Shown one piece after another: positions 1 to 64,000 of a stretch of DNA of 64,000 bases. The stretch is from assembly GCA_029245865.1 (NCBI GenBank), contig JAQWOM010000055.1, positions 1-64,000 of the forward strand. Direction: 5' to 3'. The position numbers and the translations under genes were made by a program. Below the pieces are notes generated by a model, which was not told where the DNA came from, searched no databases, and saw only the letters and a program-made list of their open reading frames with translations. This DNA is from Planctomycetota bacterium (lineage in GTDB: Bacteria; Planctomycetota; B15-G4). Each line of letters opens with the position of its first letter. Positions within the stretch are counted from its first letter, which is position 1.

Positions 1-1
1 T

Positions 2-78
<77 letters not shown>

Positions 79-90
79 TACCGTTCCTGA

Positions 91-109
91 GTCCCATCCG
101 GCATGGGAC
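91..109. terminator. Small hairpin downstream of the sulfatase gene
   Basis: A perfect 7-bp stem (GTCCCAT / ATGGGAC) encloses a 5-base loop in the 126-base gap between the sulfatase stop and the tRNA-fMet gene. There is no T-run after it, so it may be a weak or Rho-assisted terminator, a processing signal, or chance. Confidence 0.25.
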
Positions 110-204
110 CCGATCAAGGTCGTTGTTCTAGCGAGGTGGGCCCTCGGGCGTCAAGCCTCCACGGCTTTCGAGCCCCCCCCGGCCACCTCAGAAGCCGCAG
201 GCCC

Positions 205-1587
205 TCAGTTCATCGAGGCGATCACGGCAATCAAGGAATCGTAGGCCACCTTCTGGTCCGGCGTCAGCTGGCTCACCGGCAAAAGGCTGACCTGCTCGAA
301 AGGGTCCTCCTGCAGGTCGTACATCCTGCGCTCCAACTCCATGCCCGGATAACGCTCGATCGTCAGCTTGTAGCGATGGTCGCGCGCCGTCCGAAGACGC
401 AAAGACTTCTCGCCTCCCACCCCGTTGGGCTGGAAACGCTCGGTGTACACCGCCTCACGCAACGGCTCCTGGCTGTTCGTGCGCAGAAGACGCGCAAGAC
501 TCTGGCCGTCCTGCTCCACATCCGGCTGCCGTGCCCCCACAAGATCCATCACCGTGGGAAAGAGGTCGACAATGCTCACCAACGCCGGACGCTCACCGGC
601 CTCGACGTCGGGCCCGTAAACCAACCACGGCACGTTGATGCCCTCTTCCTTCACCGAACCCTTGCTGCCCCCACTCACACCAAAAGGCGGCGTGATCGCG
701 TCGGCATAGGTGCCGTTGTCCCCGATCACGAAAACATAGGTGTCGGCCAACGTGCCCGGACGCAAACTCGTGAGCAGACGACCGATCTCGGTGTCCATCG
801 CCTCGGCCATCGCTCGGTACTTCTGCACCGAACCCACCGGGTTCTTCTGGCTGTGCAAATGCGCCGGCGGCACATGCAGTGGCTTGTGCACCGCCTGGAA
901 AGCCACCCACACAAACCACGGGTCGCCTCCGAACTCTTCGATGACTTCGAGCGCGTCATCCACCACCTGGCTGGTGGCATAGGTGCTCGTGACCTCCTGC
1001 ACGGCCCCGCGACTGTCGGCGTCGTTGCGGATCCAGTTGCTGTAATCACCGATGTTTTTGAAGCTGCCCAGGTGACGCTCGAAACCGCCCCAGGTGATCG
1101 CATGACGCCACGGGTCAGGCTGGTCGTCCGCAGCCAGATGCCACTTGCCGATGGCCGCCGTGCGGTAACCCTCCTCGGACAAGGCCTCCGCCAGCGTCCA
1201 CTCGCTGTCCGCCAGCGGCGGATCGTCAGGGTCCATGGAGTTGCCCACGCCGTGCCGGAACGGATGGCGCCCGGTGAGCAAGGTCGCCCGGGCAGGCGAA
1301 CAGACCGGCGTCGCCCACGCATGACGGAACAACACCGAATGGTCGGCGATGAGATCCATGAAAGGTGTCGGACCCGCCCCCCGGTGCTCGCCGTAAGCCC
1401 CGACCTTGTCGACCCCGATGTCGTCGAGCAACAACACCAGGATGTTGGGCTCAGGGATAGGGGCCACGGGAGCCGCCGCCGGGTCGGCCGAGTTCGGCGA
1501 CGTCCCACCCGTCGGCACGGCACTCAGAGCCTGGGCCTGAATGGGCAGCAGCAACGAAAGCGACAACGACAGGGCAAGGGCCAGCAT
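205..1587 (-). CDS. Exported sulfatase (arylsulfatase A-like, FGly type)
   Basis: A 460-residue protein with a hydrophobic leucine-rich N-terminus (about residues 1-21) that looks like a Sec signal peptide. It is followed by a Pro/Ala linker and then the alkaline-phosphatase-fold sulfatase domain. The formylglycine signature C-x-P-x-R is present as C96-S-P-A-R100, and the upstream metal-binding Asp pair is at 55-56. A conserved GDNG segment lies near residue 290. Family members hydrolyse sulfate esters of glycans or lipids, usually in the periplasm or outside the cell. The Cys96 must be matured by a formylglycine-generating enzyme, which is not in this window. The substrate cannot be told from sequence. 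The gene stands alone between two tRNA genes. Confidence 0.92.
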   Translation of the reverse strand: MLALALSLSLSLLLPIQAQALSAVPTGGTSPNSADPAAAPVAPIPEPNILVLLLDDIGVDKVGAYGEHRGAGPTPFMDLIADHSVLFRHAWATPVCSPARATLLTGRHPFRHGVGNSMDPDDPPLADSEWTLAEALSEEGYRTAAIGKWHLAADDQPDPWRHAITWGGFERHLGSFKNIGDYSNWIRNDADSRGAVQEVTSTYATSQVVDDALEVIEEFGGDPWFVWVAFQAVHKPLHVPPAHLHSQKNPVGSVQKYRAMAEAMDTEIGRLLTSLRPGTLADTYVFVIGDNGTYADAITPPFGVSGGSKGSVKEEGINVPWLVYGPDVEAGERPALVSIVDLFPTVMDLVGARQPDVEQDGQSLARLLRTNSQEPLREAVYTERFQPNGVGGEKSLRLRTARDHRYKLTIERYPGMELERRMYDLQEDPFEQVSLLPVSQLTPDQKVAYDSLIAVIASMN

Positions 1588-1732
1588 GTCAGGAAGTATA
1601 GAGCCAAGCGGGCCAGACGGCTCGAAAGCTCCCTCGCCGAGAGGCCTTCGGCGGGTCGGCCCAAAAGGGCCCTGACCACACCCTACAAGCCGTCAACCGG
1701 CAGATTCAGACACGCACGAGGGCCGCAAGAAA

Positions 1733-1821
1733 TGGTGCCCAGAACAGGGCTCGAACCTGCACCCGGTTTAACCCGGACTAGGCCCTCAACCTAGCGTGTC
1801 TACCAATTCCACCATCTGGGC
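1733..1821 (-). tRNA. tRNA-Leu (anticodon GAG), CCA encoded
   Basis: On the minus strand the 7-bp acceptor stem GCCCAGA pairs with TCTGGGC. The anticodon stem CTAGG/CCTAG encloses the loop TTGAGGG, giving anticodon GAG. A long variable arm typical of class II leucine tRNAs is present, and the T-arm has GTTCGAG. The encoded CCA ends at 1733. Length including CCA is 89 bases. Confidence 0.95.
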
Positions 1822-1888
1822 ACCGCGTGGAGCGCAGATTCCAGCCCACGGAGCCCCCCTCGGTCAACCCCCGGCCTGACTTCGTTCC

Positions 1889-4000
1889 TCAGCGGGGCCC
1901 CATGGTCTCGAGATGAAGCTCGAGATTCATCGACCGATCGCCCAGCCGGAGACCCAGCACTCCCTGCTCTAAAAGGGGGAGCCACGCCCAATCCTGAGCC
2001 CATTCCCGGGCCAGAGCCGGAATGGTCTCGCGGCGACGGGTGGCCTCCATCTCGTCGAGAATCTGATCCAGTTCTTCGTTCACCGCGTCCTCGACGTCCG
2101 GCGGCAAGCTGTCCGCCTCTTTGAACTGTGGGTAAGCCCGCTGGATGAGCTTCCGGCGCTCACGCTGCCGCTCGACACCAAAGTCGATGATCGTCGCGAG
2201 GTCCGCCGCGTAGGCCGCGTAGGGCTCCAGCACGAGCTGCAAAGAGTCCACCGAGAGCCAGGCCGCCGCATTGCCCCTGGCCACCTGAAGGCCGCCCCGG
2301 TCGAACGCGTCGAGCAAGCGCCCCACCTTCTCTTGCCCGGCCAGTGACATGCGTGTGCCGGTGTAAATCTGCACGACTTCACGCAACAAATCATTGTCGT
2401 TCGACAGCGCCAACATCTCTCCGTCAAGAACGATGTACGCGATCTCTTCGAAAGGCTGGTTCACGAAACTCAACCAACGCCGTTCGCCCACCCCCTCGTC
2501 TAGCTTCAACATGCCCCCGTCATTCGACACACCGAAGAGAGCGTGAGCTCGAAGAAAGCTGTCTTCGATCGCAAGCCAGGTCTCGAGGTCGTCGATGGGC
2601 AGTAGAAAAACCGTGGCCGGTAAGGGCTGACTGCCCTCCGGAATCTCATGGTCCAGAGGGCGCATCGCCACCGTGATCTCATCGCCCAGAGCGCGCGACA
2701 ACTCGGCGATCATCTCCGGAACCGTGTCCACTTGCCGGCCCGCCGTCAGGCTGGCCACTTCGCGCAGGGTGCTGTTCACCAGACTCAACACGTCCGGCGA
2801 GAACCCGCTGCTGACCGTGGTCAAGAAACGCCCCAGCGCCACGTTCAGGGTGATCAGCGCCGAAAGGTCCGTCGGCATGAGCCCCAACGACTCGCGCAAA
2901 CGGTCCCGCACGACGAAATCTCGCTGGCCCAGAAGCCCCCCCTGGTCCGTCGAGGCTCGCCCGAAGTCGATCTCTCCGTGCATGCGCAACGACACCGAGC
3001 CCGGCCCCAGATCCAGACGACCCACGACATCTTCCAGAAGCTCGGTGTCGATCAACCCCAGCAGGATGTTGGCCAGGGCGTCCTCCCGTGGGCCGCTCTT
3101 GTCCGGAGTCATGCCCCAGCTCTCCAGCAAGGTCCCGGCTGCCACGGCGAACTCGGCGCTGAAACCCGCCGACGGTTCGGCCAGCGTGCGGGGAAGGTGC
3201 CCGTCGTAGGTCCGCGACAAACCCACGCTGCGTTCAGGATCGCTGACTCCCTTCACGAACCGCAAGACATCGCGGATCAAGGACTCGTCATCGGACACCA
3301 CGAGCAGATCTGTCTCGCGTGCGTAGAAATAAGCCTCGCTGTCAGCAGCCGCAGCAACGCCGGGCAAGGCCGACCCTCCCGAGCCGGGCAGCGTCACCTG
3401 GAAGTAACTGACTTCCGCATGCTCCTCGTCACGCAACAACTCGCGCGTCGCCCCCGGCACAGCCGACTCCAAGGTGGCGTCAAAGCCAAAGAGCTCCACG
3501 GCCAGCTTGGCCTTGGCACTGAGTCGTGCCATCAGCGCCCAGTCCCCACGACCCTGCAAGTCGCGCCCGATGAGAACCACTTCCTGACCCAGAACATCGG
3601 CCACAGGGTCGAGCGGAAGATCGCGCAGTTGAGGCTGCACCTCATCGACAAGCCGTTCCAGCTCGTCGGGCCAGGTCAGCTGCGTGAAGTAAGCGCTCTC
3701 CTGGAACTCCCGCCACTTCGAGGTGTTCCGGAGTCGGTCGTAAATCCTGGGCACCGGCAAGCCCTCGTCGTCCACAACGTCCGAGGCCAGGGCCTCTCGG
3801 CGCACGAAAAGATCCACATCCCGTGGGACCAACAACTGATAGGCCGGCTGATCCCCCTCGAACGGGTCAAAGAAGACCTTCGTGAAGGAGAAATAGAGCA
3901 GCGCCAGGACGAGGCCCGCGATGAGCAGAATTCGGCCGCCAAGCCCCTTGGAGCGGCCACGAGAGCCGTGGCGCCTACGCTTTCTGGCCTTACGTGCCAT
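1889..4000 (-). CDS. Large single-anchor membrane protein of unknown function
   Basis: A 703-residue protein. I chose the ATG at 4000 because it places a very basic stretch (K/R-rich, residues 2-20) directly before one hydrophobic helix at about 23-40, the typical layout of an N-in signal anchor. The remaining ~660 residues would lie outside the cytoplasm. They contain no cysteine-rich, repeat or enzymatic motif that I recognise. Alternating beta-type segments such as LVVSDDESLIRDVL and ALSNDNDLLREVV are reminiscent of DUF3352-like exported proteins, but this is a weak resemblance. The C-terminal 130 residues are charged and probably helical. An upstream in-frame ATG at 4174 would run into the divergent aminotransferase gene, so it is less likely. 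No function can be assigned. Confidence 0.75.
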   Translation of the reverse strand: MARKARKRRRHGSRGRSKGLGGRILLIAGLVLALLYFSFTKVFFDPFEGDQPAYQLLVPRDVDLFVRREALASDVVDDEGLPVPRIYDRLRNTSKWREFQESAYFTQLTWPDELERLVDEVQPQLRDLPLDPVADVLGQEVVLIGRDLQGRGDWALMARLSAKAKLAVELFGFDATLESAVPGATRELLRDEEHAEVSYFQVTLPGSGGSALPGVAAAADSEAYFYARETDLLVVSDDESLIRDVLRFVKGVSDPERSVGLSRTYDGHLPRTLAEPSAGFSAEFAVAAGTLLESWGMTPDKSGPREDALANILLGLIDTELLEDVVGRLDLGPGSVSLRMHGEIDFGRASTDQGGLLGQRDFVVRDRLRESLGLMPTDLSALITLNVALGRFLTTVSSGFSPDVLSLVNSTLREVASLTAGRQVDTVPEMIAELSRALGDEITVAMRPLDHEIPEGSQPLPATVFLLPIDDLETWLAIEDSFLRAHALFGVSNDGGMLKLDEGVGERRWLSFVNQPFEEIAYIVLDGEMLALSNDNDLLREVVQIYTGTRMSLAGQEKVGRLLDAFDRGGLQVARGNAAAWLSVDSLQLVLEPYAAYAADLATIIDFGVERQRERRKLIQRAYPQFKEADSLPPDVEDAVNEELDQILDEMEATRRRETIPALAREWAQDWAWLPLLEQGVLGLRLGDRSMNLELHLETMGPR

Positions 4001-4158
4001 GGAATTGGGTTCCGGATCCGGTCTTCGAAGAGGCTTGGACGATCCAAGAGGGTCTCGACGTCCCGGTCCCTTCGCAAGACCCAATCGAAGAGCAAACCCT
4101 GAACTCCGGCCGAGGATTGCCATGCGCTCCTCGGGGCTCAGAGCGTTATCGTCGCGGA

Positions 4159-5370
4159 ATGAAGATCTCAGCACGCGCTCGCTCGATTCCGCCCTCTGTC
4201 GTCTTCGAACTCGGCGCCCGCGTCAGCGAACTGAAACGCGCTGGCGAGAACGTCGTGAGCCTCGGCGCCGGGCAACCTGATTTCCCCAGCCCCCGCGAGG
4301 CCGTGGAGGCCGCTCAGGCTTTTCTGGAGAGTGGCCAGGTGGGCTACACGCCCGCCTCGGGCATTCCCGAACTCCGGGCCGCGGCCGCCGAACTCGTCAG
4401 CCGGGTGGCGGGCTGCTCGTACGAACCCTCTCAGGTCGTGGTCACCAGCGGCGCCAAGGAGGCGCTGGCTCTGGCCATCGCCAGTGCCTGTGATCCCGGC
4501 GAAGAAGTGCTGCTTCCGGCCCCGGGGTGGCTCAGCTATGCCCCCATGTGCTTGGCCGTGGATGCCGTTCCGGTGCCCGTGGCCGGCGATCCCGAGCGGG
4601 GCTTCCGCTGGAATCCAGACGATCTGGCCGCGGCCATCACTCCGGCCACCCGAGCCCTCGTGGTGAACAGCCCCTCGAACCCCACGGGCCTGGTCTACAC
4701 CCGGGACGAACTGGCCGCCATCGCTCAGGTCTGCATCGACCACGACCTGCTGCTCATCTCCGACGAGATTTACTGGCCCTTCGTTTACGAGGGCCGCTTC
4801 AGCTCTCCGGCGGCTCTTCCCGGCATGGCCGAGCGGACCGTGGTGATCAATGGCCTCTCCAAATCGCACAGCATGACCGGCTGGCGTATTGGCTTCCTGG
4901 CAGCACCAGAAGACATGGCCAAGGCCGCAGGGAGTCTCAAGAGTCATCTCACGAGCAACGCCGCGACTCCCAGTCAGCACGCTGCACTGGCGGCTCTGGC
5001 CGCCGGAGACGCCCACGCCGAGATGATGACGGTCGCCTTCACCCGGCGCCGCCAGCTCGCCCTGGACGCCCTCGCGGCCATGCCCGATGTGCACCTGGAG
5101 GCCCCAGGAGGCGCGTTCTACGTGTTTCCGAGGGTTGATGCCTACTACGGCAAGCACGCCAGCGGCTCCATCCAGGGCAGCGTCGAGCTGTCTGCCGCGC
5201 TCCTGGAACACGTCCGGCTCGCCGTCGTCCCCGGGGCCGCCTTTGGCGAGGACCGCTGCGTACGCCTCTCCATTGCCGCTGCCGACGAGGTGCTGGCCGA
5301 TGGGCTGGAGCGCATGGCGAGCTTTCTCGCCTCACTTCGGCAGGGCGCGCCAGCCGGCCCGAGCTGCTGA
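4159..5370 (+). CDS. Pyridoxal-phosphate aminotransferase, class I/II (aspartate aminotransferase-like)
   Basis: A 403-residue fold-type I aminotransferase. The Schiff-base lysine is K235 in the context SKSHSMTGWR. Cofactor-binding residues N174 (NSPSNPTG) and D202/Y205 (SDEIY) are also present. The N-terminal segment with SLGAGQPDFPSP and the GYTP motif is typical of the Ig subgroup of aspartate/prephenate-type aminotransferases. It transfers an amino group between an amino acid and a 2-oxo acid in the cytoplasm. The exact donor (Asp, aromatic or other) cannot be fixed by eye. The ATG at 4159 was chosen over an earlier in-frame ATG at 3994 because homologues begin near this point and the longer form overlaps the divergent gene. 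No neighbour narrows the pathway. Confidence 0.9.
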   Translation: MKISARARSIPPSVVFELGARVSELKRAGENVVSLGAGQPDFPSPREAVEAAQAFLESGQVGYTPASGIPELRAAAAELVSRVAGCSYEPSQVVVTSGAKEALALAIASACDPGEEVLLPAPGWLSYAPMCLAVDAVPVPVAGDPERGFRWNPDDLAAAITPATRALVVNSPSNPTGLVYTRDELAAIAQVCIDHDLLLISDEIYWPFVYEGRFSSPAALPGMAERTVVINGLSKSHSMTGWRIGFLAAPEDMAKAAGSLKSHLTSNAATPSQHAALAALAAGDAHAEMMTVAFTRRRQLALDALAAMPDVHLEAPGGAFYVFPRVDAYYGKHASGSIQGSVELSAALLEHVRLAVVPGAAFGEDRCVRLSIAAADEVLADGLERMASFLASLRQGAPAGPSC

Positions 5371-5384
5371 GACCCTTCCGAAAA

Positions 5385-5407
5385 GTTTTCCACGACCGGT
5401 GGATAAC
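5385..5407. repeat. Imperfect inverted repeat with DnaA-box-like arms
   Basis: Arms GTTTTCCAC and GTGGATAAC pair at 8 of 9 positions around a 5-base spacer. The right arm read on the minus strand is TTATCCAC, close to the DnaA box consensus TTATNCACA. It lies 15 bases after the aminotransferase stop and about 100 bases before the transketolase start. It may act as a terminator hairpin or a protein site. A lone pair of such sites does not make an origin. Confidence 0.3.
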
Positions 5408-5508
5408 TTTCCATACTTGCGCTGACCGGCCTCGATGGAGAACGTACCTGTCGTTGCGAGTGTCGGGCACGCTCGCCGCCACCGGCACACACCGAGGATA
5501 AAAACTTC

Positions 5509-6465
5509 GTGACCGTCACCCAGACCAGTGGCGAAGTGGCCACCCGTGAGGCTTACGGGAAGACACTCGCTGCACTTGGCGGAGAACGCCAAGACATCAT
5601 CGTCCTGGATGCCGACCTGTCCGGCTCCACCAAGACGGCCAACTTCAAGAAGCTGTACCCCGACCGCTTTTTCAACATGGGCGTGTCCGAGTGCAACATG
5701 ATCGGCACGGCTTCGGGACTCGCCAGCACAGGTCTCACCGTCTTCGCTTCATCGTTCTCGATGTTTGCCGTGGGCAAAGCCTTCGAGCAAGTGCGGCAAG
5801 AAATTGCCTTGCCCGTCGCCAACGTGAAAATCTGCGGCACGCATGCAGGCATCACCGTCGGCGAAGATGGTGCAAGCCATCAGACGCTCGAAGACATTGC
5901 CATCATGCGCGTGCTGCCCAACATGCGGGTCTTTGTTCCGGCAGATGCGCGCGAAACCGAACAGGTCATCCGCGCCGTCGCTGCAAGCCCCGGCCCGGCC
6001 TACGTGCGCCTCTCGCGCATGAAGACCCCGCAGTTCTTGCCCGACGACTACAACTTCGAGATCGGCAAGATCAACACCCTCCGAGACGGCGCAGACATCA
6101 CGATTGCTGCGACCGGCACGACCGTCATGCACGCGCTGGCGGCCGCAGACGCTCTGGCCAGCAAGGGCATTTCGGCGCGCATCCTGAACGTGTGCAGCAT
6201 CAAGCCGCTGGACACCGAGACGCTCGTCAAGGCGGCCCGGGAAACCGGCGCCATCGTCACCGTCGAAGAGCACCAGCGTGCCGGCGGCATGGGCAGCGCC
6301 GTGGCCGAAGTTGTCGCGGAACACGCCGCCTGCCCCGTACGCCGACTCGGCATGAACGACCGCTTTGGCGAGTCGGGCTCCGGGGGGCAACTCATGGATC
6401 ACTTCGGTCTTACGGCACCGGCCATCTCCGGCGCCGCGCTTGAACTCTTGGGCCACGCATCGTGA
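5509..6465 (+). CDS. Transketolase, C-terminal subunit
   Basis: A 318-residue protein corresponding to the pyrimidine-binding and C-terminal domains of transketolase. The conserved glutamate that activates thiamine diphosphate is E61, in the context NMGVSE. This is followed by the glycine-rich GTASGLAS segment and the family pattern CGTHAGITVGEDG-ASHQ. The C-terminal half has the typical alpha/beta domain. It needs the N-terminal subunit encoded next door to form a complete enzyme for two-carbon transfer between sugar phosphates in the pentose phosphate pathway. A DXS-like role is less likely given the close transketolase match. The start is GTG, with GAGG about 12 bases upstream. Its stop overlaps the next start by four bases (GTGA). 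Confidence 0.92.
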   Translation: MTVTQTSGEVATREAYGKTLAALGGERQDIIVLDADLSGSTKTANFKKLYPDRFFNMGVSECNMIGTASGLASTGLTVFASSFSMFAVGKAFEQVRQEIALPVANVKICGTHAGITVGEDGASHQTLEDIAIMRVLPNMRVFVPADARETEQVIRAVAASPGPAYVRLSRMKTPQFLPDDYNFEIGKINTLRDGADITIAATGTTVMHALAAADALASKGISARILNVCSIKPLDTETLVKAARETGAIVTVEEHQRAGGMGSAVAEVVAEHAACPVRRLGMNDRFGESGSGGQLMDHFGLTAPAISGAALELLGHAS

Positions 6466-7331
6466 CTGCTACACACCCATCCCCATCGCGCACCACGGAT
6501 CCCGGCATGACGCCTGACTTCCAGGAACTCGCAATCGTTGCCAATGAACTCCGCGGTGACGTTCTGCGCATGCTGCAACTCGCGGGCTCCGGACACCCTG
6601 GCGGCTCGCTCGGCATGACCGACGTCTTCACCACACTCTGGTTCGGGGGGCACCTGAAGGTCGACCCGCAGAATCCGACCTGGGAAGACCGTGACCGCTT
6701 CGTGCTGAGCAACGGGCACATCTGCCCGATCCTCTACGCGATCCTGGCGCGACAGGACTACTTCCCACGCGAAGAGCTCTGGACGCTGCGCAAGCTGGGG
6801 TCTTCGCTGCAAGGCCACCCCGACTTTCACTTCACCAAGGGCGTGGATTGCTGCACCGGCAGCCTCGGCAACGGCGTGAGCGTTGCCCTCGGCATGGCCA
6901 TGGGCGCGCGCGCACAGGGCAAGAACTTCCGTGTGTATGCAGGAACATCAGACGGCGAATCACAAGAAGGGCAAGTGTGGGAGATGGCGTCGGCCGCCGC
7001 ACACCACAAGGTCGACAACCTCACCTTGCTCATGGACAGGAACGGCATTCAGATTGACGGCTTCACCAAGGATGTCATGGATCAGGGCGACCTTGGGGCC
7101 AAGTACAAGAGCTTTGGTTGGCACGTTCAGGAGGTCGATGGGCACGACATGATGGCCATCCACCAGGCTTTGAACGAAGCCAAGAAGGCAAGCGGCAAGC
7201 CGCAACTCATCGTGTGCAACACCGTGTTGGGTAAAGGTGTTTCGTTCATGGAGAACGAACCCGGATGGCACGGCGTCACTCCCGATGAAGAGCAGCTCAA
7301 GAAGGCGTTGGACGAACTCGGGCTGGATTAG
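6462..7331 (+). CDS. Transketolase, N-terminal subunit
   Basis: A 289-residue protein equal to the N-terminal, diphosphate-binding half of transketolase. Visible motifs are the catalytic/cofactor histidine H45 in GSGHPGGS, SNGH near residue 85, and the thiamine-diphosphate motif from S163-D-G to N194. It would pair with the preceding subunit. The GTG start at 6462 is favoured because it gives a GTGA overlap with the upstream stop; ATG at 6507 is an alternative that would remove 15 weakly conserved residues. Split transketolases usually have the N-subunit gene first; here the order is reversed. Confidence 0.92.
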   Translation: MTATHPSPSRTTDPGMTPDFQELAIVANELRGDVLRMLQLAGSGHPGGSLGMTDVFTTLWFGGHLKVDPQNPTWEDRDRFVLSNGHICPILYAILARQDYFPREELWTLRKLGSSLQGHPDFHFTKGVDCCTGSLGNGVSVALGMAMGARAQGKNFRVYAGTSDGESQEGQVWEMASAAAHHKVDNLTLLMDRNGIQIDGFTKDVMDQGDLGAKYKSFGWHVQEVDGHDMMAIHQALNEAKKASGKPQLIVCNTVLGKGVSFMENEPGWHGVTPDEEQLKKALDELGLD

Positions 7332-7347
7332 GCACCAGCCAGGCATG

Positions 7348-7373
7348 GGACCCGCCGCCCGATCGGCGGGTCC
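7348..7373 (+). terminator. Terminator hairpin after the transketolase genes
   Basis: A perfect 10-bp GC-rich stem (GGACCCGCCG / CGGCGGGTCC) with a 6-base loop begins 16 bases after the transketolase stop. The downstream T content is modest (CCCTTTCT), so termination may be partial. It is the strongest terminator-like structure I found in the window. Confidence 0.6.
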
Positions 7374-7469
7374 AACCCTTTCTGCGCGGACCCAGACATC
7401 GGGTTCCCGGTCTCGGGTCGTTATGCTGAACGTGTCGTCGACCAGCCTGGCTTGCAGAGGAGTCCTCGC

Positions 7470-8342
7470 CTGAACATAGAGCGCCCCAAACTCGGTGCCC
7501 TCGCGCCCACCGGATTGATCGACGCGCGCAAGCAACTGCACCATGCGCTGCAACTCGTGGCTTCTGGCGCTCGCAGCTTCGCCACGCCCCAGCCGAAGGA
7601 TGCACACGCGCAACTCAGCTGGATGCCCGAACACGACGCGCTGGTCACGGAGCCCCTCGGAGCTTCAGAAGAATCACCGCGACTGGCACTGCAACTCGAC
7701 ACGCCCAGCGTGGCGATCGTCAAAAGCGACGGCACCTGGATCAGGCTCCCCCTCACGGGACGCGTGCGCACCGAGGCCGCGGGCTGGCTGCGCGCTCAGA
7801 TGGCGGTTCTAGATCTCCATGCAGCGTCCTACTTGCTCGACTGCCCCTATGTCATCCCGCACCACCCCGTCACCGACGGGATTCGCTTCTTCGAACCGAG
7901 CGACGTCGCCCTGGGTACCCCTGAAGAACTGGCGAAATGGTTCATGTTTGCGGATTCCAAACTGCGCGCCGTGAGCGCACGCGAAGAACACGCGTCTGAC
8001 GTGAAATGTTCACCACATCACTTCAGCATCGCCACTCAAATCGCACTGCCTCAGAGCGGGACTTCCGGGCGACCATCCTCGATGGCCGTTGGCATGTCCC
8101 CGGGCGACGCATCCTTTGAGAGGCCCTATTTCTACGTCACACCCAGTCCGACGCCAGATCCAAACACCCCTCGCCCCGACCTGCTGCGCGGGCGCTGGCG
8201 AAGTGATGGCTGGTCCGGCGCCGTGCTGACCGTCGACAAATTGCTGGCCCCAGGCAACGCAACGCCAGAGGAACAGCTCAACGACTTTCTGGGTTCTGCG
8301 ATCGAGGCCGTGCGCACGTGTCACGAAAAAACGCGCTCGTGA
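7470..8342 (+). CDS. Conserved hypothetical protein, possibly DUF5996-like
   Basis: About 290 residues, soluble, no signal or membrane segment. The layout is a short helical start (ARKQLHHALQ), beta-rich segments, a central PHHFSIA stretch, then an SPGD...PYFYVTPSP segment and a helical end. This resembles the order of motifs in DUF5996-type proteins, but the match is only by eye. There is no ATG near the 5' end. AGAGGAG at 7456-7462 lies 7 bases before an in-frame CTG at 7470, which I take as the most likely start; TTG at 7452 is in frame but overlaps that ribosome-binding site. The gene sits 58 bases before the metallo-beta-lactamase-fold gene and may be co-transcribed with it. Confidence 0.65.
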   Translation: MNIERPKLGALAPTGLIDARKQLHHALQLVASGARSFATPQPKDAHAQLSWMPEHDALVTEPLGASEESPRLALQLDTPSVAIVKSDGTWIRLPLTGRVRTEAAGWLRAQMAVLDLHAASYLLDCPYVIPHHPVTDGIRFFEPSDVALGTPEELAKWFMFADSKLRAVSAREEHASDVKCSPHHFSIATQIALPQSGTSGRPSSMAVGMSPGDASFERPYFYVTPSPTPDPNTPRPDLLRGRWRSDGWSGAVLTVDKLLAPGNATPEEQLNDFLGSAIEAVRTCHEKTRS

Positions 8343-8400
8343 GACGCAACGACACGCCCGCACCTCCCAAAAATCTTTTCAACACGACAAGGAACGACTC

Positions 8401-9156
8401 GTGGGATTCATCCATCCTCATTCCGGCACCAAGATCGAAGAAATTGCCGAAGGGATTCACCGCATCAGCACCCCGATCCCTCCAGAAATCATCCCGGATG
8501 GTTTCACCTACAACCAGTTTCTCATCGACGATGAACAGCCGCTGCTCTACCACACGGGACTGCGTCGCATGTTTCCCCTGGTGCGCGATGCCGTCGCTGC
8601 CGTCGTCCCTCTCGAGCGACTACGTTGGATCTCTTTTTCACACTGGGAAGCAGACGAGTGCGGTTCACTCAACGAATTCCTGGAAGCCGCGCCCAACGCA
8701 GAGCCGCTCTGTGGAGAACTCATGCGTGACCTCTCTGCCGATGACGTCGCAGATCGAGCCGCACGCGGCATGGCCGACGGAGAAGAGCTGAAGCTGGGCC
8801 AGCACACCGTGCGCTGGCTCGCGACACCACACGTCCCGCACGGCTGGGAGTGTGGGCATCTTTTCGAAACCACCACACGCACGCTGTTCTGCGGTGACCT
8901 GTTCACCCAGAAAGGCCATGAACAGCCAGCCATCACAAAAGACGACTTGCTGGAGCCGAGCGAAGCCATGCGTGAGCGCTTCGACTACTACGCACACAGT
9001 CGGGACACAGGAGCGTTGCTGGAAAAGCTGGCACGCACCGAACCGGCGCTGCTCGCCTGCATGCATGGCTCTAGCTGGCGCGGCGACGGTGCAGACCTGC
9101 TGCGACGGCTGGCGGCCCGGCTCGATCAGCATGACTCGGGCCGTGGAGCTTTCTGA
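8401..9156 (+). CDS. Metallo-beta-lactamase-fold protein of the ODP (flavodiiron-like) type
   Basis: A 251-residue stand-alone MBL-fold domain. The metal site reads H81-x-E83-x-D85, then H144/H147, D166 and H222. The H-x-E-x-D arrangement, rather than H-x-H-x-D-H, is characteristic of the diiron domain of flavodiiron and ODP proteins, which bind iron and react with oxygen or nitric oxide. No flavodoxin or rubredoxin domain is attached, so an external electron donor would be needed if it is a reductase. An oxygen- or redox-sensing role is equally possible. The GTG start at 8401 follows a possible AAGGA. It probably shares a transcript with the preceding gene of unknown function. Confidence 0.85.
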   Translation: MGFIHPHSGTKIEEIAEGIHRISTPIPPEIIPDGFTYNQFLIDDEQPLLYHTGLRRMFPLVRDAVAAVVPLERLRWISFSHWEADECGSLNEFLEAAPNAEPLCGELMRDLSADDVADRAARGMADGEELKLGQHTVRWLATPHVPHGWECGHLFETTTRTLFCGDLFTQKGHEQPAITKDDLLEPSEAMRERFDYYAHSRDTGALLEKLARTEPALLACMHGSSWRGDGADLLRRLAARLDQHDSGRGAF

Positions 9157-9172
9157 CTCCCTGAGAACAGAA

Positions 9173-9225
9173 CAGGCCCCCGGCTTCGACGAGTGCTTCC
9201 GCACGGCATCGACACCGAGGGCCTG
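9173..9225. terminator. Inverted repeat between convergent genes
   Basis: Arms CAGGCCCCCGG and CCGAGGGCCTG pair at 10 of 11 positions. The 31-base interior can itself form a small GTGC/GCAC hairpin. It lies between the convergent ends of the MBL gene and the 919-residue orphan gene, so it could serve as a two-way terminator. T-runs are weak. Confidence 0.35.
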
Positions 9226-9248
9226 CCAGAGAAGGCTTTTGCTGTCAG

Positions 9249-12008
9249 TCAGTCTTCCTGCACAACCCCTGCGATAACGGCTGCGGGACCGGACATCACC
9301 GGTCTTTCACCCAGATTCGGCTGCACGAAGTGGCTTCCGTCAGGCAACGAAAGCAACGAAGCGCTTCCGAGATTCAGGCCGACGCAACCCGCGGCGTCCG
9401 TCGCCAAGCGCTGCTCCATCTCGATGCCACGCACCAGGTACTCGGTGCCCGTGGGTCCAAGCAAAGTGCCGTCCGAGAGGTTGAAAGCCGGGTACCACCG
9501 GTCTTCGGTGCCATCGCCGTCCACGTCCACGCCCTCGAGCGGAATGCCGCGCAAGTCACCGGGACCATGAAACTGCAGCTGAAACACCTGACCCTCGAAC
9601 TGCGAAGAGCTGTTCCGGTCTGCGCCAGAGCTGTGCCTGTATGTGAACTGCACGGGCGCTTCAAACTCGACAAAATCGCCGCTGTTGTTGATCAGCGTCG
9701 TGTGCGAGTTCCAATCGTTCGGACCGGTCTCGTACACGTAGAACACACTCTGGTTCCACACGTCCAAAGGATCCGAAAGCGAGCCCGTGTCCGTCACCAT
9801 CGGACCGCTTCGCATACCCCACGCGAACGGACCCGAGTCGTAGGACTGATCAACACCCAGGCCAACCCGATTGAGCACCGAGCCATCACCCGCAACGTCG
9901 TGATAGAGCGCAAGGTCATCACGGTCCATCACAAAGACGTGCGGCATCCCCACCTGATCTGCATCGGGCAGAAACACCCAACCATGGGCGGCCTCTGCTC
10001 CCGTGATCTCTGAGGCGAGAGCATCCACGTAGGCATACAAATGGACGGAACCGCCTGCACTGAAGATGGCGTCATTCCCGCTGACGATTTCTTCTGCGAA
10101 GTAGGTCACGGAGTTTTCACCGTGCACGTAGGCCACCGAACCGCCCAGGGAACTGGACCACAGGTCGAGAAAACCCAGCTCAGAGGTGTCCAGAACGATC
10201 TGGGGCGAGAGAGAGGAGACCTGATGGTCGTCGTCCAACGTTCCGATCGCTACGAACTGGCCGGTGCCGTGGTTGTACTCCACCAGATAGTTGACCAGGC
10301 TCGAGTCACTCGAGGGACGGCCGCCAAACACACCACCTCCCACCTGTGGAGTCACGGGAGCAACCTCTGACGGATCGCCGGCCCACTCGAACTGCATGCC
10401 GTCGATGCCAACCAGTGCCAACGTACTCTTCGAGAAACGCAACAGCTTTCCCGGGGAGCGCATGACAGTGAACTGCTCGGGCGAGTCCCCGCTGTCGACG
10501 GTGTTCTTTGCGACAACCTCACCGGAAAGCAGCGGCGCCTCAGACTCTAACCAGAGCCCGTCGTAACCGACCCAACCGTACTCACCGCCCGCAGTAGCAA
10601 TGCCGAAGCCACTGCTGCGTGTGACAAGTGATCCTGCCTCAAGCCCGGAGGATTCGTACAGGTTGTAGTTCCAGACACTGGTTTCAAACTGATCGCGATC
10701 CAGGCACTCCGCGCTGGACGCACCTTGCTGACGCAAGAGGTTGTTCTCGTCGAACGCGAGCCAGAAAGAGTTCTCCACGGTCTGCTCGGACTCATCGCCT
10801 CCGAAAGCGCCGGTGACCGTCTCGAAGACCTTGGCAACACCTGCGCCATCGGCATCGATGCTCACGTGCACAGCCCGCTCAAAGCTCTCGTGCTTGTTCG
10901 AGTTTTCCCCGGTCTCGTAGAACGAAAAACCCGTCGCACCCGTGGAACCGTCGACGGTTTCCAGCGTTCCCCAGAAGAAGCTCTCGTCGGTCTCATCGCC
11001 TGTCGCAGAACTCTCGAAATCCAGTGAAAACACGCCGTATGGGTTGTTCTCGCCCGGTTCCTCGGCAATCACCACGCGCACCTGCAGGGTGCTCGCAGTC
11101 TCGTCATCTTCCCCCTGTGGGATCCAGGCACCCACAACGTTTGACTTGGTCTCGTTGCCGCGCTGGCTGTTCACTGTCCACAGTTCGACCTCTTCGGTCT
11201 CACCCTGCTGACCGCTGGAAGCCGCGCCGTCACGCCGCAGATTCGGATCGACCTGGGCAACATAAGCGCCTTCGTTGACCAGAGCGTCGTGCGCGGCCTG
11301 ACGAATCACAGAAAGGATTTCGTTGACCGACTCAAGAGACTTCAACGACGGATCCCAGACCCACGTGGTCGCCTCGTCCATGACGTAATCGGAACGCTGC
11401 GGCACACTCAAGAACATCACGGCCGGACTGCTCTGACCAACCTGTGTGGTGCTACCAAAAGCACCCTCGCTCACAGCCGTGGCTTCGACCATCGTCATCA
11501 AAGCCGGAAGCCCAAGACCCGGAACGCCGATCTCGCCCGCGCCTGGAAACCCTCCGAGGCCGAGTTCTTCGATCGCGAGTTCGAGCTCGGTGATCGTGCC
11601 GAGGTTCTTCGCAATGCGCGCCTCAAGGATGGCGACTTTTTGCGTCAGCTTGTTGATGCGCTTCGTGGCTCGCTTGACGGCCTTGTTTGCCACCTCAGTG
11701 GCCTTCTTGGCGATCTTCTTCTCGGCCTTGGTGGTCCGTGGCAAGAGGGCTGCAAGTGCCTGAGCTGTCTGTCCGTCACTCAGCGCCTGCTCCTCAATCG
11801 GAAGCTCGGCTTCGGCCGACTCCAACTGGGTCTGCTTGGCCTCAACACTCGCTTCAAGCTCGGCCACCTTCTTCTTCAGCTTGCCCAGCTTGCCCACGGC
11901 AGCATCGACCGAAACGGCCAACATGCCCAAGGCGATCACCATCAACACACCGCGAGTCATCCGCTGCTTAAAACGATTGCTCGGCCCTGCGCTCTCAAAC
12001 CTGTTCAT
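9249..12008 (-). CDS. Large exported protein with N-terminal coiled coil, function unknown
   Basis: A 919-residue protein. Residues 17-37 form a signal peptide with a likely cleavage after VDA. Residues about 40-160 are Lys/Ala/Glu-rich with heptad-like spacing and should form a coiled coil. A Gly/Pro-rich hinge (GLGGFPGAG) follows near residue 165. The remaining ~740 residues are acidic, rich in Gly, Ser, Thr and aromatic residues, and look beta-rich and extracellular, but contain no repeat family I can name. Cysteines are very few. An AGAGGA sequence lies about 11 bases before the ATG. The gene is monocistronic, with a divergent promoter region shared with tsaD. It could be a surface or matrix protein; that is inference. 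Confidence 0.75.
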   Translation of the reverse strand: MNRFESAGPSNRFKQRMTRGVLMVIALGMLAVSVDAAVGKLGKLKKKVAELEASVEAKQTQLESAEAELPIEEQALSDGQTAQALAALLPRTTKAEKKIAKKATEVANKAVKRATKRINKLTQKVAILEARIAKNLGTITELELAIEELGLGGFPGAGEIGVPGLGLPALMTMVEATAVSEGAFGSTTQVGQSSPAVMFLSVPQRSDYVMDEATTWVWDPSLKSLESVNEILSVIRQAAHDALVNEGAYVAQVDPNLRRDGAASSGQQGETEEVELWTVNSQRGNETKSNVVGAWIPQGEDDETASTLQVRVVIAEEPGENNPYGVFSLDFESSATGDETDESFFWGTLETVDGSTGATGFSFYETGENSNKHESFERAVHVSIDADGAGVAKVFETVTGAFGGDESEQTVENSFWLAFDENNLLRQQGASSAECLDRDQFETSVWNYNLYESSGLEAGSLVTRSSGFGIATAGGEYGWVGYDGLWLESEAPLLSGEVVAKNTVDSGDSPEQFTVMRSPGKLLRFSKSTLALVGIDGMQFEWAGDPSEVAPVTPQVGGGVFGGRPSSDSSLVNYLVEYNHGTGQFVAIGTLDDDHQVSSLSPQIVLDTSELGFLDLWSSSLGGSVAYVHGENSVTYFAEEIVSGNDAIFSAGGSVHLYAYVDALASEITGAEAAHGWVFLPDADQVGMPHVFVMDRDDLALYHDVAGDGSVLNRVGLGVDQSYDSGPFAWGMRSGPMVTDTGSLSDPLDVWNQSVFYVYETGPNDWNSHTTLINNSGDFVEFEAPVQFTYRHSSGADRNSSSQFEGQVFQLQFHGPGDLRGIPLEGVDVDGDGTEDRWYPAFNLSDGTLLGPTGTEYLVRGIEMEQRLATDAAGCVGLNLGSASLLSLPDGSHFVQPNLGERPVMSGPAAVIAGVVQED

Positions 12009-12178
12009 AGCTTTTTTATCCTCTGGAGAACCGCATCCCCTCCCGCCGATGCGAAAGTGGCCTATCGGAAGCGGGCCCCTCCTTTCTTAAGTGCGCCCCC
12101 GACAAGATCTCCGATTTCGTCTGCGCCCAGATACCAGATGGGTACCCTGAGCGCCCGCCCCCCCTCCGAGCTCCTGAC

Positions 12179-13204
12179 ATGACCCTCGTTCTCGGCATCG
12201 AATCCTCTTGTGACGAGACCGCTGCGGCCCTCGTTCGGGACGGACGCGAGGTGCTTGGAGAGCGAGTCGCCAGCCAGGTCGATCTGCATGCCCGCTTCGG
12301 TGGCGTCATTCCCGAAGTCGCCAGCCGCAGCCACCTCGAGGCCCTCTTTCCGGTGATCGAGGAAACTCTGGCCGAAGGCGCCGTCGGACTGAACGACATC
12401 GATGCCATTGCCGTCACGAACACCCCCGGCCTCGTGGGCTGCCTGCTCGTGGGCCTGTCCGGCGCCAAGGGCCTCGCCCTGGCCGCCTCGAAGCCGCTCA
12501 TCCCGGTGAACCACGTGCACGCCCATGTGTACGGAGCCCTCATGGAGCCGCCCGCACCACCGCCTCAGGACCTGCCTTGGCCCCTGGCCTCACTGGTGGT
12601 CTCGGGTGGGCACACCTCGCTCTACCAGAGCAACAGCCCCACCGAACATCTGAGGCTGGGGCGGACCATCGACGATGCCGCGGGCGAAGCCTACGACAAG
12701 GTGGCTGCCGTGCTGGGTCTTGGCTATCCAGGCGGACCACGAATCGACGAGATGTCCACCCGCGGCAATCCCACTGCCTACGCCTTTCCTCGCACCAAAC
12801 TCAAAGGGCTCGACTTCTCGTTCTCGGGACTCAAAACCGCGGTGGTGTATGCAGCGCGGGGACCCAACACCCGCCGTAACGCCCCACTTCTTCCGGACCT
12901 CTGCAAGGAAGACCTGGCCGCCTCCTTCCAGGCCGCCGTGGTGGACGTTTTGGCCAATCGACTGGTCGAGGCAGCCCAGTCCATCGATGCGGGCGGTTTG
13001 GTCATCTCTGGCGGCGTGGCCGCCAATGCAGCCCTCCGCGAGCGTGCCCAGGCCGAGGCCCAGCGCCTGAATCTGCCGCTGTATCTCCCCAGCAGGCGCC
13101 TCGCGACCGACAACGCCGTCATGATCGCCGGCCTCGGCTACCACCTGATGCGCACAGGGATCGTGGGAGATCTGTCCCTGGACGCCGTGCCCCGCGCCGA
13201 CTGA
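12179..13204 (+). CDS. tsaD: tRNA N6-adenosine threonylcarbamoyltransferase
   Basis: A 341-residue ASKHA-fold protein of the TsaD/Kae1/Qri7 family, which transfers threonylcarbamoyl to A37 of tRNAs that read ANN codons. The start GIESSCDETAAA is the family signature. The metal-binding H-x-x-x-H motif is H112...H116, and the nucleotide-binding segment LVVSGGHTSLY follows. DDAAGEAYDK and the C-terminal SGGVAANAALR segments are also diagnostic. Its length is normal. Partners TsaB, TsaC and TsaE are not in this window. The ATG lies just after a divergent promoter region shared with the exported orphan. Confidence 0.97.
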   Translation: MTLVLGIESSCDETAAALVRDGREVLGERVASQVDLHARFGGVIPEVASRSHLEALFPVIEETLAEGAVGLNDIDAIAVTNTPGLVGCLLVGLSGAKGLALAASKPLIPVNHVHAHVYGALMEPPAPPPQDLPWPLASLVVSGGHTSLYQSNSPTEHLRLGRTIDDAAGEAYDKVAAVLGLGYPGGPRIDEMSTRGNPTAYAFPRTKLKGLDFSFSGLKTAVVYAARGPNTRRNAPLLPDLCKEDLAASFQAAVVDVLANRLVEAAQSIDAGGLVISGGVAANAALRERAQAEAQRLNLPLYLPSRRLATDNAVMIAGLGYHLMRTGIVGDLSLDAVPRAD

Positions 13205-13281
13205 GGGCATCCGCCCGACCGGCGGGCTCCCCAGGATTCCACCGCTCGACGGACCGGCTCGAACACCGGTACGATGATTGC

Positions 13282-14433
13282 ATGCACTCGAAAAAGCCTT
13301 GCCTGCTCGTGTTCGAAGACGGTGAAGTCCACAAGGGCACTCACTTTGGTTACGACGGGGAATCCTGCGGCGAACTCGTCTTCAACACCGCCATGTCCGG
13401 TTACCAGGAGGTTCTCACCGACCCCAGTTACCGTGGACAAATTGTGCTGATGACCTATCCGCTCATCGGCAACACAGGCATCAACGAGGAGGACATGGAG
13501 TCTGATCGTTGCTACCTCGACGGCTTCGTGATCAAAGAGCTGTCGCCCATCGTCAGCAATCAGCGCGCCACCACAGATCTTTCAAGCTGGCTGAACGAGC
13601 GCGGCATTGTCGGCCTGCAAGGTGTCGACACACGCGCCATTGTCCGCAAAGTGCGCACGGTGGGTTCCATGCGAGCCATCTTGTCGAGCCTCGATGACGA
13701 CCCGGAGTCGTTGCATAAGAAGGTCCTCAGCTGGCCTGGACTGCACGGCATCGACGTGGTGCAGACCGTCACGCGCGAGGCTCCGGAACACTGGTCTGCC
13801 GGTCTCGACCAGCCCTTCTTGCCGGAGATGGCTCGAGTTGGCGACACCCGCGCTCGCCTCGCAGTGCTCGACTTCGGAGTGAAGCACAACATGCTCCGCG
13901 GCCTTCACGAAGTCGGATTCGACGTCACCGTCTTCCCGGCCAGCACCACGACCGCCGAAATCCAGGAAACCGCGCCTGACTGTCTCTTTTTGAGCAACGG
14001 CCCGGGCGACCCGGAACCTCTGCAGTATGCGGTCCAGACCATCCGCGAACTGACCGACAGCGGCTTGCCGACTTTTGGCATCTGCCTCGGGCACCAGCTC
14101 ACGGCACTCGCGCTGGGGGGCAAGACAGCCAAGATGAAGTTTGGTCACCACGGGGCCAATCAGCCCGTCATCGATCTGACGACCGAACGAACAGAGATCA
14201 CTTCGCAGAACCACAGCTACGTGGTCGATGCCTCGACACTGGATCTCGGCAAGGTGGAGATCACGCACGAGAACCTCAATGACCGCACTGTCGAAGGTCT
14301 GCGCCACAAAGACCTTCCGCTGTTCACTGTTCAATATCACCCCGAAGCAGCACCTGGACCGCGTGACGCCTTCTACCTCTTCCGGCGCTTCATGGATCTG
14401 GTGCAGGAACATGGCGGAGCAAGCGTGTCGTGA
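13282..14433 (+). CDS. carA: Carbamoyl-phosphate synthase, small (glutaminase) subunit
   Basis: A 383-residue protein with the CarA-specific N-terminal domain (VFEDG...FNTAMSGYQEVLTDPSY) and a C-terminal class I glutamine amidotransferase domain. The catalytic triad is visible as C268 (FGICLGHQ), H353 and E355 (QYHPEA). It releases ammonia from glutamine for the large subunit CarB, supplying carbamoyl phosphate to pyrimidine and arginine synthesis. carB does not follow; instead the stop codon overlaps by four bases (GTGA) with a deoxyhypusine-synthase-like gene. It starts 77 bases after tsaD and may be on the same transcript. Confidence 0.97.
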   Translation: MHSKKPCLLVFEDGEVHKGTHFGYDGESCGELVFNTAMSGYQEVLTDPSYRGQIVLMTYPLIGNTGINEEDMESDRCYLDGFVIKELSPIVSNQRATTDLSSWLNERGIVGLQGVDTRAIVRKVRTVGSMRAILSSLDDDPESLHKKVLSWPGLHGIDVVQTVTREAPEHWSAGLDQPFLPEMARVGDTRARLAVLDFGVKHNMLRGLHEVGFDVTVFPASTTTAEIQETAPDCLFLSNGPGDPEPLQYAVQTIRELTDSGLPTFGICLGHQLTALALGGKTAKMKFGHHGANQPVIDLTTERTEITSQNHSYVVDASTLDLGKVEITHENLNDRTVEGLRHKDLPLFTVQYHPEAAPGPRDAFYLFRRFMDLVQEHGGASVS

Positions 14434-15584
14434 GCAGGGCGTACCCCTGCGGAACGCCCGAACCTGACGACAAGGGCGTACCGGACACCGTCTCGAACGC
14501 CACGCCCGCCGAACAGACAGGCGCGGACACGAGCCTGCGTCACACCCTCCACGACGGCCACCAGGACGGCCTCAAGCCATTGCACTCACTCGATCTGGCG
14601 CAGGCTGGATCTGTGGATTCCCTCGTACGCGGTATGGGCGGCACCAGCTTCGGAGGCCGCAGCCTGGGTCAAGCGGCCGACGTGCTCGAAGCCATGGTCA
14701 CCGACACCTCCTGTCACGTGGTGCTGACCCTCTCGGGGGCCATGACCATCGCCAAGCAAGGCCTTGTCATCTGCGAGATGATCGAACGCGGCTGGGTTCA
14801 GGCCATCGTGTCGACAGGCGCACTCATGGCCCACGGACTCGTGGAGTCGCTCGGCATGCAGCACTTTGCCCACGACCCCAAAGTGCCCGACGCCACCCTG
14901 TTCGAGCGCGGCTACAACCGCGTCTACGACACGATCGAGCTCGAAAAGAACCTCGACGACACCGAACGCATCATGGCCGAGATCTTGTCTTCTCTCGATC
15001 CAGACCAGCCGACAAGCAGTCACGAGATCAACGCAACGCTCGGCCGATGGCTCATCGAGAACACGAAAGGCCGCGGCCCGCTCAAGTCGGCAGCCCAGCA
15101 TGGCGTGCCTGTTTACGTCCCCGCGTTCACCGACAGCGAGTTGGGTCTCGACTTCGCCACCAACAACCATGCGCGTCGAGATCGCGGCGAAAAACCGCTG
15201 CAGTTCGATCCGTTTCGCGACCTCGATCACTTCCATCAGAAGTTCACGGCCGCTTCTGTGCACGGAATTTTCACCGTCGGAGGCGGTGTTCCTCGCAACT
15301 GGGCACAGCAAGTGGCCCCGTACATCGACATCCTCGGCAAACGCGTGCCCAGTATGGCCCGCGAGCCGCTCCGCTACCGATATGCCGTCCGCTTATGCCC
15401 CGAACCCGTGCACTGGGGAGGCCTCTCAGGCTGTGATTACAGCGAAAGCGTCAGCTGGGGAAAGATCGTGCCCGCTGCCGAAGGTGGTCGCTGGGCAGAA
15501 GTGAAGGCCGATGCGACGATTGCCTGGCCACTCGTGGTGCGCGCAGTCATGGAGCGCCTCGAAGGTTCACAACCTTCGAAATAG
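14430..15584 (+). CDS. Deoxyhypusine synthase-like protein (possible homospermidine synthase)
   Basis: A 384-residue protein of the deoxyhypusine synthase family. The catalytic lysine that forms the enzyme-spermidine imine in eukaryotic DHS is conserved as K345 in VSWGKI. The NAD-binding STGALMAHG, the FTDSELGLD segment and the GGGVPRNWAQQ segment are also present. The first ~60 residues are extra, low in conservation and probably flexible. Bacteria lack eIF5A, and bacterial members are known to include enzymes that make homospermidine from polyamines or have unassigned roles; which applies here cannot be decided by eye. It starts with GTG inside the end of carA, so translation is probably coupled. 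A tandem repeat follows its stop. Confidence 0.9.
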   Translation: MSRAYPCGTPEPDDKGVPDTVSNATPAEQTGADTSLRHTLHDGHQDGLKPLHSLDLAQAGSVDSLVRGMGGTSFGGRSLGQAADVLEAMVTDTSCHVVLTLSGAMTIAKQGLVICEMIERGWVQAIVSTGALMAHGLVESLGMQHFAHDPKVPDATLFERGYNRVYDTIELEKNLDDTERIMAEILSSLDPDQPTSSHEINATLGRWLIENTKGRGPLKSAAQHGVPVYVPAFTDSELGLDFATNNHARRDRGEKPLQFDPFRDLDHFHQKFTAASVHGIFTVGGGVPRNWAQQVAPYIDILGKRVPSMAREPLRYRYAVRLCPEPVHWGGLSGCDYSESVSWGKIVPAAEGGRWAEVKADATIAWPLVVRAVMERLEGSQPSK

Positions 15585-15604
15585 TCGCTTCTGCTCCGAC
15601 TGGC

Positions 15605-15649
15605 TCGGCAACCTAGTCGGAAACCTAGTCGGAAACCTGGTCGGCAACA
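15605..15649 (+). repeat. 12-bp tandem repeat, about 3.7 copies
   Basis: Units TCGGCAACCTAG, TCGGAAACCTAG, TCGGAAACCTGG and TCGGCAACA follow each other without gaps, 20 bases after the DHS-like stop codon. The 12-base unit preserves reading frame and in one frame would encode Leu-Val-Gly-Asn repeats, but no gene continues there. It lies between the convergent ends of two genes and could vary in copy number between strains. Confidence 0.8.
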
Positions 15650-15651
15650 CG

Positions 15652-15675
15652 AGGTCGATCGCGCGTGCTCGACCT
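15652..15675. terminator. Inverted repeat at the convergent gene junction
   Basis: Arms AGGTCGA and TCGACCT form a perfect 7-bp stem with a 10-base loop. The right arm reaches into the stop codon of the cystathionine beta-synthase gene. Neither side has a good T-run. It may help to separate the two convergent transcripts. Confidence 0.3.
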
Positions 15676-17047
15676 AGTGTCTCACACCGCTCCGGGAAAG
15701 GTGCTCGATCAGGTCGAGCTTCGACAGCAGCGTCATCAAGCCGCCGGCCTCGTCGATCACCAGGGCCACTTCGCCCCGGAGGAAGACCTCTGCGAGTCGC
15801 GTGGCGTCATCGAAGACGGAAACCGTCGCAACATCTCGGCACATGACTTCTGCCACAACGGTCTCCATGCTGCAGCGAGCATCAAAGAGCGCCGTCAGTA
15901 CATCTGTTTCCGTAAGAATGCCGGCCAGACCGCCTGCTTGGTTGAGAACCGGCAGTTGCGAGATTCCGTGATTCTTCATGTCGGCAACAGCCTGACTGAC
16001 CGGCTCGCTGTCCAGAACCGTGTGCAGCGAGCGCTCTGGCATGCCTGCGATGAGGTCGCCCACTTCTCCGTGCGCCCACGGTTCATCGACAAAGCGGTTC
16101 TCGGCCATCCACTTGTCGTCGAGGAACTTTGTCATGTAGTTGCGCACGCCATCCGGAAGGATGGTGAGAACGCGCTGCCCCTCTTTCATCTTCTTCGCGT
16201 ACTGAAGCGTCGCCCAGACAGCGCTGCCAGACGACCCTCCCACGAGCAGCCCCTCGCGCCGAATCAGGCGCCGGGCCGTGAGGAAGGACGGGGCGTCCTC
16301 GCTCTTGATCCACTCATCGACGTACTCCTTGTGCATGACGTCGGGAATGAAGTCGTAGCCGATTCCTTCAACCTTGTAAGAGCCCACCTCGTCCTCGGGC
16401 AATCCCGCGATGATGGAACCCAGTGGGTCCACACCAATGATGCGACAGTCGGGGATCTTTTCTTTCAGGTGCTTGGCAATCCCGCTCAGCGTGCCGCCCG
16501 TTCCCGCCGTGCCCACGAAAGCATCCAGCTTTCCTTCACAATCTTCGACGATCTCCGCGGCTGTGTGCTGGTAGTGCACACCCGGATTGTCCTCGTTGCA
16601 GTACTGATCGAGAATGCGTGACCGGGGAATGACTTCCTGCAGGCGCTTCGCCACGCCGATGTGGCTCTCTGGCGCATCGAAAGCGGCTTCGGTCGGCGTG
16701 CGGTGGATCTCGGCCCCAAGCGACTCGAGCACAACCTGCTTTTCTCGACTCATCTTCTCGGGCATCGTGATGATGACCCGATAACCGCTCACTGCGGCGG
16801 CCATGGCCAGACCGATTCCCGTGTTTCCACTGGTGGCTTCGATCAGCGTGTCGCCGGGACGAATCTCCCCGCGCTTCTCGGCCTCTTTCAGCATGTGCAC
16901 GCCGATCCGGTCTTTCACTGATCCACCCGGATTCAGGTACTCACACTTCACCAGAACCTCGGGTGGAACATCCCGGGCCAGATGATTGAGGCGAACCGTC
17001 GGTGTGCAACCGACGCAAGTCAGGATGTTGTTGTGGATCATTCCCAC
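15674..17047 (-). CDS. Cystathionine beta-synthase with C-terminal CBS-domain pair
   Basis: A 457-residue fold-type II PLP enzyme. The cofactor lysine is K45 (NPGGSVKDR), the loop EATSGNTG lies near residue 70, and the phosphate-binding GTAGTGGT near 180. The C-terminal ~120 residues form two CBS modules (ISQLPVLN..GILTETDVL and the following half), as in eukaryotic and some bacterial cystathionine beta-synthases. It condenses homocysteine and serine to cystathionine, opening the transsulfuration route. The regulatory pair could bind an adenosyl ligand. The GTG at 17047 is chosen because GAGGAG lies 9 bases upstream; ATG at 17041 is a close alternative. A TATGAT-like -10 element (minus strand, 17083-17088) is present without a clear -35. 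Confidence 0.9.
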   Translation of the reverse strand: MGMIHNNILTCVGCTPTVRLNHLARDVPPEVLVKCEYLNPGGSVKDRIGVHMLKEAEKRGEIRPGDTLIEATSGNTGIGLAMAAAVSGYRVIITMPEKMSREKQVVLESLGAEIHRTPTEAAFDAPESHIGVAKRLQEVIPRSRILDQYCNEDNPGVHYQHTAAEIVEDCEGKLDAFVGTAGTGGTLSGIAKHLKEKIPDCRIIGVDPLGSIIAGLPEDEVGSYKVEGIGYDFIPDVMHKEYVDEWIKSEDAPSFLTARRLIRREGLLVGGSSGSAVWATLQYAKKMKEGQRVLTILPDGVRNYMTKFLDDKWMAENRFVDEPWAHGEVGDLIAGMPERSLHTVLDSEPVSQAVADMKNHGISQLPVLNQAGGLAGILTETDVLTALFDARCSMETVVAEVMCRDVATVSVFDDATRLAEVFLRGEVALVIDEAGGLMTLLSKLDLIEHLSRSGVRH

Positions 17048-17148
17048 GGCGACACACTCCTCGTTCTCGGGGCAACCGGTGGATCATATACGGTGCCTGT
17101 CCTTTTCCTTCCGATTCGCTGACTCTCGTCCCTGATTTTCGTCCTGCC

Positions 17149-19593
17149 CTACAGCATGCTCAGCGGATCCACATCCACAATCACACGAACGTGGCGAACT
17201 GGCTGAGTCCGTCCGTGGAGAGCCGCCAGGAGCGCCTCAACCCCTTGATCGTCGGCGCACTTGGCCACGAGATGCACGCGATGTTGCTTGTTGATCCGTG
17301 GAATCGGCGCCGGTGCCGGCCCGAGGATCTGCACGTCCAGAGGCTGCTCGGGAATCACTAAATCGGCGATTGCCTTGCGTTTTCGGCCCGTCAGAGCTGG
17401 CTTGGCGGCCGCAGCCGGGGGTGTGTGGGCCTCGGGAAACAGCAACGGCCCCGTGCCCGCCACAGCCGGCCCAGGCTTCTTCTCCTCGGCCCGGTCGACC
17501 TCTGCAGGCGGCCCTTCGCCGGCATCGGGCTGCCCGCTGGCAACACGCAGCACCGAACTCAGCTCTCCCGCGCGCTTGCTCACCGCATGTTCGTCCGGTC
17601 CCTGCACCACGACACGCAGCAGGCGACCAAAGGGGGGGTAGCCGAGAGCCTCCCGGTCCCTGAGCTCTCTCTGAGCAAAGGCCGTGTAGTCCTGCGCCAC
17701 TCCCGTTTTGATGGCGGGGTGCTGAAGGTCATAGGCCTGAACCACGACGCGCCCCCCCTTCGGCCCTCGCCCGGTGCGCCCGGTGACCTGTGCAAGCAAC
17801 TGAAACGTTCTCTCGGATGCTCGATAGTCCGGCAAGAACAGAGCGGAGTCCGCGCACAGCACACCGACCAGCAGGGCATTCGGAAAATCGAGTCCCTTCG
17901 CGATCATCTGCGTACCCACCAGCACGTCGATCTTCCCCGCTCCAAAAGCATCGAGCACTTTCTCGTGTGCGCCACGACCGGACATGGTGTCACTGTCCAT
18001 GCGTGCGACTTGCGCAAAAGGGAAAGCCCGGCGAACTTCCTCTTCGACCTTCTCCGTACCAAAGCCGAGTGGTGCAAGCGGTTGGTCGCAAGTTCGGCAT
18101 TTGTCTGGTGGCGGTTCTTCGTGACCACAGTAGTGGCACAGGATGCGGTGTGCGCGTTGATGCAGCGTCATCGACACATCACAGTCGGGGCAACGCAATG
18201 ACTGGCGGCATGTACGACACAGCAGCACAGGCGCCCATCCGCGCCTGTTAAGGAACAAGATGATCTGACCTTGGCGCGCCAGAACATCGTCCATGGCGGC
18301 TCGCAGCGCGTCGCTCAGATAAGCGAAGCGCTTCCGTCGCTCTTCAATGGTCAGATCGACCATGTGCACTTCGGGAGTGCGCCCTCCGGCGACTCTCTCT
18401 CCCAGCACGAGCCGCTCGTAAGTTCCTTCTTCGGCCTGCTGATAAGCCTCGAGCGAGGGCGTTGCCGTCCCGAACAGCACCAGAGCGCCCGTTTCTGCGG
18501 CACGCTGCACGGCCACATCCCGTGCGTGATAACGCGGAACATTCTGCTGCTTGAAGCTCGATTCATGCTCTTCGTCCAGGACGATCAGCCCCAGCTTCGG
18601 GACCGGCGCAAACACGGCCGAGCGAGCGCCCACCACCACGTCTGCCTCACCGCGCAAAATAGATCGCCATTGATCGTGACGCTCCGCGTCCGTGAGATGG
18701 CTGTGCAACACTGCGACGCGATCGAAACGTTCGCGGAACCGTCGTGTCGTTTGAGGAGTCAGGCTGATTTCAGGCACCAGCACGATGCCCTGTCGACCGG
18801 ACTTCACCACCTGATCGAGCACTTGCAGATAGACCTCGGTCTTGCCGCTTCCCGTCACTCCGTGCAAAAGAATCGGCTTCGGTGCTGATCGCGAAACCCC
18901 ATCAAGCGAGAGTGCTTCGAGAATCCGATCGTGCACGCGTTCCTGGTCAGCTGTCATCTGCAAGGAAGGTCGACGTTCAACATGTCCACTGCCAAACGGG
19001 TCGTAACGTGCAGCGACGCGCTCGAGTGTCACGTGGCCTAGCTTCGCAAGACTTTGAATCGGCGAACGACTGACATGCGCCAGGTTCATCAACTCGCGCG
19101 TCGCCAGGACTCCTCCGCGATCCGCGAGGATGCGAAGAACGCGCGCTTGTTTCTCCTGACGGCTCTGCAGGCCATCAACAACGGGACGGGCAGCTCGGGG
19201 CTCCATCGCCAGATGAACTTCTTCGATCATGCGCCCACCACGGCCATCCCGCGCGGCTCGAGGCAGGGCGGCGTCCAGGGCCTCTCCCACCGAGCAACCA
19301 AGGCGGTGGGCCATCCACTCACCCAGCGCAAGAATGTCCGAGGTTGCCAGCGGTTTGTCGTCCACCAGCCGCTGCAATGCTTTCAGCTTCACGCCAGGTG
19401 GGGCCGGGCGGCGCTCGACACGCACCACCATGGCCGACAGACTTCGCCCTCCGAATGGAACCATCGCTCGCACGCCGGGCACCACTTTGCCTGCAAGCCT
19501 TTCGGGCACCTCGTAATCGAACAAGCCGCCCACGGGCACAGGAGGCGCCACGGACGCGAGCAGCGGCGACTGAGGCGTCCCGTCTGGTGTCAC
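17149..19593 (-). CDS. priA: Primosomal protein N' (replication restart helicase PriA)
   Basis: An 814-residue superfamily 2 DNA helicase. Order of parts: 3' DNA-binding domain with PVGGLFDYEVP, winged helix, Walker A GVTGSGKT (about residues 245-252), DEEH box, a zinc-binding insertion with two C-x-x-C...C-x-x-C clusters, and helicase motifs V-VI with QVTGRTGRG. The C-terminal domain contains an unusual ~60-residue Pro/Ala/Lys-rich insertion before the conserved end. PriA reloads the replisome at stalled forks. I chose GTG at 19593: it lies just after the upstream MazG-like stop and GAGG is about 9 bases before it. The ATG at 19671 would overlap that gene by 67 bases and add 26 unlike residues. 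Confidence 0.93.
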   Translation of the reverse strand: MTPDGTPQSPLLASVAPPVPVGGLFDYEVPERLAGKVVPGVRAMVPFGGRSLSAMVVRVERRPAPPGVKLKALQRLVDDKPLATSDILALGEWMAHRLGCSVGEALDAALPRAARDGRGGRMIEEVHLAMEPRAARPVVDGLQSRQEKQARVLRILADRGGVLATRELMNLAHVSRSPIQSLAKLGHVTLERVAARYDPFGSGHVERRPSLQMTADQERVHDRILEALSLDGVSRSAPKPILLHGVTGSGKTEVYLQVLDQVVKSGRQGIVLVPEISLTPQTTRRFRERFDRVAVLHSHLTDAERHDQWRSILRGEADVVVGARSAVFAPVPKLGLIVLDEEHESSFKQQNVPRYHARDVAVQRAAETGALVLFGTATPSLEAYQQAEEGTYERLVLGERVAGGRTPEVHMVDLTIEERRKRFAYLSDALRAAMDDVLARQGQIILFLNRRGWAPVLLCRTCRQSLRCPDCDVSMTLHQRAHRILCHYCGHEEPPPDKCRTCDQPLAPLGFGTEKVEEEVRRAFPFAQVARMDSDTMSGRGAHEKVLDAFGAGKIDVLVGTQMIAKGLDFPNALLVGVLCADSALFLPDYRASERTFQLLAQVTGRTGRGPKGGRVVVQAYDLQHPAIKTGVAQDYTAFAQRELRDREALGYPPFGRLLRVVVQGPDEHAVSKRAGELSSVLRVASGQPDAGEGPPAEVDRAEEKKPGPAVAGTGPLLFPEAHTPPAAAAKPALTGRKRKAIADLVIPEQPLDVQILGPAPAPIPRINKQHRVHLVAKCADDQGVEALLAALHGRTQPVRHVRVIVDVDPLSML

Positions 19594-19604
19594 GGGCGAG
19601 CGCC

Positions 19605-19925
19605 TCAGGATCCCCGAGCCGTGCCGTGCGTCGGCGTTGGCTCGGCGCAAGCACACGGCGTCGACGAGCAACGCGGGCAGCCCTCTGCATATTTGTCAGC
19701 AGCCACTCTCTCGAGATCGATTTGGTGCATCGAAGCCAATGTCGACAGCCAGGCGAAGACATCGGCAAACTCGCCTTCGAGACCCGCCCGGTCACCCCGG
19801 CGCAACGCACGTGACAACTCGCCCACTTCTTCGGCGAACCACATGTAAGTGCCTGCGGTCCCGCGCGCCGCATCTTTGTCCCCATAAATGTCTTCGATCA
19901 AGCGCTGGAACTCTGAAACTTTCAC
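19605..19925 (-). CDS. MazG-like nucleotide pyrophosphohydrolase
   Basis: A 106-residue all-alpha NTP pyrophosphatase of the MazG type. The metal-binding pattern E-E-V-G-E near residues 32-36 and E-x-x-D near 52-55 (EFADVFAWL) is intact. Single-domain members of this size hydrolyse noncanonical or surplus NTPs to NMP and pyrophosphate; the preferred nucleotide is unknown. The C-terminal tail has an unusual cysteine cluster (CPRCSSTPCAC), which may bind zinc or be unstructured. The GTG start overlaps the stop of the upstream SpoIIE-like gene by four bases. The stop is 11 bases before priA, so the three genes are probably one operon. Confidence 0.85.
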   Translation of the reverse strand: MKVSEFQRLIEDIYGDKDAARGTAGTYMWFAEEVGELSRALRRGDRAGLEGEFADVFAWLSTLASMHQIDLERVAADKYAEGCPRCSSTPCACAEPTPTHGTARGS

Positions 19926-21586
19926 GCTTCACGTCCAATCGAAAGCATGGTGACCCCCGGCCCGAGTTCTGCTTGCCCACGGAACTTGCGCAACGTCGCA
20001 CCCATCCGTTTCATCATCAACTCGACATCTTTTTCGGATTCACGTCGCACCAAGGCGGCAAAGCGCTCTTCGCCAAGCACCTGCCCCTCTCCACCAGACA
20101 GACTCGAAAGGCCCGAAGAGTAAAGAATGGCCTTGTCGCCAGGCTCCAGAACCGTCTGCGCCACCTTCAACGTCTGATCAAAAACGGGGCCTTCGTCAAA
20201 GCCCATCGCAATGCCTTCGCTCAACACGGTTTCGATCCCGGCGATGCCAGCGTGTTGATGCAGCAGAGGAGGGTGGCCTGCATTGGCAATGGCCATCTCA
20301 CCCGTGTCGAGATCGATCACGGCCAACAGCGCCGTGACATAGAGACCCTGTGGAAGATCTTCTGAGATGCGTGCATTCACATCGCGCAGGACAGCGCCTG
20401 GATCCGATTCATGTTCCGCGATCACGCGTAAGGTCGAACGCGTCATCGCCGTGACCAGTGCGGCCGGCACACCTGTTCCAGAGGCTTCCGCAAGCAGCAA
20501 CCCTCGCTTCCGGCCTGGCATCTTCAAGATGTCGTAGGTGCTGCCAGCAGGAGTTCCCGAGGAATCGTGCAAGCCAGCAAACGCCCATCCCCGAAGCTTC
20601 GGAAGGCTGCGCGGAAAGAGACTTCCAGTGACCTCTGCAGCAACTTCGAGCTCTCGGCGCGATGCCGCCGCCGCTCGCTGGCTGGCCTGCGCCTCCGCCA
20701 AGGAGCGTGTCATCTGGTCGAAAGTCCGTGCGAGTTGGCCGACCTCATCACTGCTGTGAGGGCGTGTGTGGTGATCCAGATCACCAGCAGCCACGGCTCG
20801 AATGTCATCTTGAAGCATCCTCATGGGCCGCGTCATCCGGCGCCCCAGGACAAACGCGATCACCGCTCCGAGCAGCACGAAGGCACAGCCCGCATACGCA
20901 ACCTTCCAGGAGAACCGGCTGATGGCTTCTTGGATCGCTGCCGCTTCGAGGTGAACAGCGACTTCGCCTGCCTGGGCTCCATGCTGATCCATGACAGGGT
21001 AGCTGCCTCGGATGACATGCCATCTGTCGGGCCCCACGGACAGGAAGCCTTCCTGCACGGCTCCTTCACCCAGGGTGACTGTGGTCACGCCTTTCGCGGG
21101 TGCAAAGCTCGCTTCTCGCGCACGGCCCTCTGCATCGATGTAGGACGCCGCGGTAAGAGACGATCTCTGGCCCCCTGTCCAGCGAAAGAGTTCGACGGCC
21201 ACAACACGCGTTCCCGAACCAAGAAAGCGCGCAAACCGTCCCCGGTTCCACAAGACTTGAGCCTTGCGCTCGACGTCCGTCTCATAGGCCCGGAAGGCAA
21301 AAGGAGTCATCTCGTTCACTCGAGCCTGGATGTCCTCCTGACTGAGTCCCTGGTCGACCGTGCCGTAGTTAGAAGTCCACGCGTCGAGATCAGCCTGTGC
21401 CGCTGTCCGGGCCGCATCGGCCGCCGCGTACTGCACTTCAAAACGCACGGTGTCCTCGACAGATCTCACCACCGCGAAACCAAAGATGAGCATGAACACG
21501 GCCACGATCGTCGAAATGATCAACGACATCTTGGCCGCGAGCGGCACGCCCTTCATACGCCGGACTTCAGGGGCCCCGGGGGCCAT
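19922..21586 (-). CDS. Membrane HAMP / SpoIIE-type phosphatase-fold protein lacking metal ligands
   Basis: A 554-residue protein. Helix 1 spans about 21-41, a periplasmic sensor region about 42-228, helix 2 about 229-248, HAMP about 249-305 (RRMTRPMRML...DEVGQLARTFD), then a PP2C/SpoIIE-fold domain about 315-550. In active RsbU/SpoIIE phosphatases four acidic motifs bind manganese: GGD, DVSGHG, TDG and DD-x-T. Here they read AGS (347-349), EASGTG (367-372), SSG (490-492) and PGVT (543-546). Three aspartates are lost and one is replaced by Glu, while the fold-defining NAGHPP is intact. I infer a pseudophosphatase acting as a sensor or scaffold. No anti-sigma or STAS partner is adjacent. It leads the mazG-like/priA operon. 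Confidence 0.88.
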   Translation of the reverse strand: MAPGAPEVRRMKGVPLAAKMSLIISTIVAVFMLIFGFAVVRSVEDTVRFEVQYAAADAARTAAQADLDAWTSNYGTVDQGLSQEDIQARVNEMTPFAFRAYETDVERKAQVLWNRGRFARFLGSGTRVVAVELFRWTGGQRSSLTAASYIDAEGRAREASFAPAKGVTTVTLGEGAVQEGFLSVGPDRWHVIRGSYPVMDQHGAQAGEVAVHLEAAAIQEAISRFSWKVAYAGCAFVLLGAVIAFVLGRRMTRPMRMLQDDIRAVAAGDLDHHTRPHSSDEVGQLARTFDQMTRSLAEAQASQRAAAASRRELEVAAEVTGSLFPRSLPKLRGWAFAGLHDSSGTPAGSTYDILKMPGRKRGLLLAEASGTGVPAALVTAMTRSTLRVIAEHESDPGAVLRDVNARISEDLPQGLYVTALLAVIDLDTGEMAIANAGHPPLLHQHAGIAGIETVLSEGIAMGFDEGPVFDQTLKVAQTVLEPGDKAILYSSGLSSLSGGEGQVLGEERFAALVRRESEKDVELMMKRMGATLRKFRGQAELGPGVTMLSIGREA

Positions 21587-21683
21587 GGTGTCTCCGATCG
21601 AGTGGGACGGCTTTCGCGGACTGTTCCCTCAGGGGACACACGTGATCATAACGACGAACGGCCGCCAAAAGGCGAGGCGCACC

Positions 21684-22289
21684 TCAGTCCTCGGCAGTAC
21701 GGAGAACTTGGGCCGCAGCGACCACGTATCGAGCCCCGGACACGATCGTGAGCACAAAAGAGGCCCAGACGAAAACGTAGGCCAGGCCCAAGGAGAGCTG
21801 CCAGAGCCAGGGGACGCTTGCACCCAGCGCGAGATCCACCGTGCGTACAAGAAACACGGCGGGAATGGCGATGCACTGCATGATCATCTTGAGCTTTCCG
21901 TCCCAGCGGGCAGGGAATGCCACGCCTCGGGCCTCGATATAGCCCCTCAGCCCATTCACGAGAAACTCTCGGGCCACGATCAGGACAACCATCCAGACCG
22001 GAATGAACTCTCTCGCCCACTGCGCCGAGGCAAGAAAGATGAAGGCGCCGCAGACAATGACCTTGTCCACAACAGGGTCTGCGATGCGGCCAAAGTCGGA
22101 CAGCTGGCCCAGCTTACGGGCGTAGTAACCGTCCAAAGCATCGGTGGCCACGGCCAGAATGAAGATGCCTCCGGCCAATGCAGGAGCCCAGGCCTCAGGA
22201 CCCGAACAAGTATCCGTCCAGATCAACACCGCAAACATGATCAGTGCGATGCCGAACCGGCCCATGGTGATTTTGTTTGGAAGGTTCAC
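21684..22289 (-). CDS. pgsA: CDP-diacylglycerol--glycerol-3-phosphate 3-phosphatidyltransferase
   Basis: A 201-residue integral membrane enzyme of the CDP-alcohol phosphatidyltransferase family. The complete family motif D-x2-D-G-x2-A-R-x8-G-x3-D-x3-D is seen from DALDGYYAR to DPVVDK at about residues 50-76. Four to six hydrophobic helices surround it. It makes phosphatidylglycerol phosphate, the first committed step to anionic phospholipids. The start GTG overlaps the rimO stop by four bases; ftsK-rimO-pgsA is a common bacterial gene order. PgsA is preferred over PssA on the basis of its context and the start NLPNKITMGR. Confidence 0.93.
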   Translation of the reverse strand: MNLPNKITMGRFGIALIMFAVLIWTDTCSGPEAWAPALAGGIFILAVATDALDGYYARKLGQLSDFGRIADPVVDKVIVCGAFIFLASAQWAREFIPVWMVVLIVAREFLVNGLRGYIEARGVAFPARWDGKLKMIMQCIAIPAVFLVRTVDLALGASVPWLWQLSLGLAYVFVWASFVLTIVSGARYVVAAAQVLRTAED

Positions 22290-23722
22290 TCGTTCAGCAT
22301 CCCAACCACGTCATAGCCTTTAATACCTGAAATCTTTACCTCTCTGAAATCGCCGGGCTGCACGCCCTCGGCCTGTGCCGCCGTGAGCGAAACCAGCACT
22401 TGTCCGTCAATCTCTGGAGCATCTCGACGACTGCGGGCCACCGCCAGGGAGCTGTCCAGGCCCGCCAAGGTGTCGACACCATCGATTAGAACCTCTTCCA
22501 CCTTACCGACGCGCTGCTTGTTCGAAGAACGGAGCACGTCGCGCTGGAAGCGCATCACCTGTTCGCGCCGGTCTTCTGCGGCTCGGCGACTTGGACGCCC
22601 CCCGAGATTGACGCCTTCGGTGCCTTCCTCGGGCGAATAGGCAAAGCAGCCCACCCTGTCGAAGCGAATCTCCTCGAGCAAATCCATCAAATGGCCAAAT
22701 CGCCGCTCGGTCTCTCCTGGAAAGCCCACCAGAATGGTCGTGCGCAGCGTGAGATCCGGAATCGCTTCGCGCAGTTCAGCAACGACCTGACGGATGCGCG
22801 CAGGAGACGTGCCGCGCCGCATCGCGCGCAGCACAGCCTCATCACCGTGCTGGACCGGCATATCCAGGTAGGGCAAGACATTGGGCACCTCGGCCATGGT
22901 CCGGGCGAGGTGGTCGTCCATGGTGGCGGGATGTGCATAAAGCACGCGGATCCATTTTAGCTCGTCGATCTTTCCTAGCTCGGAAAGCAACTCCGGAAGG
23001 CCGTAGCCCTTGCCCAGGTCTTTCCCGTAGTCGGTGCTGTCTTCCGCAACCAGACTGATTTCACGAGTGCCCAGTTGTGCCAGCGCACTCGCTTCTTCGA
23101 CCAGCACATCCAGCGGCTTGCTCTGAAGCTTTCCTCTTATCTTTGGAATCGCGCAAAACGCACAGATGTGGTTGCAGCCTTCTCCCAGTCGCAAGTAAGC
23201 CGTGTGCACGGGAGTCAGTAGCGAACGGCCGAGATCTGCGGAACCTCCCTTCGAGCCTCCGCTCGCCGTACGCGACCCTGACCGACTGGCTCCGCCTCCA
23301 GAAAAAGTCACCGGGCCCGTGGACGCAGGTCCGTCGTGGATTGCACGGCCGATCACAGCATCGACAACGGAAGGTACGCCCGAGTAATCGCTCAGCGGCA
23401 AAAACGCATCGACTTCGGGAATCTCAGCGGCGAGTTGCTTCTCATGCAATTCCACCAGACAGCCTGTCACTACAAGTCCGCGAATGACTCCGGAGCGCTT
23501 GAGTTCGGCGTAGCGCAGGATGGTGTCGATACTCTCCTGCCGAGCTTCGTCGATGAACCCGCAGGTGTTGACGACCACCAGGTCACTGTCCTCCGGCTCG
23601 GTCATGAGACCGATTCCGGCACGGCCCAGGTGCCCGGCCATGACCTCGCTGTCTACGAGGTTCTTCGAACAGCCCAGAGAGACGAGGCAGACAGAGCGGT
23701 CGAGGGTGGGAGTGAGAGCCAT
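22286..23722 (-). CDS. rimO: Ribosomal protein S12 methylthiotransferase
   Basis: A 478-residue radical-SAM methylthiotransferase. The N-terminal MTTase domain has its three cluster cysteines at C18 (SLGCSKN), C54 (NTCGF) and C88 (TGCL). The radical SAM cluster motif is C183-x3-C187-x2-C190 (CNHICAFC), and a TRAM domain closes the protein after about residue 410. SLGCSKNLVDSE is the RimO rather than MiaB signature. It methylthiolates a conserved Asp of ribosomal protein S12. A Gly/Ser/Arg-rich insertion at about 134-167, between the MTTase and radical-SAM domains, makes it some 35 residues longer than usual. pgsA follows with a four-base overlap. Confidence 0.95.
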   Translation of the reverse strand: MALTPTLDRSVCLVSLGCSKNLVDSEVMAGHLGRAGIGLMTEPEDSDLVVVNTCGFIDEARQESIDTILRYAELKRSGVIRGLVVTGCLVELHEKQLAAEIPEVDAFLPLSDYSGVPSVVDAVIGRAIHDGPASTGPVTFSGGGASRSGSRTASGGSKGGSADLGRSLLTPVHTAYLRLGEGCNHICAFCAIPKIRGKLQSKPLDVLVEEASALAQLGTREISLVAEDSTDYGKDLGKGYGLPELLSELGKIDELKWIRVLYAHPATMDDHLARTMAEVPNVLPYLDMPVQHGDEAVLRAMRRGTSPARIRQVVAELREAIPDLTLRTTILVGFPGETERRFGHLMDLLEEIRFDRVGCFAYSPEEGTEGVNLGGRPSRRAAEDRREQVMRFQRDVLRSSNKQRVGKVEEVLIDGVDTLAGLDSSLAVARSRRDAPEIDGQVLVSLTAAQAEGVQPGDFREVKISGIKGYDVVGMLNE

Positions 23723-23784
23723 GGAGACGCCGAGGGGGGTGTGATTCTAGCGCGGAGAACTCACCGGCATCCACCGCACGAGAA

Positions 23785-26316
23785 TCAGACGCGTTCTTCT
23801 TCCACCCCGCGAGCTTCGGGATTCAGGGCAATCCAGTCCTCAACGGACATCTGCACCTCGCGGGCTTGGCTGCCTTTGTATTCGCCAAGAACGCCTTCTT
23901 CCGCCATCAGATCGATCAGTCGGCTCGCGCGGGTGTAGCCGATGGCGAACTTGCGCTGCAGAAGCGAGGCGCTTCCGCGGTGCGTTTCGATGATGAAACG
24001 GGTGGCCGCATCGTAGAGATCGTCAACTTCGGTGGGGTCAACGCCGTTCTCTTTCCGCTCACGAACCAGGTCACGCTCGTAGATCGGTTCCGAATCGACT
24101 CGCACCTCATCCATCATGGCCACGACCTCTTCGTCGCTCATGAAGGTGCACTGTCCCCGCAAAATGTTGCTGGTGTGAGGAGGCATGAACAGCATGTCTC
24201 CCTGGCCCAGCAACTGCTCGGCTCCATTGGCATCAAGAATGACGCGCGAATCGATCTTGCTCGAGACCATGAAGGCGATACGCGTCGGCAAGTTCGCCTT
24301 GATCAAACCCGTGATGACATTCGTCGACGGACGCTGCGTCGCAAGAATGATGTGAATGCCGACGGCCCGGCTCTTTGCAGCGATTCGCGTAATGGAAGTC
24401 TCGACATCCTTGGCCGCCGTCATCATCAGGTCTGCAAGCTCATCGACCACAATCACGATGAAAGGCAGGAAGCGCGGAAAGTCCACTTCATCGACAGCTT
24501 CACCGAAGACCTTCCGCAGCTTCTCGTCGTCGAGCTTGTTGTATCCATAGATGTTGCGTACGCCTGCGCGATGCAGCAGGCGGTAGCGCTCTTCCATCTT
24601 GGTCACGGCCCACTCGAGAATTCCGGGGGCCCGTTTCATGTCGTTCACGACCGGACACGCGAGGTGCGGCGCTCCAGAGAACTGACTCATCTCCACCATC
24701 TTGGGGTCGATGAGAATCAACTTCACCTGCTCTGGTGTGCGCGTAAACAGGAACGACGAGATAATCGTGTTGAGGCAGACAGATTTACCAGAACCGGTTG
24801 CTCCTGCCACGAGCAAGTGAGGCATCTTCGCCAGGTCCACGACCATTGGATTGCCAGCCGCATCTCGCCCAAGAAAAATAGGCAAGGCGAACTTGTGGTC
24901 GGTGAACTCACTGCATTCAAGCAACGGGCGCAAGCGAACCGTTTCGCGAATAGGGTTGGGCACCTCGATCCCGATGGTGTTCTTGCCGGGAATGGGGGCC
25001 ACGATGCGAACGGATCGCGCCCGCAGTGCGATCGCAAGATCGTCTTCCAGCGAGCGGAGCTTCTCGACCTTGATCCCAGGTGCGAGCTCCATCTCAAACA
25101 TGGAAATCACCGGCCCTTTTTGAATCTCGACGACACGCGCCTCGATCTTGAAAGACAGCAACGTGGACTCAAGTGTCGACGTTTTTTCGGCCAGCAAGGT
25201 GTCTAGCTCGCCTTGATCGATCATTTCCTGTTCATCAAGAATCTCTTGGGCCGGGAACAAGTACTCGCAAGGCGCTGCCCGCTCGATCTCTGCGATGTCC
25301 CCCTCAGGGTTGAGCTGGGCGGCTGATTTCCCGTCACCCATTTCGCGCACCTTGGGCGGACCACTGATGGCCGCCAGGGCTTCATCTGAGCCGAGATCGT
25401 CTGCGGCCTCTTCTCCGTCCTCTTCGTCTTCCTCCTCGTACTCCTCCTCTTCGTCTTCTTCGCCTTCTTCTTCGTCCTCGTACTCCTCTTCGTCTTCGTA
25501 CTCTTCTTCGTCCTCGTCTTCGTACTCCTCTTCTTCCTCTTCTTCGGCCGCGGCAGCTAACGCCAGCTCTTCGTCGTCACCCCAGTCTTCATCCTCGACC
25601 CCTTCGGGTTCGACAACCTCGGGCCGTTGAGGCTTCACTCGACTCTTCCGCTCCTCTTGCTTCTTACGACGCACGGAAGCGGCCTCGGCGGCGGCAGCTT
25701 GCACCACCGCTCCCTTGTCTTTCATCCAACGTGCACCGGTCATCAACGCGGTGTAGTACGCAATGTCCGTGGCCAGGACGAACGTGATGAGGGTCAACAC
25801 CACGAGCACGATGCGAGCCCCAACAACACCAAGCCCACCTGCCACGATGAGCTGTGCGTTGATGTACTCCCCGACAATGCCACCCGCCGGATAGCTTCCG
25901 CTGCTGTCGCCGAACAGATGCGCCAGCAGAGCCGAAAGACTCACCATGCAAAGGATCAGGCCCGCGCCGCGAACACTGAAGGAGGGCACCTCGCTGGCGG
26001 TGAAGAGCACACAACCCCAGACCGCAAAGCAGCCAACGACCAGCCAGGACGCGTATCCAAAGGATCCCAGAAGGAAACCTGCCAGCGCCTCGCCTGCCGG
26101 GCCACAAAGATTGTCGCCCTGGCCCGCGCTAACGGCCGACAGCGTGAGAAAGGTCGTGGTCCCCAGGAGGACCAGGGACAGGATCTCTCGCCATCGGGGC
26201 GAAAGCCCTTCGGATTCTGCATGCATCGCGTTGCGCCGACCCTTGGAACTCGCTCCGCCGGACTTGCCGCCGGATCGCCCCTTCCTGGCCGTTTTGGTGC
26301 TCCTTGTCCTGGCCAT
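23785..26316 (-). CDS. ftsK: DNA translocase FtsK/SpoIIIE
   Basis: An 843-residue septal DNA motor. The N-terminus is strongly basic (residues 1-30), followed by about four membrane helices between 45 and 190. A linker follows that includes an extreme acidic tract at about 258-307. The alpha/beta motor begins near 340 with Walker A GATGSGKS at 505-512 and continues with the hexameric ATPase motifs (VVDELADLMM, ILATQRPS). The last ~75 residues form the winged-helix gamma domain that reads KOPS sites (SLLQRKFAIGYTRA). It pumps chromosome ends across the division septum and activates XerCD. rimO and pgsA follow downstream. Confidence 0.97.
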   Translation of the reverse strand: MARTRSTKTARKGRSGGKSGGASSKGRRNAMHAESEGLSPRWREILSLVLLGTTTFLTLSAVSAGQGDNLCGPAGEALAGFLLGSFGYASWLVVGCFAVWGCVLFTASEVPSFSVRGAGLILCMVSLSALLAHLFGDSSGSYPAGGIVGEYINAQLIVAGGLGVVGARIVLVVLTLITFVLATDIAYYTALMTGARWMKDKGAVVQAAAAEAASVRRKKQEERKSRVKPQRPEVVEPEGVEDEDWGDDEELALAAAAEEEEEEEYEDEDEEEYEDEEEYEDEEEGEEDEEEEYEEEDEEDGEEAADDLGSDEALAAISGPPKVREMGDGKSAAQLNPEGDIAEIERAAPCEYLFPAQEILDEQEMIDQGELDTLLAEKTSTLESTLLSFKIEARVVEIQKGPVISMFEMELAPGIKVEKLRSLEDDLAIALRARSVRIVAPIPGKNTIGIEVPNPIRETVRLRPLLECSEFTDHKFALPIFLGRDAAGNPMVVDLAKMPHLLVAGATGSGKSVCLNTIISSFLFTRTPEQVKLILIDPKMVEMSQFSGAPHLACPVVNDMKRAPGILEWAVTKMEERYRLLHRAGVRNIYGYNKLDDEKLRKVFGEAVDEVDFPRFLPFIVIVVDELADLMMTAAKDVETSITRIAAKSRAVGIHIILATQRPSTNVITGLIKANLPTRIAFMVSSKIDSRVILDANGAEQLLGQGDMLFMPPHTSNILRGQCTFMSDEEVVAMMDEVRVDSEPIYERDLVRERKENGVDPTEVDDLYDAATRFIIETHRGSASLLQRKFAIGYTRASRLIDLMAEEGVLGEYKGSQAREVQMSVEDWIALNPEARGVEEERV
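25396..25545 (-). repeat. Low-complexity acidic tract inside ftsK
   Basis: About 150 bases of GAA/GAG/GAC/TAC codons encode a run of Glu, Asp and Tyr in the FtsK linker, with a recurring E-E-E-Y-E-D-E pattern. The plus strand is an almost pure pyrimidine tract. Such slippage-prone DNA can change length between strains. The linker is known to be variable in FtsK proteins, but this composition is extreme. Confidence 0.85.
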
Positions 26317-26388
26317 ACCGCCATCACTCCCTACTGGCCATCTCGACCGGGCTCAAGGACCGAGCCGTGCAAGCCGAGAAAGGACATC

Positions 26389-27462
26389 GTGGCGGTCCTC
26401 GATACGCTCATCAATCTCTTTCCCGGTGTGGCAGCCAGTCTGCAGTTCGTCAGGGACCTTTCGGTCCTGGGCGGGGCGGTGCTCCTCACAGGGATCGGTC
26501 TTGCCTGGCTGAAACACGCCCAATTGCGGCATTCCGTCACTCTCGAGGCTCGCAGAAGAGGCCTCACAGAACTTTCAGCGGAATTTCTGGCCTCGATCGC
26601 GTGGCGCGAGGGCCCCGAGGCGGTTCATCACCTGCTCCGTTCCACCAATTCGATCCGAGCCCGCATGGCCCGAGAGCTCGGAGCTTTCAGAGATCAGCAG
26701 GTCGCTTCACGCTTTGCGGTGCAGGCGGCTCGGCTCATGGATGAGTTGAAGATGCGGAAATCCACTCTGGAAGGCATGCCCCTGCTCTTCGAAAAGGTGC
26801 TCATTTCAGGCGGGCCCACAGACCGCACCCCCTCGGTCTACGCCTTCCTGGTCGAGGTCGAAGAAGATGACCTCCGCCTGGTCAGCCCCGGTCTCTGCCC
26901 GTGGGAAGAGGGCCGCGAGATGCACATCCAGCGCACCGAGACATGTGCCGAACCACTTGTGGTGACTCTCAAGCTGCGCCCCATTCGAAGCAACCGCGAG
27001 TGGGTGGCTTCCCTGGACTTCCGGGCCAGCGGGCTTGATTCGCGTCGAGCAACCCGCCGCCGCTGCCACATCCAAACATGGACACTGCCCACCACTGCGG
27101 GGGCCTACACCCTTCGCGGACGACTTCAAAGCGGACTCCCGCTCAAACCGGAGACCCTCGAGGGTCTCAAGGCCTGGCCGCGTCGCCAAGCAGTTGTGAT
27201 CGAAGACATCTCCTGTGACGGCGCGCGTCTTGTCGTGAAACACGACAGACGGAGGGGGGATCACTTCTACCTGGCCTTATCGACAGCGGACGGATTTCTG
27301 GTGGCCCTGCCGCTCGCTGAGGTGGTCAGCGCACGCCAGAATGAGACCGGATCCTTCGTACTCAACACGCGCTTTTGTGCCGTCCGTCTGAGAGAACGGA
27401 ATCTCCTGGCGGACCACGCCCAGCAAGCGGCCACTTCCACCGCAGTGACACCGGACAGCTAA
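26389..27462 (+). CDS. PilZ-like membrane-anchored protein
   Basis: A 357-residue protein with one hydrophobic segment at about 18-41, a helical region to ~125, and a C-terminal beta-rich half. Two elements of the c-di-GMP-binding PilZ signature are visible: an Arg cluster (RRATRRR, 219-225) giving R-x3-R, and D273-I-S275-x-x-G278. The spacing between them (~50 residues) is longer than usual, so this could be a YcgR-like two-domain arrangement or a degenerate site. It may link c-di-GMP to envelope or motility output. GTG at 26389 was chosen because AAAGGA precedes it and because upstream in-frame codons run into divergent ftsK. Convergent with rpoZ. Confidence 0.7.
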   Translation: MAVLDTLINLFPGVAASLQFVRDLSVLGGAVLLTGIGLAWLKHAQLRHSVTLEARRRGLTELSAEFLASIAWREGPEAVHHLLRSTNSIRARMARELGAFRDQQVASRFAVQAARLMDELKMRKSTLEGMPLLFEKVLISGGPTDRTPSVYAFLVEVEEDDLRLVSPGLCPWEEGREMHIQRTETCAEPLVVTLKLRPIRSNREWVASLDFRASGLDSRRATRRRCHIQTWTLPTTAGAYTLRGRLQSGLPLKPETLEGLKAWPRRQAVVIEDISCDGARLVVKHDRRRGDHFYLALSTADGFLVALPLAEVVSARQNETGSFVLNTRFCAVRLRERNLLADHAQQAATSTAVTPDS

Positions 27463-27489
27463 CCCACAGCGAACGCGGCGACCAGCTGC

Positions 27490-27849
27490 TCAGCTGGCGT
27501 CGCTAGGCGCAGGCACTTCCTCGCTCGACTCGGGTGAAGCACTCGCCCCTTCGGGGGTTGATGCCGCACCACTGACGCGTGTACGCAGAGCCTCCAAGAT
27601 CTCCGCTTCCTCGCTGGCGATCTGGCTTTCTGCTTCGAGAGCCGCGAGTTCGGAATCGGAAAGATCGACAAGTTCGATGGCACCTTCTTCAACTTCAGCC
27701 ATCGCAATGTTGATCGGGTTGATCTCGTTCGTCTCGACAAGCTTGGGCGCGCCGCCGACCAGTTCGCGAACACGCTTCTGCAGCAGAACTGTGAGACGAA
27801 ACAGGCCTCCAGCCTTATCTGCCAAATCCATGACCTTGGTCCGGTCCAT
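27490..27849 (-). CDS. rpoZ: DNA-directed RNA polymerase omega subunit
   Basis: A 119-residue protein. The N-terminal ~60 residues match the omega family: MDRTKV start, KAGGLFRLTVLLQKRVREL helix, and the NPINIAMAEVEEGAI segment. The C-terminal tail after residue ~75 is acidic and Ser/Pro-rich and poorly conserved. Omega assists assembly and stability of RNA polymerase and can contribute to ppGpp binding. ATG at 27849 is preceded by GAGAGGA with 8-base spacing; an in-frame extension to 28197 is not plausible because it overlaps gmk. It is the last gene of the tpiA-to-rpoZ group. Confidence 0.92.
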   Translation of the reverse strand: MDRTKVMDLADKAGGLFRLTVLLQKRVRELVGGAPKLVETNEINPINIAMAEVEEGAIELVDLSDSELAALEAESQIASEEAEILEALRTRVSGAASTPEGASASPESSEEVPAPSDAS

Positions 27850-27937
27850 CTTGAGAGTCCTCTCGTTGCTGGGATGTCGGGTGGGCCGCGATCCGCGCCC
27901 CGTGATCTGTGAAAGGCCGTTAGGGCCCGAAATACGT

Positions 27938-28525
27938 TCAGGACGGGTGAGCCGCGAGGCCCACTCTGTCCAGGATGAGTTCCACTGCTGCGTCGAGTTC
28001 GTCATTGACCACGATGTCGGCGCGGTCTTCTTCTGCCAGTTCCCGCTCTTCTGCTGCGCGTCCAAGTCGCTTGGCAATGGCCTCTTCATTGTCTGTGCCA
28101 CGCCTGCGCAATCGCGCCTCCAGAACCTCTGGCGAGGGAGGCGCAATAAAAACGTGGAGACCTTCGTAGCCAGCGCTGCGAATGTTACGCGCGCCAATCA
28201 CGTCCACCTCCATGATGTAGCAGATGCCTGGCTCGTCCAAAGCGCTGTCCAGTTCACTGCGCAAAGATCCATACAGGTTCCCATTCGTGAAGACGTCATT
28301 CGTTTCCACGAACAAATTCTGTTGCTGCATTTCCATGAACTCTTCGCGCGTCACGAAGGTGTAGTCACGGCCATTCACCTCTTTGTCCCGAGGTGCACGG
28401 GTGGTGACGTTGACGGACACGCGCACCTGCGGGTGCTCACGCAACCGCTCGATGATGCTCGTCTTTCCAGATCCACTAGGACCTGAAATGATGAGTAGTT
28501 GTCCGTTTCCCAACGCGTTTGTCAT
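27938..28525 (-). CDS. gmk: Guanylate kinase
   Basis: A 195-residue nucleoside monophosphate kinase. The P-loop GPSGSGKT is at 15-22, the GMP-binding segment VTTRAPRDKEVNGRDYTF follows, and the lid region ends with LRRRGTDNEE. It phosphorylates GMP to GDP. The stop lies 88 bases before rpoZ and the ATG overlaps the yicC stop by four bases. The yicC-gmk-rpoZ order is widespread in bacteria. Confidence 0.96.
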   Translation of the reverse strand: MTNALGNGQLLIISGPSGSGKTSIIERLREHPQVRVSVNVTTRAPRDKEVNGRDYTFVTREEFMEMQQQNLFVETNDVFTNGNLYGSLRSELDSALDEPGICYIMEVDVIGARNIRSAGYEGLHVFIAPPSPEVLEARLRRRGTDNEEAIAKRLGRAAEERELAEEDRADIVVNDELDAAVELILDRVGLAAHPS

Positions 28526-29385
28526 TCGATGTTGGCCACCTGTTCGCGCAATCGTTCGATGCAGCCTTTCAAGCGAATCACGCGGTCGCTGATCGCGGCA
28601 TCCAGTGACTTCGCTCCGAGTGTGTTGACCTCGCGCCCCATCTCCTGGAGCAAGAAATCCAGCTCGCGTCCTACGGGTCCGCCGCGCTCAAGCGCTTGCT
28701 CAAAAGCCTCCACGTGGCTGTGAAGGCGGTCGATTTCTTCTGCAACATCGCTGCGCTCCACCAACACGGCAAGTTCGCGCATGAGCGCCGGGTCTCGATC
28801 GTCCAATGACACACCCGCGAGCAACGCCTTGAGCCGTCGACGCAATGCCTTCTGCTGGCGTGCAAGGGCATGGGGCAGTCGGCGCTTGACGACAGCCAGA
28901 TGCCGGCCCAAAGCCTTGAGCTCTCGCTCAAGAACTCCTGCGAGCCGCCCGCCTTCGGCCTTTCGGGATTCCGCAAGCGCGGCCAGCGCATCTTTCACCG
29001 CCAGATTGAAGACACGCTCCAAGGTGCGCTGTGAAAAACGAGGCTCAACCAGTGTCACAACTCCTGGCAAAGACAAGAGGTGACTCGGCTCGCCACCGCC
29101 CATCCGTTCGAGTGCCCCCTGATACACAGCCAAAACTGTCTCATCAATTTCCGGCGTGCGCTGCGAGGAAGCGAAGCGAATGCGCACAACAACATCGACG
29201 GCACCACGCGCCACCGCCGAACGCACGAGGCGCTCAACATGAGGTTCAAACCGCATCCAGTCAGATGGCAACCGACTACGCACGGACAGGTGGCGGCCGT
29301 TCACGGAACGGATCTCGGCCTCCACGCCGACATCTCGAGCCTCGTGTTCAGATCGGCCGTAACCCGTCATGCTGCACAGAACCAA
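28522..29385 (-). CDS. YicC-family protein (putative endoribonuclease)
   Basis: A 287-residue protein with the YicC N-terminal signature (SMTGYGRSE) and the conserved C-terminal DUF1732 region (ELDFLLQEMGREVNTLGAKS). Family members are metal-dependent RNases or RNase-associated factors that affect small-RNA turnover in E. coli; the role here is by homology. The start codon is probably TTG at 29385, which gives the usual four to five residues before SMTGYGR. ATG at 29370 would start directly at MTGYGR. It lies one base after pyrE and overlaps gmk by four bases. Confidence 0.93.
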   Translation of the reverse strand: MVLCSMTGYGRSEHEARDVGVEAEIRSVNGRHLSVRSRLPSDWMRFEPHVERLVRSAVARGAVDVVVRIRFASSQRTPEIDETVLAVYQGALERMGGGEPSHLLSLPGVVTLVEPRFSQRTLERVFNLAVKDALAALAESRKAEGGRLAGVLERELKALGRHLAVVKRRLPHALARQQKALRRRLKALLAGVSLDDRDPALMRELAVLVERSDVAEEIDRLHSHVEAFEQALERGGPVGRELDFLLQEMGREVNTLGAKSLDAAISDRVIRLKGCIERLREQVANIE

Positions 29386-29386
29386 A

Positions 29387-29977
29387 TCAGCTCCCCGGCC
29401 GGCTGCCCGGCTTCACCGGGGCAGACCCCTCGGCGCACAACGGACACTCGCTCGGGTCCCAGGCTGTGACCTGGAGTGCGAGCAATGCTTCGTAACGAAC
29501 GTCAAAAGGTGAGCTCGCCGCACGCTGAACGATGCTGCCGACACCAACGATTTCTCCCCCGGCGTCGCGCACCAGTTGCAAGACCTCCTTCACCGAACCG
29601 CCCGTCGTGACAACATCTTCCACGACAAGAACTTGGCTGCCTTTGGGAATCTCAAACCCACGGCGCAGTTGCATCTCGCCTTCTTTGCGCTCCGTGAAGA
29701 GGCAGGGGGTTCCAAGCGCTCGGGCCACTTCGTGCGCGACGATCACACCGCCCAGGGCTGGGCCCAACACGATGTCCACCTTCACGTTGGAAAAGCGATC
29801 TGCCAACGCACGGCTCACGGCCTCTGCTTCCTGAGGAAGAGAAAGAAGCTTTGCACACTGCACATAGCGGTTGCTGTGCAAGCCAGACGTGAGCTGAAAA
29901 TGCCCTTCGAGCAGAGCGCCCACGCGCTTGAGGCGCTCCTCCGTCTCTCCGGCTGCTTTGATGTCCGTCGTCGTCAC
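29387..29977 (-). CDS. pyrE: Orotate phosphoribosyltransferase
   Basis: A 196-residue type I phosphoribosyltransferase. The PRPP-binding motif VLVVEDVVTTGGSV lies near residues 115-128, and the N-terminal segment with GHFQLTSGLHSNRYVQC is typical of PyrE. It converts orotate and PRPP to OMP in pyrimidine synthesis. A short Cys-containing tail (CPLCAEGS) follows the domain and may be a lineage-specific feature. The ATG/TGA overlap of four bases with secG indicates one operon. Confidence 0.94.
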   Translation of the reverse strand: MTTTDIKAAGETEERLKRVGALLEGHFQLTSGLHSNRYVQCAKLLSLPQEAEAVSRALADRFSNVKVDIVLGPALGGVIVAHEVARALGTPCLFTERKEGEMQLRRGFEIPKGSQVLVVEDVVTTGGSVKEVLQLVRDAGGEIVGVGSIVQRAASSPFDVRYEALLALQVTAWDPSECPLCAEGSAPVKPGSRPGS

Positions 29978-30315
29978 TTGGCCTTCTCACCTTCGCCGCC
30001 GCTTGTGTCAGCAGGTGCGGTCGTTGTGCTGGTCGGCGCCTCTGTCGGATCGCTGACCGGCACAGGGGCTGCCACTTCGGTCGTGAAGACCGTTTCGCCG
30101 GCGCGCATTCTCGAGATCACAAGGGCCAGCACAACCAGTACGCCTGCCATGTATCCGGTGAACTTCGCGATGCCCTGCGCCTTGACGCCAAACGTCTGCT
30201 GGCCTGCTCCACCAAAGGCTTCACCGAGACCGCCGCCCTTGCCTTCCTGAAGCAAGATGACGCCAGAAACAATGACGCAAATGAGTGTGAACAGGATCCA
30301 AAGGATGCTTTCCAT
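29974..30315 (-). CDS. secG: Preprotein translocase subunit SecG
   Basis: A 113-residue protein with two hydrophobic helices (about 1-20 and 52-70) separated by the conserved SecG loop LLQEGKGGGLGEAFGG. The C-terminal tail is Thr/Pro/Glu-rich and variable, as usual. SecG assists protein export through SecYE. It lies between tpiA (20-base gap) and pyrE (four-base overlap); tpiA-secG adjacency is common. Confidence 0.95.
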   Translation of the reverse strand: MESILWILFTLICVIVSGVILLQEGKGGGLGEAFGGAGQQTFGVKAQGIAKFTGYMAGVLVVLALVISRMRAGETVFTTEVAAPVPVSDPTEAPTSTTTAPADTSGGEGEKAK

Positions 30316-30335
30316 CTGCTTGGTCTCTCTCTTTG

Positions 30336-31091
30336 CTACGTGTTGAATTCGATGAGTTGCGCAAAGGACTCATAGGCCAGGGATGCGCCACCCACCAGGG
30401 CGCCATCGACATCCGGACAGCTCATGAGTGCTTCGACGTTGGCCGGCTTGACGCTACCGCCGTATTGAATGATGACGCCTTGCGAGATCTCGTCACTGAA
30501 GGCCGTTGCAAGTCGGCTTCGGATCATCGCGTGAACTTCCTGGGCCTGTTCGGGTGTCGCTGTCAGACCCGTACCAATGGCCCAGACCGGCTCATAGGCA
30601 ATCGTGACGCGTGACACGAGCTCTCCGCCGTCAAGTCCGGTCACGCCAGAGTCAAGCTGACCCAGCACAACCTCTCCCGTGCGCTCGGCTTCACGCTCTT
30701 CGAGCGTCTCTCCCACGCACAGCACGACATCGAGTCCGCACGCCAGCGCTGCATCAAGGCGAGCGCGGATCTCAACGTCTGTCTCTCCCATGACGTGTCG
30801 GCGCTCGCTGTGTCCCACCAGGACATGACTCGCCCCAACATCCTTCACCTGCACCGCAGCCACCTCGCCTGTAAAGGCTCCATGCTCTTCCGGTCTGCAG
30901 GTCTGTGCGCCGACCACGATGTCGGTTCCGGCCAACGCCTCAACAACATGTGCCAGGTACACGAAAGGAGGAAAGACTCCCACGGTCACGCCATCCGAGT
31001 GGCTGGAAGCACGCAACGAGTCGCAAAAAGAATTCACGGCCTGTTTATCCAGGTGCATCTTCCAGTTGCCGGCAATGAACGGGCGGCGCAT
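30336..31091 (-). CDS. tpiA: Triosephosphate isomerase
   Basis: A 251-residue TIM barrel. Catalytic residues are K11 (GNWKMH), H94 (VGHSERR) and E167 (AYEPVWAIGTG). The phosphate-gripping GGSVKPAN and GALVGGASL segments are present. It interconverts dihydroxyacetone phosphate and glyceraldehyde 3-phosphate. ATG at 31091 begins with the family-typical MRRPFIAGNWK; a longer frame to 31160 would overlap aroF. It starts four bases after the aroF stop. Confidence 0.97.
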   Translation of the reverse strand: MRRPFIAGNWKMHLDKQAVNSFCDSLRASSHSDGVTVGVFPPFVYLAHVVEALAGTDIVVGAQTCRPEEHGAFTGEVAAVQVKDVGASHVLVGHSERRHVMGETDVEIRARLDAALACGLDVVLCVGETLEEREAERTGEVVLGQLDSGVTGLDGGELVSRVTIAYEPVWAIGTGLTATPEQAQEVHAMIRSRLATAFSDEISQGVIIQYGGSVKPANVEALMSCPDVDGALVGGASLAYESFAQLIEFNT

Positions 31092-31095
31092 GACT

Positions 31096-32208
31096 CTAGG
31101 CCCCCACCGAACGATTGCGGTCAGACACGTCCGAGTCGGGAGCCGACTCGCGCACAGCACCTCGCACGGCTCTTACAGTTCCCGACACAGTCCGGCCGCT
31201 CATGGCCGCCAGTTGCCGGACATCGCCCATGAGCTTGGAAAACTCGCTGGGCAACAAGGCCTGAAGTGCATCACAGCGGGTTTGTTCCGGGCGCGGGTGC
31301 ACCTCGATGATGAGGCCGTCCGCACCGGCCGCCACGGCAGCTCGTGCGAGGTCTGGCACCAAATCGTGATGCCCAGCCGCGTGGCTTGGATCCACCACGA
31401 TGGGCAGGCCCACGCGCCGCTTGAGGTAGGGGATGGCGCCCAGGTCGAGCATCGATCGCACGTGGCGGCCAACGCTCTTCACGCCACGCTCGCACAAAAT
31501 CACCTGCTCGTTGCCCGCGTCGAGTAGGTACTCCGCCGCAAGCAACCATTCGTCCACATCGGCTGCCATATGCCGCTTGAGCAACACGGGCTTGCCCAGC
31601 GTCGCAACCTCCTTGAGCAGCGGGAAGTTTTGCATATGCCGCGCGCCGATCTGAACGCCGTCTAAACGATCACCGAGAAGCGCCACTTGGCGTGGGTCGT
31701 TCAGTTCCGTGAAAAAAGGCAGGCCCGTCTCCTGCGACGCCGCAATCAACAGATCCAGTGCCGCCGCGCCACCACCTTGGAAGCTGTGTGGCGAAGTTCT
31801 CACCTTGAAAACCCCGCCTCGCAGAGCAGCCGCTCCCGCGCTGGCCACTGCGTGCGCCGTCTGCTGCAAGTCGTCGCCCGACTCGACGGTGCAAGGTCCG
31901 GCAATCACGCCCAGGGACCCACCACCAAAATGCGCGTTGCCCAGACAAACCGTGCGCGGCCCACCGTCGTGAGTCGCGTGCACCAGAGGCGCGCCAGACT
32001 CTTCAAGCGGCACAACCTTCTGAATACCTGGAATACGCAAAAGACTGTCAGGAGGCACGGCAGCGCCCTGAGTCACGACGTAGAGGCAGCGGCCCTCGAG
32101 AGGGACCTCTGCCACTGTCAGTCCGAGCGCACGTAGGGCTTCGACCGCCTCAGCACGCACGGGGGCCGAGACGTCCGGTTTAAGCAGGATGAGCAAGGTG
32201 GGACGCAC
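31096..32208 (-). CDS. 3-deoxy-7-phosphoheptulonate (DAHP) synthase, type I-beta
   Basis: A 370-residue enzyme. The first ~70 residues form a ferredoxin-like (ACT-type) domain, as in Thermotoga-type DAHP synthases. The barrel follows, with VIAGPCTVES, GGVFKVRTSPHSFQG, KRHM and the metal-binding DPSHAAGHH. It condenses phosphoenolpyruvate and erythrose 4-phosphate, the entry to the shikimate pathway. The N-terminal domain mediates aromatic amino acid feedback in homologues. The start is GTG at 32208. A well-spaced promoter and a small leader hairpin lie directly upstream, making this the probable first gene of the aroF-tpiA-secG-pyrE-yicC-gmk-rpoZ transcript. The last ~30 residues are an unconserved tail. 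Confidence 0.95.
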   Translation of the reverse strand: MRPTLLILLKPDVSAPVRAEAVEALRALGLTVAEVPLEGRCLYVVTQGAAVPPDSLLRIPGIQKVVPLEESGAPLVHATHDGGPRTVCLGNAHFGGGSLGVIAGPCTVESGDDLQQTAHAVASAGAAALRGGVFKVRTSPHSFQGGGAAALDLLIAASQETGLPFFTELNDPRQVALLGDRLDGVQIGARHMQNFPLLKEVATLGKPVLLKRHMAADVDEWLLAAEYLLDAGNEQVILCERGVKSVGRHVRSMLDLGAIPYLKRRVGLPIVVDPSHAAGHHDLVPDLARAAVAAGADGLIIEVHPRPEQTRCDALQALLPSEFSKLMGDVRQLAAMSGRTVSGTVRAVRGAVRESAPDSDVSDRNRSVGA

Positions 32209-32219
32209 CCCAGGAAATC

Positions 32220-32233
32220 GGGCTTTTCAGCCC
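32220..32233 (-). promoter_or_regulatory. GAAA-tetraloop hairpin in the DAHP synthase leader
   Basis: On the minus strand GGGCT-GAAA-AGCCC forms a 5-bp stem closed by a GNRA tetraloop, 11 bases before the GTG start and just downstream of the predicted transcription start. It abuts the weak ribosome-binding region (CCTGGG). It could modulate initiation or stabilise the mRNA end. It could also simply be a remnant terminator for the upstream gspK transcript. Confidence 0.4.
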
Positions 32234-32249
32234 AAATTAGAGCCCCGCA

Positions 32250-32278
32250 AGATAATCCTTCGCGGCAGGGGGGGTCAA
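32250..32278 (-). promoter_or_regulatory. Sigma-70-type promoter for the DAHP synthase operon
   Basis: Read on the minus strand: -35 TTGACC (32278-32273), a 17-base spacer, and -10 TTATCT (32255-32250). The predicted start near 32243 leaves a leader of about 35 bases. This is the best-formed housekeeping promoter I found in the window. It is placed to drive the seven downstream genes from DAHP synthase to rpoZ. Confidence 0.6.
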
Positions 32279-32329
32279 TATGCCCCGGCGCAGATCCATG
32301 GAGAGCCCTGCCAGCGCCACCCGAAAGCT

Positions 32330-33919
32330 TCAGTTCAGCTCAAATCGGGTCCCATCCGAGCGCTCAAACCGCTTATCCGTCCGTTCTGCGAGCTCTTCGG
32401 GGTAATCCTCGATTCGCCGGGTGTCCACGTATTCCTCGAGCGGCAGGAGCGTGATCATCCGGGGATCCTCTCCATCGCTCTCCATCCGCCAGACGATCGT
32501 CCGGTAGCTGGCTCGCCGGCCAGTCTCAGGATTCTGGATCAGAATCTTGATCGTGAAGACGTTGCTGAGCACTCCAAGCCGGCTGGTGAAAATCGACCGT
32601 TTCTCGTCATCGGAAAAAATGGACAGCTCCCACTCGGCCTCCACCTTCGAAAACACCTCGGACTCCTCTTCGAAGACGAAGTGCGCTGGATCACTCTCTT
32701 CCCCAAGATCGTCCTCGTCGGACAAGCTCCCAAAGGTTGTGAGTTCGCCATCACCTCCGAACACGTCGGGACTGTTTTCAAACTCGTTGCGAAGCTGGTG
32801 GATGCGCCCCCGAAACTCGACCACCCGCTCGAGAAAAGCCGTCGGAATCTCCTCGGGGGCCAGCGCTCGGAGAACAACCAGTGGGGCGGTGTTGGCGTTG
32901 ATGCGCCCCCCGGCTGTGGCATTCGCTGCAATCTCGAGTTGCTCCAGAGACTCAACCTCGTCCTCGTTCATCTCTTCGTCGAACACGCTGCCCTCGAAAG
33001 GGCTGTTCGTGAACTCGTCCTCTTCCTCCGGAGCCGGATCTTTCAACTCCAACTCACTCCAGACGGTCAGATAGTCGACCAGGCCGGGGTAATGCACCTC
33101 ATCTTCCACGAAGCCCCACAGGTGTTGGTGCGTCACACCCTCGATCATGAGAAGTTCGGGGATGGTGAGCGGAAAATGCACTTCTTCGTTCTCGATGATG
33201 TCGGTGTCGAGTTCGCCATCTCCGGCGAAAGCCTCTTCCAAAGCCTCATCGTCGGCGCGGCTCGTCTTCAGTGGGGGAAGCGGCGCCCTGCGGAAATTTT
33301 TCCGGTTGCCCTTCACCCACTCGTCCAATCCGTCCTGGATGTCCGAGGCATCGAAGACCGAGATGTCGAGGCTTGTGCCCTCGAAAGCCTTGTCCAATAA
33401 GTTGCTGAAAACCTCGCGCCACTCCTCGCGCTTCTCCTCATCCTCGGTCCACAAGCCCAGCAGGTTGATCTTGGAATCCTCGTCCTGGATCTCGACGTAG
33501 ACCGTCAGCCCTTCGCCCATGGGGGGGGCCAATGAGGTGGGGTCCATCCACTCATCAAGGAAGCTATCCGTGTTCATGGTGACCTCGACTGCGGACGAGG
33601 CCTCGCTGGCCGCATCGCCTTCATCGCCAAAAGCACCGCCGCCGAGATCTCCGCCAAGTCCTCCGGCTCCTTCGCCCTCCGAGTCCTCGCGCTCTTCGAC
33701 ATCCATCAAAAGCACTGAGCAAGCCTGATACACGCAGGCCTCTGCCAGGTAGCCCATCTGGGTCGAAGAGACGTAGTGCGAGGCCTGATCCAACTCGCTG
33801 ATCGAGAGATCCAGGGTCTGGAACACCACGACCAGCACCACAAACAACACCAGCATGGCCAGCACCATGGACAAACCACGCTCGGCGGGCCTTCGGCGGG
33901 CGAGAGGAGGGAGAACCAT
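32330..33919 (-). CDS. GspK-like minor pseudopilin (type II secretion)
   Basis: A 529-residue protein. The N-terminus (RRRPAERG|LSMVLAMLVLF) resembles a class III prepilin signal: basic leader, Gly at the cleavage site, then a hydrophobic helix. A very acidic region (about 70-330) follows. The C-terminal half contains the T2SSK pattern GGRINANTAPLVVLRAL, typical of the GspK helix-hairpin-helix-like domain, which normally caps the pseudopilus. The acidic stretches could bind calcium, as GspK does. I chose ATG at 33919; TTG at 34021 adds 34 residues ahead of the prepilin leader. No other gsp gene is present in the window. Confidence 0.78.
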   Translation of the reverse strand: MVLPPLARRRPAERGLSMVLAMLVLFVVLVVVFQTLDLSISELDQASHYVSSTQMGYLAEACVYQACSVLLMDVEEREDSEGEGAGGLGGDLGGGAFGDEGDAASEASSAVEVTMNTDSFLDEWMDPTSLAPPMGEGLTVYVEIQDEDSKINLLGLWTEDEEKREEWREVFSNLLDKAFEGTSLDISVFDASDIQDGLDEWVKGNRKNFRRAPLPPLKTSRADDEALEEAFAGDGELDTDIIENEEVHFPLTIPELLMIEGVTHQHLWGFVEDEVHYPGLVDYLTVWSELELKDPAPEEEDEFTNSPFEGSVFDEEMNEDEVESLEQLEIAANATAGGRINANTAPLVVLRALAPEEIPTAFLERVVEFRGRIHQLRNEFENSPDVFGGDGELTTFGSLSDEDDLGEESDPAHFVFEEESEVFSKVEAEWELSIFSDDEKRSIFTSRLGVLSNVFTIKILIQNPETGRRASYRTIVWRMESDGEDPRMITLLPLEEYVDTRRIEDYPEELAERTDKRFERSDGTRFELN

Positions 33920-34067
33920 AGAGGCAGCAGGGCGGGGGCCGGTGATTGCGAGAGAAACAGGGTAAACGCGGCGGTCAGGGCTTGGACGAAATTCGGCCAA
34001 CTCGTGTTCCCGGGGGCTCAAAGAGGGTCAAAAACCAGACGGATTGCCTCCCGCTCAGGATAGCGCG

Positions 34068-34982
34068 ATGAACCAGGACCGACCGTCACCTAAGATCCGT
34101 GCCCTGGAGAGCGGCATGCAACTATCCATTATCATCCCGGCCTTCAACGAGGCAGCCGGAATCAGGCCCACCCTGGTCCAGCTTGCCGACACGATGGCCA
34201 CGTCAGGCATCGTGCACGAGATCATCGTGGTTGACGACGGCAGCACTGACGGTACCTCGGAAGAACTTCGGAAGTTGGCCGAAGAACTCGAGGTGCTTCA
34301 GCTTGTCGTCCACCAGCGCAACCGAGGCTACGGGGCTGCGCTCAAGTCGGGCATCCACTCGGCAGAAGCCGACATCGTGGCCATCACGGATGCGGACGGC
34401 ACTTATCCCAATGAACGCATCCCCGAGCTTTATCACCGACTCCTCAGTGATCGCGCGGACATGGTGGTCGGATCGCGTACGGGAGCCAACGTCCACATTC
34501 CGCTTGCGCGTCGCCCCGCGAAAGCTTTCTTGCGCGCCCTCGCAAACTACCTCTCGGGACACCCTATCCCCGACCTCAACTCGGGACTGCGGGTCATGCG
34601 CAAGGAGCCCATCGTTCGACGATTTAATCTCGTAAGCGATGGATTCAGCTTCACAACCACGACACTGATGGCACTGCTCGCTCGTGGCCATCACGTGGTG
34701 TTTGTTCCCATCGACTATCACCATCGGACAGGCGCCAGCAAAATTCGTCCGATTTACGACACCTTCAATTTCGTGGTACTCATCCTGCGCGTGAGTGTGT
34801 TCTTCGAACCGCTCAAGATCTTTCTGCCCGTCACCTTGATGTTGTTCCTCCTGGGGTTCGTTGTGGGAGTCGTACAATTGCTCCAAGGCGACCTGGGCGA
34901 CGTGACAGCTACGATTCTGGCGGCAGCACTGCAGGTTGGCCTCGTTGGCCTCTTGGCAGACATGATTAGCCGGCGCAACTGA
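34068..34982 (+). CDS. Family 2 glycosyltransferase with C-terminal membrane helices (dolichyl-phosphate glycosyltransferase-like)
   Basis: A 304-residue protein. The GT-A domain starts with LSIIIPAFNE, then VVDDGSTDGT, and has the metal-binding D-x-D in ITDADGTYP. The acceptor-side features GSRTGA and SGLRVMRKE resemble polyprenyl-phosphate mannose/glucose synthases. Two hydrophobic helices (about 245-265 and 280-300) anchor the C-terminus. It probably loads a sugar from a nucleotide donor onto a polyprenyl phosphate at the cytoplasmic face. ATG at 34068 follows CAGGA; ATG at 34116 would start right at the domain. It is divergent from gspK. Confidence 0.88.
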   Translation: MNQDRPSPKIRALESGMQLSIIIPAFNEAAGIRPTLVQLADTMATSGIVHEIIVVDDGSTDGTSEELRKLAEELEVLQLVVHQRNRGYGAALKSGIHSAEADIVAITDADGTYPNERIPELYHRLLSDRADMVVGSRTGANVHIPLARRPAKAFLRALANYLSGHPIPDLNSGLRVMRKEPIVRRFNLVSDGFSFTTTTLMALLARGHHVVFVPIDYHHRTGASKIRPIYDTFNFVVLILRVSVFFEPLKIFLPVTLMLFLLGFVVGVVQLLQGDLGDVTATILAAALQVGLVGLLADMISRRN

Positions 34983-35055
34983 ACGTCCTGCCAGTTGACG
35001 GCTCGCGGGAGAACGCCGACCCTCCCAGGTAAATACACGGCCTGCGAGGAACCAT

Positions 35056-35697
35056 ATGCGAGACCGCGACCCGGAACTCACGCAGTCGTTTGAGCTCGTG
35101 GACCGAGCCCAAGACGGAGATCTGGAGGCCTACAACCGCCTCTTTGAACGGTATTACGAGAGAGTCTTGCACATTGTACGCATGCGCCTCGGACGCCGCG
35201 TCCGGGGATACCTCGAGGCCGAAGACATCCTGCAGGAGACGTTCATTGCTGCGGTGAAATCTTTTGAGCGCTTCGAAATGCGCAACGAATCGAGCCTCAT
35301 CAATTGGCTGGCCAAGTTGGCCGAACACAAGATCAAGGAAGCGGTGGATTACCACCACGCACAAAAACGCGACAAGCGTCGCGAGCGCATTCTCACCCAT
35401 GTCCGCAATGCGATGGCCAGCGGAACGCTTGTGTTCGATCCACCGGCAGATGTGAAGCTTCCCGTTCAGGCACTCGAAGACGAGGAACTGGTCGGCATCA
35501 TGGAAGAGTGCATTGCCGAACTCAGCGAAGACCATCGAGAAGTCATTTTGCTTCGCCTCTACGCCAAAGGAAGCTGGGCTTGGGTCGCCGAGCAGACAGG
35601 GCGCCCAACTGAGGGCGCGGCTCGTGAGTTGTTTCGCCGAGCCAAAGTCGCGCTCGTGAGCGCTGTCAGCAAGCGCACGAAGATCGAGGAAGATTGA
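35056..35697 (+). CDS. ECF-type RNA polymerase sigma factor
   Basis: A 213-residue protein. Region 2 spans about 12-85 (LFERYYERVLHIVRMRL...YLEAEDILQETFIAAV) and region 4 about 148-205 (LSEDHREVILLRLYAKGSWAWVAEQTGRP). The ~50-residue link between them is longer than in many ECF factors. No anti-sigma gene is adjacent. Similar factors in planctomycetes are found near Ser/Thr kinases, one of which lies 1.7 kb downstream here. The target regulon is unknown. It is convergent with fur, with only nine bases between the stops. Confidence 0.9.
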   Translation: MRDRDPELTQSFELVDRAQDGDLEAYNRLFERYYERVLHIVRMRLGRRVRGYLEAEDILQETFIAAVKSFERFEMRNESSLINWLAKLAEHKIKEAVDYHHAQKRDKRRERILTHVRNAMASGTLVFDPPADVKLPVQALEDEELVGIMEECIAELSEDHREVILLRLYAKGSWAWVAEQTGRPTEGAARELFRRAKVALVSAVSKRTKIEED

Positions 35698-35706
35698 CCG
35701 ACAACC

Positions 35707-36123
35707 TCAGGCGTTTGCAGACGACTCGACGGGAGTCGGTGACCCTGAGAGCTTGCTGCAACACGCCTCGCATGCTCCGTAGAGCACGATCGCGTGATCT
35801 TCCATCTCAAATCCCTTGGGTAAGAGATCCTCAAGTCCGTCGGTGCAGCCAGACACGTTGAACACGGCCCCGCAGCAGCGACAGTGGAAGTGGTGGTGGT
35901 GCGCCTTGCCTGCTAGCTCGTAACGAGCGGCCTCGCCTGGCAGTTCAACAGCAACCAACCACCCTTCATCCACGAGCGCATTCACCGTGCGATACACAGT
36001 CGTCAGACCCAACCCCGGCACAAACAACTGCGAAGCCTGCAGGATCTCAGCAGGACTTAAAGGCCGGCCGGCCTCCTCCAGAACCTTCCGGATGGCAGCG
36101 CGCTGTGCTGTGCGACGAGCCAT
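35707..36123 (-). CDS. Fur-family metal-responsive repressor
   Basis: A 138-residue protein with the winged helix (LTTVYRTVNALVDEGWL) and the dimerisation domain containing the His-rich metal site HHHHFHCRCCG. A structural zinc site is built from two cysteine pairs (C-R-C-C and C-E-A-C-C). It could be Fur, Zur or PerR; the metal and targets cannot be decided by eye. It is divergent from a TPR lipoprotein gene, and the 167-base gap includes a 6-bp inverted repeat GCGAAC/GTTCGC (36198-36214) that might be an operator. Confidence 0.92.
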   Translation of the reverse strand: MARRTAQRAAIRKVLEEAGRPLSPAEILQASQLFVPGLGLTTVYRTVNALVDEGWLVAVELPGEAARYELAGKAHHHHFHCRCCGAVFNVSGCTDGLEDLLPKGFEMEDHAIVLYGACEACCSKLSGSPTPVESSANA

Positions 36124-36290
36124 GCGTCTTTTTCCTTGTCGGTGTCGATGTTGTTCGAATTTCTCTAAGCCCGTTACAGCATTCTAGCGGTAGGAACGCG
36201 AACGGCGAGTTCGCACCCGAAAGCCATGTCGATATCTCATTCCCAGATAGGCTCTATTCCATGCAACACGGGCCGCAGACTCACAAAAAC

Positions 36291-37244
36291 ATGAAAGTGA
36301 AACTCTCCATGTTAAAGGCTCAGACTCTGTCGCTCTTTGTCATTGCGACACTTGCATGCTCACCCATACCGCAGGCCGTACGCGGCCTCGACGGCCATCC
36401 ACTGGGGCCCTTGCCCATGGGCATGGTCGAAAGCGCAGAACTCGAAAGTAACACCAGTGAAGCTCGCCGCGAGCTTGAAGAGCATCCCCGAAGCGAAGAT
36501 GCCTTTGTCTGGCTCGGTCGTCGGCTCGCCTACCAGGGGGCTTACTACGAAGCGATCGAAGTCTTTTCAAAGGGCTTGGAGGTGCACCCGGACAGCCCTC
36601 GGCTGTTGCGCCACCGAGGACACCGCTACATCACGGTTCGGCGTTTCGAACCTGCCGTGCAAGATCTCGCACGCGCAAAACAGCTCGCCGCAGACCAACC
36701 AGATGCCCTCGAACCGGACGGCGCCCCCAATGCAGCAGGCATTCCACGGAGCACGATGCGTGGCAATATCCAGTACCACCTGGGCTTGGCCTACTACCTC
36801 CTCGGTCGCTACGAAGAAGCCCGTGTGGAGTATCAAGACGGATTGGATCTCGCGCAAAACGACGACACTCTTGTGTCCACAGGCTGGTGGCTCTATCTGG
36901 CTTCCCGGCAAGTCGCAAAGGCCAAAAACGCAACGCCCGGCGCCCAGATTCAAATCCTCGAAAGGGTTCGCCCCGAGATGGACATCCTGGAGAACGATGC
37001 TTACCACCGCCTCCTGCTCATGGCCCGCCAACACCTCAAACCTGAACAGGTTCTTCCCGAAGATCTCCGTTCGATTCAGGGTTCAACACTCGGCTACGGA
37101 GTGGCCGCCTTTGAAGCCCTGAACGGGCATACGAAGAAATCTCAGACGATTCAGAAATCGATTCTCGAAAGCCCCTACTGGCAAGCCTTTGGATACATCG
37201 CCGCAGAGACAGACGCGTGGCGCATAGCGCAACTCAACGAGTGA
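36291..37244 (+). CDS. TPR-containing lipoprotein
   Basis: A 317-residue protein. Starting at the ATG at 36291 there is a signal peptide ending in a lipobox-like TLAC at about residue 24, so a lipid-anchored envelope protein is likely. Two or three tetratricopeptide-type helical repeats follow (AFVWLGRRLAYQGAYYEAIEVFSKGLE; YHLGLAYYLLGRYEEARVEYQDGL). The rest is helical without recognised motifs. TPRs mediate protein-protein contacts. ATG at 36261 is a possible longer start. It lies upstream of the large kinase gene but 184 bases away. Confidence 0.8.
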   Translation: MKVKLSMLKAQTLSLFVIATLACSPIPQAVRGLDGHPLGPLPMGMVESAELESNTSEARRELEEHPRSEDAFVWLGRRLAYQGAYYEAIEVFSKGLEVHPDSPRLLRHRGHRYITVRRFEPAVQDLARAKQLAADQPDALEPDGAPNAAGIPRSTMRGNIQYHLGLAYYLLGRYEEARVEYQDGLDLAQNDDTLVSTGWWLYLASRQVAKAKNATPGAQIQILERVRPEMDILENDAYHRLLLMARQHLKPEQVLPEDLRSIQGSTLGYGVAAFEALNGHTKKSQTIQKSILESPYWQAFGYIAAETDAWRIAQLNE

Positions 37245-37428
37245 CCGTGCGCCTCGGCTTAATTTCCCCTTAGACGAGCAATCGAGAGCTTCTCGAGCGT
37301 AAACAGGCCCGGTTGAGGACGCACCAAGCGTAGCTCCTGCTAAACTGCTCTTCTCGGAGCGTGTTTGCGAAACAGAGCGGCCGATCCCGGCCCGTCGCGC
37401 ACGCAAACTGCCCGCGCTCCGCAGCATC

Positions 37429-40400
37429 ATGCCGCCCACACCCGACCATTCCGCTGATCGCACGCCGTCATGTGCGGAAGACGCGTTCAGTCGCTATTTG
37501 CGCCTGTGCGACGAAGGTCACGAACTGGACTTCGAGCAATATCGCCGGGAATTCCCGCGGTTCTCTGATGAACTGCTCGAACTCGCGACCGATTGGCAGC
37601 GCATGGCAGGTTTTGTCGATGGGCTGGGAGAGGGCTTCGACAGCGACTCAAACTCTCAGGCCTCTCAGAGCCGGGCGCACTCAAGCCCGAGTGAGCTTTC
37701 CGCCACCTTCGAATTGGATGTCAGCGGCCGGAGCATCGCGCCCCCGGGGACAGCCGACATCTCCCACATTCTCGAGCGGCTTTCTGCCGACGCGAGCAAC
37801 AAACGTTACTCACCCCGAGGCGAGATCGCGCGCGGCGGCATGGGTGTCATTCAGCGCATGTGGGACTCAGACCTCCGTCGCAATCTGGCCATGAAAGTGA
37901 TGCTGGGCAGAAAACAGCGCAAGGGGCCTCGCGGAAGTGCGACCGAGAGCCGGCACATCGGCCGCTTTCTAGAAGAAGCTCAGATCACGGGGCAGCTAGA
38001 TCACCCTGGCATCGTTCCTGTCCATGAGCTCGGCCTCAATGGTGCCGGCCAGCTCTACTTCACGATGCGCCTCGTACGCGGCCGCGATCTACGCGCCATC
38101 TTCGAACTCGTACACGACGAACGCGAGGGCTGGACTGTCGCACGCGCGCTGGGCGTCATTCAGCGCGTATGTGAAGCGATGGCCTACGCACACAGCAAGC
38201 GCGTGATCCATCGTGACATCAAGCCCTCCAACATCATGGTCGGACGTTTCGGGGAGGTGTACGTGATGGATTGGGGCCTGGCAAAAGTGACCGGCCGCAA
38301 AGACATGCACGACCTGCGACCCGACCTTGAAGGCACCGAGGATGCCGACCTCATTCATGCCGACATGCAAGAAGACGGAGAGCCCTCCCGCAGTCCACTG
38401 CAAACCATGGACGGCACTGTGGTCGGAACGCCCTCCTACATGTCACCTGAGCAGGCCCAGGGCAAAGGCGACCTCATAGGCCCGCAATCTGACATCTATT
38501 CCGTCGGAGCGCTTCTCTACCAGCTGCTCTCCGGACAGATGCCCTACGTGAACGAGGGCCAGTCGATGTCGCCCTTTGCCCTGCTCAGGGCCGTTCGCAA
38601 GGGGCCGCCCCGCTCGATTCTTCAGATCAATCGCCGCGTCCCCCCCGCTCTTGTCGCCATCTGCGAAAAGGCCATGGCTCGTGAAATCGGAGATCGTTAC
38701 TCCAGCATGGGGGACATGGCAGATGAGTTACGCGCCTTCCTCGAAGGACGTGTCGTACGCACTTACGAAACCGGAGCTCTTGCAGAAGCGCGCAAGTGGG
38801 TCGTGCGCAACAAGGGCTCTGCTGCCATTCTCGGTATTGCCTTTTTCGCGCTCGCAGTGCTGATCACGAATCTGTTCCAGACCAACGACAGTCTCCGTCA
38901 AAGCAACCTGGCCAAGACTCTCAGCGAACAAGAGGCCAAGGAAGCGCAAGCAAGGTTGCAGGACAGAACCGAAGAGCTCGAGGTGGCCGTTGACGAGGCG
39001 CGACGCGAGTCACGTCGCGCCGATGATGAGGCACTCGAAGCGCGCTATCGCGGTTATGTCACCAGCATCGCGGCAACCGACGGCGCGCTGCGCTTCCACG
39101 AACTCGCCGAAGCCAAGTCGAGCCTGCGGGAAGCACCACCCAGTCTCCGCGACTGGGAATGGAGGCACCTTCTGCTGAAGGCAGACCCGAGCCTGGCAAC
39201 TCTCGAAGGGCATGTCACACCTGTGAACTCCGTGGTCTTCGGGCCCAGCGGAAAACTGCTGGCCACGGCCTCGGCCGACGGCACGGTGAATGTCTGGGAC
39301 ATCTCGTCACGCTCCAGGCTCAACAAACTGGTCCATCAGGACGACATCGTCACGTCCGTGGCGATTCACCCCAATGGGCGCACCCTGGCCTGCGCAGGGA
39401 GTGACGGCAAGGTCTCCCTGTGGGACGCCAGAAGCGGAAAGAAGCTCGACGACCTCTGGCAAGGCCGCGAGGAGGCTTCTGCCCGGAACGCAATCACCGC
39501 TCTTGTCTTCAGTCCAAATGGAAAGCGTCTCTTCGCGAGCACCACGGGCCGGCAAGTCTGTTCGTGGAACGTGGACAACGCAGAGTTCCGTGTTTTTCCT
39601 GGCATGCACGACCTCTTTATCGGCTCGCTGGCCATCTCTCCGGATGGCACTCGCCTCGCCTCGGGTTCTGCTGACCGCACTGTGGCCATCTGGGATGCAG
39701 CAACCGGCGAGCAGCAGCAGCTTCTCTTCGACCACACCGACTCTGTTCTTGCCGTGTCCTTTCATCCACTCGAGGGCTCACCGTACGTCGCCACTGCATC
39801 TGCGGATGGACTTGTACGGCTCTTCGAAAGCACAGAAGGCACGTTGCTCGTGACATACGAAGGGCACGCGGGCCCTGTGAATTCCGTGAGCTTCAGTCCG
39901 GACGGCTCAGAACTTCTCACCGGCTCCGACGACGGAACGCTTCGCCGCTGGAATACTTTTTCGGGAGAAGAGTTGTCGGGTTTGAGCGGGCACGCGGACG
40001 CCGTGTCCTCGGTGGCCTTCAGCCCCGACGGCCTGATCATGGCCAGCGGCTCTGCTGATACGAAGGTCAAGCTCTGGGACCGAGCCTATGAAGATGGCTC
40101 AACCAGCATGCGCGAACACACCGATGTCGTGCATTCGCTGGCCGTCTCGCCCGACGGCCTGCGCATCGTCTCCGCCGCCTGGAATGCGCGAGTGCATCTC
40201 TGGGAATCAGACACACTTCTCTCGCTCACGGCACTTGACCTTCCTCTTGAAGGCACGGCCATGGTCGCCTTCAGCCCAGACGGCGACCAGATTGCGGCGG
40301 GCATGATCAGTGCTGACCGCGACCAGCCCAACCCGATTTACTTCTTTGATTCCTCATCGCACGACATGCTCATGGACCTGCCGATCGTTGCAAGCGGGCA

Positions 40401-41574
40401 TTCGAGTCGCATCACGGCGCTGGCCTACAGCCCCAACGGCCATCTCGTGGCATCGGCTTCGTATGACGGCAAAGTGTGTCTTTGGAACAGCGAGACGGGC
40501 TCTCTCGTCCAGACGTTGAATGGACACGACGGCCGAGTGCACTGCCTGGCCTTTCAGCCCGGCGGGAATCTTCTCGCCAGTGGCGGCTACGACGAAACCG
40601 TGCGTCTCTGGAATTACAAATCCGGCGAGGAACTGCAGCAATTCAATGACCAGAAAGGCGCGGTGAATTCGCTTGCCTGGACACCGGATGGCAGCGGCCT
40701 GGCCTCGTCGCATGGCGAGCTGGTCTGTTTCCGTGAACTCGAGCGACAAGATTCGAAACGCATCATGCGCGGCCATCAGGACGACGTCACTGGCCTTAGT
40801 TTTCATCCGAACGGCCAGCGACTGGCCAGTTCGTCTCTGGACGGAACGATCCGACTGTGGGATCAGAACCGCAGCACCCACCTCCTGACACTGCGCGCCG
40901 GGCAACCATGCTCTGCCATCGCCTTTGATGCAGAGGGCGACCGGCTCTATGCGGCACTCGACACCTCCATCAAGATTTTTGAAACATCGCCCCCGGCGGT
41001 GACCTTCAGCCTTCGACACGACCGCATGCTCGCGGCCGAGGATGCCCGTCAACTGTTTCAAGCTCGCCTCGACCGCCATGTTGCACCTTCGGCCGTGATC
41101 GAGAGCCTGCTGCAAGACACGTTGCTGAATCCGGTTGTGCGGGCAGAAGCACTGCGCCTCGCTCGCAATTTTGGGACGCACCCTCTTCGGCTTGCTCAGA
41201 CGGCCTGGGTCGTCATCCGCTCACCCAGTGCGAGCCAACTTGCTTACCTCGAAGCCTTTCGGCTGGTCCGCGCCGCCGACACCATGTCACCAGGCCAGGC
41301 TCAGATTTTGAGCATTCTGGGAGCCGCCCATTATCGGATGGGCGACAACGCCTCGGCCATCTCCGCCCTGCAGCAGGCCCACGCCTTGCACACGACAGAG
41401 GAAGCTCGACCTCTGAGCTGGGACCTTCTTTTTCTCGCCATGGCAAACTGGCAGCGTGGCAATTCGGATCTTGCCGAAGGTTTTCTTCGCCTGGCTCGCG
41501 AATCGAGCCGCAGTGACAACCGGCATGAAACCCGGGCCCTCGTACGCGAGGCCTCCGAACTCCTGGGGCAGTAG
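37429..41574 (+). CDS. Transmembrane Ser/Thr protein kinase with 14 WD40 repeats
   Basis: A 1381-residue protein. The kinase domain (~128-430) has the glycine loop GEIARGGMGV, lysine K156 (AMKV), HRD at 261-263, D281-W-G and the activation segment GTPSYMSPEQ, so it should be active. The DWG variant is common in planctomycete kinases. One transmembrane helix (~462-483) and a coiled coil follow. Then I count 14 WD40-type repeats (~590-1190), enough for two seven-bladed propellers outside the membrane. A helical, possibly TPR-like end closes the protein. The N-terminal ~120 residues, with a Ser-rich stretch, are cytoplasmic. It may transduce an envelope signal or ligand. Targets are unknown. Confidence 0.93.
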   Translation: MPPTPDHSADRTPSCAEDAFSRYLRLCDEGHELDFEQYRREFPRFSDELLELATDWQRMAGFVDGLGEGFDSDSNSQASQSRAHSSPSELSATFELDVSGRSIAPPGTADISHILERLSADASNKRYSPRGEIARGGMGVIQRMWDSDLRRNLAMKVMLGRKQRKGPRGSATESRHIGRFLEEAQITGQLDHPGIVPVHELGLNGAGQLYFTMRLVRGRDLRAIFELVHDEREGWTVARALGVIQRVCEAMAYAHSKRVIHRDIKPSNIMVGRFGEVYVMDWGLAKVTGRKDMHDLRPDLEGTEDADLIHADMQEDGEPSRSPLQTMDGTVVGTPSYMSPEQAQGKGDLIGPQSDIYSVGALLYQLLSGQMPYVNEGQSMSPFALLRAVRKGPPRSILQINRRVPPALVAICEKAMAREIGDRYSSMGDMADELRAFLEGRVVRTYETGALAEARKWVVRNKGSAAILGIAFFALAVLITNLFQTNDSLRQSNLAKTLSEQEAKEAQARLQDRTEELEVAVDEARRESRRADDEALEARYRGYVTSIAATDGALRFHELAEAKSSLREAPPSLRDWEWRHLLLKADPSLATLEGHVTPVNSVVFGPSGKLLATASADGTVNVWDISSRSRLNKLVHQDDIVTSVAIHPNGRTLACAGSDGKVSLWDARSGKKLDDLWQGREEASARNAITALVFSPNGKRLFASTTGRQVCSWNVDNAEFRVFPGMHDLFIGSLAISPDGTRLASGSADRTVAIWDAATGEQQQLLFDHTDSVLAVSFHPLEGSPYVATASADGLVRLFESTEGTLLVTYEGHAGPVNSVSFSPDGSELLTGSDDGTLRRWNTFSGEELSGLSGHADAVSSVAFSPDGLIMASGSADTKVKLWDRAYEDGSTSMREHTDVVHSLAVSPDGLRIVSAAWNARVHLWESDTLLSLTALDLPLEGTAMVAFSPDGDQIAAGMISADRDQPNPIYFFDSSSHDMLMDLPIVASGHSSRITALAYSPNGHLVASASYDGKVCLWNSETGSLVQTLNGHDGRVHCLAFQPGGNLLASGGYDETVRLWNYKSGEELQQFNDQKGAVNSLAWTPDGSGLASSHGELVCFRELERQDSKRIMRGHQDDVTGLSFHPNGQRLASSSLDGTIRLWDQNRSTHLLTLRAGQPCSAIAFDAEGDRLYAALDTSIKIFETSPPAVTFSLRHDRMLAAEDARQLFQARLDRHVAPSAVIESLLQDTLLNPVVRAEALRLARNFGTHPLRLAQTAWVVIRSPSASQLAYLEAFRLVRAADTMSPGQAQILSILGAAHYRMGDNASAISALQQAHALHTTEEARPLSWDLLFLAMANWQRGNSDLAEGFLRLARESSRSDNRHETRALVREASELLGQ

Positions 41575-41609
41575 GGGGGCGCTCAGCCGCAGAATGCGGG
41601 GGCAAAAGA

Positions 41610-41761
41610 GGTTGCCTGCGGAACGCTACCTGTTGTCAGTCCGTTGAATCACCCCTAGTCTCTGGCACCACCTTGCACCACCCAAAGGAGGCGGGCCATC
41701 GACTTGCCAAGGATCCTCGGGTCTCACGCCAGGGCTTGTTCAATCGCCCTCGCAGGCAACC
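41610..41761 (+). promoter_or_regulatory. Candidate structured leader or long-range inverted repeat
   Basis: In the 247-base gap before the aldehyde dehydrogenase gene, GGTTGCCTGCG (41610-41620) and CGCAGGCAACC (41751-41761) are perfect 11-base complements. Directly before the right arm sits a second hairpin, AGGGC (41731-41735) with GCCCT (41746-41750), which would stack on the long stem. A multi-helix RNA element ending 60 bases before the start codon is possible. A promoter upstream of 41610 is not evident, and a TACAAT-like -10 element lies after the structure, so the element may not be transcribed with the gene. Confidence 0.35.
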
Positions 41762-41821
41762 GAAGACATACAATAACGAGCTTTCCAGAACCCGGGGCAT
41801 TTTGTCGGAGTTTCCTCGCAT

Positions 41822-43222
41822 ATGACTACACAGATCTCTGCTGAACAACGCACAACCATCAACATCAATCCATCAACCGGCGAGGAACTTGCGCGAATCC
41901 CCTGCGCAACTCAAGACGAAGTTCTTCACGCCGTGGCTGTCGCTCGAAAAGCTCAACCCGCCTGGGCGGCGTTGGGTTTCGATGCGCGCGCGCAGTGTCT
42001 CTTGCGTGTTGCTGAGCGCAGCGAGAATCCGGATGTGATTGAACATCTGGCGAATCTCGTCACGGCAGAAATGGGCAAGCCTCTCGCAGATGCTCGTCGG
42101 GAAGCCGCCGGCACTTCCGGAAATATCCGGCGCCTCGCGGCGTCGTGTGCCGAGGCTCTTGCGGAAAGCACCACGTACGAAGACCACGAAGCTGCGACGA
42201 TTACACGCGAACCTCTGGGCGTCGTGGCTGCGATCACGCCCTGGAATTTCCCACTTGGCATGACTCGAGAGGTCATCACGCCAGCCTTGTTGGCAGGTAA
42301 TACGGTGGTCTTCAAGCCGTCTGAAATCGTCCCCTTGAGCGGCGCCGCACTCTACGAGCTGTTCGAAGCCGAGCTCCCGAAGGGTGTCATCTCGCTTGTG
42401 CAGGGTGACGAAAGCACTGGGAAGGCGCTCGTCTCTTCCTCGGTGGACATGGTGGGATTCGTCGGCAGTGTTGAGGCCGGGCGGCACATCATGTCGGCCT
42501 GTGGCGCCGATCTGAAACGGATGGTGCTCGAGCTGGGTGGGAAAGACCCCATGATTGTGTGTGCCGATGCCGACCTTGAGAAAGCCGCGAGCTTTGCCGT
42601 GCGCGAATCGATGCGTAACACCGGGCAGGTCTGTTGTTCCGTAGAGCGCATTTACGTTGAACAAGAAATCGTCGAGCCATTCACCGACCTGGTGGTCGAA
42701 AAGACAAAAGAACTGCTCGTTGGCGACGGCAAGGAAGACGTCTTCATGGGTCCCATGGCCAGCAAGAACCAGCTGCAAAATGTCCTTGGGCAAATTGAAG
42801 ATGCGCGCAGCAAGGGTGCTCGCGTGCTCCTGGGAGGTGGCTCGAAAGAAGGACCGGGGTGGTTCATGCAACCAACCGTCGTAACCGATGTTGCCGACGA
42901 CATGGATCTCATGCGTCGTGAAACGTTTGGACCCGTCGCTACGATCAGAACGGTTGACAGTGCGGACGAAGCCGTTCTGCTGGCAAACGAGTCCGAGTTT
43001 GGACTCGGAGCGTCCGTCTGGACTGGCGACGTCAAGCGAGGCCGGATGCTTGCGGCTCGACTCGAATCAGGTCAAGTTGGTGTGAATCATGGCCTCGGCG
43101 GCGCGGGCGACACACCCTGGGCTGGCGCCAAGCAAAGCGGGTTCGGCTTCCTCGGCAGCCCTGATGGATACCGGCAGTTCACGCGCCCGCGCAGTATTTT
43201 CTGGACCGAGGAGCCCGCGTGA
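41822..43222 (+). CDS. NAD(P)-dependent aldehyde dehydrogenase (succinate-semialdehyde dehydrogenase-like)
   Basis: A 466-residue member of the ALDH superfamily. The catalytic thiol is C271 (NTGQVC), followed by a second Cys. N142 (TPWNFP) and the general base E237 (LELGGKDP) are conserved. The C-terminal ETFGPVATI and substrate-loop segments are present. The N-terminus resembles succinate-semialdehyde dehydrogenases and related short ALDHs that oxidise small aldehydes such as 4-aminobutanal or succinate semialdehyde; the substrate is not certain. A polyamine- or amino-acid-derived aldehyde would suit the neighbouring ornithine-cyclodeaminase-like gene. The stop overlaps the next start by four bases. 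Confidence 0.9.
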   Translation: MTTQISAEQRTTININPSTGEELARIPCATQDEVLHAVAVARKAQPAWAALGFDARAQCLLRVAERSENPDVIEHLANLVTAEMGKPLADARREAAGTSGNIRRLAASCAEALAESTTYEDHEAATITREPLGVVAAITPWNFPLGMTREVITPALLAGNTVVFKPSEIVPLSGAALYELFEAELPKGVISLVQGDESTGKALVSSSVDMVGFVGSVEAGRHIMSACGADLKRMVLELGGKDPMIVCADADLEKAASFAVRESMRNTGQVCCSVERIYVEQEIVEPFTDLVVEKTKELLVGDGKEDVFMGPMASKNQLQNVLGQIEDARSKGARVLLGGGSKEGPGWFMQPTVVTDVADDMDLMRRETFGPVATIRTVDSADEAVLLANESEFGLGASVWTGDVKRGRMLAARLESGQVGVNHGLGGAGDTPWAGAKQSGFGFLGSPDGYRQFTRPRSIFWTEEPA

Positions 43223-43680
43223 GCGACTTGCATCACCTCCAAAGCGAGCCTTCTCAAGGGAACCCACAGCCGCCCTGGTACATCGACGGGATTCGCTTTG
43301 AATGCACAGCCTGCGGCAAGTGCTGCCTCAATCACGGCGATGGCTACAACTATGTGTTTTCGACGCGATCAGAACGTCGGGCCCTTGCCAAACACCTGGA
43401 AGTCTCGCTGAAGCAGTTCGAGCAAACCTACTGCGAGAAGGTCTCCGGGCAGTGGAGTTTCAGATCTCGCGAGGATGCCTGCATCTTCCTCGAAGGGGGG
43501 CGCTGCTCGGTCTATGAACTTCGCCCCAAACAATGCCGTACCTTTCCATTCTGGCCCGAGCTCATGGAGAGCCGGGACAGTTGGGATCGCGATGTGGCAT
43601 CATTCTGCCCTGGTGCGGACACCGGTCCTTTGCACGACTTCAAGGACATCCGGGCACGGCTCGCGGAACAGACCGACTAA
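43219..43680 (+). CDS. YkgJ-family cysteine-cluster (putative Fe-S or zinc) protein
   Basis: A 153-residue protein with the YkgJ/CxxCxxCC pattern: FECTACGKCC near 27-36, then CIFLEGGRC, LRPKQCRTFPFWP, and a final FCPG. These cysteines are thought to bind a metal cluster. The function of the family is poorly known. The GTG start overlaps the aldehyde dehydrogenase stop (GTGA), so the two are probably co-translated. It may serve a redox or maturation role for a neighbouring enzyme. Confidence 0.88.
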   Translation: MSDLHHLQSEPSQGNPQPPWYIDGIRFECTACGKCCLNHGDGYNYVFSTRSERRALAKHLEVSLKQFEQTYCEKVSGQWSFRSREDACIFLEGGRCSVYELRPKQCRTFPFWPELMESRDSWDRDVASFCPGADTGPLHDFKDIRARLAEQTD

Positions 43681-43764
43681 CCGACTAACCGATTCATGGT
43701 GCCCGCGTCATGGGTTGGCTGAACCTCGCACCCCAACCACACTCTCCCACGCTCTGAGCAGATC

Positions 43765-44739
43765 ATGGCTTCCCAAGTTCGCTATCTCTCTTCGCAAAAC
43801 GTCCAAGAGCTCATGCCACCCATGGCAGAGGTCGTCGAGATCGTCGAAGAGGCTCTCCGACACCATGGCACTGGCTCCACTCAGATGCCGCCCAAGATCG
43901 ACCTCTCGACCGCGCCTGACTCTTTCATGCATGCCATGCCAGCCGCGATCGACCCCATGCGCGCGGCGGGCATGAAGTGGGTCACCGGTTACCCCTCGAA
44001 CGCCGAGAAGGGTTTGCCTTACATCCACGGAACACTTCTTCTCAACGACCCGGAGACGGGCTGCCCGCTGGGGATCCTGGACGCGACGGTCATCACGGCC
44101 GCAAGAACCGGAGCGTGCACTGCCGTCACGGCCAAACACCTCGCTGACCCCAATAGCGAAGTCATGACCATCATCGGTTGTGGCGTCCAAGGGCGTGCGA
44201 ACATCGAAGCGCTGCTCGCCGTCTTCCCCGACACCGAGCGCATGCTTGCCTACGACGTCGACCCTGAGGTTCAGGCTCGATTCGCTGACGAGATCATGAC
44301 CACCTTCGACGTAGCCTCTGTGATTCCTCCCGAACCACAAGAAGCTTGCGAAGGCGCACACATCATCGTGACCAGCCTGCCCATCGTGAAGCAGCCTCAG
44401 CCGGTCATCGAGCCCGAATGGCTGCAGACGGGAACTCTCTGCGTTCCTCTCGACTTTGACGCGTCGTTCACGCCGGCCTCTTTTGAGCGCTCGGACCTCG
44501 TTGTGACCGATGATCTCGAGCAATTCCGGCGTTATCAGGGCCTCGGCTATTTCAAAGACATCGCAGAGCCAACTGGCAACCTGGGCTCCATCGTCAACGG
44601 CCAGGGCCCCGTAAGACCTGAAGGAACGCCGATCGTGATGTCCGCCAATCTGGGGCTGGGCATCTTGGACGTCGCACTCGGCACCAAGATCCTCGAGCGC
44701 GCAAAGACACAAGGCGTGGGAACTGAGCTCTCACTGTGA
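43765..44739 (+). CDS. Ornithine cyclodeaminase / mu-crystallin family dehydrogenase
   Basis: A 324-residue protein with the family layout: an N-terminal dimerisation and substrate domain with AAGMKWVTGYP, then a Rossmann domain with I-I-G-C-G-V-Q-G-R near residue 137 and the ATVITAARTGA helix. The family includes ornithine cyclodeaminase, alanine dehydrogenase, ketimine reductases and lysine cyclodeaminases. The Asp/Lys pattern does not let me choose between them. It uses NAD(P)H/NAD(P). It is placed 84 bases after the ykgJ-like gene and its stop overlaps the next GT2 start by four bases. Confidence 0.88.
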   Translation: MASQVRYLSSQNVQELMPPMAEVVEIVEEALRHHGTGSTQMPPKIDLSTAPDSFMHAMPAAIDPMRAAGMKWVTGYPSNAEKGLPYIHGTLLLNDPETGCPLGILDATVITAARTGACTAVTAKHLADPNSEVMTIIGCGVQGRANIEALLAVFPDTERMLAYDVDPEVQARFADEIMTTFDVASVIPPEPQEACEGAHIIVTSLPIVKQPQPVIEPEWLQTGTLCVPLDFDASFTPASFERSDLVVTDDLEQFRRYQGLGYFKDIAEPTGNLGSIVNGQGPVRPEGTPIVMSANLGLGILDVALGTKILERAKTQGVGTELSL

Positions 44740-45488
44740 GTGACGAAGCGATCCCTCCCAAGCGGTTGCCAACGAGCCCCTCTGGTCAGCACCCGCTGAC
44801 TCTTCTCGTGGTTCCCACCAAAGAAGAGCGCCACAACATCGACTGGGTCATGGAGCGCTTCCAAGACCTGAACGATGCCGATCTGCATGTACTGGTTTCT
44901 GACGACGACTCACTCGACAAGACCTGGTCGCGCGCCGGAACCTGGGCCGCAGATGACGAACGCATTTACCTGCTTCGTCGCCCTGGCCGGTTCAAGGGAC
45001 GTGGCTTTGCACTGCGTGAATCCTACAAGTGGGCCGCAGAAAGCGAGAACAACTACGAGTTCGTCCTCGAGTGTGCTGCGAACCGCACAGACGACATCCT
45101 TCAGATCCCCAAACTGCTCGCGGCCCTTCAATCGGGTGCCGACGTGGTGGTCGGCTCGCGCAGTCGCGCCGAAGGCGGCGATGACGCCTCACCGCGCCAG
45201 TCGCAGGGCTTTGCGCGCCTGGCCAGCGGAGCAAGCGTTTCAGACGTTGAAAGTGGCTTTCGAGGGTTTCGCATGGAGGCGCTACGAACCATTGCGAGGC
45301 GACTCAAGGCATCCGATCACCGCATCAAAGCCGAAGTGATCGCCGCCGCTCGGTCCGCCAAGCTGAAGGTCGTAGAAGTCCCGGTTCCCTTCAGCCAGCA
45401 CGACACAAGCCACCCCAAGCTGGGCGGCAACAGTGGCCCGGTCAGCCTTCTCGGCCTCTGGCTGCGGCGCATGACGAAACGCGTCTGA
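44736..45488 (+). CDS. Family 2 glycosyltransferase-like protein lacking the DXD motif
   Basis: A 250-residue GT-A-fold protein. It aligns with dolichyl-phosphate mannose synthases: VVPTKEERHNI at the start, VSDDDSLDKT, GRGFALRES, VVGSRSRAEGG, and VESGFRGFRMEAL. Where those enzymes have the metal-binding D-A-D-L-S-H, this one reads E-C-A-A-N-R followed by T-D-D. The donor-binding metal site is therefore altered or lost. No membrane helix is present. It may use a different metal mode, act as an allosteric partner, or be inactive. The GTG start overlaps the cyclodeaminase-like stop by four bases, an odd partnership. Confidence 0.8.
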   Translation: MSDEAIPPKRLPTSPSGQHPLTLLVVPTKEERHNIDWVMERFQDLNDADLHVLVSDDDSLDKTWSRAGTWAADDERIYLLRRPGRFKGRGFALRESYKWAAESENNYEFVLECAANRTDDILQIPKLLAALQSGADVVVGSRSRAEGGDDASPRQSQGFARLASGASVSDVESGFRGFRMEALRTIARRLKASDHRIKAEVIAAARSAKLKVVEVPVPFSQHDTSHPKLGGNSGPVSLLGLWLRRMTKRV

Positions 45489-45517
45489 AAACAACCGCCC
45501 AGGCCAATCTGCCCCGG

Positions 45518-46378
45518 CTAGAGACCGTCGATCACTCCGCGCAATCGCTCCACGACTTCCGGTGGGCGCAGTTCTGGCGCTGTGATCACAGCGAATTTCG
45601 CCGCCTCTGCAATCGCCTGATCGCGCGGTGCAGCGACCACTTTGGGTACAGCGATCTCCAGCAAGGCTCGGGCATTGCCCGCATTGGCAATCAAGTTGGC
45701 GATGACCATCTGGATGTCGACGTCATCGTGTCCTTCATGCCAGCAATCGTAGTCGGTCACCATGCACACCAGCCCGTATTCGATGCCTGCCTCTCGCGCG
45801 AGTTTGCTCTCGGGCAATGCCGACATGTTGATGAGTTGGGCGCCCCATGACCGATAGAGCTCACTCTCGGCTCGCGTGCTGAAGAGAGGACCCTCCATGC
45901 AAACCAGCGTGCCGCCCTTGTGGCGAGTGACGTCCAGGCCTTCCAGCGCGTCGTAAAGAATCTGGCCTAACCCGTTGGCAAAGGGATCCGCAAAGCCCGT
46001 GTGCCCCACGATCCCATCACCAAAAAACGTGTCCTGGCGGTGCCGCGTCCGGTCGATCAGTTGATCCGGAATGACAAAATGCCGCGGCGCCATTTCTTCA
46101 CACAAGCTCCCGACCGCGCTGAATGACAAGATGCGTTGAACTCCAAGCGACTTGAGCGCAGCAATGTTGGCTCGGCTGGGAACCTCCGTGGGCAACAAGC
46201 GATGACCCCGGCCATGGCGCGGTAGAAACGCAATCCGGTGACCTGCGAGGGTCGCCAGCGTGATCGCATCGGAGGGCGCCCCGAAGGGGGTTTCCGGCTG
46301 GATCTCCGTGACGTCCGTGAGGCCGTCCATCTCGTAAAAACCACTGCCGCCGATAACGCCGATTGTGACAGGATCCAT
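45518..46378 (-). CDS. mtnP: S-methyl-5'-thioadenosine phosphorylase
   Basis: A 286-residue nucleoside phosphorylase of the MTAP type. Motifs: GVIGGSGFYEM near the start, PRHGRGHRLLP for phosphate, and NMSALPESKLAREAGI with VTDYDCWH for the methylthio-ribose and adenine pockets. It cleaves methylthioadenosine (a by-product of polyamine synthesis and other SAM reactions) to adenine and methylthioribose 1-phosphate. ATG at 46378 is preceded by GGAGAA with suitable spacing; the longer frame to 46435 adds 19 unlike residues. It follows anmK and the LysM gene on the same strand, 75 bases away. Confidence 0.94.
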   Translation of the reverse strand: MDPVTIGVIGGSGFYEMDGLTDVTEIQPETPFGAPSDAITLATLAGHRIAFLPRHGRGHRLLPTEVPSRANIAALKSLGVQRILSFSAVGSLCEEMAPRHFVIPDQLIDRTRHRQDTFFGDGIVGHTGFADPFANGLGQILYDALEGLDVTRHKGGTLVCMEGPLFSTRAESELYRSWGAQLINMSALPESKLAREAGIEYGLVCMVTDYDCWHEGHDDVDIQMVIANLIANAGNARALLEIAVPKVVAAPRDQAIAEAAKFAVITAPELRPPEVVERLRGVIDGL

Positions 46379-46453
46379 GAAGCTGTTCTCCGGATTCGGG
46401 TCGGCGAGGATGACCCGGCGCGGAGTTCCACGCAACCCACAGTTCGCGAGCTG

Positions 46454-47599
46454 CTATCTCCCGTAGCTCAGCTTGCCCAGCAAGACCGCTCGCCGCGCCC
46501 CCGTCACGCCTGGAACATTGCCCGGAATCTCGGCCAAGGTCGCATCGGCAAGAAGCGCGAAAGACACGGCCTCGCGCGCCAAAACCGGAAGCCCCAGTGC
46601 ACTTTCACTGTCCACGACCTTCATGGGTGCAAGGCGCTCGGCCAGACCAGTCATCAGGCATCCGTTGAACGCACCCCCGCCCGAGACAACGAGTTCATCT
46701 GGAGTCTCCACAAGGAACTGTTCCATGGAGCGCGCGACGCATTCCACCGTGTAAGCGGCGAGCGTTGCCGCAAGATCGACGACTGACAGCACACCAAGCC
46801 GAGTCCAGTGCACATCAAGAAATGCGCTGCCATAGCGCTCTCGCCCGGTGGAGCGGGGCGGCTGCATCGACAGAAATTCGTCGGCTGCAAGCGCTTCCCG
46901 TAACCAAGCTTCATCCACCGATCCCTCACGCCCCAAGGCGCCTCCGGCATCCATGGACAACTCACCGCTTGTTGCCCGTGCCAACGCCCCGTCAAGCAGC
47001 ATGTTTCCGGGCCCGGTATCAAAGGCCATCGGTGGCCCTTCCGGCGGCACCACCGTGAGGTTTCCGATTCCCCCCAGATTCAAAGCGGCTCGTGTTCGCC
47101 CGGGCGTGCGCAACAGGCACGCATCCGCAAAAGGAACCAAAGGTGCGCCCTGTCCCCCGGCCGCTCGATCGCGCGCACGCACGTCCGAAAGCACCGGGCA
47201 ACCGGTCCACTCGGCAATCACGTCGCCGTCTCCAAGCGCCAGAGTCGCTCCCGGGTCTCCAGTCGTAGGCGGCAAATGAACCGCCGTGTGCCCTGGAGAA
47301 CCAATCGCCACAACCTCGGCGGCCTCGATTCCCGCACGGGCAATCGCCGAGCACGCTGCTTTTCCAAAGCGTTGCCCGAGCTCCACGTGCAAGCGTGCGA
47401 TCTCTTCGGAACGAGCCTCCGAAAGGGCCAACAACCGTGCGCGGAACGCCACCTCATAGGGCGCATGTTCGTGAGCCAAAATCTCCACGGTCACGGGCGC
47501 CTGTCCAGCAGGGCCTCCATGAAGCCGAACCGCGACGGCGTCCACACCGTCGCAACTCGTCCCCGACATGACACCGAGGAAGGTGCGCGCGTCGCTCAC
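46454..47599 (-). CDS. anmK: Anhydro-N-acetylmuramic acid kinase
   Basis: A 381-residue ASKHA-fold sugar kinase. The start FLGVMSGTSCDGVDAV is diagnostic for AnmK, as are IGSPGHTAVHLPP, SDVRARDRAAGGQGAPLVPF, NLGGIGNLTVV, FDTGPGNMLLDG and ELVVSGGGAFN. It phosphorylates and opens 1,6-anhydro-MurNAc during recycling of peptidoglycan. The start is GTG, ten bases after the LysM gene. The pairing with a LysM (peptidoglycan-binding) protein is consistent with wall turnover. Confidence 0.96.
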   Translation of the reverse strand: MSDARTFLGVMSGTSCDGVDAVAVRLHGGPAGQAPVTVEILAHEHAPYEVAFRARLLALSEARSEEIARLHVELGQRFGKAACSAIARAGIEAAEVVAIGSPGHTAVHLPPTTGDPGATLALGDGDVIAEWTGCPVLSDVRARDRAAGGQGAPLVPFADACLLRTPGRTRAALNLGGIGNLTVVPPEGPPMAFDTGPGNMLLDGALARATSGELSMDAGGALGREGSVDEAWLREALAADEFLSMQPPRSTGRERYGSAFLDVHWTRLGVLSVVDLAATLAAYTVECVARSMEQFLVETPDELVVSGGGAFNGCLMTGLAERLAPMKVVDSESALGLPVLAREAVSFALLADATLAEIPGNVPGVTGARRAVLLGKLSYGR

Positions 47600-47609
47600 C
47601 AGCGGCCGG

Positions 47610-48506
47610 CTACTCGTCCGGAAGGATCAGCCTCTGCCCAGGGCGAATCCGCTCGGGGTCAGAGATGGTCGTCTTGTTGAGCTGGTAGAGCTCTTTCCAG
47701 CGGCTTCCATCTCCCAACTCGAGCGATGCAATCGCGCCCAGCGTGTCGCCCTCGCCCACGATATACACCCGACCTCCGGTGTCTTTTGCACGTTCCGCAG
47801 GCGTCATGTTCTGCATCTGAGCTGGCACAATCTTTGGCAGCTTGATGGTCCGTCCAACCGACAGATTGCCGGAGTCGAGACCCGGATTGAGCTGCTGAAT
47901 GTGTTCCACCATGCGCTTGGTGTCGCCGGCGCCCACTGAGTGGTAAGCGATATCCCAGAGCGTGTCGCCACTGGCGATTTCATAGAGCACAAAGCTTGGC
48001 TCGCCTTCGTTCAGCGCGCCTGTAGGTTTCAGTGGGATCTGGTTCGAATCCACTCGGTTTTCCTTCGACTGCTCCGCAGCCAAACCCTTGGCGGCACCAG
48101 AGTTTGCCTTCTCGGCGCGTGCCGAAGCCTCGCCGGATGTTGCAAGTCGTGCAGGCGACTGGCTTCCCTGCAAAAGCTCCCCGCGCTGCTTCAGCCGGGC
48201 TTCGCGAGCTGCAGCGTTGCTTTGCCTGCGCTCTGCAATCCGTTCGCGGTCCGCCTCGCCCAGCACGACGGTGTCTCCGGCAGACGAACTGCTCGAAAGA
48301 CGGATGGGGGAGATGGCGGAATCGACATCACGCCCCAGCGCCCCTGCAGGGGCTGCGCTCTCATCCGTGGCACTCCAGGCGAAACTTAAAATCGCCACGA
48401 TGACTGCCAGGATTCCGAGCACCATGACGCGCTCGACGCCGTCCACGAAGCACCCTCCCAAATCGGCCTGAAACCGGATCTGCTTTGGTCCAACTCTTTG
48501 TGCCAT
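47610..48506 (-). CDS. Membrane-anchored protein with two LysM domains
   Basis: A 298-residue protein. One helix at about 27-45 (VMVLGILAVIVAILSF) anchors it, with a short cytoplasmic start. A Ser/Ala/Arg-rich linker spans about 50-170. Two LysM modules follow: about 175-225 (YEIASGDTLWDIAYHS...LNPGLDSGNLSVG) and about 247-297 (YIVGEGDTLGAIASLE...RIRPGQRLILP). LysM binds N-acetylglucosamine-containing glycans such as peptidoglycan. No catalytic domain is present, so it may tether or scaffold wall enzymes. It is co-oriented with anmK. Confidence 0.9.
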   Translation of the reverse strand: MAQRVGPKQIRFQADLGGCFVDGVERVMVLGILAVIVAILSFAWSATDESAAPAGALGRDVDSAISPIRLSSSSSAGDTVVLGEADRERIAERRQSNAAAREARLKQRGELLQGSQSPARLATSGEASARAEKANSGAAKGLAAEQSKENRVDSNQIPLKPTGALNEGEPSFVLYEIASGDTLWDIAYHSVGAGDTKRMVEHIQQLNPGLDSGNLSVGRTIKLPKIVPAQMQNMTPAERAKDTGGRVYIVGEGDTLGAIASLELGDGSRWKELYQLNKTTISDPERIRPGQRLILPDE

Positions 48507-48643
48507 GGCTCGACGTGATCCACCGCCGAGCCACTCGCCGAGTCACGCCCCCGGATGGGAAATGCGACCAGGCTGACAACCGCTTATCGAATCGTAGGAG
48601 CGCCGAATGGGCGATTCAAAAGAAAAGAGGCACAGAACGTCGA

Positions 48644-49363
48644 TTAACGACGATCGCCGAGGAGCCTCCGGCGCAACTTGCGGTGCCATTCTTTCCAGGC
48701 CTTGCCCCGAGATTCGCTGTACCGCTGCACCAGTTCTTCCCGGTTTTCTTCCGGCAAGGTGTGCGGCGCGTACTTCGCCCGGAATTTCTCGATCGCTCGC
48801 CGATCGATACGTGCCAGCCAAGGAAAGAGCAGCCGGCGAAACGGGCCCGATGAGCAATCGATGCCCTGCCCGAGGTCAATGAGCCACCCGCTCCCGTCTT
48901 CAGCAACCAGGGCATTGAGTTTCTGATGAAGGTCCAGGTGGACGAACCGCCGCTCGTGCAGGGCCGCCAGAGCCCGATCGAGGCCATCGAGCCCGCGCTC
49001 CTTGAAATCCATCGGAAGCCGACGCCGGATGGGCTGTGCGTCCACCCACTGCATCAAATAGGCCACCTCGCTGTACTGGCCAAGAAAGCGCGGAATTCCC
49101 AGTGTTCCGCTCAGTTTCCGGTGATTCTTGATCTCGCGTTTCATGACGGAACGCGACCACCAGTTGAAAATTCGGCTCTTGCTGGGCGCCCACTCCTTGA
49201 GCACCACCGGCCCATCGGGCAGGTCGTAGCGCACGACTTTTGGAGCCCCTGGGCCGTCATCTTTGAGGACCTGGGCCTGGTGACGCTCCAACTCGGCGCG
49301 GGGGGGGAACTCGGCCCCAGAGGGCGAGCCTTGCCCCGGCGACTCATCAACCGTTCTTGACAC
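48644..49363 (-). CDS. Lipopolysaccharide/Kdo kinase-like protein
   Basis: A 239-residue protein of the protein-kinase-like fold used by Kdo and heptose kinases. Visible residues: lysine K56 (VVLKEW), catalytic loop VHLDLHQ (D144) with N150, and metal Asp D163 in LIDLGQ. A basic C-terminal tail suggests membrane association. It probably phosphorylates a core sugar of lipopolysaccharide; a different small-molecule or protein target is possible. kdsB, which activates Kdo, lies 0.6 kb away on the opposite strand. The start is GTG with GGAAAG upstream. Confidence 0.8.
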   Translation of the reverse strand: MSRTVDESPGQGSPSGAEFPPRAELERHQAQVLKDDGPGAPKVVRYDLPDGPVVLKEWAPSKSRIFNWWSRSVMKREIKNHRKLSGTLGIPRFLGQYSEVAYLMQWVDAQPIRRRLPMDFKERGLDGLDRALAALHERRFVHLDLHQKLNALVAEDGSGWLIDLGQGIDCSSGPFRRLLFPWLARIDRRAIEKFRAKYAPHTLPEENREELVQRYSESRGKAWKEWHRKLRRRLLGDRR

Positions 49364-49481
49364 GCTTTCCGAGCTTGCTCTATATCTCGGCTCTTTGACA
49401 GCGCCTGCTCAGCCACGATGCCTTGGATCTGGCCCGGCGCCCTTCCCGCCAGCCTGCTGGCGACACCCGCTGATCCCCAAC

Positions 49482-49994
49482 ATGCCCCCTCGGGGAGTCC
49501 TCCTTAGCCTTTTTGCTGTGATCGCCTGGGCTGGCCTGCCTGCCTGCGCCACCACGCCTGCGGTCCCGGTCCCGGTCGGAAGCCGCATCGTCATCCGGCT
49601 GTATGACGGGGCCACCGGTATCGAGCTCGCCTTGGCCAACGAGAGCTACCCGGAGCTGAAAGACCTCTATTCTCGCTCACAGCGCGATGCCTCCCTGAAA
49701 CGGGCACCCGATCAGCTGATCGGGGAATTGCTCTTCTCCCTCGACAAGACCGGCCTGGATGCCTTCGGGATCCCAGGTCGACCCCTCGAACCGCACGGAA
49801 GTGACAGCTACCTGTTCGTGGAGCAAGATGGCCTCGCCACGATCTTTCCCAAGCCAAGCAACGCGGCTTCCCTTGAAGAGCGCCGTGCCTTTAGCCACAT
49901 CAAACTCGTCATGAATGAGTACTACCGACACGTCGGCAGCAAACAGCACGTGGACAACCCCGACGGTGCTGCCTACTTCCAGGTGCAGCCGTGA
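49482..49994 (+). CDS. Small lipoprotein of unknown function
   Basis: A 170-residue protein. Taking ATG at 49482, the N-terminus is a signal peptide ending in a lipobox-like LPAC at about residue 22. The mature part has no motif I recognise; it is short and mixed alpha/beta. The stop overlaps the kdsB start (GTGA), so it leads the kdsB-pyrG-DUF1844-GT4 operon. The longer in-frame start at 49395 lacks a signal sequence and is less likely. A role in envelope biogenesis is inferred from context only. Confidence 0.72.
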   Translation: MPPRGVLLSLFAVIAWAGLPACATTPAVPVPVGSRIVIRLYDGATGIELALANESYPELKDLYSRSQRDASLKRAPDQLIGELLFSLDKTGLDAFGIPGRPLEPHGSDSYLFVEQDGLATIFPKPSNAASLEERRAFSHIKLVMNEYYRHVGSKQHVDNPDGAAYFQVQP

Positions 49995-50752
49995 CCACCT
50001 CCTCGCACCAAAAATTGACGGCCGCCGCCGTTATCCCCGTGCGCTGGGCCAGCAGCCGCCTGCCCGGCAAACCGCTGCTCTCACAAACGGGCAAGCCACT
50101 CATCCAACACGTCTGGGAACGTGTTTGTCGCGCCGACCGACTCGATGAGATTCTTATTGCGACAGATGATGAGCGTATTCAGCAAGCCGTCGAGGGCTTT
50201 GGCGGACGTTGCGTCATGACCCGCGACGACCACCCAAGTGGCACAGATCGGGTCGCCGAGGTGGCTGCGGGCCTGAAGGCTGATGTGATCATCAATGTCC
50301 AGGGCGATGAGCCCGAGGTCGACCCACATGATCTCGACCGGCTCATCGAAAGGCTCGAGGCGAACGGAGAGGACATTGCCACGCTCGCGAGGCCCCTCCG
50401 TGCCGAAGAAAGCAGCCTGCTGCTCGACCCTCATGCCGTGAAGGCGGTTTTCACCCATCAGGGACGTGCCCTCTACTTTTCGCGCTCTCCCATCCCCCAT
50501 GGGGACGATCCGGACGGCGCATGGCTTCATCTGGGCGTCTATGCCTTTCGCCGAAAAGCTCTCCTGGCCTTCGCTGCGGCCCAGCCCACAGCGCTGGAAA
50601 AACGCGAAAGCCTGGAGCAATTGCGGGCCCTCGATCTGGGGCAGACCATCGGAGTCGTCCTCACAGAAAATGACGCTCTGGGAATCGACACGGCCGACGA
50701 CTACGCTCGATTCGTTCAGCACTGCGCAGAGCCAGGGGCGACTTCCTCATGA
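49991..50752 (+). CDS. kdsB: 3-deoxy-manno-octulosonate cytidylyltransferase
   Basis: A 253-residue nucleotidyltransferase. [16 protein letters not shown] is the CTP-binding loop, IATDDERI and GTDRVAEV follow, and [11 protein letters not shown] gives the metal-binding aspartate. SRSPIPH and [12 protein letters not shown] complete the KdsB pattern. It forms CMP-Kdo for the inner core of lipopolysaccharide, so the organism probably makes Kdo-containing LPS. The GTG start and the ATGA overlap into pyrG suggest tight co-translation with the enzyme that makes its CTP substrate. Confidence 0.95.
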
Positions 50753-52389
50753 CCAAGCACATCTTTGTCACGGGTGGCGTCGTTTCTTCGCTGGGCAAAG
50801 GCCTCACAGCCGCCAGCCTGGGATGCATTCTCGAGAACTGTGGCCTCGCGGTACGGATGCAAAAGCTCGACCCGTACATCAACGTGGACCCGGGCACGAT
50901 GAATCCTTACCAACACGGTGAGGTCTACGTGCTCGACGATGGGTCAGAGATGGACCTCGACCTGGGTCACTACGAGCGGTTCACACAGGCCCCCCTCACC
51001 GCCGATTGCAACTACACCACCGGCAAGATTTACAGTTCGGTCATCGCTAAAGAACGCGCCGGCCAATATCTCGGCCAAACCGTTCAGGTGATTCCGCACA
51101 TCACCGACGAAATCAAAGCCGGCATCGATCAGCTCGCACTCGATGATGTCGATGTCGTCATCACCGAAATCGGCGGCACCGTGGGCGACATCGAGAGCCT
51201 TCCTTTCCTGGAGGCCATTCGGCAGTACGCCATCGAGAAGCCGCCGGGCGACTGCATCTTCATTCATCTCACGTTGCTTGTGCATCTCGCTGCAAGCGGT
51301 GAACTGAAGACCAAGCCCACTCAGCAGTCGGTGGGCAAACTGCGCGAGATCGGTATTCAGCCCGACATTCTCGTCTGTCGCACCGAGCACCCCATGACAG
51401 AGGAAATGCGGCACAAGATTTCACTCTTCTGCAATGTGCGGCCGGAGCACGTCATCGAGGAGCAAGACGTCGAGAGCTCCATCTACGAAGTTCCGCTGAT
51501 GCTCGCTTCGGAAGGTATCCACGAGCACATCGGCGCCAAGCTCGGGCTCGACCTGAGAGCGCCAGACCTTTCGAGCTGGGAGCGCATCGTACGCACCGTC
51601 AAGAGCACCACCCGTGGAATCGACATCGCGGTTGTCGGCAAGTACATGGACCTGAATGACGCATACAAGTCCATCTACGAGGCGCTCGCCCACGCCGGCA
51701 TCGCACACGAGGTGGCCATTCGGCTGCACAAGATTTCCTCGGACGACCTCACCGAACAAAACGTCGGTGAACTGCTGGGCTCCATGAACGGCATCTGCGT
51801 GCCAGGGGGCTTTGGCGGTCGCGGAATCGAAGGCAAGGTCCTCGCGGCAAAGTATGCGCGCGAAGAGGGCGTGCCGTATTTCGGTCTCTGCTACGGATTG
51901 CACATGGCAGTCATCGACTTTGCACGCCATGTGTGCGGCCTTCAGGATGCGAACAGCACAGAGATTGACCCGCTCACACCTCACCCTGTCATCTGCTTGC
52001 TCGACGCTCAGCAAAAGATCACCGACAAGGGCGGCACCATGCGCCTTGGCGCGCAAACCTGTGAACTCACCGGCGGACATGCAAAAGCTGCCTATGGCAC
52101 CGCATCTGTCAGCGAGCGACACCGGCACCGCTGGGAGTTCAACAACGAGTACCGAGATCAGCTTGAAGCTGCCGGCATGATGTTTACCGGCGTCGGTACC
52201 GATCAGGACCTGGTCGAGATTGTCGAAATCACAGGGCACCCATGGTTCGTGGCCGTGCAGTTCCACCCGGAGTTCAAGAGCAAGCCAACCATGCCACACC
52301 CGCTCTTCGACGGTTTTGTAAATGCCGCCATGAACACGAATGCCAACTCCACCGTCGGCTCTGCTGCAGGCCCGCAAAAGACTTCATGA
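50749..52389 (+). CDS. pyrG: CTP synthase
   Basis: A 546-residue enzyme with an N-terminal synthetase domain ([41 protein letters not shown]) and a C-terminal glutamine amidotransferase domain. The catalytic Cys lies in [10 protein letters not shown] and the His/Glu pair in QFHPEF. It aminates UTP to CTP. The gene overlaps kdsB before it and the DUF1844 gene after it by four bases each. Confidence 0.97.
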
Positions 52390-52655
52390 CCAGCGAGCAA
52401 AACACGGAGTTCCCTGAAGCATCCCTGACTCAACATCTGTTTGATCTCGCGCAGCAAGTCACCATCGCGCTGGGAGAAACAGAGAACCCGGTCACCAAAA
52501 CCCGCGACGCCAACTTGCCGGCTGCCCGCTATCTGATCGACATCATCACGCTCCTTGAAGAAAAGACGCGCGGGCAGCGCACGGAAGAAGAAGAGAACTA
52601 CTTCTCGCAACTTCTTCCTGCACTCAAGATGGGGTACGTCAACAAGTCGAAGTGA
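52386..52655 (+). CDS. DUF1844-type small protein
   Basis: An 89-residue helical, acidic protein. The pattern [14 protein letters not shown]...[21 protein letters not shown]...[17 protein letters not shown] is that of DUF1844 proteins, whose function is unknown. The ATG lies in the pyrG stop (ATGA) and its own stop overlaps the following GTG, so it is sandwiched in the operon. DUF1844 genes are often found near essential metabolic genes; no partner is known. Confidence 0.85.
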
Positions 52656-53758
52656 GGCTCGCCTTCGACGTCACCACCTGCGTGAAGGCCCGTCGCGGGG
52701 GCATTTCGACATACGGCAGGAATCTGATCCAAGCTTGCGTTCAGGTCGCCCCGGAGCATGACTACGTTCTCGCCGTACGCAGCCATCGCTGGATGCAGCG
52801 CTCTCTCGTGGGAGACCTCATACCGGGCGCACGGCCGCGCTTGCTCTTCGATGGATTTCACCGCCTCACACTCGGCGCTCCGATCGAGGCCTTGCATAGC
52901 ATCGGAGTCCGATTGCCGTCGGGCGGGCGCTTTGCCAAAACCGTGATGCTGCATGACCTCAATGTCTTCGAGTACCCCGATCTGGCCGACCCCGCGTGGC
53001 GGCGTACACGCCAACAACGGCTTCGCGAGACCGTCGAGCGTGCTGATCTTGTGATCTCGTACAGCCATCAAGGGGCACATGCACTGACCGAATACCTTGA
53101 CGTCCCGCGTGAGAAAATCCGCGTCATTCCCCCCGGCGTGGACACCGCCATGTTTCAGCGACCAGCGGAAGAGGCGATGAGGTCTGTTCTCCAACGACAC
53201 CGGCTTCTCGATCGACCCTACCTGTTGATGGTCGGCTCTTACTCCGATCGAAAGAACCCGCATGGACTCCTGGACGCTTTTGCGGATTCGAGACTCGATT
53301 CGGACTGGCTCCTCGTGCTCGCCGGCCCACAAGGCGCCGAGCAGGATGCGCTGCGCACTCATGCTCATCAACGCGGACTCAATTCCGATCGCCTTCGCTT
53401 GCCGGGCTGGATTGAAGATGACGACCTACCTGCACTGCTTGCAGGTGCCACCGGCTACGTCTGCTCTTCACTGCACGAGGGCTTTGGTCTTCCCGTACTC
53501 GAAGCCCAGGCCTCCGGGACTCCTGTCGTCTCCTCAAATCGAGGCGCCTTGCCCGAGACCGTCGGTGACTGTGGACTGCTCTTCGACCCCTCCAGTCGGG
53601 AGCAATTCACAAGCGCTCTGGAAGAACTCGCAGGCAACGATGCACTCCGCGCCGACCTTTCAAAGCGAGGCCCTCGGCGCGTCTCTGAACAGTACTCCTG
53701 GCGACGCACGGCCGAGAGCACCCTCGACGTCATGACAGCAGCCGCCGCCTTGCGCTAA
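52652..53758 (+). CDS. Family 4-type glycosyltransferase (GT-B fold)
   Basis: A 368-residue glycosyltransferase. The N-domain start FDVTTCVKARRGGISTYGRNL contains the glycine-rich acceptor loop, and the C-domain has the nucleotide-sugar signature from YLLMVGSYSDRKNP to E-x7-E as HEGFGLPVLEAQ. It probably adds a sugar to a surface polysaccharide or LPS, using a UDP- or GDP-sugar. The GTG start overlaps the DUF1844 gene. It closes the lipoprotein-kdsB-pyrG operon and fits an LPS or glycan assignment. Confidence 0.9.
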   Translation: MRLAFDVTTCVKARRGGISTYGRNLIQACVQVAPEHDYVLAVRSHRWMQRSLVGDLIPGARPRLLFDGFHRLTLGAPIEALHSIGVRLPSGGRFAKTVMLHDLNVFEYPDLADPAWRRTRQQRLRETVERADLVISYSHQGAHALTEYLDVPREKIRVIPPGVDTAMFQRPAEEAMRSVLQRHRLLDRPYLLMVGSYSDRKNPHGLLDAFADSRLDSDWLLVLAGPQGAEQDALRTHAHQRGLNSDRLRLPGWIEDDDLPALLAGATGYVCSSLHEGFGLPVLEAQASGTPVVSSNRGALPETVGDCGLLFDPSSREQFTSALEELAGNDALRADLSKRGPRRVSEQYSWRRTAESTLDVMTAAAALR

Positions 53759-53807
53759 ACGCTTTCTGGTCCGGTGGACGTACCCCTCAGAGCATGACTG
53801 CCACTCT

Positions 53808-54830
53808 TTAGCCGTCCGCTGATGAAGAAGAGCGCTTCTCCGCGCTCTGGCCACCAGGAGGTCTGTAGTTCTTGATGAGCCTTCTCGGCTTCAGGCGCTC
53901 GTAGAGAATGCGGATCTGCTGCCGCGTTTGAGGCGTGATGCCGCTCAAGGAATACCCGAGGGCCTCCAGATCCCGACTGGCAATCCCCTCGAACCCCGCA
54001 ATGAAATCTGGTGCGGCGTCATTTCTCCAGCGTTCCACGCGACCCCGGTTCACTGATTTTTTTGTGCGTTCATGAAACGAGCTGTCGCCCCGTGCCACGT
54101 GGGTCTTCGCAGACTCGTGGTAATCCAACATGGCAGGCTCGAATCGCTCGCCAAGAAAGTCGCAAATGCTGCGCGTAACCTTTTCCGGATCTGCCGTGAG
54201 ATCTTCATAGCGAATCTGCAAAAAGCGCTTGGAACCAAAAGTTCGCTTCGCTCGGCGACAACACGCCATCGCGTGACGCCAGCGAACAGCGACCTCGTAC
54301 ACATTGCCCTTGTCGTAAAGATCTGCAAACGGCGGGTTCAAGCAACTCACAGCCACGTCCCGTCCATCGCGGACGATGTGAATGACCTGACTGTCGGGAA
54401 ACCACTGATTGACTTCGGGAAGAAAGCGGTATGTCCCAGGTGTTTTTTCGCCCCAACGCGGCTTGCGCGCCTTGTCTGTCCACAACGACATGAGTGCCTC
54501 GAACACCCCGGCTGGCGTCGGTGGATCCGCCTCCATGATGCGCATGTACATCTCTTCAGAGTCGAGTTCCCACTCCTTCATGCGCCGTTTGCTGACCAAG
54601 CGTTCTGCAATCTGACGCCGGCTCGCTTCGTTCACGAGCGGCCCATACTTTGATTCGCACCGTCGCAGGAAACTCGCGATGTGAGCTTCGGGTGGAATGA
54701 CAATTCTCGAGTGCGCGTTGAGAATCAACCGAAGCAGAGTTGTCCCCGAGCGTGGATGACCAACGACAAAGATCGGGGCGGTGCGTCGCCCTTCGCTCGG
54801 TTGACCTTCACCTGATGTGCTTGCTGCCAT
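53808..54830 (-). CDS. PAPS-dependent sulfotransferase family protein
   Basis: A 340-residue P-loop sulfotransferase. The 5'-phosphosulfate loop is GHPRSGTTLLRLILNAH (residues ~24-40). The 3'-phosphate segment is IVRDGRDVAVSCLNP, and RYEDLTADPE is the family core motif. It transfers sulfate from PAPS to a hydroxyl or amine of a glycan, lipid or small molecule, substrate unknown. ATG at 54830 begins just before the domain; an open frame to 55331 adds a 167-residue stretch without conserved features that overlaps padR, so I reject it. It is convergent with the GT4 gene (49-base gap). Confidence 0.88.
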   Translation of the reverse strand: MAASTSGEGQPSEGRRTAPIFVVGHPRSGTTLLRLILNAHSRIVIPPEAHIASFLRRCESKYGPLVNEASRRQIAERLVSKRRMKEWELDSEEMYMRIMEADPPTPAGVFEALMSLWTDKARKPRWGEKTPGTYRFLPEVNQWFPDSQVIHIVRDGRDVAVSCLNPPFADLYDKGNVYEVAVRWRHAMACCRRAKRTFGSKRFLQIRYEDLTADPEKVTRSICDFLGERFEPAMLDYHESAKTHVARGDSSFHERTKKSVNRGRVERWRNDAAPDFIAGFEGIASRDLEALGYSLSGITPQTRQQIRILYERLKPRRLIKNYRPPGGQSAEKRSSSSADG

Positions 54831-55204
54831 GCTGCCCACGCCTGTGCTGGTGGTCCCGCCGCTGCGAAGCACTCTCCGAGCAGTTACCACCTGCCGCGAT
54901 TCTAACGACCGCGCAGCCTCGGCCCCGAGCCTGCTGGTTGCCAGGGCGGCTCCTCTTCCTGAGCAGGGGCCTTTCAACAAAACCAGAAGGGCTCCGATTT
55001 CGAGCACCTTTTCCTGCCGAAAAGGCAGTCTGCCCTCGACCATTTTCCAACAAATCTCACCATGCAAACGCTCTGCGCCCCTGCCCGAACAGGCTCCAAA
55101 GAGAGGCTTGCATCGCGCTTTGTACATACCCAGGAGAGGCTTCATCACCATCTTACTGACATGTTTTCTTATATAGGAATACCGGATATGGAATAGTGGT
55201 GGGC
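54831..55204. other. 374-base intergenic region between sulfotransferase and padR
   Basis: No convincing gene. It holds a perfect 7-bp hairpin CCTTTTC/GAAAAGG (55007-55025) that competes with a CTGCC/GGCAG stem (55014-55028). A direct repeat GAGAGGCTT occurs at 55101-55109 and 55134-55142, 33 bases apart. An AT-richer block at 55155-55198 contains ATAT-N11-ATAT, a layout that PadR-like proteins could recognise. It probably carries divergent promoters for the two genes, but no -35/-10 pair is clear. Confidence 0.4.
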
Positions 55205-55747
55205 ATGAGTCTGGACATGCTGCTGCTCGGGCTGCTGCGCCATCGCGCAGCCTCTGGATACGACCTCGCACGAGAGATCCAGGACGAAGAACGCCACCTT
55301 TGGCGCGCCAGTAGCAGTCAGGTCTACGCAACGCTCCGCCGACTTGAGCAGCGCGGCTTCCTCAGCAGCCGCTCGTCACGCAGTCGCAAAGGTCCCGCTC
55401 GCCGGCTCTACAGTCTGCGCGCCGAAGGTCATGAGCACCTGCAGAACTTCTTAGACGATGTGACAACACACGAAGCAGAGCGAGTTCCTTGGCTTGCTCG
55501 TTTGCGCGTGATCGACAGCGCAGAAACCGAGACCGCGCAACTCCTCCTGGGCCAGGCGCACGCGGGCCTTCTTCGCGAAACAGTTCGATTGCGCGAACTT
55601 CTCGAAGAGGGGGGCAACGACGAAGATCCAACCGCGCCGAGCTTCTACCGACTTGCCACTCTCCAGTGCGCACTTTCTACAGCACAACTGCGCCTCAAGT
55701 GGTGTGAGCAGACCCTTGAGAAGCTTGCGGCAACTCCAAATTCATGA
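55205..55747 (+). CDS. PadR-family transcriptional regulator
   Basis: A 180-residue protein with the PadR winged helix at 1-80 (SGYDLAREIQ...QVYATLRRLEQRGFLSSR, then the wing ARRLYSLRAEG) and a C-terminal helical dimerisation region. PadR proteins usually repress their own and a divergent gene, often for detoxification or surface functions. Here the divergent gene encodes a sulfotransferase. Its 3' end overlaps the convergent CDP-glycerol-type gene by 53 bases. ATG at 55205 (MSLDMLLLGLL) matches the usual PadR start; GTG at 55196 is an alternative. Confidence 0.9.
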   Translation: MSLDMLLLGLLRHRAASGYDLAREIQDEERHLWRASSSQVYATLRRLEQRGFLSSRSSRSRKGPARRLYSLRAEGHEHLQNFLDDVTTHEAERVPWLARLRVIDSAETETAQLLLGQAHAGLLRETVRLRELLEEGGNDEDPTAPSFYRLATLQCALSTAQLRLKWCEQTLEKLAATPNS

Positions 55748-56771
55748 GGCCGTAAAATTCAGACAAGGCAGCATCCGTCGCACATCCAACGTGAAAGTAG
55801 ATGTCTGCACATGCTTCTCGCCGCACATCTCCAAGGCGCCCGGGACTCGCAAGCTCGCTCTCGATGAGCGTGGGAAGCCGTGCCACGTCGTCACATTCCG
55901 TACCGATCCGTCGCCCCCAGGTTTCCAGATCTGCTTGCCCTTCCCAACGCCGCAGCTGGTTCGGAAAAGTCATGAACACCAGAGGCTTGTCGACCTGCAG
56001 CCACTCAAAAGCCACCGAAGAAATGTCGGTCACAAGAAGGTCTGAGGCCTGCATGCAAGGGATGACATCGAAGGTATTCGGGGCAACAAATCGCGGGCCA
56101 GTCAGCTCCTCCAGCAAATCACTCCAATCACGAACAGCAAAACGCACGTCGTACGCATTGTCGTGCAACTTCACCAACACGTTCAGCGGCATCTTCGCCA
56201 GTGCTCGCAAAAGTGCCTCTCCCATGTGGTCCAAAGAGCTCTCTTCCCCCCAACTCGGGGCATAGAGAACAGTGGGCAACGACGGGTCGAGTCCATGGGA
56301 TTCCAAGAAACGCTCTCGATTCAACGATCCGTCAGTCAGTCGATCCGTCTTGGGGAGTCCGACGTGGAGCAACTTGGGGTCGCCTTCTTCAAAGAAACCG
56401 TGCTCCTGGTAGCGGCGAATCATGTAGGGGCCAGTGGCAAAGACATGGTCGTAGTCATGAATTCGTTCGTTCAAAAAATAGTTCTTAATAGAGACGCCAT
56501 GAAAGATCTGGATGCTCGTCCGCGCTCGCTTGGTTGCCATGAGAAAGTCGGCTGAAAACAAAACATCTGGCCGTGTGTACTTCGCGAGCCAGTTCGGCCG
56601 GCAACGCGCAGGAAGAGCGCCCGCCAGATCAAGCAGCCCCGCATCAGAGCGCCCGGCCGACTTGCCGTACAAGACGATCTTCATGCGCGCGTCGGCAAGA
56701 AGCCGAGCATGAAGAGGCCGAAACATTTCGTAATTCATCGGCCGCTTGGCGCGAAACGCAATGACGCTCAC
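55695..56771 (-). CDS. CDP-glycerol glycerophosphotransferase-like protein
   Basis: A 358-residue protein resembling the GT-B-like TagB/TagF family that polymerises or primes polyol-phosphate chains. Signature elements are FHGVSIKNYF, VGLPKTDRL, VLYAPSWGEES, LVKLHDNAYD and LLVTDISSVAFEWL with PLVFMTFP. No membrane helix. Teichoic-acid-type enzymes are classical in Gram-positives; in Gram-negatives the family decorates capsules and O-antigens with glycerol phosphate or similar. The GTG start overlaps the upstream nucleotidyltransferase by four bases, so the pair likely makes and transfers a CDP-activated alcohol. The 3' end overlaps padR on the other strand. Confidence 0.85.
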   Translation of the reverse strand: MSVIAFRAKRPMNYEMFRPLHARLLADARMKIVLYGKSAGRSDAGLLDLAGALPARCRPNWLAKYTRPDVLFSADFLMATKRARTSIQIFHGVSIKNYFLNERIHDYDHVFATGPYMIRRYQEHGFFEEGDPKLLHVGLPKTDRLTDGSLNRERFLESHGLDPSLPTVLYAPSWGEESSLDHMGEALLRALAKMPLNVLVKLHDNAYDVRFAVRDWSDLLEELTGPRFVAPNTFDVIPCMQASDLLVTDISSVAFEWLQVDKPLVFMTFPNQLRRWEGQADLETWGRRIGTECDDVARLPTLIESELASPGRLGDVRREACADIYFHVGCATDAALSEFYGLMNLELPQASQGSAHTT

Positions 56772-57535
56772 AGGCTGTGAGGCCCTTTTGCCTTCTGATC
56801 CGCCCCGCCCTCTGCTCCCAGAATCAGCGGTGCAACCTGTTCGCGCGCCTGCGTGAGGTCGTCCGGAAAATCGATCTCGATGGCTGGCAAATCGCTGACA
56901 TCAACTTCAAAAAGCGGGTGCTCACCAACGATGTCGTGCAGTGCTGCTTCGAAGAAAAGGTTCGTGTTGCCCAGTTCAAGATTATGTCGGCCAAGACTCG
57001 CAATGAATGCCTCATTCATCTCGGACTCAAATTTTGCAATGCCAATGAACTCGCCCGAACACCGGGCGGGGTCTAGCTTTTTCCCAATCTCCATGACGCG
57101 ACCTGCTTCGCTCTGAACGATCTTGACCTCTTCTTCTGCGCAGCGCTTGTGGTCCACCGCAAGGCGACTCCCAGGTGCTGCAAGCAAACGGGCCACAACT
57201 TCGTGATGAAAAAGCACGTCAGCATTGAAGTAGAGAAAGGCGTCGCGCATGAACGCACGCGCACGCCATAGAGAATTAATGGTGTTGGTTGTTTCGTAGT
57301 CCAGATTTTCAATCCAGCTTGCGCGCACATCACCGCGAGCCTCTACGGCCGCCCTGATCAGTTCTTGTCGGTAACCGACCACCAAGGTGACGTCTGTCAC
57401 TCCATGCATCACGAGAGCATCGAGCATGTTGTCGAGGATGGTGGTTTCCCGAAAAGGCAGGAGGCACTTCGGATCGAGCCAGCCAGAGGCTTCCAGGCGG
57501 CGTCCACGCCCCGCGGCCAGCAAGATCGCGTGCAT
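56768..57535 (-). CDS. Sugar- or alcohol-phosphate nucleotidyltransferase (LicC/PntC-like)
   Basis: A 255-residue NTP-transferase. The nucleotide loop is ILLAAGRGRRLEASG with the conserved Lys in DPKCLLPF, and the metal-binding pattern FNADVLFH. The segment NTINSLWRARAF resembles LicC-type CTP:phosphocholine and PntC-type phosphonate cytidylyltransferases rather than glucose-1-phosphate enzymes. I infer CTP as the donor because the next gene, overlapping by four bases, encodes a CDP-glycerol-type transferase. The alcohol (glycerol, choline, inositol or a phosphonate) is unknown. GAGGAG lies 9 bases before the ATG. Confidence 0.82.
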   Translation of the reverse strand: MHAILLAAGRGRRLEASGWLDPKCLLPFRETTILDNMLDALVMHGVTDVTLVVGYRQELIRAAVEARGDVRASWIENLDYETTNTINSLWRARAFMRDAFLYFNADVLFHHEVVARLLAAPGSRLAVDHKRCAEEEVKIVQSEAGRVMEIGKKLDPARCSGEFIGIAKFESEMNEAFIASLGRHNLELGNTNLFFEAALHDIVGEHPLFEVDVSDLPAIEIDFPDDLTQAREQVAPLILGAEGGADQKAKGPHSL

Positions 57536-57693
57536 GCTCGCGTGCTCCTCATCTCATTCAGGTCAGGGTTCCGGCACCTGGGTCCCCGGAAGAGGCCCAG
57601 CATGCCAACTCACAGCCTACCGGACCCGTTGAGCGTGTTCCCGCACCGGCTGCCGCCAGCCCCTCTTTTCGACCTCTGAATCAAGCCCTCTGC

Positions 57694-60600
57694 TCAACCC
57701 GGCCGATTCACAAGAGCCTCTTGGGGACCCTCCGCCGAGACAGCGGAACTGGTGCGAATGTGAAGATCCCGCTGCGGGAAGGCGATCTCAATGCCTGCGG
57801 CCTTGAACTCCCGGTCAATCGCATTATTGATCGGGTGGCTGATCGTCCGGAACAGCTCCGGGTCAGTCACAAACACACGGAGTTCGAAATCTAATGTGCT
57901 GTCACCAAACTGCGTAAACACCACCCGCGGCTTGGGCTCATCCAACACATCAGGCTGCTCTGCCGCCACCTTGCGCAGCAGCTCTTCCGCCTTCTTGGTG
58001 TCAGATCCGTACGCAATACCCACCTTGACAATGACCCGCAACACCGAGTCTGTGAGCGTCCAGTTCACCAACTGATTGGTGATGAACTCGCGGTTGGGAA
58101 CGATGAGCTCCGTGCGATCCCAGGTCACAAGTGTCGTCGCTCGCATATGAATGCGGGTCACGCTACCGGTCACATCACCTACTGTCACCGTGTCCCCAAC
58201 TCGAATGGGTCGTTCGAAGAGAAGAATCAAACCCGACACAAAGTTCGCGAAGATTTCCTGCAAACCAAACCCAAGTCCAACAAACATGGCCGCCGCAAGC
58301 CATTGCACGGTCTCCCACCCGATACCAACCGAACCAAACATCAGTGAAATGCCGATGACGCTGATCAGATACCTGGAGATTGTCGTGATCGCGTATCGCC
58401 CTGCGCGCTGAAGGGGCAGGCGCTGGAGAATGGCAATTTCAAGCAATCCAGGAAGGTTTCGGGCCGCGGCGATTGTGATCAACAAGGTTGCCAGGGCCAC
58501 CACGAGGTCGCGCAATGTGATGGCGTCCACCTTGGTTGTCGTGTCTCCATCGACATCGACCTCGTAGGTGTGCGTCCAGAGCTGCTCGTCAAAAAAGTTC
58601 AGTGCCGGCAGAACATCTGCCCAGACCAGCAAGACACCCACGATGAGCCCGATGCTGATGAGCACCTTCACAAAACTCCGCGACTGGGCACTTACCGAGG
58701 GAATGTCGATATCTTCGTCTTCGACGTACTCCTCTGAAGCAGAGCCAGATGTTGCGGCTTCAGCCTGCGCAGCTGCACGCCGCTTGCGATGCTGCTGGAG
58801 ACCGAGTTGCCGACGCGCAACGAACAGCCAGCGCATGAGAAGCGCGTGAATAAACACGAAGCCCACGATGATGAAGCCTGTCAGCAACACCCGGATCTGA
58901 AGTTGTTGTGCCGTGTACAGGTAACCCAGCGTTGCCAATCCGAACAGCATAATCGGCATGCCTATGGCCGCGGAGAACCAGAAGTAGCGCAGCCGGTTCG
59001 TCCAACTATTTGTGTGTCGTTCAATAACGAACCGCAGTACGCCACGCGTAGGCCGCAACACCTGGTATGCAAAAATCGCGAGCATCAGCTGACCGGCCAT
59101 GAACGCCAACCGTCCGAGCGATTCGCTATAGGCTCCGTTGCCCTGTGCCTGCAGTGCACCCAGAATGAAAAGCACCGGCAATCCAAAAAGCATGAGCCAC
59201 CGCACATGCCGTCTAAGCAACTTCAAGCTAGCAACTGGCCAGCGAAAATGAGCCTCTGCCAGACCGCGACGCCGACACACCGCCCATATCAGTTCACCGA
59301 CAAAATAACCTGCCGCAACCCACCCAAGGCCCGCCGCCACATCGCGCCCCAAAGGCAGAGTCGTTCCTGCTGACTCCTCAATCAGCCTGGCTCCAAACCA
59401 GATCACGAGTGGTGTCCCTGACGCGAGCAAGATCGTCAAGATGGTCGTGCGAACGGTGTGTGTGAAGCGATCTGTACGAATGCGGCCAAGCAAATAAGCA
59501 TCATCAGCAATGCGGCGCCTCATCAGCGGTCGCGTGAACACGAGCAGCAAGATGAACACGAGCGGCGAGGCTGTGCCCAGTGGGTCCTGTCGCACCGTCC
59601 GAGGAACACGCGCCATCAGGTCGCCCCATGACGGGCTGTCAAAAAGCCAACCGATGGCTTTCTTTGTTTTTTCCCAGGTTTCAATAAGTCCCGTATGCAG
59701 CGGAGGGGCAATGCGAACCCAGAGCACCCGCTCGTCGATGTAGGCGGCAAATTGCTCCGTCTCGTCTATCAACTCCTTCTCGACAATCGAGAGGTCGATG
59801 AGGCCGTGGATGTACGTCCGGTAGTCGGCAAGGAGAGCGCTCAGAATTCCTTGACGAATCTGTAGCTGCTCACGAACCGAAGATTCCAGAGTCGCGCGAT
59901 CTTCCCCCATGGGTGGGTTTAGCTGCTCATCAATGAACTCCGCGACTGCGCGATCCAGGTTCACCAAAGCCTCGGCCTGCTCGTCGTAACCAATCTTCTG
60001 GAGTTCGATGTCACCCTGCTCGCGAATCCGCAGCTCTCGCGTGGCGCGGTATTCGCGAATGTCTACAAGGCTGTCACGGTGATCCTTCAGCAAGAGGCCG
60101 ATTGTCGGAGTGCCACCGGCCGCGTTGTACTTGGCTTCTACGCTGGCAAAGCGGTCTTTTTGCAACGCAAGCGCTGCGCTCACCTCATCAAGTCGTAAAG
60201 CAGTTTGCTCAATCTTTACACCGAGATTGTCGCGCCGCTGAGCCGCAAGTTCGCTGTTGTCGTCAGCAAGTGGCTTGAGGATGTCGAGATCTCTCGCCGT
60301 CTCGACAAGCGCTCTCTGCGCTGCCTCGCCATCTGCTTCCGAGTCGAGTCGGCGCCGTTCGTTGACTTTTTCGCGCCAGGCTTTCACGCGCCGATCCGCT
60401 TGCGTCACTCGCCTCGACACCTGTGTCCGCCGAGCATTGAGCAACTCATCGTGTGCGCCGAGACTCGCGACCTCTTGCTCGTAGGCGCGCACCTCAGCCT
60501 CAATCGCCGACCGCCGCGCCCGAATAGACAGCCGAATGGCTCGGTATAGCTCGGAGTCCGATGATTTGTCCTGCAAAGCAGCCAACTCACCCTCGACATC

Positions 60601-61152
60601 CGCAAGTTGCCCTCGCGCTTCGGAGAGTTGTGCTGGCAGCACCGAGCGTCTATCAATCCGCCCCCTATGCTCGAGCTCAAGCTCAATTGTCAAAGCTTGT
60701 GCAGCATCAAGATCAGCCTCTGACTCGGCGAGCCACTGTTCCAGTTGGGTGAAACTCGCCGTCCCAGGCACTTCGATTGGGGACCCCGAGGATGGCTCGG
60801 AATCCCGCTGTCCCTGCATCGCCTTCAGCAGCCCAGGGGCTTCACCTTGAAAACGAACATCTTCCTCGTATTGAGAATTCCACTCGTTGCGCCGCTGCAC
60901 CTGCAAAAGAGCCTGCTGGTACTTCTCGACAACCGCTTCCACTTCCTCGGCGTCCAGGGTGTCATCGGCACGCGTGCGCTTGAGATCCGCCTCAAGTGCC
61001 TCAAGCGACAGTTCGTCGACAGCAATCCCAGACCTGCCCGGCGTGCCGGAATCCTGAGCGCCCACGGGCATCGCCAAGAAGCCCGAGGCCAAGAGAACGG
61101 TTCCGAGTAACAACGACGCCCGCATCGCAATCCCCGTCGGCAGGCTTGCCAT
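57694..61152 (-). CDS. Large MscS-family mechanosensitive channel (MscK-like)
   Basis: An 1152-residue protein. A signal peptide (~1-33) is followed by a long, charged, coiled-coil-rich periplasmic region (~35-480) and about eight to eleven membrane helices. A canonical MscS core is at about 960-1110, including the pore-lining helix, the beta domain VGDTVTVGDVTGSVTRIHMRATTLVTWDRTELIVPN, and a C-terminal alpha/beta domain. This matches KefA/MscK-type channels that open under membrane tension to release solutes. The CDS may start at ATG 61152 or at ATG 61125 (MRASLLLGT), which fits the signal sequence as well. A 9-bp interrupted palindrome lies directly upstream. Confidence 0.9.
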   Translation of the reverse strand: MASLPTGIAMRASLLLGTVLLASGFLAMPVGAQDSGTPGRSGIAVDELSLEALEADLKRTRADDTLDAEEVEAVVEKYQQALLQVQRRNEWNSQYEEDVRFQGEAPGLLKAMQGQRDSEPSSGSPIEVPGTASFTQLEQWLAESEADLDAAQALTIELELEHRGRIDRRSVLPAQLSEARGQLADVEGELAALQDKSSDSELYRAIRLSIRARRSAIEAEVRAYEQEVASLGAHDELLNARRTQVSRRVTQADRRVKAWREKVNERRRLDSEADGEAAQRALVETARDLDILKPLADDNSELAAQRRDNLGVKIEQTALRLDEVSAALALQKDRFASVEAKYNAAGGTPTIGLLLKDHRDSLVDIREYRATRELRIREQGDIELQKIGYDEQAEALVNLDRAVAEFIDEQLNPPMGEDRATLESSVREQLQIRQGILSALLADYRTYIHGLIDLSIVEKELIDETEQFAAYIDERVLWVRIAPPLHTGLIETWEKTKKAIGWLFDSPSWGDLMARVPRTVRQDPLGTASPLVFILLLVFTRPLMRRRIADDAYLLGRIRTDRFTHTVRTTILTILLASGTPLVIWFGARLIEESAGTTLPLGRDVAAGLGWVAAGYFVGELIWAVCRRRGLAEAHFRWPVASLKLLRRHVRWLMLFGLPVLFILGALQAQGNGAYSESLGRLAFMAGQLMLAIFAYQVLRPTRGVLRFVIERHTNSWTNRLRYFWFSAAIGMPIMLFGLATLGYLYTAQQLQIRVLLTGFIIVGFVFIHALLMRWLFVARRQLGLQQHRKRRAAAQAEAATSGSASEEYVEDEDIDIPSVSAQSRSFVKVLISIGLIVGVLLVWADVLPALNFFDEQLWTHTYEVDVDGDTTTKVDAITLRDLVVALATLLITIAAARNLPGLLEIAILQRLPLQRAGRYAITTISRYLISVIGISLMFGSVGIGWETVQWLAAAMFVGLGFGLQEIFANFVSGLILLFERPIRVGDTVTVGDVTGSVTRIHMRATTLVTWDRTELIVPNREFITNQLVNWTLTDSVLRVIVKVGIAYGSDTKKAEELLRKVAAEQPDVLDEPKPRVVFTQFGDSTLDFELRVFVTDPELFRTISHPINNAIDREFKAAGIEIAFPQRDLHIRTSSAVSAEGPQEALVNRPG

Positions 61153-61161
61153 TCGAGTGGA

Positions 61162-61184
61162 GGGGCGTCAATTCTGACAGCCCC
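61162..61184. promoter_or_regulatory. Interrupted palindrome before the mechanosensitive channel gene
   Basis: GGGGCGTCA and TGACaGCCCC pair over nine bases around ATTC, with one bulged A. The element ends 10 bases before the upstream-most start codon of the channel gene. It could be an operator or a leader hairpin that hides the initiation region. Confidence 0.35.
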
Positions 61185-61247
61185 ATTCGATATGGCGATC
61201 CAGCCTAACCTGAGACCCGGCGGTATCCCGGCGAGAACTCGGGAACG

Positions 61248-62228
61248 TCAGCCGCTCCAACGAGTGCGCACGCGGCGCGCGGCCTGAAAGGCACGCAGTT
61301 CCAACCACCAGCGGGAGAGTCGGGCCACCTGACAATCCGTCTCATAACCCCAATGAGCCATGCGCGGCGCCAGCAACCGTGAAACACCCTCGAGAAGGGC
61401 TCCCGGAAGCTCCTTTTCAAATCGACGCAACGACACGGCGGAAATGCCTGAGGGGGCCTCTTGAGTGCCATAACTCGAGTTACCGCCCCAGGGTTCACCG
61501 GAACGCGTCGGGCAGGTCAGGATGTCATCCCAGGACACCTCGAGGTGCTCCGCCACGTCCCGCATGACTTTCTCGGGGGCTTCCACAAGGTCTTCGTAGC
61601 GGACCGCCAGAAACTGGCCGTGTTGACGCTGAAAAGCTCGCGTGAGCACATCGCCCATCGCCCAGCGGCGCGCAAAATGACGCATGCCCTGGGCCGTCCG
61701 CCCACGCTCCCACCGCCGGGCCTGGCTCGCAAGCACAGCTCGCGGATCTCTCACGACACAGATGACCCGAACTCGTGGCCCCAGTTCCGACAAGAGATTC
61801 GGCACGATTCGTAGATGTTTGGGGGTCTTTTCCACCCAGCGTGTCGCGCTCGCCGCGGGCGGAGTCACCGACGCAAGTGCCTCCAGAAATGCGAGCACTG
61901 CTCGAGCCGGACTCATTCCAGGTCGAAAATCCCGACGCAAAACGTGCTCGACACGCTGTCGTTCCAAAGACCCTGAAGGAAGCAAGGCGTCATAACGCGG
62001 CAATGCAAGAAAGGCGGCTGCAGGATCCGCTGCCTCACACCAATCAACGGCGAAAGACTCTGCCGGAGGCACCCACAGTTCTGGGTGCCCATCCATCAAC
62101 GCCTTGAGCAAAGATGTGCCTGATCGAGCAACGCCGACAACAAACACACCGTGCATCTGTGCAAGGTGCGCCGAGGGGCCCTCAACTGCTTGCACCCCTG
62201 TACGGTCGCTGAGTTCTGCGTCACTCAT
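61248..62228 (-). CDS. Sulfotransferase family protein
   Basis: A 326-residue P-loop protein. The 5'-phosphosulfate loop is VVGVARSGTSLLKALMDGHPEL, and the 3'-phosphate segment is VICVVRDPRAVLASQ. RYEDLVEAPEKV is the family core. It is distinct in sequence from the first sulfotransferase, so this is not a recent duplicate. The substrate is unknown. It starts 15 bases after the glutaryl-CoA dehydrogenase stop, so the two could be co-transcribed, although a functional link is not obvious. Confidence 0.88.
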   Translation of the reverse strand: MSDAELSDRTGVQAVEGPSAHLAQMHGVFVVGVARSGTSLLKALMDGHPELWVPPAESFAVDWCEAADPAAAFLALPRYDALLPSGSLERQRVEHVLRRDFRPGMSPARAVLAFLEALASVTPPAASATRWVEKTPKHLRIVPNLLSELGPRVRVICVVRDPRAVLASQARRWERGRTAQGMRHFARRWAMGDVLTRAFQRQHGQFLAVRYEDLVEAPEKVMRDVAEHLEVSWDDILTCPTRSGEPWGGNSSYGTQEAPSGISAVSLRRFEKELPGALLEGVSRLLAPRMAHWGYETDCQVARLSRWWLELRAFQAARRVRTRWSG

Positions 62229-62243
62229 GCGACTGCCTGGCGA

Positions 62244-63416
62244 TCAGCCAAACGCACCGATCCCGGTCACGTCCTGCCCCAGGATGAGCGTGTGAATGTT
62301 GTGCGTCCCTTCGTACGTGTAGACCGATTCGAGATTGCACATGTGGCGCATCGACTGATATTCACCGGTGACGCCATTGGCGCCCAGCATGTCGCGCGCC
62401 ATGCGGGCCACGTCGAGAGCCATCTTGATGTTGTTTCTCTTCGCAAGCGAAACATGCTGTGGGCGCGCCTTCTTCGCTTCTTTCAGCTTTCCCAGCCGCC
62501 AGGCGACCAGTTGGGCTTTGGTGATCTCGGTCACCATCTCGGCAAGATTGGCCTGTATGAGCTGGAAACCCGCGAGTGGCTTTCCAAATTGCTCACGAGA
62601 CTTGGTGTAGTTCAACACCTCGTCATAACAGGCCAGAGCCGCGCCAACGCCGCCCCAGGCAATGCCGTAACGCGCCTGGGTCAGACATCCCAGTGGCCCC
62701 TTGAGCCCTTGAACGCCTGGCAAACGATTGCTGTCGGGCACGCGCACGTCCTCGAACACGAGTTCGCTGGTCACCGAGGCGCGCAGGCTGAACTTGCGCT
62801 TTTGTTCCGGCGCACTGAAACCCTCCATGCCTTTCTCGACCAGAAAGCCGTGGATGACACCGTCATCATCCTTGGCCCAGACAACGGCAACATCGGACAC
62901 CGTCCCATTGGTGATCCACATCTTGGCGCCATTCAGCACCCACTCATCACCATCTTTACGAGCGCGGGTGAGCATGCCACTGGGATCGCTCCCGTGATCT
63001 GGCTCCGTCAATCCGAAGCAACCGATCAGTTCACCCTTGGCCATCCCTGGCAACCAGCGCATCCGCTGCTCTTCGGAACCGTAGGCAAAGATCGGCCACA
63101 TGGCGAGACTTCCCTGCACCGAAACAAAGCTACGTAACCCGGAATCACCGCGCTCGAGTTCCTGGCAGATGAGTCCATAGGCGATCGGCCCGAGCTCTGC
63201 GCAGCCGTACTTGGCCGGAAGGTTGGCACCCAGCATGCCCAGTTCTCCGACCTTGCCGATGAGCTCTCGTGGGAACTCTGCCTTTTCATAGGCGTCGGCG
63301 ATGATCGGCATGACTTCATCACTCACGAAGTCACGAGTCATGTCGCGAACCATGATCTCTTCTTCCGAGAGCATGTCGTCGAGGAGGTAATAATCGAGGC
63401 CGCGGAAGACGCTCAT
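62244..63416 (-). CDS. Glutaryl-CoA dehydrogenase
   Basis: A 390-residue acyl-CoA dehydrogenase. Close to glutaryl-CoA dehydrogenases along its whole length: GCFGLTEPDHGSDPS, GAKMWITNG, and the C-terminal catalytic Glu E369 in YEGTHNIHTLILG. The Arg that binds the distal carboxylate of glutaryl-CoA in the human enzyme is conserved as R95 (DSGLRSFVSVQGS), which supports this substrate. It oxidises and decarboxylates glutaryl-CoA to crotonyl-CoA in lysine/tryptophan or benzoyl-CoA degradation; no other gene of that route is nearby. ATG at 63416 gives the standard N-terminus; an upstream in-frame start at 63530 is less likely. Confidence 0.92.
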   Translation of the reverse strand: MSVFRGLDYYLLDDMLSEEEIMVRDMTRDFVSDEVMPIIADAYEKAEFPRELIGKVGELGMLGANLPAKYGCAELGPIAYGLICQELERGDSGLRSFVSVQGSLAMWPIFAYGSEEQRMRWLPGMAKGELIGCFGLTEPDHGSDPSGMLTRARKDGDEWVLNGAKMWITNGTVSDVAVVWAKDDDGVIHGFLVEKGMEGFSAPEQKRKFSLRASVTSELVFEDVRVPDSNRLPGVQGLKGPLGCLTQARYGIAWGGVGAALACYDEVLNYTKSREQFGKPLAGFQLIQANLAEMVTEITKAQLVAWRLGKLKEAKKARPQHVSLAKRNNIKMALDVARMARDMLGANGVTGEYQSMRHMCNLESVYTYEGTHNIHTLILGQDVTGIGAFG

Positions 63417-63478
63417 GGCGATGTCCGGTGAAAGATGGGGGGGGCCCGTCACAAGAACCGACCCGAAAGGTGTCTTGG

Positions 63479-63502
63479 ACTCCGCCAGAATCTCGGCGGA
63501 GT
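63479..63502. promoter_or_regulatory. 8-bp inverted repeat upstream of glutaryl-CoA dehydrogenase
   Basis: ACTCCGCC and GGCGGAGT pair perfectly around an 8-base loop, about 63 bases before the start codon. It is a candidate operator or leader hairpin. The 202-base divergent gap holds no other clear signal. Confidence 0.3.
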
Positions 63503-63618
63503 GCCGCAGAAAAGCTCCGTATGCTAGCAACTGAGGGCCCCTTCAGGCTCGACCAGAGAACCTGACTGGAACGCGCGAAGGCCGTTCAGCACCCTCTAGC
63601 AAAGTGAAATCGAGGATG

Positions 63619-64000
63619 ATGAGCACAACCGAAGGCTTACCTCTCCCTGATCTTCGTGGCGATCGCTGCAATGGATGCGGCAGTCCCACCGCCTGGGAGG
63701 AGAATTCCGGGCTTTGCCCCCGTTGCTCGACTCCGGCGGGAAAAGGGCCCGCGCCCCCCCTCACGCCTGGCCTCATCCGGGGAGCTGCGGCACCCTTCCG
63801 GGGACTGAGATTTCTTGGCAAGCATCCCAGGCTGTGGGCCTGGGTCGTCATTCCGCTGCTGCTGAACACCTTGCTGTTCGCTTTCGCGATGGTCTGGACC
63901 ATCAAAAATCTGGGCGAGTTCATGCCCGATTTCGAGCAAGAGTGGCCGGCGCTCTTCGACTGGGCACGCGTCACGCTGGGCTGGCTTCTCCAGGTGCTGC
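63619..64000 (+). CDS. EI24/CysZ-like membrane protein with N-terminal zinc ribbon (partial, cut by window end)
   Basis: About 127 residues are visible and the frame is open to the window edge. Residues ~15-40 contain two C-x-x-C pairs (CNGCG and CPRCS) that look like a zinc ribbon. The sequence then continues with GAAAPFRGLRFLGKHPRLW, followed by a long hydrophobic helix (VVIPLLLNTLLFAFAMV). This pattern is typical of the start of EI24/CysZ-type membrane proteins, a family that includes the sulfate permease CysZ. ATG at 63619 is preceded by GAGG three bases upstream; the ATG one codon earlier (63616) is equally possible. The zinc ribbon fusion is not usual for CysZ. Confidence 0.7.
   Translation, partial: MSTTEGLPLPDLRGDRCNGCGSPTAWEENSGLCPRCSTPAGKGPAPPLTPGLIRGAAAPFRGLRFLGKHPRLWAWVVIPLLLNTLLFAFAMVWTIKNLGEFMPDFEQEWPALFDWARVTLGWLLQVL

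Follow-up and report, generated by a model that had tools for sequence, protein, structure and literature searches.

What may a membrane receptor still do when its phosphatase domain seems no longer able to hold catalytic metals? The question is raised by a gene located at positions 19922 to 21586 (minus strand) of the window, i.e. the entire stretch of 64,000 nucleotides of planctomycete DNA considered here. Identified by Pfam matches and by its orthologues in the same order, it is an intact open reading frame, coding for a protein of 554 residues. The source genome amounts to 3.33 Mb in 57 contigs. Its 16S fragment comprises an exact PLA46 target (GGATTAGGCATGCAAGTC), a mark of Planctomycetota.

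From its N-terminus the protein is organized as a transmembrane helix, an extracytoplasmic domain, a second transmembrane helix, a HAMP domain and a SpoIIE/PPM domain; all these features are coded by the minus strand. The membrane helices were located by hydropathy: the first one (residues ~14-40; 21467 to 21547) belongs to a helix spanning residues 16-63 in the AF2 model, the second one (residues ~225-250; 20837 to 20914) to a helix spanning residues 216-266. Between them lies a putative sensor domain (residues ~41-224; 20915 to 21466), outlined by the secondary structure of the model: one long helix, some short ones and seven strands. Pfam gave no match there and no family was found; the predicted topology is PAS/Cache-like, which is only a resemblance. 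The HAMP domain (residues 246-297; 20696 to 20851; PF00672, 48.4 bits) was matched in all 15 aligned members. It had been proposed that the protein keeps a sensor-HAMP input, and both the sequence and the AF2 model agree with this view. The output domain is delimited by Pfam at residues 360-539 (19970 to 20509; PF07228, 112.3 bits for a cut-off of 25), and its fold begins upstream of this boundary, near residue 325. Mean pLDDT is 82 and pTM 0.48 for the whole model, while most of the phosphatase domain falls between 83 and 95. These values, and a Foldseek probability of 1.00 to RssB, SiaA and SpoIIE, identify a PPM beta-sandwich.

The active site is another matter. According to the original prediction, all four acidic motifs of the domain were changed, and this proved correct. 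The protein was aligned from end to end (350 bits) with an HMM made from 48 canonical homologues; posterior confidence took its top value at four motifs, and the value ‘9’ at the final one. The register being unambiguous at all motifs, a misalignment as the source of the losses is ruled out. Canonical VGGDYYD reads PAGSTYD, ADVSGKG reads AEASGTG, YTDG reads YSSG and DDIT reads PGVT; SAGHN pairs with NAGHP, so that the NAGH core is kept, as had also been claimed. The alignment places S349 (20540 to 20542) at the aspartate of GGD, E367 (20486 to 20488) at that of DVSG, S491 (20114 to 20116) at that of TDG and P543 (19958 to 19960) at the first aspartate of DDxT, the second one being replaced by G544. 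We take D628 of SpoIIE to stand at DVSG, D746 at TDG and D795 at the first aspartate of DDxT. In SpoIIE, D628, D746 and D795, with the carbonyl of G629, are the metal ligands (PMC5468089; PMC8080068), and the three aspartates are required for metal (PMC5468089). The aspartate ligands of an active SpoIIE/RsbU-type phosphatase are absent here. Might other acids have replaced them in place? This is the case at one of the four positions, that of E367, where most relatives have A, S, G or T, and it is not at the other three. D352, the second aspartate of GGDYYD, is retained and is 97% conserved among the degenerate relatives described below. A loop, GIAMGFDEGPVFD (residues 458-470; 20177 to 20215), is common to active and inactive members.

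The original prediction asked for a survey of these losses in related organisms, and they turned out to be conserved in one clade. Homologues were gathered from the phylum and 81 of them were compared. Proteins were termed degenerate when two or more of the four aspartates were lost (n=32), and canonical when all four were kept (n=49); the latter comprise the source genome's own GAF-type phosphatase, used as the outgroup. The degenerate proteins come from 11 sampled families, designated here by the codes given to families of the phylum (f1, f2, f3, f10, f19, f27, f32, f36, f49, f63, f71). Among these 32 proteins the aspartate is lost from TDG in 31 (kept in one), from DVSG in 30 (kept in two) and from the first position of DDxT in 28 (kept in four), while that of GGD is kept in 19. 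Three copies from f3 retain DD. No member retains three or more, and the window protein is among those with none, its family being furthest along in ligand decay. Within the order, orthologues are found in 13 of 14 genomes (725-790 bits); none was found in the fourteenth, which is 84% complete and consists of 900 contigs. The search of these genomes for a second, canonical HAMP-SpoIIE copy gave none, the next matches after the orthologue being GAF-type phosphatases or more degenerate copies. Outside the collected set, a search of genome contigs retrieved a single remote homologue, in Tritonibacter (26%), and plasmid records gave only partial matches (25-33%).

Was catalysis lost one time, or repeatedly? 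In a tree built under a mixture model from an alignment stripped of the motif columns, one branch (92/99) separates the full set of 32 degenerate proteins from the 49 canonical ones; the degenerate label has a single origin in 91% of bootstrap trees, to be compared with the 25 changes needed when labels are shuffled. Convergent losses in several lineages, drawn together by long-branch attraction, would account for the fact that substitutions vary between families and that the tree does not resolve the backbone of the clade. A RimO tree made for these genomes, broadly congruent, may also be called in favour of convergence: it requires three changes of label, two of them forced by starred branches, and places canonical copies of f24 and f81 among degenerate genomes. 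However, the f24 copy lies outside the shared locus next to rimO and pgsA, and the RimO branch of f81 is very long. A single origin of the ligand losses is therefore likely, albeit not proven, and we hold repeated loss to be unlikely. Catalysis was apparently lost one time, in place, from an active phosphatase, and a stepwise decay followed.

A domain that departs so much from its relatives could also be a mere ruin, a decaying pseudogene or an error of assembly. The window copy, without any of the four aspartates and without the second aspartate of DDxT, is indeed one of the clade's most degraded members. Yet the frames of the 32 copies are intact, the same locus is found in many families, and neither frameshifts nor stops were seen among the orthologues of the order. 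The ratio dN/dS is 0.10 for a pair from the same genus and 0.27-0.34 when three pairs at greater distance are compared, values comparable to those of pgsA, mazG and priA or a little higher; with the phosphatase domain alone, the closest pair gives ~0.16. Such purifying selection, together with intact frames, led us to reject the pseudogene, which is scarcely credible. Ligand loss is thus ancient, and has been kept under selection in at least 11 bacterial families. Active relatives have 57 positions conserved at 90% or more; the degenerate clade retains 24 of them, retains 15 in part and has lost 18. Three of the four catalytic aspartates are among the 18, with K371 and E495 nearby, the aspartate of GGD being partly kept. 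Non-catalytic positions are conserved, in particular G372, R383 and N404, in the helices equivalent to the PP2C switch, as well as NAGH, D352 and the loop GIALGFDKGP.F. Mean column information is 2.36 bits in the degenerate domain vs 2.81 bits in the active one, and with this lower conservation part of the domain may be drifting. A last objection is that some weak or altered metal-dependent activity persists through E367, D352 or other acids. The acidic nature of E367, the constancy of D352, the aspartate of GGD kept in many relatives and the DD of the three f3 copies speak for it. Serine and proline at the equivalents of D746 and D795, with no acid in place, speak against it, as does the variability of position 367. 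Furthermore, the activity of PPM enzymes requires two or three metals, and the single-metal proteins TAB1 and PHLPP2 are inactive (PMC12002173). A single metal could still be held by E367 and D352, as in these two proteins, but residual catalysis is very improbable. The view that the domain is a pseudophosphatase, as judged from sequence, is well supported by losses extending over the whole clade and by purifying selection.

Comparison with known systems helps to see what such a protein might do. In the order given by Foldseek, RssB from Pseudomonas aeruginosa comes first, followed by the RsbU domain of Rv1364c, SiaA and SpoIIE being further down; sequence profiles match SiaA (6k4e, the best sequence match in the PDB) and RssB. 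RssB serves as precedent. Like the window protein it has a SpoIIE-type PPM domain, and that of Escherichia coli works by binding: its active-site residues are missing, and it binds sigma-S, which it hands over to ClpXP (PMC7226468; PMC12143880; PMC5468089). It is a pseudophosphatase adaptor that retains the logic of the PP2C switch and of the helical linker (PMC5468089; PMC7226468; PMC12143880). There are differences, however. RssB is cytosolic, with a receiver (REC) input at its N-terminus, a domain absent from the window protein, where transmembrane helices flank a sensor followed by HAMP; the E. coli protein has lost the C-terminal strand while the window protein has the full fold, and RssB from P. 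aeruginosa is still active. SiaA, also from P. aeruginosa, shares the membrane sensor-HAMP-PP2C architecture. It acts in the SiaABC pathway as an active phosphatase (PMC7647112), whereas the ligands are lost in the window protein, which scores 57.5 of the 700 bits asked for by the NCBIfam equivalog model of SiaA (NF038263), with the HAMP region as the best stretch. RsbU, SpoIIE and RsbP have the PF07228 fold and, in the same way, an N-terminal input, HAMP or other, connected by a helical linker; unlike the window protein, with E, S and P at D628, D746 and D795, they bind manganese and dephosphorylate STAS proteins. TAB1 and PHLPP2 share the PPM fold and an inactivity that the sequence of the window protein would suggest for it too, and PHLPP2 lost its activity in an ancestor, this loss being then conserved (PMC12002173). 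Both are eukaryotic, with an unrelated set of domains, and each binds one metal ion (PMC12002173).

Taken together, this makes it probable that the protein is a transmembrane receptor with a pseudophosphatase output, which would signal through the binding and release of a partner in the cytoplasm rather than by dephosphorylating it. HAMP and other sensor domains are known to be joined to PPM dimers by coiled-coil linkers (PMC12143880). In the same manner the extracytoplasmic domain and HAMP would move the helices entering the PPM fold, and the motion of these switch helices may alter the binding of the partner. Signalling would proceed by binding and release because the PPM fold of this protein is presumably unable to hold catalytic metals. 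Binding or titration as the mode of action, as the original prediction had it, is an extrapolation from RssB. We infer the absence of catalysis and an output by binding, and likewise the nature of the partner.

Upstream on the same strand are a pgsA-like gene for a CDP-alcohol phosphatidyltransferase (21684 to 22289; PF01066), found beside active and inactive copies, and a rimO-like gene for a radical SAM methylthiotransferase (22286 to 23722), identified by its domain match and by synteny. With pgsA only 97 nt upstream, and no promoter-like site found, it is not evident that the gene stands at the head of an operon, as had been proposed. Downstream, still on the minus strand, comes a gene for a MazG-like pyrophosphohydrolase of 106 residues (19605 to 19925; PF03819), with a GTG start overlapping the stop of the pseudophosphatase gene by 4 nt (GTGA). 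Its EEVGE...EFAD motif and its catalytic acids are intact. The C-terminus of this MazG-like protein also carries a GCPRC...PCAC motif, resembling a small metal-binding tail. Then follows priA (17149 to 19671), recognized by its PriA domains and by the conserved order, its true start being probably downstream of the listed TTG. Families f1 and f2 show the order rimO-pgsA-[pseudophosphatase]-mazG-priA whenever their contigs extend far enough; so do f32 and f63, elsewhere in the phylum, and f27 (G037); f3 has it from pgsA onwards, rimO being absent from the flanks. Many canonical copies also stand downstream of rimO-pgsA (e.g. L108, L129, L139, L144, L147, L151), and since both kinds are found there, active and inactive genes appear to have diverged in place as orthologues. 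They differ on the downstream side: mazG follows directly in 23 of the 32 degenerate copies vs none of 48 canonical ones (some of which are near contig ends). The distance from the stop codon to its start is no more than 60 nt in 22 of these and 305 nt in one more, and the 4-nt GTGA overlap recurs in L044, L045, L046 and L115. In 12 canonical genomes having mazG, neither priA nor HAMP-SpoIIE was detected in its flanks of roughly 1.5 kb. Degenerate copies of f10, f36 and f49 have no adjacent mazG, those of f36 and f49 being directly followed by priA. Because all its carriers belong to one clade, the association with mazG is a single event, without independent replication. The proposed link with mazG and priA is thus real as an arrangement of genes, widely conserved and, in the sampled genomes, confined to the degenerate clade; as a functional link, a single evolutionary event does not prove it.

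Two candidates may be considered for the partner, an inherited STAS protein, which we narrowly favour, and the co-translated MazG, the main alternative. In the former case, the domain would hold a substrate of the ancestral type, a STAS anti-sigma antagonist, and compete for it with the active SpoIIE phosphatase of the genome. On contig C26 of the source genome, a STAS-PilZ protein of 246 residues (L054:1123-1863, minus strand; PilZ part judged by eye) is divergent from an active-type GAF-SpoIIE phosphatase (L001:388-2085, plus strand). In most genomes of the order, judging by coordinates, a STAS gene and a GAF-type SpoIIE are separated by no more than about 2 kb. The source genome also codes for one RsbW-like HATPase well above cut-off (L051) and for one other STAS domain above cut-off, within a larger frame. 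As a counterpoint, the STAS gene is unlinked to the pseudophosphatase gene. In the MazG alternative, the domain, driven by HAMP, would hold and release MazG at the membrane, and signals from the envelope would gate the cleaning of the nucleotide pool. The proximity of mazG, its absence beside canonical copies and the integrity of the MazG catalytic acids speak for this; but the degenerate copies of f10, f36 and f49, as well as the extra copies L034, L122 and L123, manage without an adjacent mazG, the linkage arose with one clade, and operon neighbours such as priA or rimO are not required to interact. A MazG regulator is therefore possible but rather doubtful. The bolder scenario, where the phosphatase at rimO-pgsA lost catalysis once and was rewired as a receptor directly controlling a translationally coupled MazG, is more doubtful still; were it true, the outcome would be a house-cleaning enzyme gated by a transmembrane signal, in a device built from a dead phosphatase.

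Pseudophosphatases of the PPM family are already known, and Bradshaw et al. (PMC5468089) have argued, with RssB as the example, that PPM proteins can retain their allosteric switch after catalysis is lost. The membrane-receptor form is apparently undescribed: the open-access literature provided no publication on a degenerate HAMP-SpoIIE family. The clade offers a larger natural case, with orthologues of both kinds, active and inactive, sharing a locus, staged losses and a membrane-receptor input, where the conversion of a receptor phosphatase into a binding-only signal transducer can be tested directly. It is also a warning for annotation, as PF07228 alone miscalls degenerate genes as phosphatases.

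Some further copies and genes deserve mention. Second degenerate HAMP-SpoIIE copies, even more divergent, are found at L122:5959-7632 (G011) and L123:1617-3284 (G008), and group with the priA-linked copy of G047 (98/97). Another second copy, L034:6016-7659 (G005), stands away from the rimO-pgsA-mazG-priA locus and lacks the GFDKGPVFD loop, with GSVGPAGFD instead, which may reflect a further functional shift. Elsewhere in the window, the plus strand codes for a Ser/Thr protein kinase of 1381 residues (37429-41574), with weak TolB-like repeat matches at its C-terminus, and for a deoxyhypusine synthase homologue (14430-15584) with a score under the curated cut-off of every NCBIfam model for it.
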